This document shows, one piece after another, positions 1-64,000 of a DNA stretch of 64,000 nt (position 1 is its first letter; each line of letters opens with the position of its first letter). The translations under genes and the position numbers were made by a program. The notes beneath the pieces were generated by a model. The model was not told the DNA's origin. It ran no database searches and worked only from the letters and a program-made list of their open reading frames with translations. Source of the stretch: Chamaelirium japonicum (lineage: Eukaryota > Streptophyta > Magnoliopsida > Liliales > Melanthiaceae). The stretch is taken from contig OX393550.1 of NCBI GenBank assembly GCA_947650365.1, positions 55,596,069-55,660,068 of the forward strand. Direction: 5' to 3'.

Positions 1-1603
1 GCTTTCGGATGCTTCCTATAAATCTAGGTGGTGTCGACAGGGGGTTCATAGGCTTTCGCGATGTAGAAAAAAACTGTCACCCATTGCCACCGGCATCCTC
101 CATATCCCGAAGGAAATCACTAGGGGAATCAACATGGAAGAAAACACAGCTCTCACCCGGTGGAAATATCGAACTGCGTACCTCCCACCCAGACCCTTAG
201 CCGGTTGATTGTGGAGGCCAGGGGCTCCCCTTTGGAGGGAATCTCTTACACATCCCTTCTTTATGAGGTTTTATGGATATCTAGAAAGGTCACGACCTCC
301 TAGACTTAGACCCTGGTCTACCGCGCTCCCACTAGGATTACAAACCTTCTCGCAAAGCATTAGAATCCTTGGAAAATATCATAGTCCCTACCTCGAATAC
401 TCAGCTTTCACCTTTCTTGCAAGGATCACATTACATAGATTCCATGGATCCCGATACCTCACTAGTTTGCCCATAATCTTAAGATCTGGAGCCTAGCCTA
501 AGGTCAATATGGAAATGACTCCCACTAGAATGATGCCTCGTTCATAATTTGATGCCTGATATCATAGTAGATCTCATCTCATTAAAGGTTTCGATGCTGG
601 CCAAATAGGGATATCCGACAACCTCCGCCGGACCTCAACCTAATGGTGGCATAACCAAATCGTGATGAGTTCACACTACCATCAAACGTCAACTAGAAAC
701 GGGTATCACTGAGTAGAATCCTAACCTAACTTGGTCGCTAGGACCATGTGGGGAAAATACATCCCACTAGGGTTATCATACTTCTTATGGAGACATTAGT
801 TATCTCTAAACAATTCTGACACTGCGTCTATCTCGGTGCATAGTACTTGGTTACCTGAACTCGAGGGCGGTTACCACCTTTACTTTTAGCTAGCCACCGG
901 ATTCGCACGTGTTAGAACCACATAGAGACACCGATGAATCCATATGCTTAGTACTAACCCTAAGCCTGATCTAGAGACAAACTCACAAGCAAGAAAGATA
1001 ATTAAATTATCATCGGGGTTCTCTAAACACTAAGTAAAGAGAATCAACAGAAATAATATCCAAACTGAATCAAGTCCAGGGTCCGACCCCTGAACCTAAA
1101 TAGCACAGTCAATATATCCTGCTTTTTCGTTCTGCACGATCTCTGACGACAATCCCGATCATCGCCAACGTGCACGCTTTCGCTGGGTCTTTGCACGCCA
1201 TGGTACCACTTGCCCGAATCGTGGATGTAGCATCATCTCCTTCTTTCTATGATCGAAAAACTAATACGCTCCGAGCAAGGCTCGTTCGTGTACAATTTTG
1301 CTAGAAAGAAAATGAAACAATCCTAGAAAACATGGCCAGTGAACCGGGGGTGGTCAACCTTCACCCCGCCCATCTAGAGCCTTAAAATCCACAAGCACAA
1401 TAATAATCAAAGCAAAAATAAATCCGGGGTCCGACCCTCGGAGGCATGCAATCACAGATTACCATTCAGTGTGGTACCTGCAAAAAGACGATACATAGCA
1501 CAATCCATATGCATGATCTACGCCGAACCCCGATGAAAACATATATCATCATATATTCACATGATGTTTTCACGAATTCATGCATGGAACATACACCAAA
1601 GTG

Positions 1604-1616
1604 TGCTCTGATACCA
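1604..1616 (-). other. Copia primer-binding site
   Basis: The minus strand reads TGGTATCAGAGC, the initiator-methionine tRNA complement used by most plant Copia elements, two bases from the LTR edge. It fixes the element's orientation as minus. Confidence 0.85.
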
Positions 1617-1618
1617 AT

Positions 1619-3558
1619 TGTTGGAATTAGATCTGCTTATCAGAGTCGCAGCGGAAGCAAAAGATAGATCCAAAGATCATACGGTGTATGTTTCACTACA
1701 ATTAATTCTACAAAATAATCTACATGCAAATATATGATATTAGCATATGTGCGGACACCCTAGAGGCATACTACGATCTACGGAAGATAAACATGCATCT
1801 GGTTAGGTGTTTAGAATCATCATATCTTATGGATCTATGATCCGAAGAGAACAGAACTATGATGAACCGCACGTGAATCGCAAGGGAAGCTGTCGGATGG
1901 CACATTGTCCTTTGCGAATTGAGGAATCCTCGAAGTCTTATTTCTGAGTGCAAGGACTACGAGCCGGCGGAGGAATTCGTTGCGAAGACGATGGCGAGCA
2001 ACGAGATCTCCTCCTTCTCTTTTTCTCTTCTTCCTTCTCCTTCCTTCCTCCTTCTTCTTCCTCTTTCTTTCTTGGCCAAAACCTCAGAGAGGGAGAGGGG
2101 GTTCGGAATTTAGAGAGGGGAGAGGGGAGAGGTTAGAGCCGGTCCCTCCCTCTCTATTCCTCTTATAGGACTGGCCTCCTAGTGCTACAATTAAGCTAGG
2201 GCCGGCCCCTTGTAGATAGGGATGAGAGGGGGCGGTTTTTAGGGTTTCCACAAGCCTATCGTGAAACCTGGACGAAAATGCCCTTCACGAAAAGTAAAAA
2301 ACTGAAAGAGAGATTAAGTGAGGTGCGCTACTCGGAATCGAGTTTCGTCAGTACCTATGAGCTCCTGGAATTATTCCGCTCATTCTAAGATTCATATTCA
2401 ATATGTTCTGAGCCATATTTCAGTATTTACCAAAATACCCCTATGACCCCTAACACATGTGAATTAGGTTCTTCGGCTCCGGGCGTGCGCTCCATTGTGC
2501 TACTTCGCATCCAACGTATCCAACCAGGCCGGGAAACAATTTCTATACGCAACAACAGGGTGGAACCTTCTGGGTTCGGGATCTCTAGCTCCAACCAGAT
2601 TCCTGATTAACTGTTCCGGTGACACACCGAAAGTTCCGTTAATCAGCCCTAATTCGATTAACCCGCGTAGTCACCCAAAGTGCGACACGAGTTGAATTCT
2701 AGTGATTCTAAACTTATGTTACTCCCTTGTAACCCTGTTCTCTACTATACTTTGATAATCCTTAGTCCCTCTTATTATTGGTGTCATGATACGACTCGGG
2801 CGGTGGGGAGCACCGTCAGATCCCGATCGATCATCTGACTAGGAATTGATGACTTGTCATCTATAACACCACACACCTTCCGGTGCTATGCCTAGCATCC
2901 GGAACATCGTCAGTCATACTGACAACTACCAGGCCTGGGTTAATTGTCTGGACAGATTGACTCATCAAAATGCACCCATCCAATACTGGACGTCGGATAA
3001 CCTGTACGGATTATATGTCACTCAAGCGCCAGCCGGGTAATCCAACGTACCATGGTATTGGACTATGGAAGGTCCGCATACGTTGGCACATCAAAGCACC
3101 ACACAACTGGTTGGCCTGGTATACATGGTCCCTCAAGGTTAAGGACAGATTATCTATAGTAGTAAGACGGTTTATACACCAGTGTCTGAATCACTGGATT
3201 GTGCACCGTCTTGGTTCCTGTTCAACATGATCATCGTGCTTGGTCAGGTGAATGGGAATCCCATGTTCCCGTGGTGGAGACTTCACCACATCCTCTACCT
3301 GCCAACAGCTTGTTCTCGGTGAAGTGATTGACATCACCTAAGCTGTGAACTAGTTCTAGGTCTACACACAACTGGTCCACTGGGTCTCCCAAGCATGGAT
3401 CCACCATCCGCTTCAGTGGCCTACTGTGTTCCCTAGGGTCCTTTATTATATGTGTATTACTATATACTGAAGTAGTATTCTAATTAAAGCAATAACTAAA
3501 GTCATCTTTATTAATGTTAATACAGAAAATCCACGCTTAGGACACAAAAGTTACAACA
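1619..3558 (-). repeat. Copia 5' LTR
   Basis: About 1.94 kb, beginning TGTTGGAATT and ending TTACAACA in plus orientation, the TG...CA ends expected of an LTR. Blocks near 2690-3230 (for example 'aaagcaccacacaactggtt') match 48960-49090 inside the other Copia LTRs. The 3558 end is inferred from the CAACA terminus because the partner LTR is off-window. Confidence 0.7.
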
Positions 3559-4370
3559 CTATGCTGCACCTTTGTAGGCAGCCTGGATGATATGTCGCTC
3601 GACTGGTATCACTGTAGAAGGGGTTTCCCAGTGCGCCGTCCAGATGATGATATATGTATAAACCGTCTTGCTCGGCCTAGCCTGAAGATCCGGAGAACTG
3701 GATCGATCAGACTGGGTCCGACCCGGTCCATGGGCTGCCACCTTAAATGAAGCAGGAGACCTGAAGAGGGTTTGAGGCAATCTGAGCCCCCTAGTAGGAA
3801 CCAGTTCGGGGAAAGGGTTGGGCAGGTTATGGACCTGTCATTGCAGCCAGGACCCCCAAGAAGTCTGACCTGATCGGCAACGGAGAATCGCCCCTGGATG
3901 AGGAAAGATCGGAAGTCGTTCATAATGGCTAGAAAACCTCGGCGGACTTCCAGGGATTCGCCAGGCCGGACAATCCCGATAATATCTCGCTCGTTAGGAT
4001 CAAGGGTCGCCCATGATCAATCAGGGGCCCACGATCAACGAGAGCATAAAAGAAAAGATATGAAAGGTGTCATATCGTGAAGGATCCATCGTAATCATCC
4101 CGAGATTCTGGGAGGAAATTTCGCGAGCTATACGCGTACGACACACATGAGAGGTATATAAAAAAAACCCCGCCCCTTCATTGACAGGTAAGCAATCTTT
4201 CGCTCCTGAATACTGGACCACGTTTGTTGTGGCTCCCTTCCTTGACTTGAGCGTTGGAGGGGCCTTGGCTTGGAGATGAGCCTCGGTCTTCTTGTAGATA
4301 CAGCGGGAAGGAGGTGGAGGTGAGCTACTCCATCTGACGATCGAGTGTGGCCGGCAGGATCCCCCCCCCA
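3559..4370 (+). repeat. Partial 5' LTR of the Tat element
   Basis: Assigned as LTR because it lies directly upstream of a primer site and gag and holds a TATA box followed by a plausible transcript start. Its true left end is unclear: the Copia LTR ends at 3558, probably splitting this LTR. Confidence 0.5.
4156..4164 (+). promoter_or_regulatory. TATA box of the Tat LTR
   Basis: The sequence TATATAAAA lies about 220 bases upstream of the primer site, within the inferred LTR, and fits an RNA polymerase II start shortly downstream. Confidence 0.45.
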
Positions 4371-4375
4371 TATTA

Positions 4376-4396
4376 TCTGACACCATTGTGGGATCA
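4376..4396 (+). other. Primer-binding site of the Tat element
   Basis: 'tctgacaccattgtgggatc' resembles the TGGCGCC...TGTGGGA-type primer site common in plant Ty3/gypsy Tat elements. It lies about 45 bases before the first gag ATG at 4438. Confidence 0.55.
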
Positions 4397-4875
4397 GAGA
4401 ACATTTTCTCTCCTCTGTCTTCTTAAAACCCTTAGCAATGGTGATGACTCGCCAAAGCAAAGACAAGGCACCAGCTCCGGCCTCCTCCAAGAGTGCGACG
4501 GGACTCACCGGGGCTTAGAGATAGAGGTCCCATGACTCCCATCCTCCGCGTAAGCTTCTGGAAGTCCTCTTGGCTAACCAAGAGAAGCTGTTTGAGAGAA
4601 TGGACAACTTAGTGGAAGAAAACCGAGCCCTCTGGCGGGAGGACCAGCGGGCGCATCACGACGAGGCCCGAGGCCGATCCAGGACTCTGACCAAAATCCA
4701 GTCCCAGGAGAGGTCTTCTCGACGTCATCACACGCCGGAGAGGAGCTACTGGGAGCCCCTGTCGAAAGCTTAGATGATCGACAGGATCGAGGATATATTG
4801 CGGGGCCTGGCGGAGTGAATGAACGATGCTACTCGCCAATCTCTCGAGTCTGAAGAAAGGAAGGTAGAGTCTAGC

Positions 4876-5449
4876 CACTGTTCTAAAAAGCCGTCCAGGG
4901 TGGCCGCCTAAGCGTTTTAGGGGGTTGGCCGCTCTGCTTCAGCATTAAGCGGCATTGCAGGCGGGTTGAACAAAGGCGGGATCCAACCCGCCTAGGCGGG
5001 TAAAAGGCAGGCGCGCGCCTAGGTGGGTTCCAAGCAGGCTCCAGGTAGGCGGGCTTTAGGCGGGCAGATTAGTAATAATTTTTCATAAAACCCTAACCCC
5101 CTCGATCCCTTCCTCCCTTTTCACTACATAACTAGATATCCTAGATATCCCAAAGGCTCAAAAGCTGCTCTCTTTCCCCTGCCTCGCAGTCAACCCTGAC
5201 CCCACCCGATCCCCTCCTTCCTTTTCATAAAACTTTTATATTCAGATCGGTTGTTTTGATGTTTGCATATGTAAAACTTTATATTATTTATTTTTTATAT
5301 AGAATTATGAATTTATATATATACATACATATAACATATATAGAATATATTTTATATAGGTGGGCACCGGCCTTTTTCTCCGGGCGCCCGCCTTCCGCCT
5401 TGAAACCACTTGACCGCCTGCCTTCTGCCTTCCGTTTTTTAAAACATTG
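4876..5449. mobile_element. hAT-like non-autonomous element in gag
   Basis: Ends are CACTGTTCTAAAAAG and (reverse) CAATGTTTTAAAAAACGG. Flanks AGTCTAGC (4868-4875) and AGCCTAGC (5450-5457) form an 8-bp target duplication with one mismatch, the hAT size. Subterminal parts are packed with GGCGGG/CCCGCC motifs in both orientations, and the centre is AT-rich. No transposase is visible. It shares terminal type with the elements at 21216, 22476 and 36330. Confidence 0.8.
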
Positions 5450-5728
5450 AGCCTAGCGGTTCACGTCTAGACGTTTAGGACCGTCTCAATCCCAAGCTCG
5501 CCCTCATAGCAAAGTGGCGGTTTGTGTTAGACCCAGAGGGCTATACCGACGCAGCACCATCCGGAGGATCGTCATCCTCGAGTAAAGACCCTCGACGTCC
5601 TGGACGTTGTGGAGAGGACAGAGCAGGGTTGGCCTATCGCCCGATGATCCTTGCTCGCGCCCCCCGACACTGGACGTCGGCGCCTCCTTAAGAAGAGCAA
5701 CCCCACTTGCATTAGGAGGATTTGGTAA

Positions 5729-6292
5729 GGGAAATTTTATTTATACCTCGACAAAAATCTGTAATTAGCCTCCATTTCCAGCAAACTTGAACACATCCCA
5801 TTTTTTTTTTATACCCCATTCTTGTCCCAAAAATACCCTTACCCTTACACCCCACCATCAATACACCCCAGTTAAATGGCCCGCCCCAACTTGATTATAC
5901 CCCAATCAAACACATATCCCCTTAAATATATCCCAATTATATGCACTCTTGAATACATCCCACTCTTAAATAAACCCCAAGCTGTTGGTTGGTACTTGAA
6001 GGCACATGTAGGGTTGCAACTTGGGCGGGCTAACCCGATCCCAACCCGAATTTGGGCGGGTTAACCCGAACCCACCCCGCACAACCCGATCAACCCGACG
6101 GGTTGGGCTTGGGCTAAGAAAGTTCAAACAAAACTTGGGTTCGGTTGGGGGTACAAAAGACATTGAGTTAGGGCTTTGGGGTACAAAAAAAAAGGGCATT
6201 GTTGGTATTAAAGGATAGTTGAGTAAATTATTAAGAAACGATAGGGAGGTGGGGGCTAATTACAGATTTTTGGGGTATGAATAAAATTTCCC
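5729..6292. mobile_element. MITE with 8-bp target duplication
   Basis: Perfect TTTGGTAA duplications (5721-5728 and 6293-6300) flank long inverted ends GGGAAATTTTATT...AATAAAATTTCCC; the similarity runs about 45 bases inward, through 'aaaatctgtaattagcc'. The interior near 6010-6115 is rich in 'aacccg/cgggtt' words. It is non-coding and probably moved by an autonomous relative; the superfamily (hAT or other) is uncertain. Confidence 0.85.
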
Positions 6293-7499
6293 TTTGGTAA
6301 ACCTGGTCGTCCAACGACTTGAACACCGGGTGGATCTAATGGCATAAAACACCATCAAGGGGGTGGTGGAGAGCCCCCTTACCACGAGGGTGCTGGCTAC
6401 CCACTTCCCCCACGATTGGTGACCGTCTTGGTTCGAGAGATTCGACGGGTCGGGCGATGTCCATGTACTCACCTTCTGGAGTACAAGAATCAGATGAACC
6501 TGTATGACTCGCTAGACGAGTTGTGCAGGATGTTCCAACGAAGCCTTAAAGGGCCCATGCTGGAATGGTATTCCTCGGCTGCCTCTGGGCTGCATCGACA
6601 ACTTCACTGACTTGGCGCGCCGGTTCTTGGATCAGTATGGGTGCAATCGGAGTCAGCATGAGGGAATCGATTCCCTGTTCAACCTTTGGATGACACCCCA
6701 TGAATCCTTGAAGGACTTCACCATCCACTTTTAGATGGAGGTCCTAGCCATTGATGACTTGACGGGCCAGGGAGCCATGATAGCCATGGCATTCCAGAGC
6801 GGGCTGAGGTCTGGCCATGCCATCTGGAATTCTCTAGTCAAGAAGCTCGCCCTGAACACGGGGGAGCTGTACAACAAAGCAGAGCGCTATATCCGCACAG
6901 AGGAGGATGCCCAGGCTACTAAGCCTATCGCGCCCTAATAGTACAAGATTAAGATGGAGACTGACCACCCGAGCCGTCGAGCAAAGGTGCCAAGCGCAAT
7001 TACCTGAAATGCCCGGGTCCGATGGAGGGGAGGAGCATGAAATTCACCATCCTCACTCTTCCACCAGATGAAGTCTTGCAGCGAATCCGAAACAAGAAGT
7101 GCGTCCGCTGTCTAGCTTCTGCACCCCAAGGAATAACTGGGGGGTGAGACTAGAACAAGAGATGTGAGTACCACCAAGATCGGAGCCACGACACCCAATG
7201 CTGTTGGGCCCTAATGCACGAATTGGAGGACCTCATCGAGAGAGGTCATCTTAAAGAGTTCGTGGCACAGACCGATCCTGTCGGGCAAGCTGTGGAATAG
7301 CACCTACCACTCCCCCGCCATGGGCAAGAGAGGCCATACTGGGGGCTCCCCCGCTGCCCGAACGGCCAGACCCCCGAACGGCTCCCCAGTTGAACATGAT
7401 CCACATACTTAGGCCAGGACCGGCCCCCTCAGTAAATTCAATGCAGAAGAGAGCCAATGAGGTTCTTAGAGTTCAAACCGTGAATAACGTCATCCACCT

Positions 7500-8000
7500 C
7501 CCTCAGGAGACCAGGATGCTAGACAACTTTGAAAGCTTTACCTTTAGCAAGGAAGACCTCCTGGGGGTAACCTTCCCCCACCAGGATCTCCTGGTGATCA
7601 GCTGATGATTGGGAGATGGAACATCCACTGATGTCTCGTGGACACAGGGAGTTCCGTGAAGGTGCTCTATCTTAGAGCCTTTTACCAGCTTGGCTTCACT
7701 CAAGAGCAGCTAGAGCCATCGTCTACGACGCTCTATGGTTTTGTAGGAGAGACTGCAAAGGTGGCTGGGGAGATCACCTTGGACCTGCAGCCTGACAGGT
7801 TTGGTTCATCGTAGTAGAGACCGAGTCACCCTACAATGTCATCATCGACTGGCCATGGCTGCACGAGATGGACGCCATCTCCTCGACCAAGCACCAGTGT
7901 CTAAAGTTCTATGCTGGAGGAAAGGTTCTCCGTATAAGAGTAGACCAGTACGCAGCAGCCTGCACGCAGATGAAGGCCGTGCGTACTGGTGGGTCCTCTT
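7500..8000 (+). mobile_element. Aspartic protease region of the Tat element (fossil)
   Basis: Readable segments (FTFSKEDLLGVTFPHQDLLV, LYGFVGETAKVAGEITLDL, ESPYNVIIDWPWLHEM) match in order the retropepsin region of Tat-type Ty3/gypsy polyproteins, between the gag zinc-knuckle part and reverse transcriptase. Broken several times. Confidence 0.65.
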
Positions 8001-8159
8001 TTGAACCATGCTACCGGAAGGGGTAGCAACTACAGAAAGACCTCGCCCTTGCACAAGAGCGCATGAATGAATGGGCGGGGTCACCCTCGATCGAGCCTCT
8101 CGATGAGGTCGAACTAGGGACAAGAAACCCCTTGCAATGAACTTTTATAGGGAGCGCCC

Positions 8160-9590
8160 TGTCCCCAGTAGAGAAGGCTCCATTGTTGCAGTTCCTCCAG
8201 ATGAACCGTGATGTGTTCACCTGGAGTCATGCCGACATGACTGGGATCAGCCCTGAGGCTGCGTGTCACCGACTGAATGTCAGGGCAAGTGTGATCCCTA
8301 TCAAGCAGAAGAAGCGATACATCTCCGATCACAAGAGAGAGGCCGTGAATGAGAAAGTCGACAAACTGCTCTAGTCCAGTTTTATTCGGGAGGTCGAATA
8401 CCCGAACTAGCTCGCTAACATTGTCGAGGTGCCGAAGAAAAATGGGAAGGTGTGAGTTTGCGTTGACTTCACGAATCTGAACGAGACCCGCCCTAAAGAT
8501 TCCTTCCCGCTGCCTAGAATATATGAGCTAGTCGACTCCATGGGCGACGTGTAGATGGTCTCTTTCATCGATGGGTACTCGGGGTATAACCAGGTACCAA
8601 TGCACCCGGACGACCAAGAGATGACATCGTTCATCATAAAAAGAGGAACCTTCTGCTACAAGGTAATGTCATTCGGACTGAAGAACACAAAAGCGACGTA
8701 CCAACGTTTAGTGACCAAAATGTTCGCGGCCCAGATAGGCCGAATAGTTGAAGTTTAAATCGATGACATAGAAGAGTCAGGCCAGAGCAAGCCACGTCGC
8801 GAACCTTGCTGAGGTATTTGCTATTCTCCGGAAATACAACCTGAAGCTCAATTTGGCGAAGTGTGCATTTGGAGTTTCCTCGGGAAAATTCCTAGGCTTC
8901 TTGGTGACACACAGTAGAGTAGAGGCGAATCCGGACAAGATAAAAGCCCTCCTGGCCATGTCCCCCCCCACGAATGATAGCGGAGATCCAGTTGTTCAAC
9001 GGGCAGGTCGTAGCATTGCAGCGCTTCGTCTCTAAGCTGTCTGACGTTTGCAAACCACTGTTTGACTCCCTGCGCAAGGGGTCGAGTTATAGCTGGGATG
9101 ATGAAAAGGAAGCGACTTTCCACAAGATTAGGCAGATCCTGAGTAAGCCCCCGGTCCTGTCGCAGCCAAATTCGGGAGAAGAGCTCAGCTTGTACCTCGC
9201 GACAACTACTGTGGCTATCAACGCCGTGATAGTCCGAGTCAAACCCAAGTTGAGAAATTCATCTACTTCATTAGCCGAACGATGAATGACACAGAAACCT
9301 GATACACAAAGATCGAGAAGGTAGCTTGCGCCCTGGTCCATGCCACGCGGAAGCTGCGCCCACACTTCATCTCGCATCCTTTCCGAGTGTGATAATGGAA
9401 TTTTTGTTGAAAGAGACCCTGAAGGAAGCTGGCCAAGCTGGGAGATTAGGGACATGGGTGACTGAGCTGCTCCAATACTGCATCCGGTATGAACCTCGGG
9501 TGACTTACAAGGGCCAAGTCCTAGCAGATTTCCTGAGCGACTTTCTAGCAAAGGAAGAGGCTCAAGTCATGACATATGAAGAAGATCCCT
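8160..9590 (+). mobile_element. Reverse transcriptase and RNase H region of the Tat element (fossil)
   Basis: The typical order of segments is visible: the lead-in FLQMNRDVFTWSHADMTGIS, then ANIVEVPKKNGKV, DSFPLPRIYELVDSMGD, FIDGYSGYNQVPMHPDDQE, YKVMSFGLKNTKATYQRLV and an IDDI remnant of the catalytic box near 8760. The RNase H part follows, with a spacer segment YKGQVLADFLSDFLAKEEAQ near 9500. Multiple breaks; no functional enzyme. Confidence 0.85.
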
Positions 9591-9639
9591 AGCGGGCGGA
9601 AGAAGCCGATCTAGAGCCGAGCGAGTGGGCCTCATATGG

Positions 9640-9930
9640 TGAGTGAAGAGTCTTCGTCAATGGTTCCACTAACAGTCTGGGCATGGGGATCGGAGTCGTG
9701 GTACTCTCCCTAGAGAATGTTGCGATTCGTAAGTCAACACGCCTAGACTTTCCAGTGACAAACAACAAAGCTGAGTACGAGGCTCTGATCGCCGGAATCG
9801 AAGCAACTGAAGATTTGGGAGTCAACGAGTTATCTCTTTTCAGCGACTCCCAGGATGTGGTGAACCAAGTAAACGATGTCTATGGCACCCATGAACCCCG
9901 TATGGCAGTATATCTCTCGCTGATGAAGAA
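9640..9930 (+). mobile_element. Second RNase H-like domain of the Tat element
   Basis: A readable block contains GIGVVVLSLENVA, TNNKAEYEALIAGIEATEDL and LFSDSQDVVNQV. This resembles the extra RNase H that Tat-lineage elements carry downstream of the usual one. It is the main reason for the lineage call. Confidence 0.75.
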
Positions 9931-10119
9931 GAAGCTGGATAGATTCAAGAAGAGCCTGTCTACCGAGCTCGACGTGCTGATGATTGACGCCGCGCCAGTG
10001 GAGCCGCCGTGCCCAACGCCGGACCAGGCGATGCCCCCTGACTGGACCGCTCCCATCCGAAGCTACATCACTACTGGTGAGGTCCTGATGGATCACCTCG
10101 AGGTGCAAAGGGTGAAACA

Positions 10120-11275
10120 CAGGTCTCCCAAATTCCAGATCACCTCAGAAGTACTCTACCGAAGATCATGCAAAGGGCTTCTTCTGAGGTGCGTAAGACT
10201 CGAAGAAGCTTGTGACATCCTTTCGATGATACATGAAGGGGAGTGTGACAACCACTCCGGAGGAAGATTACTGGTGCACAAAACTAACCGAGCAGGTTAC
10301 TACTGGCCCACCCTTGAAGCCGATGCCATTGACTTCAGCCGCAAGTACCAACAGTACCAAAAGCACGGCCCGTTATACATCAACCGGCCGAGGAGCACCA
10401 GAGTCACTATTCTTCTTGGCCTTTCCAGCAATGGGGGTTGGATATAGTGGGACCTCTGCCAGCTACCCTCAACAAGAAGAGGTTCCTGCTGATGGCCACA
10501 AACTACTTCACAAAGTGGGTAGAGGCTGTCCCACTAGCGACAATCAAGGACGTTAATGTGGAGCGCTTCCTGTGGAACAACGTGATCACCAGGTTTGGGA
10601 TTACTAAGACCCTGATCATCGATAATGGGCCTCAGTTCAGTTCCACTTGGGTAAAGGACTACTGCAGGCAATATGAGATAGAAATCCAGTTCTCCTCGCC
10701 TTACTACCCTTAAGCTAACGGTTATGCTGAGGCGACGAATAAGACAATCCTCAACAACCTGATGAAGATGCTGACCGGAAGGAAGGGGCTTTGAGACTAA
10801 CTCTTGAATGGTGTGCTCTGGGCTTACAGGATGACTCCAAGGCAACCTACGTAAGAATCGTCTTTCAACCTGGCCTTCGGAGCTGAAGCAGCAATCCCGA
10901 CCAAGGTGATCTACCCAACTGCCAAATATAGGGTTGTCAGCTCAAGGATGAACGATGAATGGATGGCAAGCAGCCTAGACCTACTAGACGAGAAGAGAGA
11001 CCGAGCTACCGCCAGCCTCGCCAACTATATCTAGCAACTGAAGTGGGCTTACAACAAGAAGGTGGTGAACAAGACCTTCTAGAAGGACGACCTCGTCTGG
11101 CGATGGATGACCCTCATATGAAGAATCTCGCACATGAAAAACTTGAAGCGAGATGGGAGGGCCCGTATATTGTCGACCAGATCGTGCCCGGAGGAGCGTA
11201 CTATCTAAAGACCTCGGAAGGTCGTTATGTCCTCCATCCTTGGAACGCCAATAATTTGAAAAAATGTTATTGCTA
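10120..11275 (+). mobile_element. Integrase region of the Tat element (fossil)
   Basis: An N-terminal zinc-binding part (HEGECDNHSGGRLLVHKT, then KYQQYQKHGPLY) is followed by a core with MDIVGPLP, FLLMATNYFTKWVEAVPLA, LIIDNGPQFSS and YAEATNKTILNNLMKM. A C-terminal part (LEARWEGPYIVDQIVPGGAY) ends at about 11275. The shape is that of a Ty3/gypsy integrase; it is broken. Confidence 0.85.
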
Positions 11276-11576
11276 GATTAAAGAAAATCTACGTTGAAAT
11301 GTTTCATGGTGATGATTGGGATGAAAAGCCTTCGCCCTCGATTTTATCGAAGCCTAGGTTGGGTCGTTGCCCGTCACGTGGCAAATCCACCGCTCTAAGT
11401 AAAGGGGGTGGCCTCGCTGCCTAGAGAAGGACCCGATGGGCCTCTTTTTAGAGTCGGAGGTCGAGTCATTGCTCGAAAATATTAAATGTGTAAGAATTGA
11501 AGCCCGACCTTGCTCGTCAGCACTCGGGATCCTTCTTCCGAAGATTTAGGTCAAGTTGCCCCTGAGTAGCAGGCTT

Positions 11577-11866
11577 GTTGTAAGCCCGAGATTCAACTCA
11601 GCAGCCGATGAAACGGTCAAGGCATGGTGAGTCCGAATGATAGTTCCTCACTGGCGCTAAGACCTGATGAATGATGATAAGCCCGAGTTTTGACTCGGCG
11701 ACCTGATGAAGCGGTCAAGGCGTGGTGAGTCCGAACGATAGTTCCTCACAAATGCTGAGACTGATGAATGATGATAAGCCTGAGTTTTGACTCGACGACC
11801 TGATGAAGCGGTCAAGGTGTGGTGAGTTCGAACGACAGTTTCTCACCAGCGCTGAGACCTGAGCAT
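11577..11866 (+). repeat. About three ~97-bp tandem units in the Tat 3' region
   Basis: Units start near 11583, 11681 and 11777, each with 'cccgag...ctcgg', then 'gatgaagcggtcaaggcgtg' and 'agttcctcac'. The unit start can fold (CCGAGT tttg ACTCGG). Tandem repeats in the 3' untranslated region are known for Tat elements. Confidence 0.8.
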
Positions 11867-11887
11867 CTAACAGCAAAACTTGGGCCC

Positions 11888-11960
11888 CACTTACAAGGGC
11901 TAAGTTCTGGCAAATTTCCTGAGCGACTTCCTAGTAGAGGAAGATGCTCAGGCCATGATG
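11888..11960 (+). repeat. Second copy of a pol spacer fragment in the 3' region
   Basis: 'ttcctgagcgacttcctag' and its flanks repeat, with a few changes, the stretch at about 9500-9575 between the RT-RNase H part and the second RNase H. It lies in the same orientation, after the tandem units, as if pol sequence was copied into the 3' region. Confidence 0.7.
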
Positions 11961-12036
11961 TGTGGTAAGTTTGAGTTAGGAGCACCTCCTAATTAAGCAT
12001 CATGGGCCCCACTTTGAGAGCCACCTCATCCAAATC

Positions 12037-12080
12037 TCCTAGTTGGGAGGAGGTCCTCTCCAATGATCTCCCAACTAGGA
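12037..12080. repeat. Perfect 13-bp stem hairpin
   Basis: TCCTAGTTGGGAG at 12037-12049 pairs exactly with CTCCCAACTAGGA at 12068-12080 across an 18-base loop, close to the inferred 3' end of the Tat element. No function is claimed. Confidence 0.7.
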
Positions 12081-12094
12081 TATCCTAACCTTTG

Positions 12095-12127
12095 TGTGTG
12101 TGTGTGTGTGTAGGGGGGGGGGGGGGA
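12095..12127. repeat. (TG)n followed by a G run
   Basis: Simple repeat. The purine run could be a remnant polypurine tract of the Tat element, but no LTR follows it. Confidence 0.6.
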
Positions 12128-12504
12128 GTTGGCATAAAGGCAAGAAGAAAAAGACTTATATGTGTTGATTTATAAAAGTGCAGGAGTTCTTTTGCATAAA
12201 ATCTGTGGGGTCCATTCCTTCGGATGCACCGAAGGAGCTTTGGAGTATGTGGAGGCCTTCAGAGCTCTAAAGCATGTGGGACCGGGTTTACCTGCCACGA
12301 AAGCGTTCAAAGCTTCATTGAGAGTTCGTTGGATGGGGCAATTTGGGCTCAAAGCGCCATGTCCTCTTTAATAGCCCCGCTTGGAATCCGTTGGAGATGC
12401 TCTTAGTGGGCCGTAGAACACGCAATTGCCAATGTGAATTGATAGAAGTGTAAAGGTTAAGTCATCTTAAAATAAAATTATGTTTTATATATTTTTTAAA
12501 AGAT

Positions 12505-12679
12505 TAATGCTATTTGTACAAATCTCCGAAGACAAATGCATTGACAAAACAGGCCCATGAAGTGGTGGCGGGGCCTAAAGGTTAGTGCATCGGCATTCAC
12601 ACCAAGCACTAAGCCTTACCACCACTTCATGGGTCTAGTTTGTCAATGTGCTTGTCAATGGATTGTACGAATAACATTA
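12505..12679. mobile_element. Foldback MITE, ~175 bp
   Basis: Left arm 'taatgctatttgtacaa' and the reverse of the right arm 'taatgttattcgtacaa' pair. The inverted similarity continues inward through 'cattgacaaa' and 'cccatgaagtggtgg', leaving only a short centre. The target duplication is unclear and the superfamily undetermined. Confidence 0.7.
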
Positions 12680-13004
12680 CTCATTTTAAAAAGGTAACAG
12701 AGGTAGGAACTTCAGGACTTTATAGTAGAATAAATATTTGATTGAGACAACCTCCTAGGTTCTGAAAAAAAAGAAAAAGTTAGGTGTAGGTCCATAGTAA
12801 CATTTCTTTTGATAAAGAGGACATCTTTATTTATTTGTTTACAATAGGTCCACAAGGAACTGTTGCTTTTAAAGGTGGTCCTCTCCCACGTTTTGTTTTC
12901 ATGTGAGAGAATCTTTTCTAACTATTTTAGATGGTGAGTTTTTTTTTTAAATACCAAAAATATCCATGAGATCCTCCCACGCTAATTCACAGTAGATGCT
13001 ATAG

Positions 13005-13175
13005 TGCTATGGGTTACTCTAATGATTAATTAATTAATAGTAGATGCTACAGTTACACGGATTGCCACAGTGATTTTACTGTAGCGGTTACAGTGATTTC
13101 ACCATAGTTGCTATACAAATTTCGCCGTAATTGCTACAGTAAAATCAATATAGAACTGATTACCATTTTGACCGA
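13005..13175. repeat. CACTGTAGC-type palindromic short repeats
   Basis: Several degenerate copies of words such as 'cacagtgattttactgtagc' and 'gttacagtgatttcacc'. The same word family recurs at 42855-43158 and 61372-61800. Confidence 0.6.
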
Positions 13176-14644
13176 GTATCATTCAATATACTGGATGATA
13201 CTCATTATATATCACTCAACGAGGTGCTGTTTGTTTTTATTATTTAACTTGTTAGTTGATTGTATGTTTTATGGATAAAAGCAAATTGCACACGAGCTTT
13301 CAATAAAAACATCATTTGGATAGTTGAGCATCATTAATTATGAAATGGGTATCTTTTATATTTTTTTATATATAGTATCTGTATGATTGTATAGCCCTAA
13401 TTCAATATGTATGTATGTTTGATGCAGTATATTTTAGAAAGTATATGTGATTCAGTACAATATCCACAATTCATTCAACTGAGTATCATTTAGTATAATG
13501 AATATACTCAAGTAAATAATTAGGTACCAATCAGAATACCAAGTATCATTTAAAATTAATCCCTAAGAAGGATCATTATACAAGGATGCGTATTTTGTTG
13601 CAGAAAATCATGTTTCAATAGATATTAACAAAGCCTTTCAAAAGCAGAAAGCCCTATTTAATTATACAAACACAAACTTTTAAAAATAAATTAATTTTAA
13701 TTGTCATTTTGAAGATGATTTCTTTAAGAAGTACTTGATAAAGATATTTTTAAGGCATTTAAAGGAAAATATAGGAAACAAATGGATTAAACCTTACATA
13801 CGGATTATCTCACCCATCCAATCCAACTATGAGGGCATGTATGCTTACAATGAATTAAAAATATTATACAATAACTGAGAAATACATCATGGAGGATTAT
13901 ATTTCTATATTTTTGTTGTAGAACCTAATATTTTTACGATTTTTGAATGATCGGTTGCAGAACCTATTTTTTTGAACAATCAAATTCGTTTTTATAACGG
14001 ATGGTAGTTTTTTTTTATAATTTCAAGAGCTTTCAATGGACATATGTATCTTTTTGCCACCTGCTGGACTAATTGTAAGCTAATATTTAAAATCGGATTT
14101 TTTTTAACGCTATAAACCTTTTGTCGGGATCTACACTTAACAGAATGTTGCCATGGGGACATAATGCAAAGTCCCCCCCCCCCGTCAAAAGAACAAAAAA
14201 TCCCAGTCCCAAAGCACTTGCCTGCTCTTCGACAGGTTGTGGTATCAAATCCTTTGGACTTCCGTAATGACTTCGTGGGGAGTTTAACTTTATCCTCATA
14301 TTTGTGGCAGGTTTATCTATGCTCCTGTATAATAATACTACAGACAAGGTTGATTCGAATCAGGATCTATTTTATACTCAAAGCACTAATATGTGATGTA
14401 TTTAGAGTAAGGTCATTTTCATAGGAAAAAAAAGAGCAATGTTATTCAACTATCCAGTGGTCCATCCAGATCGGGCCATCCTGACTACTTGTCGGGTTGG
14501 ATGCGATTAACTTGTGGGGGAGGGTGCAACGGACGGTTGTGATTAGGTGCCACATCAGAATGGCTCGATCTGGATGAAATTTAGGATGGCTGAGAAGCAT
14601 TTCCCATAATTATATATAGCTATTATTTGGATTTAGGATAAATT

Positions 14645-14875
14645 ACACATAGACCCATGTAGTTTGATTGAGTATCACTTACACCCCCGCATGTTTAAAA
14701 CCCTACAAATGCCTTCCTTTTGTTTACCTGCACCCCCTCACATTTAAAACCCAGAGGTTCTATGTGTATGGTTTTTCAAACTATAAACTATAGAGCGACA
14801 TTTGTAGGGTTTTAAACATAAGGGAGAGTAAGAAATAATTGGTCAAACTACAAGGGTCCTATGTGTAATTTATCC
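14645..14875. mobile_element. Foldback MITE, 231 bp, with 8-bp target duplication
   Basis: TTGGATTT at 14637-14644 and 14876-14883 flank arms that pair through 'aggataaattacacatag' and further in through 'gtttaaaaccctacaaatg'. Non-coding. Confidence 0.8.
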
Positions 14876-15065
14876 TTGGATTTATGCAATGCAAAGCACT
14901 AGATTGGTCTATTTATGACATCGCTCCGTTTTTTAAAAAATTTTAAACCAGTAGACAAGGCCGATATTACAGAGGCCGGCCCAGCTGCTTCCGTCTGCTT
15001 CGGTCCCCGTCCCCGTCCCCGTCCCCGTCCCGGTCCTCACTCCACCGGCGAAGAGAACTCCAATC

Positions 15066-15239
15066 ATGGAGCCGGTGAAAATTTGTAAGCGGCGAGAGTC
15101 AGTCCGTAGTGCTCTCTCAGACTTCCATTCTGGATTCCTGTCAGGCCGGCAGCACAGCTCCGCGGTGACCAACGGCAACTTCGCCTCCAAATCTCAGCTC
15201 TCGACGGCGGCTAGGGCTACCGGCGACAGCCCTAACAAG
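15066..15239 (+). CDS. Possible first coding exon of an unrecognised host gene
   Basis: From ATG at 15066 the frame reads MEPVKICKRRESVRSALSDF... for 58 codons to AACAAG, followed by 'gtcttg', a possible GT splice donor at 15240. The frame then continues only about nine codons to a stop at 15267. The stretch is GC-rich against AT-rich surroundings, and a purine stands at -3 of the ATG. Upstream are a GC-rich leader and five 'gtcccc'-type repeats (15003-15035), as in a plant 5' untranslated region. I do not recognise the protein and see no matching downstream exon. It could be a gene remnant or chance. Confidence 0.3.
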
Positions 15240-15939
15240 GTCTTGATTTCTTCTCCCACTCTTGAATAATTCAAAATTTACCAACTTTTATAGATTGTCA
15301 TCATCTCCTGTAGTCCTTTGTTTCTTTCTAAAGACACGATCTTGATACCTAGGGTTATGAAATCATATTGTGAATCTCAGCAATCTCTGTAAACCCATTA
15401 CATGGATTTCATGACCAATTAGCAACACCTTGAATTACCCCTTAACAGTATTCTAATCTTTCCTACTGGGCAACAATCTACTAGTTTGTTGAACGTTGAT
15501 TTGGCCAGGAGTCTAACCAATTTTCAATTTACAAAGGGTTTATGCCAAGATGACAGCTGGTCGAAAATTTATGCACTATACTTTTTGTAGAGCCTTTCTT
15601 GATGATAGTTGTCTTCAATAGCCCCCACCCGTTCTCGATGGGACAAGGCTTGGTTATTGTTGTTTAGTACTTGGTTATTGTCGTGGTTGTAAGCAAAGAG
15701 GACATCGATCCTTCCTTATGGTCAACAAATCTCGGACCTTTAACCTCAACAATGGACCATGAAGTCAAATGCAATCACCTAGACCAAAAGGAAGACCAAA
15801 GAAAGGGAAGAAATCCAGCGCAGTAGATATACTTAGCGATAATCTAACAGCAAAACATAAAAACAGATGACATGAGTATGGCTAAACTTAATACCAACAT
15901 CTATATTAATATCTTGTGGGGGATTCTTTTGCCGTGTAA
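15240..15939. other. Unassigned; intron-like or intergenic
   Basis: AT-rich single-copy-looking DNA with no readable gene. If 15066-15239 is an exon, this would be the start of its intron. Confidence 0.35.
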
Positions 15940-15943
15940 AGTT

Positions 15944-15979
15944 TCTCCACCCGTAGCTCACAGCTCACAGAAACATTCC
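15944..15979 (-). mobile_element. Terminal fragment of a hairpin module
   Basis: 'cgtagctcacagctcacag' followed by 'aaacattcc' is the inverted counterpart of the left end of the 16056 module (GGGCTGTTACGTTGAGCTGT). Only this terminus is recognised; it is followed by (TC)n and (TA)n. Confidence 0.6.
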
Positions 15980-15992
15980 TCTCTCTCTCTCT

Positions 15993-16840
<848 letters not shown>

Positions 16841-16845
16841 TCTCG

Positions 16846-17515
<670 letters not shown>

Positions 17516-17632
17516 TATATATATATATATATATCACCCTCAAAAAAAAAAAATCTACACGTGCAACCATTAACTTGGCCGCATGTTAGCCTCACGTTAA
17601 TCCGCCGCACCATAGACTATCTCTCTCTCTCT

Positions 17633-18346
<714 letters not shown>

Positions 18347-18389
18347 TATATATATATATATATATATACAGAGGGAGAGAGAGAGGGAG

Positions 18390-19064
<675 letters not shown>

Positions 19065-19076
19065 GTATACATATAT

Positions 19077-19415
19077 GGGTCAGGATTGGATGATCCTTAC
19101 TTTGACACATTATCCTAATCGTAGGATTCGAATAAAAGAATTTGCTTAGTTTTTGTGAGGATGATCAACATACCACATATAACATGCCTTCAAAATTTTA
19201 GTAGATTCTAAAACCTCTAGGTTCATCAAATGTTATACGCTTTTTTGACCGTCAATTTCAACCGTTGATTTGAAGAGCACATTTGATTAAGCTTGAGGTT
19301 TTAGAATATGCTGATTTTTTGTGGATGTTCTATCTATTGACAATATCATCATCCTCACCAAAAAACAGTAAATTCTGATACCTCTATGTATGTCATGTCC
19401 CATAAATCTAAGGAC
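19077..19415. mobile_element. Probable hairpin module with unclear right end
   Basis: Begins gggtcaggattgg after a TA tract, like the previous module, and contains inverted copies of the same core ('gaatatgctgattttttgtg'). No TA tract closes the right side; the limit near 19415 is a guess. Confidence 0.5.
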
Positions 19416-20340
19416 CCATCCCTAAGATGTGAGGTGAGAAAATGGGAAGAGGTTTGGGTTTGGTCAATCAACTACACCAATTAGGGTTCTCACAGGGCTT
19501 TTTCTACGCTCTCATATATGAAAAAAGAGGATGGAGAAACAAGGTAGATTCTTTTTAATTTGATTTTATAAAAACGTTTTATGAAAAGTAGGGAAATAAA
19601 AGTTGTCAACAAAGAGAATGTCGGTGCCACTATGCTGACAGGAGTCCCTTTGGGAGTACGACGCTCAAGCCTCCGATGGCGAGCCAAGTAGCATCACCCA
19701 CGCCCTAAAACTCGGGTGCACCGATCTAGAGGTCATATCTACAAGGTTGATCAATTAGGTTATTTTTATATACTTATATTTTATTATGATCTATCCTAGG
19801 CTTGGAGCCTTGAGGAGAGGCTTACCCAACAAAATTCAGCTGGATCATCGCAATACTACCACAACTAGTTGGACCACAACTAGAGAGCTAACATTATCAT
19901 TCTTATTCAAAATCACTAATAACAAATAAACCGACAAGATGAAAGCCAACTAAAATCTATTGCACCCTTCTAAGCACCTACTAGTACTCTGAACTCTGCT
20001 ATGGACCTGAAATTGGGCCTACTCGTGGGAAAGAGTGGCCCCCAAAAAGAGAATTGAGAGACTAGCCAATTAATAGCTAGTGACATCCTAATAGTCTTAA
20101 TAATATAAGACAATAAATCTTAAAGAGTTAAAATATATATCGGTTCTAATATGATCAATGTTTGCAAAAGGATGATATGAGCCTACCAGTAATTTGCGTT
20201 CTTATGCAACTCTTATCACTTGGTTATCTAACACACAGTCCATTCAATATTCCACAGTGCTTAATTAACAATCAAATAAGTCACCTATCATAATGTGAAC
20301 TCCGGATATTTTGTCCATCCTGCCCCTGGTCGGGCATTAC
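19416..20340. other. Unassigned stretch
   Basis: No gene, terminal repeat or transposon end recognised. The last eight bases (20333-20340) are the target duplication of the next element. Confidence 0.4.
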
Positions 20341-20978
<638 letters not shown>

Positions 20979-21215
20979 GGCATTACTATAGGGCCTTTTA
21001 TTTTGATGTAGAGGGCCAACTCTTTCACTGTGCATTCACCACCACCATGCATAAAATATCCACATGATCATAAGGGTTTCCCTTCTTTCACGGTGGTGCT
21101 CTACTGCCCAACTTGCTTTGCTATGGGAACTTCAACTACCCTAGGACGGGGTAGCTAGGCTAATCCCTACTCGAGGGCTACTCTTATTGGTTTTATCACA
21201 ACCCTTGCCTATGAC

Positions 21216-22129
21216 CAATGTTTAGGTGTACTGAGACGTTTTTTCTCTAGAGAGATGAGGCGTAAGCCTCAAGGCGCACCGAGGCGTATGCCTCAAATTT
21301 TTTCGAGGCGTTTTGGTAAAAAAGTTAAAAAAAAAAAATCAGAATAAATACTATTATTGAATGTGTAATAATATAAAAACTAGATATGCATAATAAATCA
21401 CAATGTGTTAGCAAATATCTTATATATCACGATTGAGGACTCAATCGAGCAATCTAACAACAAAATAGAAAGCCAAATTGCTCAAACATACTTAATTCTT
21501 TAATATTCAAGATAATAATTAAAGTAGCAACTAACAAGTAATAACAAACAATATAACATTGTCAAGATTAAAAAAAAAATGATACAAATACATGATCGTG
21601 GTAAAATACAAAGAAAAAAGCATAGAAAAAACTATTAGAAAAAGCATAATCATGATCCATATCTCTAAACTTGTACAAATCTTGATATCTCACTTGTGGC
21701 TGGTAGACAATCTACAAAGAAAAAAAAAAAAACTTCCGAATCAAAATCGAAAAAGAAATGAGCACTAGATCTTGATTTTGGATTTTTGGAGACAAAGGGG
21801 TTTCAAAAGCAAAAGAGATCTAAAAGGGTTTAGGAGGTTTCCATGGGTGAAAAAGAGCCCATGGGTGCGATTTACATATCAAACCCTTAGTGCCCCCCCA
21901 ACCAAATATTTGTTTTAACCCCTCCCTGCCCTATGTTTCATGCCTAGAGCAAGAGACGTATGCATCGAACGTCCTGAGGTGCGCCTCGGACAAAGGCGTA
22001 CGCCTCTTGATGCAGAGGCGTATGCTTTTTATATGTGGTTGCTGAGGCGTGCGCCTTGAGGCAGCACATAACCACCTAGCCTCGAGGCGGGTCTCAAGAC
22101 GTAAGCCTCGAACATCTTTTTAAACATTG
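21216..22129. mobile_element. hAT-like non-autonomous element, ~914 bp
   Basis: Ends CAATGTTTAGG and (reverse) CAATGTTTAAAAAG. Subterminal blocks contain many 'gaggcg', 'aagcctc' and 'cgcctc' words in both orientations; the centre is AT-rich. Flanks CCTATGAC and TCCGTAAC match at only four of eight places, so the duplication is decayed or absent. No transposase. Confidence 0.65.
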
Positions 22130-22475
22130 TCCGTAACCCCTAACATACTTATCTTCGGCTGTGCACGTAGGGTGGTTCACAGTCTTTGAGTGCACGGAGT
22201 CCCTATCTTCTATCCAGGTAGAAATATTAGTATATCAAAGAATCGTTTTTAGCAATTTGCCCCAGGATTCACATCGCACTCGCAACCCACATATCATGTT
22301 AAATATAAGCAATAAAACACTCTTGCCCGAGAACCCGTGTACTAGGGTTGCCACACTCCTCTCAAGAGGGTGGGCCCAATATTTATTACTTATTCAATTA
22401 TCAATTAAATTTAAAGGAAAGCCTAATTACGTTGTCCAAGCAATCAATAATAATAATAATAATTGTTATTACATT

Positions 22476-23260
22476 CAATGTTCAAAAAGGTGAAGGGGGG
22501 GGACTGAGGCGCTAGGTTTCCAAAAGGTGAGACTTAACCTCAAGGTGGTACGAGGCGAAGCCTTGATATTTTTAAAAAAAGTGCTAAAAAATTTCTAAAA
22601 AATTATAAACAAATCACGAAAAATAAGAAACATCAATCCATGTAAAAGAAAACATTTAATTAAGCATAAAAGTAAGTGAGGTGGTGGGTTTTTCCTCAAT
22701 CACTTATGTTGCCGAGTGTCAAGCTGAATGCTTGGAAGTCTCTGTTATCTAACAACCAATTCCAACCAAATATCTAATAATACAATGATACAAGACATAG
22801 ATCATAGATGATAGATAGATCGCTTTGAATCACATTCATATAAAGCTCAAGTAACTAAAAAATACTAACCAAACATAGTAGTTGATTGATATTTAAAGTA
22901 TCATAGATTCATAGTCTCATCAACCTGACCCATAGCATAGCAAAGTAACATGCTTACAAAAACCATAACATAGATAAGTCAATGACTCAGCATTAAAAAA
23001 AAAATTGATTGGCTCTGAACCTCTAAAGCGACACTCCATCTAACGACTGTGATCCAATCTAACGGCTGTGATTGCGTTAACGATTGTAATCCCGTGCAGC
23101 AACCGAGGCTTAAGCCTTACGCCTTGAGGCATACGCCTCACACATATAAGGCGTAAGCCTCACCGATATTTCATGAGGCTTAAGCCTCAGTACTTTTGAG
23201 GCTTGCCTCGCCTTGAGGCGCGCCTCAAGGCATAAGCCACGCACGATTTTTCAAACATTG
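22476..23260. mobile_element. hAT-like non-autonomous element, 785 bp
   Basis: Perfect 8-bp duplications ATTACATT (22468-22475 and 23261-23268) flank ends CAATGTTCAAAAAGG and (reverse) CAATGTTTGAAAAATCG. It has the same 'gaggc/gcctc' subterminal words as the 21216 element, so both belong to one family. Confidence 0.85.
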
Positions 23261-24047
23261 ATTACATTATTTAATGGTTTATGTGTGTGTCGTTGGACGC
23301 ACGACTCTGCATGCAAGGTGGGATTCACTTGACCACATGCGACGATGCCCGACAAGACATGCATGCAATGTCATGGACACCAACCCTTAGTTGTTCTCAT
23401 TTTCCACTATTAAAGACCACGTAAGTGTAAATATCACATGATCGATACGCACAAACTCCTGCCAATTGACCTCTGCTTCGCCTCCGGTTGGATCGTCATT
23501 GTCAAGGTCTGAAAAATTATACGGATACATATCACTAGTCTATCCATTAAAGGCAACTACAGCGGGGGTTCATGTCAAGTCGGTGTTTGATTCACCAATC
23601 ATCCAGAATGCCCTCGGGCTACATGCGGGTACGAGTCGACATACATAATTATAATCTATAGAACCTCATGAGCCTAGACTCGGATTGGCGATGACTATCA
23701 TGCCTCCCCGGAATGGGTTGAATGTTGCTCTGGGCACCATCGAGTACCTACCCCTTGGTACATAAGATGATGTGATTGATGATGTACGACTGCACACCAT
23801 ATAGCGGTGTACTGCCATGCACAAGCCACAACTTCGCTCACCCCTAGTCATAGGGGCGATCGTCTATCGTTGACAAGATTGGTTGGTCTCGTATGCAGTT
23901 GGATTGTCCTAGCACAATTGCACCCTAAACACATTTATAGATATAATATGCTTGGAATAACATCACGTAAGCGACTGGTTTGGCAGGTCGACTACGGGTT
24001 AATAGTACATGGTTTGGGACGGGTTGTGGTCAATTCAATAAGGTTTA
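23261..24047. other. Unassigned stretch, left flank of the gag-protease element
   Basis: No gene recognised. Before the insertion at 24048 this DNA was continuous with 29156 onward, as the GTTTA target duplication shows (24043-24047 and 29156-29160). Confidence 0.5.
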
Positions 24048-25257
24048 TGATGCAGACGAGCCTACTACGTGCAGTTTTTCTACAGCTGATGGCGTATTTT
24101 CATCTGTGCCGGAGGTCCAGGAACCCGATCGTCGATCCGTCTGCATCAGTGGAAAGCTTAATCGAAGCCCCACAGTTTTGGTTTTTACTTTATTTCGATC
24201 CGACCAGCGGATCGTTAGTTATTTCAGTTTTTATTTCTGGTTTGGGTAGGTGCGAGCCATGTTCGCATCCGGTTCGAGCCACAGATGCCGAACTGACTCG
24301 TTTCTGTGTTTACTTTTTAGCCGTAGGATGTTAGGTTAGAATAGATCTCAATGGATGAGATTCGAAGGGGAATTAAAAACCAAAAAAATCCTAACCTAAG
24401 CCCACCCGACCGGCCTTCTCTCTCTCTCCCGCGAACATGCCCCGCGCCCCCTCTCTCACCCGTGCGTCTCTCTCTCTCTCTCTACCCGACCGGCCCCTCT
24501 CTCTCTTCTTTCCTTTCCTTTTGTGGCTTTTGTTGTTTCATCCCCTTTAAATCCCCACAAACCCTAATTGAGAGGGGAGATGAAATTGAAATTGAAACCC
24601 TAGATTGAAGAAGCGTGTGCGCTTGTTCGGTTATCCCTTCCGAAGAAATCCTCTCGGCTTCTTGTCTACTTCTTCCTTCCGCACGCTTCTATCCCGTTGC
24701 TCCACTACTCGTCTTCGGCTTCACGGAAGATCGACGTGAAGTTCTTCATCTTCAAGATCCCTCGTCTCGGCTTCTTCACCACGTCTTCTGAGCCACGCCT
24801 CCCCTTCCGCGCCTTTCATCTGCAACAACGGAGTATCGGAAAGCTGCCGGCATTGACCAAAGCACGGTGAGATCGATCCTCGATAATTTTCATGTGATAA
24901 CCTGCTTTCTTGCAACCGGCCTTATTGCTGATTTCATTGTAGGAACCCTAAAATTCTGTTTTCCCGAGAGTCTCATCCGTTAGGGTTTATTCGTTTAGAT
25001 CTTTATTTGTTCTTGAGACATTGGCATATTATTTGAGATAGTGATTGTTATCATTGCTGAAATTCAGTCCTTATAATCTGAAATTATTGTTCTTATTGTC
25101 AGTTTTATGATCTCATTGACTTAAATCTGATTGGGGATTGAATGAATGTTGAATAGTGATTCTAAACATTGCTGAAATTTGTTTACATATGCTGAAATCT
25201 GATGTTTAATGTTCTAAATTCTGCACTTGGACTTATTTGAGCATACGCATCGCATCA
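24048..25257 (+). repeat. 5' LTR of the gag-protease element
   Basis: Starts TGATGCAGACGAGCC and ends CGCATCGCATCA, 1210 bases. It contains pyrimidine-rich (TC)n patches around 24415-24510, a probable 5' untranslated feature. Confidence 0.95.
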
Positions 25258-25260
25258 AGT

Positions 25261-25274
25261 TGGTATCAGAGCGC
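25261..25274 (+). other. Primer-binding site
   Basis: TGGTATCAGAGCGC, the initiator-methionine tRNA complement, three bases after the 5' LTR. Confidence 0.9.
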
Positions 25275-25445
25275 ACTAGTCGTCGCGTCCTTACGCAACG
25301 GCCGGTCCTCTCGCATCATTCACATCATTGCCTGTTTGCTGAAATTTTTTTTTTTACTTGCCTTCTTTCATTTTAGTTAGCGCCCTGCATTAACTAGTCA
25401 CACGCATCGCGTGTCGCACTCATATTAGGGCCATCCCTTTCTCTC

Positions 25446-27938
25446 TTGATTAAATCGATAGCATCTACTAGACAATCTAGAATGGCTGGATCGTCTCCGC
25501 CCCGTACTTGGCAGGATGCCTTCATGAGGCAACAAGATAACATTGAGAGGCTTCAGACCCAGATAGAAACCTTGACCTTAGCCTTCAATAATTCCCAGAA
25601 TCCACCGCGACCCCGTCGCGAACACAGGACTAGAGCGTCACCCGGGCGTAGTGAATTAGACCTAGGGTCAGGAGGTGACAGCGTCAGTTCCTCTGATGGA
25701 TCTGCGCGGCAAAGTAGGCAAAGTCATAGGAGATCGAAATCTCATTGGGGCTAGGATCAGGGCATTAAAATAGAGATTCCTGAGTTCGAGGGTAGGATGG
25801 ACCCTGAAGAGTTTTTGGAGTGGGCCGAGAGAATCGACCAGTACTTCGAGTGGAAAGAAATCCCCCGCGACAAACAAGTCACGTTTGTCAGCCTTAAATT
25901 GAAAGGTCATGCACTGATTTGGTGGAAACAGTTGCAGACCGCTAGGGGTAGGAAAGGGAAAGAAAAGATTTCCACCTGGACACATATGCGAGGAAAAATG
26001 CAACAGAAATTCCTCCCTTCTGATTTCAAGCAGAACGTGTTCCAGAAATTTCAGAACCTGCGACAGGAGCATAAATCTGTAGACGACTACACTAATGAAT
26101 TCTACAAGCTCCAAGCTCGGAACGATCTGCACGAAGATGAAGAGCAGAGCGTCGCTAGGTATGTCAACGGTCTCAAGCCTTCAATTCAGGAGGTGGTGTC
26201 CCTTCACGACTTGTATCAGGTCAGTGATGCACACCGTCGGGCCAAGAAAGTCGAGTCTCACCACTCCCGATCTGCGTCCCGACGATATGACATCACCAGG
26301 GCGCCATTCGGATCCGTTAGTAGACCACTCCCTGGACCTTCTCCTGTAGCTGGCACAGTTCCCGCGCCCACTGAGAAGGGTAAAGGAGTCCTAGGACCCA
26401 ACCCGAGTCAGATAAAGTGCTTTAAATGCAACCAGCCGGGTCACAAGTCCGCCGACTGTCCTCGCCGTCAATTCCATCCACAGACAACTCTTGCGGATAA
26501 TGACGAGGATAGTCACGAATCTGATGGGGAACACTTTAATGAATTAGTCTTGGAGGGGGATGATGTGACTGCACCACTGTTGGTCATTCACCAGTCGCCA
26601 TCGCCCCAAGCACCCAAAGCGTTGTTACCCCACGAGCTCTGTGGAGGACCACCTAAGCCACACTGCAAGAACCAGAAGTTCGAACTATTCCGAACAATCT
26701 GCACTGTCAACGGAATGGACATTTGTCTCTTGATCGATGGAGGTTGTACCACCAATCTGATAAATGAAAGGGTAGTTAGGAGCAAGAAATGGAAAGTTAA
26801 ACCATTAGCTCACCCTTACAAGACATCCGGGCTAGACAACACCACGAGTCAGCTGGTAACTCACTGTTGTTTGGCAAAGTTATCCATTGGGCTGCAATAT
26901 AGAGATGAGATCTGGTGCGATATCATTCCGCTAGAGGTTGCTGATGTTATCTTAGGGCGTCCATGGCAGTTCGACCGAGATGTCCAACATCACGGTAGAG
27001 CCAACACCTATACTTTCCTGAAGGATGGCATCAATGTCACCCTATGGCCTACATGTTTTAGGAAACACCGATCCCATGCACCTCAAGCCCTTCTGAGTCA
27101 AAGTCCGTCCATACCACCATTCGCTGAAAACTTAGTTGGATGTTCATCTGATTTACTAAGAATTGATAAGGGATTAGGCAACATCTTGCATTCCATGGCA
27201 TGCACATCGCATTTAGAATCGGTAGGCATTCATGACACTTGCATTCATCATTTGCCTGACGTACATACAATCATAGATCATTCATATGTGCATCCATGTT
27301 GTCCAAGTGTTGAATTAAGCAGTAAAGACGATTTTGGCATGTCTGATCACTTTTCGATGCAGAACATTTATGAATCATGCTTTCAACTTTCAGCCAACCC
27401 ATCATCTTTAATTTTTCGAAATCATAATAATTGGCATGATGGATTCTTTAATTTCTTATTTTATTCACTGCATCCGGATAATGATGACATGACATATCTT
27501 CCTGGTTTAGAATCCCCTTGCTTTGCACCGTGCGCAGGCCATTTTGAGCAACACATTACGCACCCGCAACCCACGGCCTTTCAAATATTCCATTGCCAAT
27601 CGCGCAAGCCGATGACCCGCAGCACATTATGCTCCCGCGGCCTTTCTTTTCACATGTCATTTGAATTTCATGTCAACCCACATTCCTATTATCACATGAA
27701 ATTATCTGAGTCTTTTGATGATCTTATCGTGCCGTGGAGGATGTTGGTGTTGCCTTTCAGGTCTTCGCTTGGCGTCGAGGGGCAGAGGCTACGAGATGGA
27801 GTTGCTGCGTACTTGAGGCGGATCACTTGGCCACCGGACCCGGGAGAGCAGTCAGATCAGAGGCAGCGGTTGCAGTTGCTGCCAGGAGAGCCCCCGCCGG
27901 ACCCAGGACCTTGCTCGACAGGAGTCGAGTTCTTTTGA
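25446..27938 (+). mobile_element. gag-protease coding region with a long unassigned tail
   Basis: The main open frame starts at 25797 and has 713 codons. Gag capsid-type sequence comes first (PEFEGRMDPEEFLEWAERID just before and at its start; NLRQEHKSVDDYTNEFYKLQ). A zinc knuckle CFKCNQPGHKSADC lies near residue 208, and an aspartic protease runs about residues 300-400 (LLIDGGCTTNLIN near 310; VILGRPWQFDRDV near 385). Residues from about 420 to the end match nothing I know; they are rich in His, Cys and Phe and show no RT or integrase motifs. The frame ends 12 bases before the 3' LTR. About one break overall. Confidence 0.85.
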
Positions 27939-27950
27939 GTCCGGGGGACT
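27939..27950 (+). other. Polypurine tract
   Basis: 'gtccgggggact' lies directly before the 3' LTR, the position expected for plus-strand priming. Confidence 0.7.
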
Positions 27951-29155
27951 TGATGCAGACGAGCCTACTACGTGCAGTTTTTCTACAGCTGATGGCGTAT
28001 TTTAATCCGTGCCGGAGATCCAGGAACCCGATCGTCGATCCGTCTGCATCAGTGGAAAGCTTAATCGAAGCCCCACAGTTTTGGTTTTTACTTTATTTCG
28101 ATCCGACCAGCGGATCGTTAGTTATTTCAGTTTTTATTTCTGGTTTGGGTAGGTGCGAGCCATGTTCGCATCCGGTTCGAGCCACAGATGTCGAACTGAC
28201 TCGTTTCTGTGTTTACTTTTTAGCCGTAGGATGTTAGGTTAGAATAGATCTCAATGGATGAGATTCGAAGGGGAATTAAAAACCAAAAAAATCCTAACCT
28301 AAGCCCACCCGACCGGCCTTCTCTCTCTCTCCCGCGAACATGCCCCGCGCCCCCTCTCTCACCCGCGCGTCTCTCTCTCTCTCTACCCGACCGGCCCCTC
28401 TCTCTCTTCTTTCCTTTCCTTTTGTGGCTTTTGTTGTTTCATCCCCTTTAAATCCCCACAAACCCTAATTGAGAGGGGAGATGAAATTGAAATTGAAACC
28501 CTAGATTGAAGAAGCGTGTGCGCTTGTTCGGTTATCCCTTCCGAAGAAATCCTCTCGGCTTCTTGTCTACTTCTTCCTTCCGCACGCTTCTATCCCGTCG
28601 CTCCACTACTCGTCTTCGGCTTCACGGAAGATCGACGTAAAGTTCATCTTCAAGATCCCTCGTCTCGGCTTCTTCACCACGTCTTCTGAGCCACGCCTCC
28701 CCTTCCGCGCCTTTCATCTGCAACAACGGAGTATCGGAAAGCTGCCGGCATTGACCAAAGCACGGTGAGATCGATCCTCGATAATTTTCATGTGATAACC
28801 TGCTTTCTTGCAACCGGCCCTATTGCTGATTTCATTGTAGGAACCCTAAAATTCTGTTTTCCCGAGAGTCTCATCCGTTAGGGTTTATTCGTTTAGATCT
28901 TTATTTGTTCTTGAGACATTGGCATATTATTTGAGATAGTGATTGTTATCATTGCTGAAATTCAGTCCTTATAATCTGAAATTATTGTTCTTATTGTCAG
29001 TTTTATGATCTCATTGACTTAAATCTGATTGGGGATTGAATGAATGTTGAATAGTGATTCTAAACATTGCTGAAATTTGTTTACATATGCTGAAATCTGA
29101 TGTTTAATGTTCTAAATTCTGCACTTGGACTTATTTGAGCATACGCATCGCATCA
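27951..29155 (+). repeat. 3' LTR of the gag-protease element
   Basis: 1205 bases, nearly identical to the 5' LTR, followed by the GTTTA target duplication. Confidence 0.95.
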
Positions 29156-29776
29156 GTTTACAAGGGTCATTGACTGCGATTCATACATCACACAGGTCGG
29201 ATTATTGCTTGGCGACTCGGCTAACAGCAACATAACAAAGACAAGAGAAATAGAGTAGTCCTGGCCGAGTTTTTTGGTTTCAGGTGTTAGGCCTTGATCG
29301 ACAGATGAGGGTAATGCTGAACCGAGGGTCGACTTGGTTTGCTCGGCCACCGAGCACAAGGCACGATAGCCGCACCGAGGAGAGGGGCAGGGTCGATTCC
29401 TCAGAGGAAGGAAAAGGGTCTCGGATCAGTCCACATGAGTAGCCGGCTGCTGCACCAGTACTCCGTCGCTGTCAATTGACAACGAAGGTGTAATAGAGGG
29501 GTCGGTGGTGGCAGGTGGTCGGGTTGGTGGTTGGGTGGTCGATGGGGTCTAGCCTGGCTGGGTCGGGCCTCGTCGATTGCACAGCCGCTGGCAACGTGGC
29601 TGATGGCCATGGCCGTCTTGACGGCAAACGAAAGGGGGGTCGGACTTGCCTCACAAAAACCAGAAAAAGAAAAGGGACGAAGAGTGGGGAACGACTGACC
29701 TGGTCGGCTCCTCCTCGACCTTCCCGGCATTGGCTGCTCCCTTTCTCCTTACTCAGGCCGCTTTGTGCAGGACACC

Positions 29777-29840
<64 letters not shown>

Positions 29841-30700
29841 ATCGGGTTTAGGGTTTCTTAAATAGGGAATGGGGGCTGTGGGGATTTCGGGGGAGATAGA
29901 AGTGTATCGCGAGAGAGAAAGGATCAGGGAAGATAGAGGTCGAAGGGGGAGGGATCGAGGGAGATATAGGGGGATCAGGATTGAGGACTGAGAGATCTGG
30001 AGTTGGGAACAAGATTTTGGGGAGAGGTTTGGGGGGTTTTGATCCTTTGGATTGAAATCCGATGGTCGAGAGGAAAAATAGAGAGGAAACTAAGTGGTGG
30101 TTAGGTGCGTTAGATTGCGATCGAATGGCTGAGATCAATACGAGGCATGGGTTGAGCTAGGGAGTAGCGGCTTAGGGCATTTTGAATCAATAGGTCTCGA
30201 TCGTGTCGGATCGATACCTGGGGCAACTTATCGGCTCTAGGTCGAATAACCCGTTTGGTCTCGAGACTTCATCGCTCAATGGTGGATCGCTTTAGGGGCA
30301 AAGCTTAGCTAGCACTTAATTGTCTTATTATTGAATAAGCAACTTAAACAATAATTATTTGTCTATGTTTTTATCTTAGATTCTCAGGTCCTCAATAGAT
30401 GATTATAGGGAAGAGTCATAGTTACGACTCAAGACTTTGAGGCAATGCACAAAAATCTAAACAAAATTGCTTGCAGATACTGGATAAAAAAAAGCGTGCA
30501 GAATGCCGCCTGGGGACTAGTCCCAGTGACTAGTCGGGATACCGCCCAGCTATGAAAAAATTTGAATTAGTCGGTTGGTAAAATGCCACCTGGGGACTAG
30601 TCCTCGACTAGTCCCGATTTTGATAGCATAGCTCCTCTATAATAGTATGAGACTCTTCTTACCTGAGCGGCCTTTTTTTTTTTTGTGTACATGCCCATAC
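29156..30700. other. Unassigned stretch with a (GA)n run
   Basis: Contains (GA)n at about 29779-29834 and a pair of 'ggggactagtc' repeats around 30510-30610. Short frames on both strands are low-complexity and not convincing. It may be LTR-type sequence, but no partner copy lies in the window. Confidence 0.4.
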
Positions 30701-30719
30701 CTACTTAATCTGCTTTCCT

Positions 30720-32040
30720 TTGTTTTGTCATCAATTGTCAATGCACTCTGCGCTAGTTTTGAGTATTCTTTTGCAGCAGAGAAGGGTGGCTTAAATAATG
30801 TCTAGCCTACGTTCTAGTTTCTCTTATATTCTCATTATGGACATTCTAAATTGTACAACATTATTGTCATTATCATGTAAAATTTATCCTCAAGTCTTAA
30901 AGGGATACACCGATTACATAGCACCCTCTCAACTCCTCTCCACGTTATCTAGCCCACCCTAATTCTATTGGCGGTATCACCATTAATCTCCTATTCTTTT
31001 GTTTAATAAAATCCACAACATTGAAAATGATCACACTATTGTATTTCATGGTAATTAATTTTTAATAGGGCTTCATTACCATTATTGTCACTATTAAAAT
31101 TGCATTCCATATACTCCTTTTAGTTAAGTTATTTTATTACTAATCTTCCCCAATAATTTTTTAATACTTTCCTCAATAATTCTAATTCATGTTCAGCCCT
31201 ATCCTTGTCTCATGAATTAAAACTATACCATCTGCAAATGAATACACCATACTACTTCTTGAGTATCAACAATTAGTTCATCATCGATAAGAATAAAAAA
31301 GTATTGACTTAGTGTTGACGTTGGTAAAGTCCCACCATGACTAAAAACTCATTTAGCGCACCACAATTGCTTCCCACATTAGTAATAGCTCCATCATATG
31401 TGCCGTCCACAATCAGTATAACCTCGTGACACCCTTTTCCTTATGTAAAGCCCACCAGATAACATTGTGTAGCACTATCATAAGCTTTCTTTAAGTCAAT
31501 AGGAACCATATGAATATTGTTTCTCTTCCCTCTAAATATTTTCATTAGTTGCTCAATAAGAAAATAGCCTATATTGTTGGCCTTCATAGTGTGAATCCGA
31601 ATTGATTATCTGATATTCTTGTTATTTTTGTTAATTTTTATTCCATCACCCTCTTGCACAAGTTGATGGTGTGACTTATAAGCTTAGTTTCATGGTAATT
31701 AGAGCACTTTTATTCTTATACATAGGTACCATAATACTTCTCCAATCATTTGGCGCCAATTTTTATCAAGATTTCATTCAATAAACTGGTTCTATTTGGA
31801 TCATTCCTAAGGTTTTTCAAACTTTGGCTGATTTTGATGAGGCCCTAGTGCCTTACCTTTTTTATTAGTCACTACCACATTAGTTATTTTGATTGAGTTA
31901 TAGTAGACATACCAATTCCTCGATTATTGTCTAAATAAATTTCTCCAGTATAATTCCCGTTCAAAAATTTAGTATTTCCATCTCTTCCAATCCCATCATC
32001 CTGTACCACACTAGCAATACCCCAGTCTTGATGCGCACAA
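30720..32040 (-). pseudogene. RTE-clade LINE reverse transcriptase relic
   Basis: Read on the minus strand, in order from 32040 down: KGKALGP (near 31850), the region before the palm, then HMVPIDLKKAYD-like words, MYDGA-like 'TYDGAITNVG', SFADGIVLIHETRIGLN near 31200-31240 (the FADD catalytic box with the second Asp changed to Gly), WNAIL-type words, and VLCNRCIPLRLEDKFY near 30890-30950. This order and wording are those of plant RTE LINEs. Many stops and frame changes; no open frame longer than a few dozen codons remains. Confidence 0.7.
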
Positions 32041-32133
32041 CTCAATCTGTGTTATTAGTTTTTCTTTCCCTCATCCTAGCTAATTCATATATTCACCTCA
32101 CATTCTTTGGAGTCTATATTAGCATGCATGTCG

Positions 32134-32361
32134 TTAAAAGCTGCCAATACTGCATGCTATAAAGAAACAATTCTGAGACGATGTAGTCCTAATTGCTCTT
32201 GGAAGCAGTTTTGAAAGAGACAAATCTAGCGTAGAAACCTTAACTTCTTCTGTTCCATAGTCAAATCCTTGAAGATTAGAAAGCGAGGAAAGCCAAAGAA
32301 GATCAATATGAAGCGCTTGCAGGAGATCGAGGGAAGAATTCGATTTGAAAGATTGGACCAT
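32134..32361 (-). CDS. Doubtful small open frame downstream of a (GA)n run
   Basis: On the minus strand a 75-codon frame MVQSFKSNSSLDLLQALHID... begins shortly after a (GA)n run (32386-32428 on the plus strand as (CT)n), the layout of many plant 5' untranslated regions. The product is unrecognised and leucine/serine-rich. The antisense strand is also partly open. Could be a first exon or chance. Confidence 0.15.
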   Translation of the reverse strand: MVQSFKSNSSLDLLQALHIDLLWLSSLSNLQGFDYGTEEVKVSTLDLSLSKLLPRAIRTTSSQNCFFIACSIGSF

Positions 32362-32381
32362 GAAACCCGATAGCTGCTCAG

Positions 32382-32432
<51 letters not shown>

Positions 32433-33046
32433 CCAACGACGGAGGGAGGGAGGGATGCAGAGGATGAGGTGGGTTTGCCCCAGTGATCCACACTGATGAT
32501 GGTGTGGGCCATAGGCCTGGCTTCTTTTTCCTGATAGCACAGTGGGGGTCACGACCGTGTGGCTTGTGGGCCTAACTCAGGCACGATGTTGGCAACATAA
32601 TAAAAGCGTTCTGCGACAACAGCTGCAGATTGACGATCATTTCCTCTCCTAATAATAGAAACTTTCAATACGATATGAGGCCAGAAGACCTCTATGACCC
32701 ATACTAAACTCAATAACTTTATTATAGCATCCTCAATTTGAGTAGGTATTCTAACTCAAGATATCCTAAGTCGGCAGAAATCATAACTCATCAAAGAATA
32801 CTATTTTAAATAGAAAATTTATTTAAGGTAGCAATCATATTCAAATTAGGAATCTACTTTGAACTATGTATCCTATAAGAATTAGAAATCCTAATCGAAG
32901 TAGGAATGTGTTGATTTGCATCATTTTCTTCCGCTGTGTATGGACTTCTTAGTTTCACGTCTGATCCATCAGTTCTATCAATGATTATTTTTACTGGCAA
33001 TTGACAATATATGCTAATCATTGTGTTGCACCCTTCTTGATGTCAG

Positions 33047-33136
33047 GATTCCAACACATGACAAGATGCCTTCAGACACAGGCAACATGGATGCGATTTT
33101 TCCTCCTCCTGACATGTGGGAAATGAAACAGCCTCG
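33047..33136 (+). CDS. Possible internal exon of an unrecognised gene
   Basis: A 90-base open stretch reads DKMPSDTGNMDAIFPPPDMW in one frame, bounded by 'ttgatgtcag' (good splice acceptor) and 'cctcg|gtgagg' (good donor). Amino-acid use is protein-like. It would need a preceding exon ending after two codon bases (the G at 33047 is the third). The exon at 15066 does not match that phase directly. Product unknown; could be a gene remnant. Confidence 0.3.
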
Positions 33137-33511
33137 GTGAGGACCATCCTTTTGCAGAAATTAAGATCTCTTAACCTCATGCTATTGTTCCTTCGAAATA
33201 ATTCTGGTCGGTGGTGAAGTGATGAACTTTGCTAAAAATACCAATTAATATTACTGTGTATGTAAGCGCTCTACCATGATCAACTTTTGCAAGGGCATTA
33301 CAATCAGCTTTGACTTTTGCATTATTGCATTAATATTCGGAACCGTCGAATCAGTGATAAACAACTTTGTTGTCTTTCACTTGGACAACACCTACTTCCT
33401 TTTGGATGATCTCTTGATCCTCAACCTTTGGTGCCTCTGCATGATCTTCAACAAAGGAATTTATGTCTTGCTCCACTTGCTTTACTAGTGGACTCACTTT
33501 GTGTACTTGGT

Positions 33512-33639
33512 TGTTAGATGTAGTCATAGTTTAGTCCCACATGGTTTGTGATATTGTAAATGGTGTGCGTTCTCTCCCTATATAAGAAGAGGTAGTCTTA
33601 TGTAATACAATAGTCAATACAGAGGGCCTTCTCTTCGAA

Positions 33640-33686
<47 letters not shown>

Positions 33687-33700
33687 CCCCCCCCCCCGCT
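33512..33700 (+). mobile_element. LTR-like promoter fragment
   Basis: Begins TGTTAGATGTAGTC, carries 'tagtcccacatgg' (a word common in plant TRIM/Copia LTRs), a TATA box CTATATAAGA at about 33579-33588, then a (TC)n and C run. No partner LTR or primer site was found, so it is at most a solo or truncated LTR. Confidence 0.4.
33642..33698. repeat. (CT)n and C run
   Basis: Low-complexity pyrimidine tract downstream of the TATA box of the LTR-like fragment. Confidence 0.9.
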
Positions 33701-33840
33701 TAACATTGGCTTTGATGAATAATTATAATTTTCTATATTCTCAATTGAAACTTCAATCATCATTGAGTTCGAATTCATCCTTTGACCATTGAATTTGAAT
33801 GCATATTTGATTGTTTCTTTCGCTTATCTCGATCAATATC

Positions 33841-34171
33841 TGTGACGACCAAGATCCAATAGCCAAGAGTTAAGAGCCAAGACTCCTAAGGCTGGGATGC
33901 CAAGATGGATGATGTGAGGTGAGGTGTACAAGGCCATGAGTTAGCCCCACATCGCCTGGGGAGAAGGAGATCTTGAGCTACTTATATAATTTCCCCTCCC
34001 AAACATAGAAGACGTGTTTTAAAACTATGCGCCGCTACGGAATTCGTAAAAACTCCGTAGTTAAGCGTGCTTGGGCGAGAGCAGTACTAGGATGGGTGAC
34101 CTCCTTGGGAAGTTCTCGTATGGGCACGAGCAAAGCGGACAATATCTTGTGTGCTTGGGACGGATGTTACA
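33841..34171 (+). repeat. Cassandra 5' LTR
   Basis: TGTGACGACC...GGATGTTACA, 331 bases, with a 5S-derived segment at about 34026-34140. Confidence 0.95.
34026..34140 (+). promoter_or_regulatory. 5S rRNA-derived segment (pol III internal control region)
   Basis: Contains 'actccgtagttaagcgtgct', 'gggcgagagcagtactagga' and 'tgggtgacctcc', matching the internal promoter (boxes A, IE and C) of plant 5S genes. The same segment recurs at about 34441-34555 and 63632-63745. This is retrotransposon LTR sequence, not a 5S gene locus. Confidence 0.9.
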
Positions 34172-34174
34172 AAA

Positions 34175-34187
34175 TGGTATCAGAGCC
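34175..34187 (+). other. Cassandra primer-binding site
   Basis: TGGTATCAGAGCC, three bases after the LTR, complementary to initiator-methionine tRNA. Confidence 0.9.
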
Positions 34188-34260
34188 GGTTCTCCTCGGG
34201 ATTGGGGGGGGGGGGGGTTCTAACCCTACACGAGGACGTGTAGCCCTAAGGAGGGTGGAT

Positions 34261-34586
34261 TGTGATGACCAAGATCCAATAGCCAAGAGCTAAGAGCCAA
34301 AACTCCTGAGGCTGGGATGCCAAGATGGATGAGATGAGGTGTACAAGGCCATGAGTTAGCCCCACATCGCCTGAAGAGAAGGAGATCCTGAGCTACTTAT
34401 ATAATTTTCCCTCCCAAACATAGAAGACACGTTTTAAAACCGTGCGCCGCTATGGAATTCGTAAGAACTCCGTAGTTAAGCGTGCTCGGGCGAGAGCAGT
34501 ACTAGGATGGGTGACCTCCCTGGGAAGTTCTCGTGTGGGCACGGGCAAACCAGACAATATCTTGTGTGCTTGGGGAGAATGTTACA
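34261..34586 (+). repeat. Cassandra 3' LTR
   Basis: TGTGATGACC...GAATGTTACA, 326 bases, preceded by the purine-rich 'ggagggtggat'. Confidence 0.95.
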
Positions 34587-34911
34587 ATATCCACCGCTCA
34601 CCAAACCCGAAATGTGTGAGTTTCATGCCAACTACATCACACTGAGCGACTTCATATAGCCCCTTAAAGGGAAACCGGACAACATCGTTTAGTGAGTGAA
34701 CAAGAATGAGTTTTTTAAAAACCTGAAAGCTCATGAATGAACCAGAAACGTGTTCCGAGTGCTCTTTACCATTTTTCTTTGGTGTATAAGTTGTACATTT
34801 TGGTGAATTACCTTATCATATTTTGTAGGCTGTAGTGCACTTCTATTGAGCTTTCTTTCTAGATTTGTCACATTTACCTGAGTTGGAGAAAAGCTTGTAA
34901 TGTGTACAAAA

Positions 34912-35279
<368 letters not shown>

Positions 35280-35431
35280 GGCCAACCCCCCTGCCTCTCT
35301 GTCACCTTCGGCGGCTAAGACGAGAAACACCAAAGGATCGTGATTTTTGAACGGAATCGCGGCTTTGGAGCAAATAGAATAGTATTAAGGGTTTTTTCTC
35401 TCTCATAAGTATATTATTAGCCATTGCCTCT

Positions 35432-35556
35432 TGTTGAGCGAATAGTCCCACATCGATCAGGGGTGGGAGACTCGTGTCGTCATATACCCGTTGCCTCCTT
35501 CCCCTCACAACCAGTTTTGAGGGGACACGGGATTAGTGACTTGGTATCAGAGCAGG
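35432..35556 (+). mobile_element. LTR end plus primer site remnant
   Basis: TGTTGAGCGAATAGTCCCAC... runs into TGGTATCAGAGCAG (35542-35555), a Met-tRNA primer site. This is the 5' junction of an LTR or TRIM element; no internal coding sequence or second LTR was found downstream. The LTR may start further left. Confidence 0.5.
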
Positions 35557-36329
35557 TCTCACTCCGTATCCCTTCGTGTGGCCCGTCGGTTATAAAAAAA
35601 AAAATCTGATTTTCTGAATACGCTGCAACTTTTTCAGTAAACGTTCCCTTCGCGTCTTTTTACCAAGTTTTAAAAAAATCATGATTTTGGGGTAACAGAT
35701 CTTGTTTTTTACATTTTAATCTTGATTTACATGTTTTAATTCTGATAAATTGCATTTTAATCCTATCATGCACTGCTAAAAAATCTGCAGGAACATCTGC
35801 ACATAAATATATTTAAAAATTCTACTGTTTGCTACCCTGACTCTTTTCCGATTTGGACAGTGCCATACCATGAAGGTTTAGAAGACTAGAAAATGTCATT
35901 TGCATGCGTTAAGACAGTACGGTGTTTCCTCTACTGTTTACCGTCACAGGTCTTGTCTGGTTCCATTCGATTCTGTTTAAGTTGAACAGTTTGTTTCAGG
36001 AAGCAAGTTTAGTTGTTTAGAGCTTGATCGCATTAGACTTTCACGATAGGGTCACATGATTCTTATAACATAGGCTATGAATCTTGGCCAAAGCTTCGTA
36101 ACGAATTGCACATGACTTAAAAACATAGGTTCCGTTTGGATAGAAGTATTGCAAATCCATCGTGTAAGCCCAATCCCACACGTCACTATAACTTACCGCA
36201 AACTTGAACAGAGCAAGTGGGGCGCGGTATTCTGGATACTCACCTCAAACCCACTTTTCGTGATCAAACGGCGCCTTAATGAGCTTACAGGTAGCAACAG
36301 ATCTTTCATGGTCTCCCCTTTGTCTCATC
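35557..36329. other. Unassigned AT-rich stretch
   Basis: Nothing recognised beyond the target duplication GTCTCATC at its right end. Confidence 0.4.
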
Positions 36330-36962
36330 CAGTGTTTTCAGAGGCGGGGACGTAAGGCGGGACGTTTTGCCTGATGTGGGGCGGGGTGTAAGTCCCACGC
36401 ATTTTTCATTTTTTAATTTAAAAAATATATAGAAATTAAAAATATTATATAAATAGTGAAAATAGATTAAAAACAAACAAAATAAAAAATATTATGAACA
36501 AACAAAGCATTTAAGCCTACAAAATTGGTTGATAATCACAAATATATACAAAACGATAATAAAAATGAACTTATCATTGTCGTTCAATATCATTTAAGAT
36601 CTAATTCTAAATTTCTAACCAAAATTCAAACTATCTACGTTTATATTCTATAGATTCTATCATTCTATACATGACATTTAACCAATTTAAAACAACTTTA
36701 GTTTCCAAAAATGTCATAATCGCCATCCAAGAGAGTAAGACGCATATAAAAGATCACACAGTAGCAATCAAATCATTTTTTTTCAACTATGCAGACAAAC
36801 TCCAGTGGGACGTAAGCCCAAGCCATTGAGGCGTAAAAAGCGTACCCGGGCGTTCGGGGCGTACGCCCCAGTGGTTCGGGCGTAAGCCCCACAGGAAAAA
36901 AGCCCTAGATTGAGCCGCCCCGGGCGTTTTAGGACCGCCCCGCCGAGTTTTTTATAACACTG
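36330..36962. mobile_element. hAT-like non-autonomous element, 633 bp
   Basis: Perfect 8-bp duplications GTCTCATC (36322-36329 and 36963-36970). Ends CAGTGTTTTCAG and (reverse) CAGTGTTATAAAAAAC. Subterminal 'ggggcg' and 'cgcccc' words occur in both orientations; the centre is AT-rich. No transposase. Confidence 0.9.
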
Positions 36963-36970
36963 GTCTCATC

Positions 36971-39266
36971 TCAGACACGGACGAATCGAAACAGCTGTAA
37001 CTAGGCCTACACATTCATGGATCATCGTTATGGAGTTCAGGACAGATGGCCCTTTCATTTCAACCTCAGGTCTGTTGCAGTGGCACGCATGAGCTAAACA
37101 CAATGGAGGTGGACTCAAGAGGTCTCCGAACTGCGCATCCCAACGAGACTGCAGAGGTGCAATGTTCTCTCTCAATGGGTTTGTTTAGGAGACGGGGGAG
37201 GCCGTGGCAGTAGCAGCGGCACCGGTACCGATAGCGCTGAAGGTTCGTACCGTGCACCATGACTTGCACTCTAAACCCATGATCTTGATGCTGTATGATT
37301 GACATCATATGCTGATTCCATTTTTCACTGCAAATTAGATTGGTATGATTATATGTGTTTGCCGGTATTCGAAGGTATATACCGACTTTGATTAGAGTAT
37401 CCCAAACTGATCGGGCTTGGCCGATCCGATATCGGTACGAGCCTGCCCTTTGTGACTCAGACCACTCCTTCCTTTCCCTTTTCTTCATTCTTGTCTGTCT
37501 ACAGTGATCATGTTGATGCTGGTGAGCCCTTTCCTTAAGCGGAAAAGGATTTTCTTAGGAACCACATTGCTTAGATTTTCCAGATGCTAAGTAAGGCATA
37601 AGGAAGAATAGAGGGCCGTCCGATTATACTTTACACATAGTCACGACCCGTGTGTCTCACTCATACTCTTTTTACATCCAATGCTTCCTTTTCTCTTACA
37701 TATTAGGGAACGGTTCAGATGCCCCACGTAGCATCTTGAGTAAAAACCTCCCCTTAGCAAAAAAATGTTCTCAGAGTTTGTTTGTCGGTGTGTTCCTTTG
37801 CGAAGAGCGCATGTCCTCAACCTCTCCAGAATCGACTCCTCTGTATTCTAGATTTTTCGGAGTTTTCTCGATTCATGGCTCGATGGCATCAGAGACGCCC
37901 ACAGAATGTGCAGCTGCAATTGTGATTCACCTGTCAGTGGTGCATGTCATCCGACGGTTGCGATGCCATTGAACCCCGAATCTGGAAGGCTCAAAAAATC
38001 CGAGAATCCAGAGGAGTCGGGACTCGAATCTATCCTTACTAATCCCTTTGGCTGGTACTGTTGTCATGGAATCCTCTCTGATTCCTACATCTCTGTTGTA
38101 CATGTTTGTGATGGTGGGGGGCCCTTGTAAAAATTGTCTGGCCCGCACCGGGGTGGTCACATCATTTTGGTTACCTATCAACAGCAACAAAGATCTGTTT
38201 GCTTGGTTTGTAGAAGATTTATGATTAGGAAGTGCTAGGGTTTGCTTTCAATCAGGGGTGGTTGATGCATTAAAAAGGGGAAGGGGAGTTGTGGTTTGAG
38301 ATGATCTCATTGGGCCCTCTCTGTTGTCCCATGGGGGGTGGGGGGCTGGGCTGTGGAGGAGGCAAGGGTAACATGGCCTTCATGTGCAGAGCTGAGATGT
38401 TGGTGGTCACCATCATCATCACCCACAAAGGAATGCATGCTGATTGCCCTCCTGGCCAGCTCCCTCCCAGTGGAGCTGTGGGCCTCAACCCACTGGCTGT
38501 CTCTCCCTTGCCCCTCTCCCCACCTTTCAATTTGATGCCCATGGCTGTCCTTTTGGCCAGAGGATCTCTTCATAGTTTCTTACTTTTTTTTTTTTTACTG
38601 TGTGTGATGACTGTCATCCTCCATCCACAGCCCAATGCATGCCATTGACAGAACATGGGGGAGGTGCTGTCCTTGGACCCCCATTGCCAATCTAGTCATC
38701 CAACCACCTTACATAAGACATGCAGTCCTATCATTTAGGTTCCTTTCAAGGGCATTTGGTGAAATGATCAAAAGCCTTTGAAATGGACCAATGAGAGAGA
38801 GAGTGATGCTCCAACCTCTTTAAGGAATTGGAACAAAATCATTCTCCTTCCGTACCTCGACTTCGTAATCTTCTCAACAATCTTTGAAGCTTATACATTC
38901 AAGTATTCCTTATTCTAGATGATAAGTGGGTGTTCAGCATGAAGAACAACTGTTCCGCTTAATCCTCAACCAGAGATGGATGTTTTCGACAATTACTATT
39001 TCTAATGTAATTCGATGGTTCAGAGTTCTGATTGGCAAAGAAACGCACGGAGTGATATATTATCGCTCCCAAGTTATTCATTCCACCAGAACAAGTACTA
39101 TTCGTTACTTTTAAAATATGAAACTGAAAATAGAAACAGACGGTTTCAGAATGATGCGAAACAATTTTATAATTCCACAAAAAAAATAAGATATCTACGT
39201 ATTCTTGTAGCAAGCACTGTAGGTCATGTTATAACACATGGGTTTTTACTGATTCCACCCGACTAA
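36971..39266. other. Unassigned low-copy-looking stretch
   Basis: No gene convincingly identified. Around 37820-38030 there is a weak inverted pair ('cgactcctctg' with 'cagaggagtcg'), perhaps a decayed foldback element. Around 38290-38660 the DNA is GC-rich with frames open on both strands, which makes each less credible. Confidence 0.4.
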
Positions 39267-39443
39267 TAGGCTAATTACCAAAACCTCCCTCAATTTAATT
39301 TGAGTAATTGTAGAAACGTCCCTCATATAAACACGTACAATATTGTATGTACACAATTGCAATACTATATTGAACTGCACCTGTGTACTTAAGGGAGGCT
39401 TCTACAATTACTGAAAATGGGGGAGGCTTTGATAATTAGCCTA
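39267..39443. mobile_element. Foldback MITE, 177 bp
   Basis: TAGGCTAATTACCAAAACCT at the left pairs with the reverse right end TAGGCTAATTATCAAAGCCT; arms continue through 'agtaattgtagaa'. The target duplication is not clear. Confidence 0.75.
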
Positions 39444-40130
39444 CTAGTTGGCCAGGAATTAGCAAAAATCCCTAGTTTATATCTACCAATGTCATAAGCT
39501 TTCTCAAACTCATGTTTCAGCAAAGACCTCTTCTGTTTTGAATTCAGAGATCAGTCGGAAAACGACGGCAAAATCCTGTTTAATTGTATCTACCAATGTC
39601 ATGAGCTTAAAGTGTCTCCTTACCTGCCAGTTGGCTTTCAGGTTTCTTGACACACCCCTCTCTCGCCAAGTTTCCTTTGTTAGATATTAACACTATCTTA
39701 GCGGGTTGATGCTAGGTTAATAACTGGTCAAAAAAATATTATCGATTTTTTGATCTCATAATTAGATATGGACCTTGTAGTCGATCGGACAACAATGATG
39801 ATATTATGAGGGATTTTTTTATCGCAAAATTGTCGATCATTATTTTAAAACTCAGTCGATACTGGTACGTAATGGTTTTTGGCCAACCATGATCGGTACC
39901 CCATCCTAAAACGGATACCTTCTCCGTATCAGTCAAGTTGTACTCGATAACGATCGGTCTGTGCCTGTGCTGGTACGTCTGAGTTCAACTCGGTATGATA
40001 ATTTTAATAATATTTTTTTATAAGAATACTGGTACCGGTCTTTGTCGAACGCCTACTAACGGTAACAGCTGCTTAAGGATTAGAAAGTGATAGACCATCA
40101 AAGCAGAAGAATCACCTACAGTCGAGGCTC
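39444..40130. other. Unassigned stretch
   Basis: No gene or repeat recognised. Confidence 0.4.
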
Positions 40131-40139
40131 TCATCCAAT

Positions 40140-40260
40140 TCAACCCGAGCTTGACCAACAATAACCATAACCATAACCATCAAGCCATGTCCATGTAATT
40201 GGGATCAGCTTTATGAATCCACTTCGCCATTCATTTCAATTTACGGGTACAACCAGACAA
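40140..40260 (+). repeat. Probable RTE LINE 3' end fragment
   Basis: 'aaccatcaagcc' followed by 'gggatcagctttatgaatcc' resembles the conserved 3' tail of plant RTE LINEs (AACCATCAAGCC...GGGGTCGGCTATATGAATCC type). Three 'ataacc' units precede it. No coding part is attached. Confidence 0.5.
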
Positions 40261-40626
40261 AAAGCTTTATAGACTCTTTATAGATCAGTTACATACTGGT
40301 CCGATCGGTGAATCTCACTCAGCCACCATCCATGGGCAACTGACGGTTGTGATTGGATTTGTAAAGTGTCTCCAAAGCTTTTGTCTCAATAGTATTTTCA
40401 ATTATAACGAAATAAAAAAAAGTTTTTTTTTTTTTTGAGATTAATTGGCTTCCCATATGAGGAAGGGGGTTTGGCTGATACGAAAAAAGTCACCAAAACA
40501 TCACAACAAGAAAATCCAATCGCTCAAAACAAAACTCCAGATAGCTGATTCTCCATTAGGCTCCTCGAATGGGAACGGCTCCTCTTTTTTGACTTCTAGG
40601 GATCCTTCGAGAAGGCTATTGAAGAT

Positions 40627-41227
40627 AGGGGTGGGACTTGGACGGATTGGGCAGGTTGAAAGGTCTGCCCATGCCCAACCTGATTTACAAAAACCTTAGC
40701 TCGTTTTGCTCGTGGAATCTGGGGAAGTCCAAACCGTGCTTGCCCATTAAAGTTGCTCGGGTTGTCCAATTTGCAAAAAAATAGACGAGTTGGACGGGTT
40801 GCCCAATTAGAAATACTTGTGAAATATGAACAGATGGGAAAAAAAATAACCAACAGATCTTTGATTTGCATAAAAAAAATCAACAGATCTTTAATTTGCA
40901 TAAAGAAAACATAAACTCAAATCTATACCTCACATATTCCAAACGAATTTTTAGTATGCAACATCAAACAGACATTCTTCGATTTGCATAAAGAAAACTA
41001 CCAAAGCATAGAAATATAACAAGAAGCTCCACGAGATGCAAGTATGCCACTGTATTTGGGTTCCTCGGGTTGGGAAGACCAGTGCCCAAACCCGTCCAAA
41101 TTGAAATCGGATTGATATTTTTTTGTCCAAATCCGTTCAAGTTTTTAACTAACTTTGTCCATACTTGTCCATTGTTCGGGTTGGAAATATCGGGTTCGGA
41201 TCGAACCCGCCCAAGTCCCACCCCTAG
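40627..41227. mobile_element. hAT-like non-autonomous element, ~600 bp
   Basis: Inverted ends AGGGGTGGGACTTGG and (reverse) AGGGGTGGGACTTGG, with flanking TTGAAGAT on both sides (40619-40626 and 41228-41235), an 8-bp duplication. The right boundary has a two-base uncertainty. Interior words 'gggttgg' and 'gcccaa' are common. Confidence 0.8.
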
Positions 41228-41235
41228 TTGAAGAT

Positions 41236-41620
41236 ACGATAACGGGTGGTCCACTAAGGATATACGAAGTATCAAAAACATCACCACCTAACCCATAACC
41301 CATGTGGGACTAAACACCAACACAACAAACACCCTTAAATTGCATTGCAGAACCAGTAATGACAATAGCTGTTCCTATTTCTTAAAATTTTTCATTTTCC
41401 GTACAAGAATGTTTGAATCCATCGGTGAAGTACAGTGTAAGTACCTTTCTCTTAATTGGGATTTAACCCAAAAGACGATCCACGCGGTATCTCACCGGTT
41501 CTCGTTCGCTGTGCTGTGAAATGCACCGTGTACTGCTTCAGAGAAGGGGTTTTAAAGAAAAACTGCAGAGCTGCGTAAGATCACATGGCATCTGTCAACT
41601 TCCCTTTGACGTTGAAGGCC

Positions 41621-41655
<35 letters not shown>

Positions 41656-42850
41656 GGTGGGTGAGGCAATGCAATGGTCAACAAGTTTGTTGACCGAACA
41701 TATAACCGGTAGCATAACAGGCCAGTAATAATTTGCCATGTGTACAAACTTTATGACAAAAGCTAATTCTAAATACGTGGCGAGTTATTATTGGTCGGTC
41801 ATGGTTCCGGTCAAACAATCCAGTGAACAGATTTTTTTCTCTAATGTATCGGATCACATGCATAACAATTGAAAGGTACCAAACTCCAACAGGGTGGTAC
41901 TGCCCAGTACGTCTGTTAGCTCACTCTCGATCTCTCTCTCTAGACTCTAGCCTTCTCTCTCTCTAGACTCTCTCTCTCTCTCTCTCTCTCTCGTGCAGTA
42001 CGGGCATGATAAGAAAGAGAAAAGGGCCAACAGAAAACTGCCCCTCGGAATGCAGGAGGAAAAGGATAACCAATTTGCTTGGTGTTCGATGAAGGCTTGG
42101 TGGGAAAAGGAGCTTTGTGGTAGTTGTAGTGACAATGTACATAGTGTTATATCGTGTCGGGAGAGTCAGACGGTCATAGGTTTGGGACCACTATCAAGGA
42201 GAAAAAGGGGCCACGCCCATGGGTGGCTTGCGTGCGGGTTGGGTGGCGTGCATGAGATGGACGGTGCCTAAAGTGGGCCCCGTTTCTAAGTTGGATATCC
42301 TAATCAGAGCACGAGCGGCGATGGGTCGGGCTCGGGTCGGACCCTACCCCTAATATCCATACCCATATCTATTTGGGTATAGTAGGGGGGACCATACGAC
42401 CCCATGGATATCGGATATGTATTGAAAGAATTATTGTTCTTCAAGCCAGAGATAAGATTCTTTCATGGTTTCATATCGGTACCGGGCGATCTTAGATACG
42501 CTGAAAGCCAAAGCTGAATCGCAACCGTTAAATGACTATGGCTTTCACCTATCTCTGTAAGCTGAGGTTATAACTTTAGAGAATTTGTGTTGTTTCATAT
42601 TACATTGGTTTTGGTTGGGTTTAAGTTTAGAGGCGGATAGCACACAGTCATTTTTAACGGTCTTATTTTAGGATAGCTCCCTGCAATCATTTCCTCTAAG
42701 TCCAAATCCACACTTTAGTATATTAATTGCAACGGTTCTTTTGGTTAATAAAAGACTAAAATAATCATGGTAAGTTGTCAAATTTAGCAAACTGTCATTG
42801 CCAATATAACTTCATCTGATTCCTATGAAATAAACAGTTTCGAGACCTAT
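41236..42850. other. Unassigned stretch with (GA)n/(TC)n runs
   Basis: (AG)n at about 41624-41654 and (TC)n patches at 41930-41992. A 93-codon frame follows the TC run but is unrecognised and not supported by anything else. Confidence 0.4.
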
Positions 42851-42854
42851 TGTG

Positions 42855-43158
42855 GGACCACTGTAGCAGCTATAGTGATTTTACTGTAGAAGCTATAGTG
42901 AAATCACTGTAGCAACTATAGTGATTTTGTCGTAGCTGCTAAAAAAATATGTTGCTACAATGAAAATACTGTATAAAAAAAACTCAATTTTGTAGCAATA
43001 TTACTCACACTGTAGCAGCTATTGTGAAATTACTATAGCAGCTATAGTGATTTCACCGTGGCTGCGAAAACGTTGCTACAAGAAAATCGTTATAGCAAAG
43101 TACTCATTTTGATAGTAATAGTACTTATTTAATCGAGTATTATTTGCATTGAGTATAT
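42855..43158. repeat. CACTGTAGCAGCTATAGTGA palindromic short repeats
   Basis: At least six degenerate copies of a self-complementary word (for example 'cactgtagcaactatagtga', 'actatagcagctatagtga'). It ends with 'gagtattatttgcattgagt' next to the LTR at 43159; related sequence is found at 61372-61800. Confidence 0.75.
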
Positions 43159-43460
43159 GTGGAGGAGGATTACGACTGTCGCACGATCCCCCTCCAACAA
43201 TCGATTGAAGATTTAACCCTTCAGGATGTGGCACGCTGTGAAGCGCTGAGCTGTCGTGTACCGAGCTATCACATAGACACTGTAGAGTAGAGAGAGTTGA
43301 CACAGGATGTGATGATGAAGTTCGAACGAAGCCTACGTCTCCGTGCAGTAAGACACATGCAACCTTTGAATCCACTATCTCTGAAGATGTTGAGGCACTT
43401 TCGACAGGCCGAGAAGTACTTACACAGGTGAACAGAGGGTGGAGAAGGAGTTTGAAAACC
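43159..43460 (-). repeat. 3' LTR of the gag-only element
   Basis: Matches 60253-60560 over about 300 bases, for example 'ggattacgactgtcg', 'acaggatgtgatgatgaag' and 'ttacacaggtgaacagaggg'. The similarity stops at 'gaaaacc', taken as the LTR edge. Moderate divergence between the two LTRs suggests an older insertion than the nested Copia. Confidence 0.75.
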
Positions 43461-43469
43461 TCCTGCCAA

Positions 43470-43830
43470 GGGTTGGCCGGGTGTGTGCTGGACGACCATC
43501 GCATGAGTCTGCCGACCCGCTGTCCGGGGCCGACCGTCGCACTCACCGACCCCCTATCAGGGGCCGACTGGGTACGCGTTTGCTGATCCGTTGTCCGTGC
43601 TGACCATCGCACCCGCCGACCCCCTGCCAAGGGCCGGCGAGAGGTGTGCCCGTAGTTACCCCCTCCCAGCTAGCCAGGTGATAACCTAGTTGACTGGACT
43701 CCATGGTGCAAATATGGGTTATCGATGTTCAGGTAGGTTTTGATGGGCGTTGGAGAGAATCTGCCGATCCCCTGCCAGGGGTCGACCACTGCGCCCACCA
43801 ACCCCCTGCCAAGGGAATTTTGCAGTAAGC
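43470..43830. repeat. Degenerate repeats of 'ccgaccccctgccaggggcc' type
   Basis: At least five loose copies around 43485-43830 ('gccgacccgctgtccggggc', 'ccccctatcaggggccgac', 'cccctgccaggggtcgacc'). Most can form a short CCCC...GGGG stem. Confidence 0.65.
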
Positions 43831-43965
43831 CCCCCAAAGGGGTCTGGATTTGCAGTAATCCCTCCAAAAAGGGGAGGGGGCTGTTTTGCAGTAAGCCCCC
43901 CCAAAAGGGGGCTGTTTTACAATAAGCCCCCCCTGGCGGGGGCTGATTTAGTGCAACCCCCCTTG
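43815..43965. repeat. Four ~33-bp units with C-run/G-run stems
   Basis: Units beginning 'tttgcagtaagcccccc' (near 43818, 43849, 43885) and 'ttttacaataagcccccc' (near 43915), each followed by 'aaagggg' or 'gcggggg'. Each unit can fold into a C/G stem-loop. Confidence 0.8.
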
Positions 43966-44159
43966 TCGGAGAAGGAGGAGAAAGTCAGAGGGAGGGAGAG
44001 TGCTCAACCTCCCCTGCTATTTTCGATGTCGTCGAAGGAGGAGACCGGGGGTTAGCAAGGCTCGACCCCCGACCGCTGTCATCGTCGTTGAAGGTGGAGA
44101 TCAGGGGGGAGCAAGGCTCGACTCCCTTATGTCGTTGCCATCACCGTCGAAGGAGAGTG

Positions 44160-44690
44160 ATGTTCGGTGACAATCTTTGAGAGCCGAAGCAGTGAACGCT
44201 TCGAACCTTGTCTGCGAGTGCCGAAGAGGGGTCGTTCAAGCTTCATCGTCAAATACTGAGGGCAGGGCCTCGGGCTTCGTCTTTAAGTGATGAAGTGGAG
44301 GCTTCGAACTTTGTCGTCGAATGCCCAAACGATGCGAAGCACCTCAGACGAATCACCTTGGCCTTTGTCAGCAAGCGCCCTCGCACTATCTGCGAGCGCC
44401 GAGGTGGTGTGAATCACCTCGGACTTTGTCGGCAAGCGCCAAGGTGGTGCGAAGCACCTCGGACTCTACCGGTGAGCGCCGAAGCGGTGCGAAGCACCTT
44501 GCACTGTGTGATGAGGCGGTGAAAAGCATTTTGGACTTTGTCTGCGAGCGCCGAGGCAGTGCGGAGCGCCTTGAACTTTTTGAGTGCCCGTGAACACTAA
44601 AGGCATAGCCTTGGGTTTTGTTTGGATACTGAGGCGGCAAAGCTTGCCTCAGAATTTTTCTTCGAATGCTAAGGGCGGAGCCTTGGGCTT
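44160..44690. repeat. ~46-48-bp tandem units
   Basis: Copies such as 'gccgaggtggtgtgaatcac' + 'ctcgg' near 44399 and 44447 fold into CCGAGGTG...CACCTCGG stems. They look like half-units of the 95-base array that follows. Confidence 0.75.
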
Positions 44691-47077
44691 AGATGGTGTC
44701 GACGTCTCAGGCTTTGTCTGGAGCCGAGGCGACGGAGCCTGCCTCGGGCTTTGCTTTTGAATGCCAAGGTGTCACCTTGGGCCGAGACAATATTGCCGTC
44801 TCGGGCTTTGTCAGACGCCGAGGTGGCAAAGCCTGCCTCAGATTTTGTCTTCGACTGCAAAGGTTGTCTCCTTGGGCCAAAACGATGTCGACATCTCAGG
44901 CTTTGTCAGGCGCTGAAGCGGGGAAGTCTACCTCAGACTTTGTCTTAGACTGCCAAGGCTATCTCCTTGGGTCGAGACGATGTTGACATCTCGGGCTTTG
45001 TCAGGCGTCGAGGCAAGGAAGCTTGTCTCGGACTTTATCTTCAACTGCCAAGGTTGTTTCCTTAGGCCGATCGAGACAATGTCGATGTCTCGGGCTTCAT
45101 CAGGCACCGACGCGGGGAAGCCTGCCTCGGACTTTATCTTCAATGACCAAGTTGTCTCCTTGGGCTGAGATGATGTCGACGTCTATGGCTTCGTCAGGCG
45201 CCAAGACGGGGAAGCCTGTCTCGGACTTTGTCTTCGATTACCAAGGTTGTCTTCTTGGACCGAGACGATGTTGATATCTCGGGCTTCGTCAGGCACCGAG
45301 GTAGGGAAATATGCCTCGGACTTTGTCTTAGACTGCCAAGGTTGTCTCATTGGGCCGAGACCATGTCGATGTCTTGGGCTTTGTTAGGTACCGAAGCGGT
45401 GAAGCCTGCCTCGGACTTTGTCTTCGATTGTCAAGGGTTGTCTCCTTGGGCTGAGATGATGTCGACGTCTCGGGCTTTGCCGGGCACCGAGGCGGCAAAG
45501 CCTACCTCGAACTTTGTCTTCGACAGCCAAGGTTTTCTCCGTGGGCCGAGACGATATCGACGTCTTGGGCTTCGTCAGGCGCTGAGGCGGGAAAGCCTGC
45601 CTTGGATTTTGTTTTAGACTGCTAAGGCTATCTCCGTGGGCTGAGATGATGTCGACGTCTCGAGCTTCATCAAGCACCGAGGCGACGAAGTATGTGTCGG
45701 ACTTTGTCTTTGATTGCCAAGGTTGTCTCATTGGGCCAAGACAATGTCGACATCTTGGGCTTCGTCAGGTGCTGAGTCAGAGAAGCCTGCCTCGGACTTT
45801 GTCTTAGACTGCCAAGGCTGTCTCCTTGGTCCGAGATGATATCGACGTCTTAGTTCGTCAGGCACCGAGGCAGCGAAGTCTGCCTCAAACTTTCTCTTTG
45901 ACTGCTAAGTTTCTCTCCTTGGGCCGAGATGATGTCGATGTCTTGGGATTCATCAGGCATCGAAGCGGCTTAGCCTGCCTCTGACTTTGTCTTAGACTGC
46001 CAAGGCTATTTCCTTTGGTCAAGATGATATTGGCGTCTTGGGCTTCGTCAGGCGTCAAAACGTCGAAGCCTGCCTCAGACTTTCTTCGACTGCCAAGGTT
46101 GTCTACTTCGGCCGAGACAATGTTGATGTCTCGGGCTTCGTCAGGCACACAGGTGGTGAAGCCTGCCTCGAACTTTTACTTCGACTACCAAGGTTGCCAC
46201 CTTGGGGCAAGACAATGTTGATGTTTCGGACTTCGTCTGGTACCGAGGCGGCGGAGCCTGCCTCGGGCTTTGCTTTCGAATATCAAGGTTGTCACCTTGG
46301 GCCAAGACAATGTCATCGTCTTGGGCTTTTTCTGGTACCGAGGCGGCAAAGTCTACCTCGGGCTTTGTTTTCGATTGTCAAGGCTGTCACCTTGGGTTGA
46401 GACTATGCTGTCGTCTCAGGCTTTGGAGGGTACCGAGGTAGCGATGTCTGCTTCGGACTTTGCTTTTGAATGCCTAGGCTATCACCTTGGGCCGAGATAA
46501 TGTCGTTGTCTAGGGCTTTGTCTGGTGCTGAGGCAGCGGAGTCTGCCTCGGGCTTTGCTTTCGAATGCCAAGGTTGTCACCTTAGCCCGTGACAATGTCG
46601 ATGTCTCAAGCTTCGTCTTGTGCCGAGGTGGCAGAGCTTGTCTCGGGCTTTGCTTTCAAATGTCAAGGCTGTCACCTTAGACCGAGACAATGTCGTCGTC
46701 TAGGACTTTGTCTGGTGTCGAGGCGGTCGAGTTTGCCTCGGGCTTTTCTTTCGAATGCCAAGGCTGTCACCTTGGGCTGAGATGATGCCGTTGTCTCGGG
46801 CTTTGGAGGGTACCGAGATGGCAATGCCTGCCTTGGACTTTGCTTTGGAATGACAAGGCCATCACCTTAGGCCGAGACAATGTTGTCATCTCGGACTTTG
46901 TTTGGTACCGAGGTGGCGAAGTCTGCCTCGAGCTTTGCTTTTGAATGTCAAGGCTGTCACCTTGGGCCGAGACGATGCCACAGTCTCGGGCTTTGGAGGG
47001 TGCCGAGGTGGCAAAGCCTGCCTCAGAATTTGTCTTTTGATGCCAAGGCTGTATCCTTGGACCGAGATGATGCCGTC
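44690..47077. repeat. ~95-bp tandem array, about 25 units
   Basis: Spacing between equivalent points is 94-99 bases (for example 44890, 44985, 45084, 45178). Each unit holds three short inverted repeats: CCGAGGC...GCCTCGG, CCAAGG...CCTTGG and CCGAGACG...CGTCTCGG. Copies differ by perhaps 10-20%. About two more units continue at 57138-57300 beyond the Copia insertion. Frames such as MSTSRALSG... across it are not genes. Confidence 0.9.
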
Positions 47078-49405
47078 TGTTGGGTTAAATCCATGGTAGA
47101 GGCCCGCAGCGGAAGCAAAGTGAAGGTCCGAGGACCGTAGGCGATGTGCGTTACATATCAAAATTTTTATCGAAACGATCTACATATGCGTGTATGAATC
47201 TAGCATGGCAACTACGCGAACCCCTAACGACGATCTAACGTGAAAGAACAATCTAGCATGTATGCATGTTCTAATTATGTTAGATCTACTTGTTAGAGAT
47301 CATACATGCGTGCGGAATCTTTCACCGCGACAAATTTCTTCTTTGTCGATGGAGACGGGCTACGGATCTGCTCGATATAGCTTCGGTGCGACGGCCATAA
47401 CTTTCTGTTCCGAACTCCGATTGGGCTGAAATTTGGACTGCAGGTAGCCAACTTCGAGACGCAACTTTTGCAACAAGTTTCATGTCGTTTGGAATTCTGT
47501 AGCTCCCGGAATCAAAAAAACAATGCTGATTTTCTATGCAGATTCTGGACAGCAAAAGGTTGCGGGAGACGCCTTCTAGTTCACCCGATCTCACATTATG
47601 CACGGCACCTCGTCGATGGATCTCTGAGTGCCTCCATACGACGAGCCTTCTCCTTCTACGAAACACAACGTGAGGAAGACGAGTCGCCATCCAATGGCGC
47701 AAGCGAGGGAGAGAGAGACGAGAGAGGAGATGCGAAGAGAGGAGAGGGGGCGGCTAGGGTTTCCCCATGCCATGGCCGGCCCTAGGGCTTGCCCATGCTC
47801 CATAATTTCGTCCCCCCCTCTCTCCCTATACATATATATAGCCGGCCTATCCATATGGATAAGGACAGTTTGGATAAGGATGACTGATTCAATCCTTTTC
47901 CCTATATATCTCTTATTTATCTCTATCTTTTCCTTGGTTTTGAAAACGGTCAAAACCAGCCCATTTTCTGCGCCTAATGACCGGCCCTTTCATCGGAGGC
48001 AGCAACCTCCTGAAACCAATAGGGCCGGCCTTGATCAGTCTCTCAACACTTAGGGTCGGCCCCCTTAGTGCATAGTGACGCATGGTATGACCAAAACGCC
48101 CTTATGACACTAGTTGGCCGTTCCTCGTGTACGAGACTTTGCAAGGCACACATAAGTGAAGTGCACCAGTGATTTCACTATTCTCTGAGGTTCCCTTTGG
48201 GTTCCCCTAGTGAAGTCAACTAGTCAACTCGCAACATGTCCCGGTGCATCGCACACATGTGGCAAAGTCCACTTATGACAAGGAATTGCTACATGCGTCT
48301 CTGCATTAACCTAGGGTTTCCCCTTAGTGCACACACGTAGCTACGCATCTACCGTGCACTAGTGCGAAGCACTCACGGAGTGTAGGCTTGGACTTCTCGC
48401 TTCCTCTAACTACGTTCTGTGTTTCGACGAGATGGTATAAGAACCATACATAATGTCGATAAGGTGGAACCTTCAGGTTCCAGGGTTCATGGCTTCCAAC
48501 TCAGACTCGATCGACACACTACCCGAGTGTACCATCGATCCTCTGAGTCCGAGTTAACCTGCGTAGCCACCCAGAGTGCGACACAGGCTGCACTCCAATT
48601 TCCCCGGACTTACTATGTTCTCCCTTATACCCCTGCTCTCCGCTTAGTATGGTAAACTCGCTGTCCCTCCACTGGTGCCATGACGCAACTCGAGCGGTGG
48701 AGAATACCGTCAGACTCGAGTGCTCATATGACTCGGTTCCTTCCAGGTTGACCATGTACATCGTACCTCCGATAACTCTGCCGAGTAACCGGATCCGTCA
48801 CCAGTCGAACTTATGACCACCTGGCCAGGGTTTAATACGACGTAGGTCAGACCAAGGAACGCACCTCCCGTTAGGGGTGTGGATAGCCTGCAGGAGTGAC
48901 ATGCTGATGCAATGCCAGCCGGGTAACCCAGTACACCGTGGTTTTGGATCACTGCATCCGGATCCTCACACATTGGTGCGCCAAAGCACCACACAACTGG
49001 TTAGTCCACCAGACATGGCTCCTCAGGGTTTAGGACCGTTTTACCCTAAGCAAAAACACGGTTTAGTGCACCGGTGTCTGCTCACCGATCTGTGCACCGT
49101 GTTGGTTCCGTTCGGCCACAGACACTGTGCCTGGTAATGACTGTGGTGGAGACACCCACGCTCTGTCATCCCAACAGCTTATCCTGATAGGGCGACCAAC
49201 CCTAATCAGAGCTGCGAGCGCATTTAGGTTACATGGGACCAATCCCTTGAGTCTCCCACTCAAGTGGATTACCATGTAGCCATGGCTCTCTGTTCTGTAA
49301 TCAGAACACGTACTAAGGTACGTACCAATATGCATTCCTATACTATCAACCATACATAGCTAAACTATAGGTTTTTACGAGCTGTAGACCTCACCAATTC
49401 TAACA
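47078..49405 (-). repeat. Copia 3' LTR
   Basis: 2328 bases, TGTTGGGTTAAATCC...CCAATTCTAACA in plus orientation. Several apparent frames inside (for example 47628-48053) recur in the other LTR and are not genes. Confidence 0.95.
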
Positions 49406-49420
49406 ATCTCCCACTAGGTC
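49406..49420 (-). other. Copia polypurine tract
   Basis: The minus strand reads CCTAGTGGGAGAT directly before the 3' LTR, the usual Copia form. Confidence 0.85.
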
Positions 49421-49659
49421 TAACGAGGAATAACGGTGTTGAGCTCTGTAGCTTCTACATGCTGCCCAAAAGCCTTTGCAGGAATTCCCTAAAGGAATTG
49501 GCAACATTGTCTGTAGATTCCACCTCAGTATCGCTACTTGCATTTCCTCCTATAACTGTCAGATCAAGTGGAGTTTGTACTTGATGGGTTTCCCCTAATG
49601 GTGGTGCCTAGTCTTCTTGGACTTTGCTTACCGCTCTTCTGTTGGCAAGAACAGATACC

Positions 49660-50700
49660 TGAGCCTCTGGTACGCGTCCCAAGTTCTGTAAGAACTTCCT
49701 AAGCCTTACCACCTGATATACTACCTCGCACGCAACAACGTGCTAAGCCTCTATGGTAGAGTCTGTGATGCACTCTTGCTTCACACTCTACCAACTACCG
49801 CTTCTAATCCCAAGATAAAAATAATCCCTGAAACCGATTCTCTGGTACACACATCTGACACCAAAGTCAGATCCTGTGTGTCCAATCGATATCAGGACAT
49901 GTGAAGTGCAAGCTAACTCACAATCCTTACTTAATGAGGATTTCTGAGTATACCCTTCACATCGGTCCAAAGATCTAGACCCGGGTTCGACTGAAACCGA
50001 CCCATCTTCCTGCTGCGCAATAGATATCTAGCCTCGTAAACCGAATCTGGCTAGAATCTTATCTTCATGCGTAGCCTGTGACAGTAAGAGAATCTTGCTC
50101 TGGTTATCTCGAGTTACCTTGATTCCCAAAGCATAACTCGCCTCACTAGGGTCTTTCACATCGAATTGTGATGACTACAAATCTTTATCGTAAACAATAT
50201 TCCTACGTCATTTTTAATCAGTAGAATATCGTTAACGTAAAGTACTAAATATACCCTTGTAGCTATTTCACCTTTCCTGTACCATCTTGGTTTATCCTCA
50301 TTCTGATCAAATCCGTGTTAGCGGATTCCCTTGATCAAAATAGATATTCCAACCTGGATGCTTGCATCAGTCCATAAATGGACCGTTGCAACTTGCATTC
50401 CAAATCTTCCTAACCTACTGACACAAAGCTTGGGGCTACATCATCCATATGTCCTTTCTAAATTCCCGTTAGGGAATAACTGTCTTGACATCCATCAACC
50501 AGATCTCCCAACTATAATGGGCTGTGATGGATTAAGAGGATCCGTTATAGACTTAGGCATAGCTACCAGTGAGATGGTTTTGACATAGTCAATCCCTTCT
50601 CCTTTGGTAACTAATCTAGCTACTTAAGTCTTAACCGGGTGCTCTTCTTATACACCTCCTACATCCCGAAGGGTGATAGTGCTATAAGTGTCAAGACTGT
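49660..50700 (-). mobile_element. Copia RT-RNase H region (fossil)
   Basis: Minus-strand words: CKLQRSIYGL-type sequence near 50350-50400 and LYVNDILLIKNDVG (a variant of the YVDD catalytic box) near 50190-50260. RNase H-type remnants lie nearer the left LTR. Broken. Confidence 0.8.
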
Positions 50701-51449
50701 TCCAAGGGACATTGATGCAAGCTTGCCTCCATGGTCTTTTGTCAGTCAGAGCTGTCGGAAGCTCCCACTACTTCTTCGTAGCTCTAGGGATCATCCTCCT
50801 GAAACTCTGGATTAACTATCAAAGTTTCTCCATAGTATCCTTCAGGAGCTCTGATGGTCCCACAACGATGAGGTGGTGGTGGTACAAAGGAAGCTCCCAC
50901 TACTTCTTCGTAGCTCTAGGGATCATCCTCCTGAAACTCTGGATTAACTATCGAAGTTTCTCCATAGTATCTTTCAGGAGCTCTGATGGTCCCACAACGA
51001 CGAAGTGGTGGTGGTACAAAAGTGAATTGTTTCTACAGTGTCTGGTATACTAGTTTCTTGTATCATCTACTCCCACTACGTTTTCAAATGCGCACTCTCT
51101 ACCAGTATCCAGTAGTTCACCCAGAACTACCTTACCGGTAAACTTATGGTCTATAATATAATTCTGATCTAGGTAGATGGTATTCGTAGAAACGATTACC
51201 TTCAAAACCTCAAGATCATATAACAGTCCACCTTATGCCTCCTAAGGGTAACCTACAAACAGATATACCTGGAACTACATCTCCATCTCATCCCTCTTGT
51301 CCTTTTGCACAAGTGCAGGACAACCCTATATCTCGAGACTCTATAGTGTCAGCTTTCGCTTAGACCATAGCTCTCTATAGGTCTGAGGCACTGATCTAGA
51401 TGAGAGAGAGTTTCAGATATAAGCTACTATTTTAAGGTACAACCCCACC

Positions 51450-51680
51450 AAAGGGTGGGTAGTACATTTGACAATATTCATCATACTACGGACCATGTCA
51501 AACAGAGTCCGATTCCTTCTCTCGAAGACTTCATTCTGACGTGTCATCCTTGGAGCATTTAACTGGGAGATAATCCCATGCTCCTTTAGGATCCTATGGA
51601 ACTCGTCTGATAGTGACTTATTCCTTCGATTAAATCGAAGAGTCTTCTATTGTCTAGACGCTCTTGGAACCATAGACGTC
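51450..51680 (-). mobile_element. Copia integrase region (fossil)
   Basis: Minus-strand words FHRILKEHGIISQLNAP, ERRNRTLFDMVRSMMNI are the conserved C-terminal part of the Copia integrase core. Broken. Confidence 0.85.
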
Positions 51681-52439
51681 AAAATAACTAACACCAATAC
51701 CTTAGTGGCCCTTTTAGTTATTCTGTCTTCCAGATAACACTCATAGGTTAGAAGGATCTCCGATGAATCTGTGAACAGAAACTCAGCCTTCTTTTACCTC
51801 TGAATTTATCTGAGGCAGAATATCTAAATAAGAGGGGTCACAAATGGGATAGCTTCTCCGAAGGATTTAGATGAATTTCAATTAGACGCTGCAGCTGTCA
51901 TGAAATCTATTTCCGAATTAGGATTAAATACAAAGAGATTTTTCTGATCTATTCCTCTAACTATGAAGCTATCTATTCAGTTTAAGATACACACTCACGG
52001 TGCTGTCTAAAACTAAAAAACTTCATTTACCAAGAAGGAAACAGAACTATATCTCTAAAAACAGAATCCGTATTTCGGAAAACTAAGACAATCATACCTA
52101 ACATCTTCCGCAGCGGCTTATGGCATCAGTACCTATGTTAGGATTACGTCACTATAAAGTAGCCTTCTGCTTTTCTTGAATCTTTGTAGATCCGAAGTCT
52201 ACATTCCAAGGAGCATAAGAGCTGCTACTAGATAGCGACTTTACTCCTAACATCCTGAGGCCATACTCAATCTTCAAATACCCCCTATTCTCGCCAAAAC
52301 AGAAACACTTCCGTCTTTAGCGTTACTAGACTTAAGAGTCCACACCAGTTTCTGCACTATAATAGTTTTCGATCTCTGATAAGTTACTTCCTTAGGTTCT
52401 TCTAAAGAAGGCCTAGGCTAAGCACTAAAGGCTTTGCCT

Positions 52440-52727
52440 TTAATCTTGATCCCATCCTTTGTCTCTTGAAAATCTCCTTAGAAGTTCTGTGTTTATCATC
52501 TCTAACTTGTTAAAGCTAAAGTCTCTGATAACGCCTTCGAAGGTTCCAGACAAGGATGCAAGACAGACGTCTTCCACCACCTCGTCATCCGGTACTATGT
52601 CTTTGGAATCTAGTTCGATCTGGAACTCAAAGATGTGTTCCCGAACAAGCATACCCTCAGACATCTCGGTACCGACAAGTATCTTAGTGGAAAAGCAATG
52701 AGTCGACTGACTTCGCCTTCCAGACAT
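52440..52727 (-). mobile_element. Copia gag fragment (fossil)
   Basis: A 95-codon minus-strand stretch contains EGMLVREHIFEFQIELDSKD and FSFNKLEMINTELLRRF, matching the UBN2-type gag of plant Copia elements ('...VREHV...NMNKLE...LPELL'). Confidence 0.7.
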
Positions 52728-52729
52728 CT

Positions 52730-54788
52730 AATGTAAGTAAAACTTAATTAGAGAAGACCCGGCATATCTCTGACTCGCTTCTAAAGAGTTGTCCGCAAGT
52801 CTGCTATAACATAGCACTTGCACATCTCCTTAGACTCTCGCCAATCTTCATATACTCTAGTTAGTGCCCTAGTGATATCTGGACCCATTAGGTCTAATAC
52901 AGGGATACTTAGATTACATGCCAATGTACGTTTTAACTACCCTATGCATAAGCTAAAGAAAGTGCTTTGGCTCTACGTAGTTAGAGACCCGATAACTGAT
53001 TCTCTTATGGGATAGCGGATAGGGGAACTATATGGTTGAATGAAAACGAATACAAAATAACTTATTTTATGGATTTTTAAAATAAGCTAATTATATCCAA
53101 ATGTCAGCGCTACCCTCACAGCGAAGACACCTCTATGGATTAATTAACCATGTATGTAAGATCTCGGAATCGACTACTACACCTGCCCTAGGGGGCATCA
53201 TGCAGCGTCAATCCGCTTACACGAGCCTTTCCTTGACCCTATCCAAATCTGCCAACTAAGGGCTTTGATGGACCATGGTTGTCCTTTTGGCCAGTGCCAC
53301 GTGATCCCCATTGTGCAAGCAACAGATGCCTCACATCCACTTCGGATGCTTACCCACAAGCCTAAGCAATTACGGCATGGGAGTTCATGCGGCCCCCACT
53401 AGGGTGGGATAAAAAGCCCTTCTCTCCTGGCCCCGTAACCGCCATATCCTGAAGGAGATCGCTAAGTTATCTGGCATGGAAAAACATAACCCTCACCCTA
53501 GGGGGTGTCGAGCTATGCCCTTCCACCCAGACACAAAGCAGTTGGTTGTGGAGGCCAGAGGATCTCGACGAGTCCTCTTACACATCCCTTATTATAGTTG
53601 AGGGTTATTTAATGCAAGTATGAGTGTACACTAAGGTCACGACAACCTATACACTAGACCCTGGTCATACCATGCTCCCACTAGCATTTCAAGCCTTTTG
53701 CGAAGCATTAATCGATCTCGGAATATCATAGTCCCTGCCTCGAGTGGATTTCTCCACTCAAGGGTCACATTACATATCCCAAGAACGTCGATGTTCTGCA
53801 AACCTGGCTATCACGTTAATGCTCTGGAGCCTAGCCTAAGGTCAGACTGACAGGAAAGGTTTTCCACTACCATGGCGCCTCGCTTATAAATTTGACGAAT
53901 GATGTCATAGTAGAATTCCAACTCATTCTAGATTTCGATGCTTGCCAAATAGGCACACCCGACTAATCGGGTGTTGACCTAATGGGGGCATAACCAAATA
54001 TGAGGAATTCATGCTATCATCAAGGGTCAATTAAATAATAGGCGTCACTAGTGGAATCCTATCCTAATAAGGTCGCTAGGACCCGAGGGGAAAGGGCATC
54101 CCTCTAACACAGATAATCAAATTATTGCATCGGGGTTCTCTACAGAAATATAAAGAACTACTGAAAGAAATAAGCACACAACTGAATCAAGTTCAGGGTC
54201 CGACCCCTGAACCTGACTGGCACAGCGCAGGCTCTCTGTCTCCTTCGCAAGGTCCTCGATCCGGTGCAAGCCTCTGTATACGATCTCCTGACGCTTTCGC
54301 CCTTTGCCGTCATCGTGTACGCTTCGCCAGATCGCCATCGTCCTCCAAGGCTCCGCTCATTTTCCCGGTGGTGGATCTCCACGGCAAGTCCTCCTCTTCA
54401 ATCTGTAACTGAAAAAGATCTAGTACGCTTCGAGCAAGTGCTCGCTCGTACACAATGTCCTAGAAAGAAAAGGAAAAAAAAAACCTAGCAAAAGCCTGGG
54501 AATCAAGGGTGGTAAATCTTCACCTCTTGCCCGACTATGGCTCTAAAATCTATCCACACACAGAAGAAAAAACATCCAGACAAAATCGCTAACACGGGGT
54601 CCGACCCCCGGTAGCAAGCAATCACATATCCAGAATAATTTTAGAAGCGGTGCCCTGCAAGAACGATTCATAGAACATACAAAATATATACTATGCATGA
54701 TCTACTCGCAGAACCCCGATGGCGGCACATACTATTCATGCGCGCACACGACGGTTTCATGAAAAACATGAAACGCACACCACTAGCG
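52730..54788 (-). mobile_element. Copia gag start and 5' leader (fossil)
   Basis: Non-coding leader from about 53200 to 54788 matches 1-1603 of the left Copia element; the gag N-terminal part lies to its left. No intact frame. Confidence 0.7.
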
Positions 54789-54802
54789 TGACTCTGATAC
54801 CA
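54789..54802 (-). other. Copia primer-binding site
   Basis: The minus strand reads TGGTATCAGAGTC beside the right LTR, a methionine-tRNA type primer site. Confidence 0.85.
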
Positions 54803-54804
54803 AT

Positions 54805-57132
54805 TGTTGGGTTAAATCCATGGTAGAGGCCCGCAGCGGAAGCAAAGTGAAGGTCCGAGGACCGTAGGCGGTGTGCGTTACATATCAAAATTTTTATCGA
54901 AACGATCTACATATGCGTGTATGAATCTAGCATGGCAACTACGCGAACCCCTAACGACGATCTAACGTGAAAGAACAATCTAGCATGTATGCATGTTCTA
55001 ATTATGTTAGATCTACTTGTTAGAGATCATACCTGCGTGCGGAATCTTTCACCGCGACAAATTTCTTCTTTGTCGATGGAGACGGGCTACGGATCTGCTC
55101 GATATTGCTTCGGTGCGACGGCCATAACTTTCTTCTCCGAACTCCGATTGGGCTGAAATTTGGACTGCAGGTAGCCAACTTCGAGACGCACCTTTTGCAA
55201 CAAGTTTCATATCGTTTGGACTTCGGTAGCTCCCGGAATCACAAAAACAACGCTGATTTTCTGTGCAGATTCTGGACAGTAAAAGGTTGCGGGAGACGCC
55301 TTCTAGTTCACCCGATCTCACATGATGCACGGCACCTCGTCGATAGATCTCTGAGTGCCTCTATATGACGAGCCTTCTCCTTCTACGAAACACAACGTGA
55401 GGAAGACGAGTCGCCATCCAATGGCGCAAGCGAGGGAGAGAGAGACGAGATAGGAGATGCGAAGAGAGGAGAGGGGGCGGCTAGGGTTTCCCCATGCCAT
55501 GGCCGGCCCTAGGGCTTGCCCATGCTCCATAATTTTGTCCCCCCCTCTCTCCCTATGCATATATATAGCCGGCCTATCCATATGGATAAGGACAGTTTGG
55601 ATAAGGATGACTGATTCAATCCTTTTCCCTATATATCTCTTCTTTATCTCTATCTTTTCCTTGGTTTTGAAAACGGTCAAAACCAGCCCGTTTTCTGCGC
55701 CTAATGACCGGCCCTTTTATCGTAGGTAGCAACCTCCTGAAACCAATAGGGCCGGCCTTGATCAGTCTCTCAACACTTAGGGTCGGCCCCCTTAGTGCAT
55801 AGTGACGCATGGTATGACCAAAACGCCCTTATGACACTAGTTGGCCGTTCCTCGTGTACGAGACTTTGCAAGGCACACATAAGTGAAGTGCACCAGTGAT
55901 TTCACTATTCTCTGAGGTTCCCTTAGGGTTCCCCTAGTGAAGTCAACTAGTCAACTCGCAACATGTCCCGGTGCATCGCACCCATGTGGCAAAGTCCACT
56001 TATGACAAGGAATTGCTACATGCGTCTCTGCACTAACCTAGGGTTTCCCCTTAGTGCACACACGTAGCTACGCATCTACCGTGCACTAGTGCGAAGCACT
56101 CATGGAGCGTAGGCTTGGACTTCTCGCTTCCTCTAACTACGTTCTGTGTTTCGACGAGATGGTATAAGAACCGTACATAATGTCGATAAGGTGGAACCTT
56201 CAGGGACCAGGGTTCATGGCTTCCAACTCAGACTCGATCGGCACACTACCCGAGTGTACCATCGATCCTCTGAGTCCGAGTTAACCTGTGTAGCCACCCA
56301 GAGTGCGACGCAGGCTGCACTCCAATCCCCCCGGACTTACTATGTTCTCCCTTATACCCCTGCTCTCCGCTTAGTATGGTAAACTCGCTGTCCCTCCACT
56401 GGTGCCATGACGCAACTCGAGCGGTGGAGAATACCGTTAGACTCGAGTGCTCATATGACTCGGTTCCTTCCAGGTTGACCACATACATCGTACCTCCGAT
56501 AACTCTGCCGAGTAACCGGATCCGTCACCAGTCGAACTGATGACCACCTGGCCAGGGTTTAATACGATGTAGGTCAGACCAAGGAACGCACCTCCCGTTA
56601 GGGGTGTGGATAGCCTGCAGGAGTGACATGCTGATGCAACGCCAGCCGGGTAACCCAGTACACCGTGGTTTTGGATCACTGCATCCGGATCCTCACACAT
56701 TGGTGCACCAAAGCACCACACAACTGGTTAGTCCACCAGACATGGCTCCTCAGGGTTTAGGATCGTTTTACCCTAAGCAGAAACACGGTTTAGTGCACCG
56801 GTGTCTGCTCACCGATCTGTGCACCGTGTTGGTTCCGTTCGGCCACAGACACTGTGCCTGGTAATGACCGTGGTAGAGACACCCACGCTCTGTCATCCCA
56901 ACATCTTATCCTGATAGGGCGACCAACCCTAATCAGAGCTGCGAACGTATTTAGGTTATATGGGACCAATCCCTTGAGTCTCCCACTCAAGTGGATTACC
57001 ATGTAGCCATGGCTCTCTGTTCTGTAATCAGAACACGTACTAAGGTACGTAACAATATGCATTCCTATACTATCAACCATACATTGCTAAACTATAGGTT
57101 TTTACGAGCTGTAGACCTCACCAATTCTAACA
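54805..57132 (-). repeat. Copia 5' LTR
   Basis: 2328 bases, same length as the left LTR and about 97-98% identical by eye. Confidence 0.95.
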
Positions 57133-57137
57133 CCGTC

Positions 57138-57300
57138 GTCTTGGGCTTTGGAGGGTGCCGAGGTGGCGAAGCCTGCCTCGGACTTAGTATTTTGATGCCA
57201 AGGTTATTTCCTTGGGCTGAGATGACGTCAACATCTTGGGTTTTATTGGGTGTCGAAGAGGCATAGCCTAGCTTTAGACTTTGTCTTTGACTGTTAAGGG
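57138..57300. repeat. Right-hand remainder of the 95-bp array
   Basis: About two further units ('gccgaggtggcgaagcctgc', 'ccaaggttatttccttgg') continue the array interrupted at 47077. Confidence 0.85.
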
Positions 57301-57340
57301 TGGAGCCTCGAATTGGTTGATCAATGGGGGTTAGAATTCA

Positions 57341-58470
57341 GAGTACTCAGCATAATGCCTTTGTATTGATCAGATTTAGGCGAAGCATCGTTTCAGTCGG
57401 ACCTACATCTCAAACACGTAACTTTGTTCGTTGCAGGTTAGTCGGTCGTGTCGCAATACAAATCGAACTAACTGTGGCGAGGCACTAGTGCATATGTCCT
57501 TATGTTACAATGGAAGCATGTGCGATGCCAAAGATTTGGAGTACTCAGTGTAGTGCCTTTGTATTGGTCGAACTTAGGTGAAGCGCCATTTCTGTCGGAC
57601 CTATGTCTCAGGCACGTAGCTTTGTACCGTTGTATGTTAGTCAGCCGTGTTGCAACACGAACCAAACTAACTATTGCGAGGCACTAGTGTATGTGTCCTT
57701 ACATGACAACAGGTGCATGTGCGATGCCAAAGTTTCAGAGTACTTAGTGTAGTGCCCTTATATCAGTCAGACTTAGGCGAAGCACCGTTTTCAATTGGAC
57801 CTAGATCTCAGGCACCTAGCTTTGTACCGCTGTAGGTTAGTTGGCTGTGTCGCAATGTGAATTAAACTAACTATGGCAAGGCACTAGTGCATGTGTCCTT
57901 ATATGACAACGAGAGCATGAGTGGCGCCAAAGATTCATATTACTCAGCGTAGTGCCTTTGTATCAGCTGGACTTAGGCGAAGTGCTATTTTAGTAAGACC
58001 TACATCTCAAGCACATAGTTTTGCACCGTTGCAGGTTAGTCGGTCGTGTCGTAACGTGAACCAAACTAACTGTGGCGAGGCACTAGTGCATGTGTCATTA
58101 AATGACAATAGGAGCATGTGCTACGCCAAATATTCGAAGTACTAAGTAAAGTGCCTTTGTATCGGTCAGACTTAGGCAAAGTGCCATTTTAGTCAGACCT
58201 TTGTCTCAGGAACGTAGCTTTGTACCGTTGCAAGTTAGCCGGTCGTGTCGTAACGCGAAACGAACTAACTATGGCAAGGCACTAGTGTATGTGTCCTTAC
58301 ACGACAACGGGAGCATGTGCGACACTAAAGATTCAGAGTACTCAGCATAGTGTTATTGTATCGGTCGAACTTAGGCTAAGCGTCGTTTCAATCAGACCTA
58401 AGTCTTAGGCACGTTGCTTTGGATCGTTGCAGGCTAGTCGGCCTTGTCGTAATGTGAATCGAACTAATTG
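57341..58470. repeat. 199-bp tandem array, about six units
   Basis: The word 'tactcagcgtagtgccttt' recurs at about 57343, 57541, 57741, 57941, 58140 and 58339, a period of 198-200 bases. Other unit words are 'ggcactagtgcatgtgtcct' and 'ggttagtcggtcgtgtcg'. It lies between gag and the 95-base array of the gag-only element. Confidence 0.9.
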
Positions 58471-58559
58471 TGTCATTGAGTAGAAGTTGAGATAAAATTT
58501 GATAGTACTCGATAAAACTTGAAGCAGTTGCCATTTTATTGATAACTCGGAAGATCTTA

Positions 58560-60220
58560 CATCATAGATTTCAGATAAGCGACATTATGAATTGTTAATA
58601 ATCTGAGCTTTCTACTCTGATCGATCGATGGGATGCTTCCCCTTGATGTCCATGGTCTTCTGAGGCTCTGCAGGTCTATCGCCTACCCGCCTTGGTCTCT
58701 TGGAGGCTCCATCTTCCTAAGCCTGAGAGTTGTGAGCTTGAGCTGTTGATCTCATTGGCTCCTTATCAAATAGATGCTTCTTAAGATCATGTCTCTTGTG
58801 CGCGATCTGATCATTCTCTACCTCGATCTCCTTTTGAATTCAATCGAATAATACTCCGATGGAGGCAGGTGGGTTGTGGTTGAGTTCATTGTAGATGTGA
58901 AGGTCAAAACGTAGGGTGTTCTGGAATGCCATCATGATCGCTTCGTCGTCGAGTTAACGTCTGGAGAGCATTGCGTGCTCATTCCGAAACCTCCGAGTGA
59001 ACTCTCGAAGGGTTTCATTCGAGCCCATCCGTAGTTGGTAAAGGGAGTCTAGCTTCTTCTCCGGCTTGAGGTTTAGCCGATAGTGCTGGACGAAGAGGTC
59101 CGCCGGTCCCCGAATAGGCTTATGGAGCTTGTTGAGAGATTGTGATATCAATCTAACGATATGTCATCCAGGCTGCCGGCAAAGGTGTGGCATAGAACCT
59201 AGTTGTCATTGTCGTGTGGCGTCACTTCCTGCTTGAAGGCAAGGACATGTAGTGTTGGATCTCCTGTGAGGCACTTGAACTTAGGGAGAGACGGAGTTCT
59301 CTAGCTTCGAGGAAACTAAGCTCGAAAAATTTGTCGATGAAGTGGGTCTTCGAAGGTGTAGTCGCTCCTAAGGTAGTCTCGTTGTTTAGAGAGGCGTCTC
59401 AGAGGAAGGGGAGGTAGATGGGACTTAGAAACACTTATTTCTGGCGATGTTCGACCAGAATTCGATTGTTGTTGAGATACAGCCGAGCTCTGAAGTGATG
59501 TCCTTCATTTCAAACCTCCTTCCGACTGCAAGGGTTGGAGGATGATTCAGAGCAGAGAGGCTCGGGTTGACGAGTTGGCTTATTGAGACGCTCCCAAACT
59601 GTTTGTCTAGGAGGGAGAGGCGAGGGTTTCCTCGAAGAGGGCTTGAGGGACCGTTGGGAGGTATCGATGACGGATCGTTTGGAAGGAGCGGGGGACAGGT
59701 CAACTAGCCGACGGATGTCTGCTCCATCGCTGATGCTGGCGGCTGACCGTGGGAGGTCAACTCCTACTTCTACGATAATCTATCGGAGGGAGTCTCTCTT
59801 CACCATAAGATCAGCGTTCTGCTTCATGAGAGTGGAGAGTTAAAAGTCCTCTGCCGTAATTTGATACGTCGCTTGAGGGTCGGTGGCGGGTATATAAGAT
59901 GTGCGCTATCTCCAAACGTTGAGGAGTCGTGTCAACAAGCTGAGGAGACCACCGAGGTTGAGCCTGAGCGGTGCGTTCAACCGATGGTCGACTCTTATAA
60001 TTAATAACAGGTTGCTGCTCAGGGTGTTGGCTTGTTAGAAACCAACGACTCACTGAGCGAGTCGGATGTTGAGTGTCTAGATATATGTTACTTCCCTCCG
60101 GCTGGTCTATTGGTCTTGTCTTCGTCATTCTATGATAGCGATGGAGACAGACGGATTGCTCGGGTAATCGATGATTGTTGCTTGACCGAAGAAGCTAGGA
60201 AGCACGAAGATCACTAGTTG
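58560..60220 (-). mobile_element. gag region of the gag-only element (fossil)
   Basis: Minus-strand capsid-type sequence at 58954-59151 reads NKLHKPIRGPADLFVQHYRL and ETLREFTRRFRNEHAML, the retrotransposon gag domain. MMAFQNTLRFDLHIYNE-type words follow near 58880-58940. N-terminal gag-like frames lie at about 59425-60128. Broken several times. No protease, RT or integrase words follow before the 199-base repeats. Confidence 0.75.
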
Positions 60221-60224
60221 TAGG

Positions 60225-60252
60225 ATAAGATCCCACAAACGACGCCAAACTA
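60225..60252 (-). other. Primer-binding site of the gag-only element
   Basis: The minus strand reads TTTGGCGTCGTTTGTGGGAT just inside the LTR, of the same type as the Tat element at 4376. Confidence 0.75.
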
Positions 60253-60566
60253 TGGGAGAGGATTACGACCGTCGTACGGTCCCCCTCCAACAGTCGATTG
60301 AAGGTTTAAACCTTCAAGAGATGTGGCACGATGAGCTGTCGTGTACAGAGCTGACACGCAGACACTGTAGAGTAGAGAGAGAGAGAGAGAAAAAGAGAGA
60401 GATAATTGACACAGGATGTGATGATGAAGTTTGGTCGAAGCTTATATCTCCATGCGGTAAGACACAATCTTTGAATCCACTATCTTTGAAGATGTTAAGT
60501 CACTTTCGATAGGCCGAGAAGTGCTTACACAGGTGAACAGAGGGTGGAGAAGGAGTCTGAAAACCA
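60253..60566 (-). repeat. 5' LTR of the gag-only element
   Basis: About 314 bases from TGGGAGAGGATTACGACC to the point (gaaaacca) where similarity with 43159-43460 stops. It contains a (GA)n run at 60376-60402. Confidence 0.7.
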
Positions 60567-60640
60567 GAAGGCTCGAGGAGCTCTGGAAAATAGAAAGTGA
60601 AAATCTGGTCTGCAATCCCTGATCTGAAACATTTATCGGG

Positions 60641-61161
<521 letters not shown>

Positions 61162-61371
61162 TTTGGTTTGAGAGAAATATTTCAAAAATATTCCCAGGTA
61201 TATCCGAGGTTTTGGTAAATACACAGGAGGAGATTCACCAAACCCTAGACAATGTGCGTAGGCCCCAAGCAGAGTTGCGGGTCTCACTATCATCCCTGTG
61301 GGCCCCAAGCAGGGCTGCTGGTCCCACTGTTGAGCTTTTGGCAGATTTTGCACCCACAATATCTTTAATTG

Positions 61372-61800
61372 CAACGATGAAATTACTATAGCAGCTATAG
61401 TGATTTTGCCGCGACTGCTGAAAACACGTTGCAACAATGAAATCTTTGTAGCAATAGTATTTAATTTTAGTCGCAATAGTACTTAACTCAACTGAATATT
61501 ATTTACATATATATTTGAGTATTTTTGTACAGTGAAATCACTGTAGCAGCTATAGTGATTTCGCAGTGGCAGCTAAAACACATGTTGCTACAGCGAAACC
61601 ACTATAGCAATAATACTCATTTTATAGGAATAGTACTGAATTTAATTAAGTATTATTAGCATAAAAATGAGTATCAGTGCTATAATGATTTTACTGTAGG
61701 AAAGCTATTTGAGCAGCCATGACAAAATCACTATAACTGCTACAGTGACTTCACTGTAACTGCTAAAGTGACTTCATTGTAGCAACCCGTGCCACTATTT
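61372..61800. repeat. CACTGTAGCAGCTATAGTGA palindromic short repeats
   Basis: Several copies ('actatagcagctatagtgat', 'cactgtagcagctatagtga', 'cactataactgctacagtga') mixed with 'tagcaatagtactt' words, as at 42855-43158. Confidence 0.75.
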
Positions 61801-61846
61801 CGTCAAAAAAAAAAATCCGTCACTATATCATTTATTGCTATTTAAT

Positions 61847-62023
61847 GAGGGAGTATCTTGTGGGTATTTAAAAAAAGCAACTCATCCAAAACAGTTGGTA
61901 AAGGTTCTTTTGTGTGCACAAACTGCAGGAGAAGAACATTTTAAAAATGACTTTGGTTCTGTGGATCTATACTTAACCGAACCTATTCATTATTGTCACG
62001 CACCTCCTCATGATGTTATATAG
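61847..62023 (+). CDS. Exon-like open stretch, product unrecognised
   Basis: From about 61847 the frame GVSCGYLKKATHPKQLVKVL...LTEPIHYCHAPPHDVI runs to a stop at 62023. The wording is protein-like and unlike the AT-rich surroundings, but there is no ATG; the apparent start is a TTG. 'taatgag' before it could be a splice acceptor. It may be a last exon or a gene fragment. I do not recognise the family. Confidence 0.3.
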   Translation, partial: EGVSCGYLKKATHPKQLVKVLLCAQTAGEEHFKNDFGSVDLYLTEPIHYCHAPPHDVI

Positions 62024-63016
62024 TAGATTTATGCTTAATTTTTCCACAAGTTTAAGTATAATTTGGGTTTAATTTTTTAAAAATTTATATTGTAATATAT
62101 CCAAATTGTACTTAAACTTATTAAAAAATTAAGTATAGATCTAAAAATATTGTAGTTAAACTTATGTGTATATTACTATATGTTAAGCTTCAAAAAATGT
62201 TATATTTAATCTAGAGGGTCGCAATTGAGCGCTTAGTCTTGCATCGGTAATGAAAACGAAGATCATTGACTTTATATCCATGTTGTGCTCATAAAATCAT
62301 TTTTTTGGAACACTCTGGTGTTGTTCGTGAGAGGAGAGGAATATAATGACAATATTTATTTTTAAAGTATTGATACCTAAATTAAAAATTTGGACTATTT
62401 TTTGAACGGCTGTGATATCGTTGGGTCTTGAACCGGGAATACAGTGGAATAGATTCTCCAACGGACAAGATCTGTCGGTATTAGAGCCAAGTGAGTCATG
62501 GCATCATGAAAGGGGCGATCGACGAGCTTGAATCTCGGAAGACTTGATGCGTTGGAGACTGTGTTCAACACCCCCCCTGACGAGAGGAGACAAAGGCAAA
62601 AACAGCCAAGGAGGACATACTATGTACTTGTTGAGATGTACGCCTTAGATTTGGATGCCCGCCCGGAAAAATATTTTATATCAAGAGCATCTCAGCCCTT
62701 CATTTGGATGGGGGCATTTACGTACGTACCCTTAAGCGCGAGAGCACATCCAACCGTTCACTCGCACGTCTCTCCGTAGGTACCTTCCCTCCCCGCCCTT
62801 TTTTTAGTTCCTACGGCGCAGGTGGCTGCGGTGGGCGGTGAAGACGCCGGCGGAGCAGGTGGTGTCAGGGGACGGGGGCGGCGTACAGTGTTGCAGTGTC
62901 GACCCATGGGGTAGTGTGTTGTAAGGGGGTCGTTGGTGCTGGTGCCTGGAGGTGACAGGGGGCGGAGCCGGCAGTGACAGATGGAGAGTTAAAAGTATGG
63001 CACATGAGAGAGAGAC

Positions 63017-63059
<43 letters not shown>

Positions 63060-63444
63060 GGTCAATGATGAATTTGAGAAAAATACAGAGAGAACACCGG
63101 CAAAGTTGTAATAATCCGTTAACTTCCAAAGAGCAACAATCTAAAGCAAAGAGTTTCAAAGTCTACATTTCTGGAGGCAACTAAGAGTTTCCTATTTATC
63201 TAAGTTGGATGCCAAATTGGCTGCCAATTCAGATGGTGGGTTCTGAGTAAAACCGCTACGCATGCTTGCGTAGAGCCGTGTTTGCCGCTATAGTGACCGT
63301 CTTTGCTTCGTCTCCTCCAGCTACCTATCGGCTGCCCTATCAGGCCATCCACACGCTGCTAGCAGTTGTATCCGTGGTCTCTTCTATGCCACAGCTCTAT
63401 CACGGAGCCTCCGTCACCGCACACTGCTGACCACAGTTGTGCTC
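62024..63444. other. Unassigned stretch
   Basis: AT-rich first half. A weak primer-site-like word TCGGTATTAGAGCC at 62475-62488 may mark a decayed LTR element. GC-rich DNA lies around 62810-62990, and (GA)n at about 63015-63056. No gene recognised. Confidence 0.4.
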
Positions 63445-64000
63445 TGTGACGACCAAGATCCAATAGGCCAATAGCCAAGAGCCAAGATTCCTGAGGCGGG
63501 AATGCCAAGATGGATGAGGTGAGGTGAGGTGAACAAGGCCATGAGTTAGCCCCACATTGTCTGGAGAGAAGGAGATCCTGAGCTACTTATATAATTTTCC
63601 CTTCCAAACATAGAAGACGCGTTTTAAAACCGTGCGCCGCTACGGAATTCGTAAGAACTCCGTAGTTAAGCGTGCCCGGGCGAGAGTAGTACCAGGATGG
63701 GTGACCTCCCTGGGAAGTTCTCGTGGGGGCACGGGCAAAGCGGACAAAATCTTGTGTGTTTGGGGCGGATGTTACAAAATGGTATCAGAGCCGGTTCTCC
63801 TCGGGATGGGGGGGTCTAACCCTACACGAGGACGTATAGCCCTAAGGGGGGTGGATTGTGACGACCAAGATCCAATAGGCCAATAACCAAGAGCCAAGAC
63901 TCCTGTGGCGGGAATGCCAATATAGATAAGGTGAGGTGAGGTGAGGTGAGGTGAGGTGAGGTGTACAAGGCCATGAGTTAGCCCCACATCGCCTGGAGAG
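63445..64000 (+). mobile_element. Second Cassandra TRIM element, cut by the window edge
   Basis: The first LTR spans 63445-63776 (TGTGACGACC...GGATGTTACA), with a 5S-derived segment at about 63632-63745, then a primer site TGGTATCAGAGCC (63780-63792), an 80-base interior, and the start of the second LTR at 63857. It is a separate insertion from the 33841 element. The right end and target duplication are outside the window. Confidence 0.95.
63928..63966 (+). repeat. GTGAG pentamer expansion in the second Cassandra LTR
   Basis: Six GTGAG units here, against two in its partner LTR (63517-63530), two at 33914-33923, and none or one altered unit at 34331-34340. Confidence 0.9.

What the first reader, a model, noticed from the sequence alone, without database searches (positions are those of the whole stretch)
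43159..60566. Gag-only LTR element whose pol is replaced by four kinds of hairpin-forming tandem arrays
Seen: in the element's own orientation, LTR, primer site and gag are followed by six 199-bp units, about 27 units of 95 bp, several ~48-bp units, and ~33-bp C/G units, then the LTR. Nearly all of the shorter units are built on inverted repeats. Known: Tat-lineage Ty3/gypsy elements often carry tandem repeats in the 3' untranslated region, and gag-only (TR-GAG) elements exist. Inference: this is a Tat-derived non-autonomous element whose genomic RNA would be an unusually long chain of stem-loops, possibly a packaging, dimerisation or stability signal, or a seed for new satellite DNA.
Basis: partly seen in the sequence, partly recalled or inferred. 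Interest (0 to 1): 0.75.

Follow-up and report, generated by a model that had tools for sequence, protein, structure and literature searches.

The report
Pol-less Retand retrotransposon with tandem arrays
This looks like an old, broken copy of a plant jumping gene that lost its enzyme genes but kept stretches of repeated DNA near its end; relatives with the enzymes exist in the same genome, and this type of element is already known.

Summary
On the minus strand there are an LTR, a primer-site region, decayed gag, 199-bp units, 95-bp units, ~40-bp units, GC-rich ~31-36-bp units and an LTR. Corrections: (1) a separate 10-kb LTR element (47078-57132, target duplication GACGG) sits inside the 95-bp array; (2) the flagged LTRs are mainly R/U5, relatives have ~590-650-bp LTRs; (3) the 199-bp array does not fold better than shuffles. 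The layout is a family trait: among scored genome hits 199->95 was collinear in 11 of 11 neighbouring pairs and 95->40 in 5 of 5; a younger copy (C1:124147985-124153892, TSD GTTAC) has gag-199-95-(40)-36-LTR. Relatives with an integrase end share the LTR, polypurine tract, 199-bp array and 36-bp array, and carry an antisense Transposase_28 ORF, a Retand trait. So the arrays did not replace pol: pol and the antisense ORF are absent, and the 95/40-bp arrays lie where that ORF lies in the relatives. The 95- and 40-bp arrays fold better than shuffles, but apart from one column pair the 95-bp units show no covariation. No scored array exceeded 5.2 kb. Pol-deleted, array-bearing Ogre elements are published; this is a new member of that kind.

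The parts
60251..60642 (-). 5' LTR remnant (R/U5 and the stretch next to the promoter); U3 missing, an (AT)n tract starts at 60645
   Evidence: Alignment with 13 other LTR copies; 80% to the 3' LTR
60226..60250 (-). primer-binding-site region (GTTTGGCGTCGTTTGTGGGAT...)
   Evidence: Position directly after the LTR end; tRNA match not tested
58480..60128 (-). gag remnant, frames broken; the zinc-knuckle part seen in L033, L024 and L034 is missing
   Evidence: open frames of relatives L033 and L036 hit Retrotrans_gag at E=8e-8 and 2e-5
57336..58479 (-). 199-bp tandem array, 5.7 units
   Evidence: TRF; shared with integrase-bearing relatives
57133..57335 (-). first ~2 units of the 95-bp array and its spacer
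47078..57132 (.). nested, unrelated LTR element (2.3-kb LTRs, degenerate interior); not part of the described element
   Evidence: LTRs 97.6%; TG...CA ends and TSD GACGG; 39 other scored copies of an interior piece at 96-98%
44631..47077 (-). rest of the 95-bp array, 25.7 units, each with three inverted repeats
   Evidence: TRF period 40 at 44395-44499; similarity to the 40-bp array of L034
43818..43933 (-). period-31 GC-rich units (3.6 copies), so far seen only in this copy
   Evidence: TRF; no match in 11 relative loci checked
43484..43815 (-). GC-rich stretch similar to the 33-36-bp arrays of relatives, on both sides of the polypurine tract
   Evidence: Matches in L043, L046, L024, L036, L042, L026, L039 (7 of 11 loci checked)
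43655..43667 (-). polypurine tract GGGAGGGGG + TAAC
   Evidence: Same motif directly before the 3' LTR in L043 and L046
43158..43654 (-). 3' LTR; R/U5 at 43158-43460, U3 unrecognisable and similar to the 33-36-bp units

Best explanation
The window holds an old copy of a family of non-autonomous Retand-lineage (Tat, Ty3/gypsy) elements. The family arose when a Retand element lost everything between gag and the start of its 3' array (protease to integrase) and its antisense Transposase_28 ORF, keeping LTR, primer site, gag, the 199-bp array, the ~33-36-bp array, polypurine tract and LTR. The 95- and 40-bp arrays occupy the place of the antisense ORF and may have arisen within the deleted lineage. 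Copies presumably moved by using the enzymes of pol-bearing relatives with the same ends (inferred). Array lengths probably change by template switching or slippage during reverse transcription (inferred; proposed by others for Tat elements). A younger LTR element later landed in the 95-bp array of this copy.
For: Same order in copies L034, L036, L041, L043 as far as each was read. Genome hits: 199->95 11 of 11 pairs same strand and order, 8 of the 11 gaps 58-97 bp; 95->40 5 of 5; LTR->199 distance 1773 and 1774 bp, about 1.77 kb in the window. L043 copy complete, TSD GTTAC; among 40 scored hits its 5' LTR is the best match of its 3' LTR, at 96%. Relatives L044/L045: integrase end before the 199-bp array (SH3_Tf2-1 E=0.002, below cut-off); antisense 732-aa ORF in L044 with Transposase_28 E=2e-4, below cut-off; downstream of L045 a 36-bp array and an LTR 88.6% identical to L043's; 199->ORF 161 bp in 6 of 7 pairs; same-family LTR 6.92-6.96 kb before the ORF in 3 elements, 15.2 kb in a fourth. 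Transposase_28 is given as a Retand trait in PMC6317226 (passages) and PMC11963269 (abstract, passages, section 11 part 1).
Against: No RT or RNase H of a pol-bearing relative was read, so the lineage rests on a sub-cut-off Transposase_28 match in one ORF (two L045 pieces gave none) and on layout. Trans-mobilisation was not observed. Two relatives (L024, L033) keep gag and protease and show no 199/95 arrays in line with that gag, so there are several deletion forms. 20 of the 40 scored 199-bp loci were not assigned to either type. Of the 10 best other LTR loci, 5 had no clear element part in the fetched flanks.
Confidence: 0.82

Rival explanations
1. The arrays are a selected RNA signal: a chain of stem-loops for packaging, dimerisation or stability of the element's genome.
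For: 95- and 40-bp arrays fold better than shuffles (L043 95 bp mean z -3.8; L034 40 bp -2.8); the 36-bp array of L046 does so on the sense strand only (-2.0 against +1.9, 3 tiles) and the 40-bp array of L034 more on the sense strand (-2.8 against -1.8). One 95-bp stem pair changes A-T to G-C in 14 of 54 units; cells paired and covariation score exceed shuffles (1 and 2 of 500). In 40-bp units G-T slightly exceeds A-C (74-80 against 61-63); also in the 9 L034/L036 95-bp units (30 against 16).
Against: 95-bp units: pairs with double changes 12 against 12.1 shuffled; without the one A-T/G-C pair the excess is gone (doubly changed cells 27 against 27.1, score 107 of 500 shuffles); wobbles not favoured over mispairs overall, 99 against 127; antisense strand folds almost as well (-2.0 against -2.6 in the window, -3.5 against -3.8 in L043); unit number varies about 4 to 28; 95- and 40-bp units gave no match in L044, L045 or L046.
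Confidence: 0.08
2. The 95/40-bp arrays are an unrelated satellite that the element happened to span or capture.
For: The 199- and 95-bp queries each had over a thousand first-look candidates in the genome.
Against: Fixed order and strand relative to gag, 199-bp array and LTR in independent loci; no scored array above 5.2 kb.
Confidence: 0.03
3. The 199-bp array is the functional part, for example a cis-acting site or a preferred crossover point between co-packaged genomes, and the other arrays are passengers.
For: It is shared in phase by gag-only and integrase-bearing elements; units are 91.9% alike between L043 and L044 against 92.9% and 94.1% within each, while the stretch just before the array aligns at 69% over 115 columns and LTRs at 88.6%.
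Against: No excess folding in the window or L043, -1.4 in L044; recent common descent of the array alone could give the same numbers; the flank comparison is short, includes about 10 bases of the array, and gave no alignment for L034 or L036.
Confidence: 0.15

Closest known systems
Pol-deleted Ogre elements carrying FabTR-54/FabTR-57 arrays in Lathyrus sativus (PMC7004042; passages read)
   Same: Gag near 3'-region tandem arrays, pol lost by large deletion, attributed to non-autonomous elements
   Different: Ogre, not Retand, lineage; there arrays of this class also expanded into true satellites, not seen here among scored hits
[quoted passage not shown] abstract, passages and section 11 part 1 read)
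   Same: Pol-bearing relatives here have tandem arrays and an antisense Transposase_28 ORF between pol and 3' LTR; LTR size in the reported range
   Different: Window family has neither pol nor that ORF and has four kinds of unit; no cluster in that paper's Table 1 lacks protease, RNase H and integrase together, and the table lists at most three arrays
TR-GAG elements (definition recalled; only the search listing was seen)
   Same: LTR, primer site, gag only, polypurine tract
   Different: Longer than TR-GAGs as recalled (L043 copy 5.9 kb) and derived from a Retand-type relative in the same genome
Hypervariable 3' region of Tat elements as a source of satellites (Macas 2009; not seen itself, only as cited in PMC7004042 and PMC11963269)
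   Same: Arrays of several unrelated unit lengths downstream of the coding region
   Different: No expanded satellite seen among scored hits here

Membership tests
Retand lineage (Tat, Ty3/gypsy) | Transposase_28 ORF, antisense, between pol and 3' LTR (typical, not universal) | tested here: met
   In relative L044 (E=2e-4, below curated cut-off), not in the window family, where 95/40-bp arrays lie instead
Retand lineage (Tat, Ty3/gypsy) | RT phylogeny and archaeal RNase H between RNase H and integrase | not tested
[quoted passage not shown]
   199-bp and 36-bp arrays in L045/L046
LTR retrotransposon | Paired LTRs, polypurine tract, 5-bp target duplication | tested here: met
   L043 copy: LTR pair, TSD GTTAC, polypurine tract. 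In the window copy no TSD can be read, as the 5' end is lost
LTR retrotransposon | Primer site complementary to a tRNA | not tested
   TGG begins about 3 bases after the LTR; no tRNA comparison made
TR-GAG / gag-only non-autonomous element | gag present, no pol between the LTRs | tested here: met
   LTR->199 distance of about 1.77 kb; gag runs directly into the 199-bp array in L036; no RT/integrase motif in L034, L036, L041
TR-GAG / gag-only non-autonomous element | intact gag reading frame in active copies | tested here: inconclusive
Satellite DNA | Long free-standing arrays | tested here: not met
   Among about 40 scored loci per query the longest arrays were 1.7 kb (199), 5.2 kb (95/98), 4.7 kb (40); only the best candidates were scored

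The most novel reading that the evidence does not exclude
The 199-bp array is a shared exchange point between autonomous and gag-only Retand genomes. Template switching in co-packaged RNAs keeps its units alike across the two element types while flanking sequence drifts apart, and lets the deleted family swap 3' modules (antisense ORF for 95/40-bp arrays).
Probability: 0.18. Interest if true: 0.55.

Novelty: new member of a known kind. Interest (0 to 1): 0.28.

Why it matters
It gives a clear case, within one genome, of a gag-only Retand-type family next to integrase-bearing relatives, with fixed array order but very variable unit number. That makes it possible to test whether 3' tandem arrays grow by template switching between co-packaged genomes. 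It does not change what is known about such elements in principle.

Tried and rejected
Rejected: arrays as an unrelated satellite (collinearity); arrays as replacement of pol; all arrays hairpin-forming; RNA-structure selection in 95-bp units. Tried without result: a six-frame search of L021-L042 and the window for short RT/protease/integrase motifs, recalled from memory, found none in L034, L036, L041 and a protease motif in L033; it found no RT next to this family's gag. Coding content of the nested element stayed unclear (Retrotran_gag_2 E=0.087; longest frames in 7 copies at most 180 aa), so its superfamily is open. A first folding script timed out. One search failed after extracting units; one search finished that count. 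The paper search on hairpins and dimerisation gave nothing that looked relevant in the listing. L024's 334-aa frame gave no Pfam hit; that it keeps protease rests on 76% similarity to the gag-protease stretch of L033.

Rows dropped before counts: 95-bp hits with under 80 matched positions (9 of 63); 199-bp hits under 170 columns (number not printed); 40-bp hits not spanning positions 6-31 (number not printed).

One search showed that the window's period-31 units are not the units shared with relatives (parts and text mended). One search showed that the covariation excess hangs on one pair.
Full report
Setting. The window is G000:C2:55596069-55660068 of a 1.52-Gb assembly in 3253 contigs, of plant type judging by its elements.

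Anatomy. Reading the minus strand: 5' LTR remnant 60642-60251; primer-site region; gag debris to 58480; 199-bp array 58479-57336; start of a 95-bp array 57335-57133; a nested element 57132-47078; rest of the 95-bp array 47077-44631; ~40-bp units 44584-44308; period-31 units 43933-43818; a GC-rich stretch like relatives' 33-36-bp arrays 43815-43484; within it the polypurine tract 43667-43655; 3' LTR to 43158. The nested element has LTRs of 2328 bp at 97.6% identity, TG...CA ends and the 5-bp duplication GACGG; the joined flanks read as one unbroken 95-bp unit. It is therefore a later, separate insertion.

LTRs. Aligning both window LTRs with 13 other LTR copies shows that most family LTRs begin TGTGGGTGCAAAAT, have ~40-bp GC-rich repeats in U3, a TATAAATA-like box, and end CCCACA. 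The window 5' LTR loses this homology where an (AT)n tract begins. The window 3' LTR starts after the expected polypurine tract, but its U3 is not recognisable and is similar to the 33-36-bp units. The two R/U5 parts are 80% identical, so this is an old copy.

Other copies. I fetched both sides of the 10 best LTR hits other than the window (10 of 40 scored hits). 3 of the 10 had gag next to the LTR (L024, L034, L036); 2 of these (L034, L036) went on to 199-95-40 in order. One (L026) had 199 and 33-type sequence on the internal side of an LTR, one (L039) had 33-type units before its LTR, and 5 had no clear part of the element in reach (one of the 5, L021, has a short weak match to the 40-48-bp region). 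L041, fetched from a 199-bp hit, has gag-199-95. L043 has gag, 4.7 units of 199, about 11 of 95-98 bp, about one 40-bp unit, about 12 of 36 bp, then a full LTR. Its 5' LTR lies at C1:124147985-124148616, 96% identical over its main piece, and the target duplication is GTTAC. Unit numbers vary: 199 bp 3.7-7.6; 95 bp about 4 to 28; 40 bp about 1 to 50.

Genome-wide order without fetching. Of 40 scored 199-bp loci and 79 scored 95-bp loci (two queries), 11 pairs lie within 5 kb. All 11 are on the same strand with 199 first; 8 of the 11 gaps are 58-97 bp and the others are 245, 724 and 787. The window pair is not among them, because the nested element lies between. 95->40: 5 of 5 pairs in the same order. 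LTR->199 was 1773 and 1774 bp in the two elements where both were scored. Array spans: 199 bp 0.6-1.7 kb; 95/98 bp 0.4-5.2 kb; 40 bp 0.2-4.7 kb. Each search scored only 40 candidates (of 1538, 1258, 1213 and 200 for the 199-bp, two 95-bp and the 40-bp queries) and two listings were cut, so a large satellite elsewhere is not excluded.

Integrase-bearing relatives. In L044 and L045 the 199-bp array (7.6 and 6.3 units) begins about 93 bp after a frame ending ...GKFAPNWEGPYIV...WNASHLKKFYQ-stop, which looks like a Ty3/gypsy integrase C-terminus (SH3_Tf2-1 E=0.002, below cut-off). It is followed by a stretch of ~2.9 kb, 96% alike in the two, with long antisense frames; the 732-aa frame of L044 carries Transposase_28 (E=2e-4, below cut-off), two pieces of L045 did not. 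L046, downstream of L045, adds a 36-bp array (15.9 units), the same polypurine tract and an LTR 88.6% identical to L043's. A search with 1 kb of the ORF region gave 55 first-look candidates; 40 were scored, and 5 besides L044 itself are 99-100% identical, so this form moved recently. 7 of the 40 scored 199-bp loci are followed by this ORF, 6 at 161 bp and one at 327. LTRs of the family stand 6.92-6.96 kb before the ORF in 3 elements and 15.2 kb in a fourth. Of the 40 scored 199-bp loci, 13 are of the 95-bp type (11, plus the window and L041), 7 of the ORF type and 20 unassigned.

Other deletion forms. L033 (minus-strand element) has gag, zinc knuckle and protease in one frame (Retrotrans_gag E=8e-8, gag-asp_proteas E=1.4e-6); L024 matches that stretch at 76% and then runs into 33-type units. 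Neither continues into RT in what was read. So pol may have been lost more than once in this group (inference).

Structure test. Mean folding z against 30 dinucleotide shuffles in 200-base tiles, sense strand (antisense in brackets): window 95 bp -2.6 (-2.0), 12 tiles; L043 95 bp -3.8 (-3.5), 5; L034 40 bp -2.8 (-1.8), 5; window 40 bp -1.4 (-1.3), 2; window 33-bp stretch -2.1 (-1.8), 3; L043 33 bp -1.6 (-0.8), 3; L046 36 bp -2.0 (+1.9), 3; L043 LTR -2.0 (-1.8), 2; window 199 bp +0.15 (-0.2), 5; L043 199 bp 0.0 (-0.8), 4; L044 199 bp -1.4 (-1.4), 7; gag -0.7 (-0.2), 8; antisense-ORF region +0.3 (+0.1), 14. On 54 aligned 95-bp units a three-hairpin structure that I drew from the alignment pairs in 84.0% of cells (shuffled 82.9, 1 of 500 as high). 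Pairs with double changes were 12 (12.1) and further pair types 33 (32.8); the covariation score was 0.189 (0.171; 2 of 500), above all slid versions (0.031-0.115). Leaving out the single pair of columns 36-53, doubly changed cells are 27 (27.1) and the score 0.166 (0.161; 107 of 500). G-T wobbles (99) do not exceed A-C mispairs (127), nor in the younger L043/L041 units (24 against 43) or the window (45 against 68); in the 9 L034/L036 units they do (30 against 16). In 78 40-bp units wobbles slightly exceed mispairs (74-80 against 61-63). So the hairpins are real as sequence, but selection on them as RNA is not shown; the 40- and 36-bp arrays are the least tested.

Exchange. 199-bp units of L043 (gag-only) and L044 are 91.9% alike, close to the 92.9% and 94.1% within each, while the stretch just before the array aligns at 69% over 115 columns (L043) and 70% over 107 (L041), and not at all for L034 and L036; the LTRs are 88.6% alike. 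This suggests, but does not show, exchange within the array.

Literature. [quoted passage not shown] PMC11963269 (abstract, passages and section 11 part 1 read) describes the long pol-3'LTR region of Retand with arrays and antisense Transposase_28 ORFs; no cluster in its Table 1 lacks protease, RNase H and integrase together. PMC6317226 (passages read) gives Transposase_28 in 23% of Retand elements and notes arrays in large non-chromovirus elements.

Verdict. A gag-only deletion derivative of a Retand-type element with ancestral and derived 3' arrays: a new member of a known kind.

Noticed in passing
window 47078-57132: Nested LTR element with 2.3-kb LTRs (97.6%), TSD GACGG, degenerate interior; 39 other scored copies of an interior piece at 96-98%.
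   Followed up: partly
window 50757-51020: A 132-bp direct duplication (96%) inside the nested element.
   Followed up: no
window 60645-60816: An (AT)n then (AG)n tract begins about where the family's TATAAATA-like box should be, as if the microsatellite grew from it.
   Followed up: partly
window 43484-43654: 33-36-bp-type sequence lies downstream of the polypurine tract, where U3 should be; unexplained, perhaps a recombinant LTR.
   Followed up: partly
L024 5327-9755: Weak gag match followed by a different set of arrays: 107 bp (7.3 units), 67 bp (19.4 units, related to the 95-bp unit), 58 bp (11.4 units, with inverted repeats); perhaps a second relative.
   Followed up: no
L033 1-1195: Array of a 19-bp palindromic motif (TTTGACCGATCGGTCAAAA) with a 215-bp higher-order period, 98% matches.
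   Followed up: no
G000:C11:17594102-17599255: Longest 95/98-bp array among scored hits (5.2 kb); a place to look for a nascent satellite.
   Followed up: no
window 24048-25261 and 27951-29158: Pair of 1.2-kb direct repeats at 98.8%, perhaps a young LTR pair with a short interior.
   Followed up: no
L044 1900-2900 and one search hits: This stretch of the antisense-ORF region is 99-100% identical at five other dispersed loci, so the integrase-bearing relative was active recently.
   Followed up: partly
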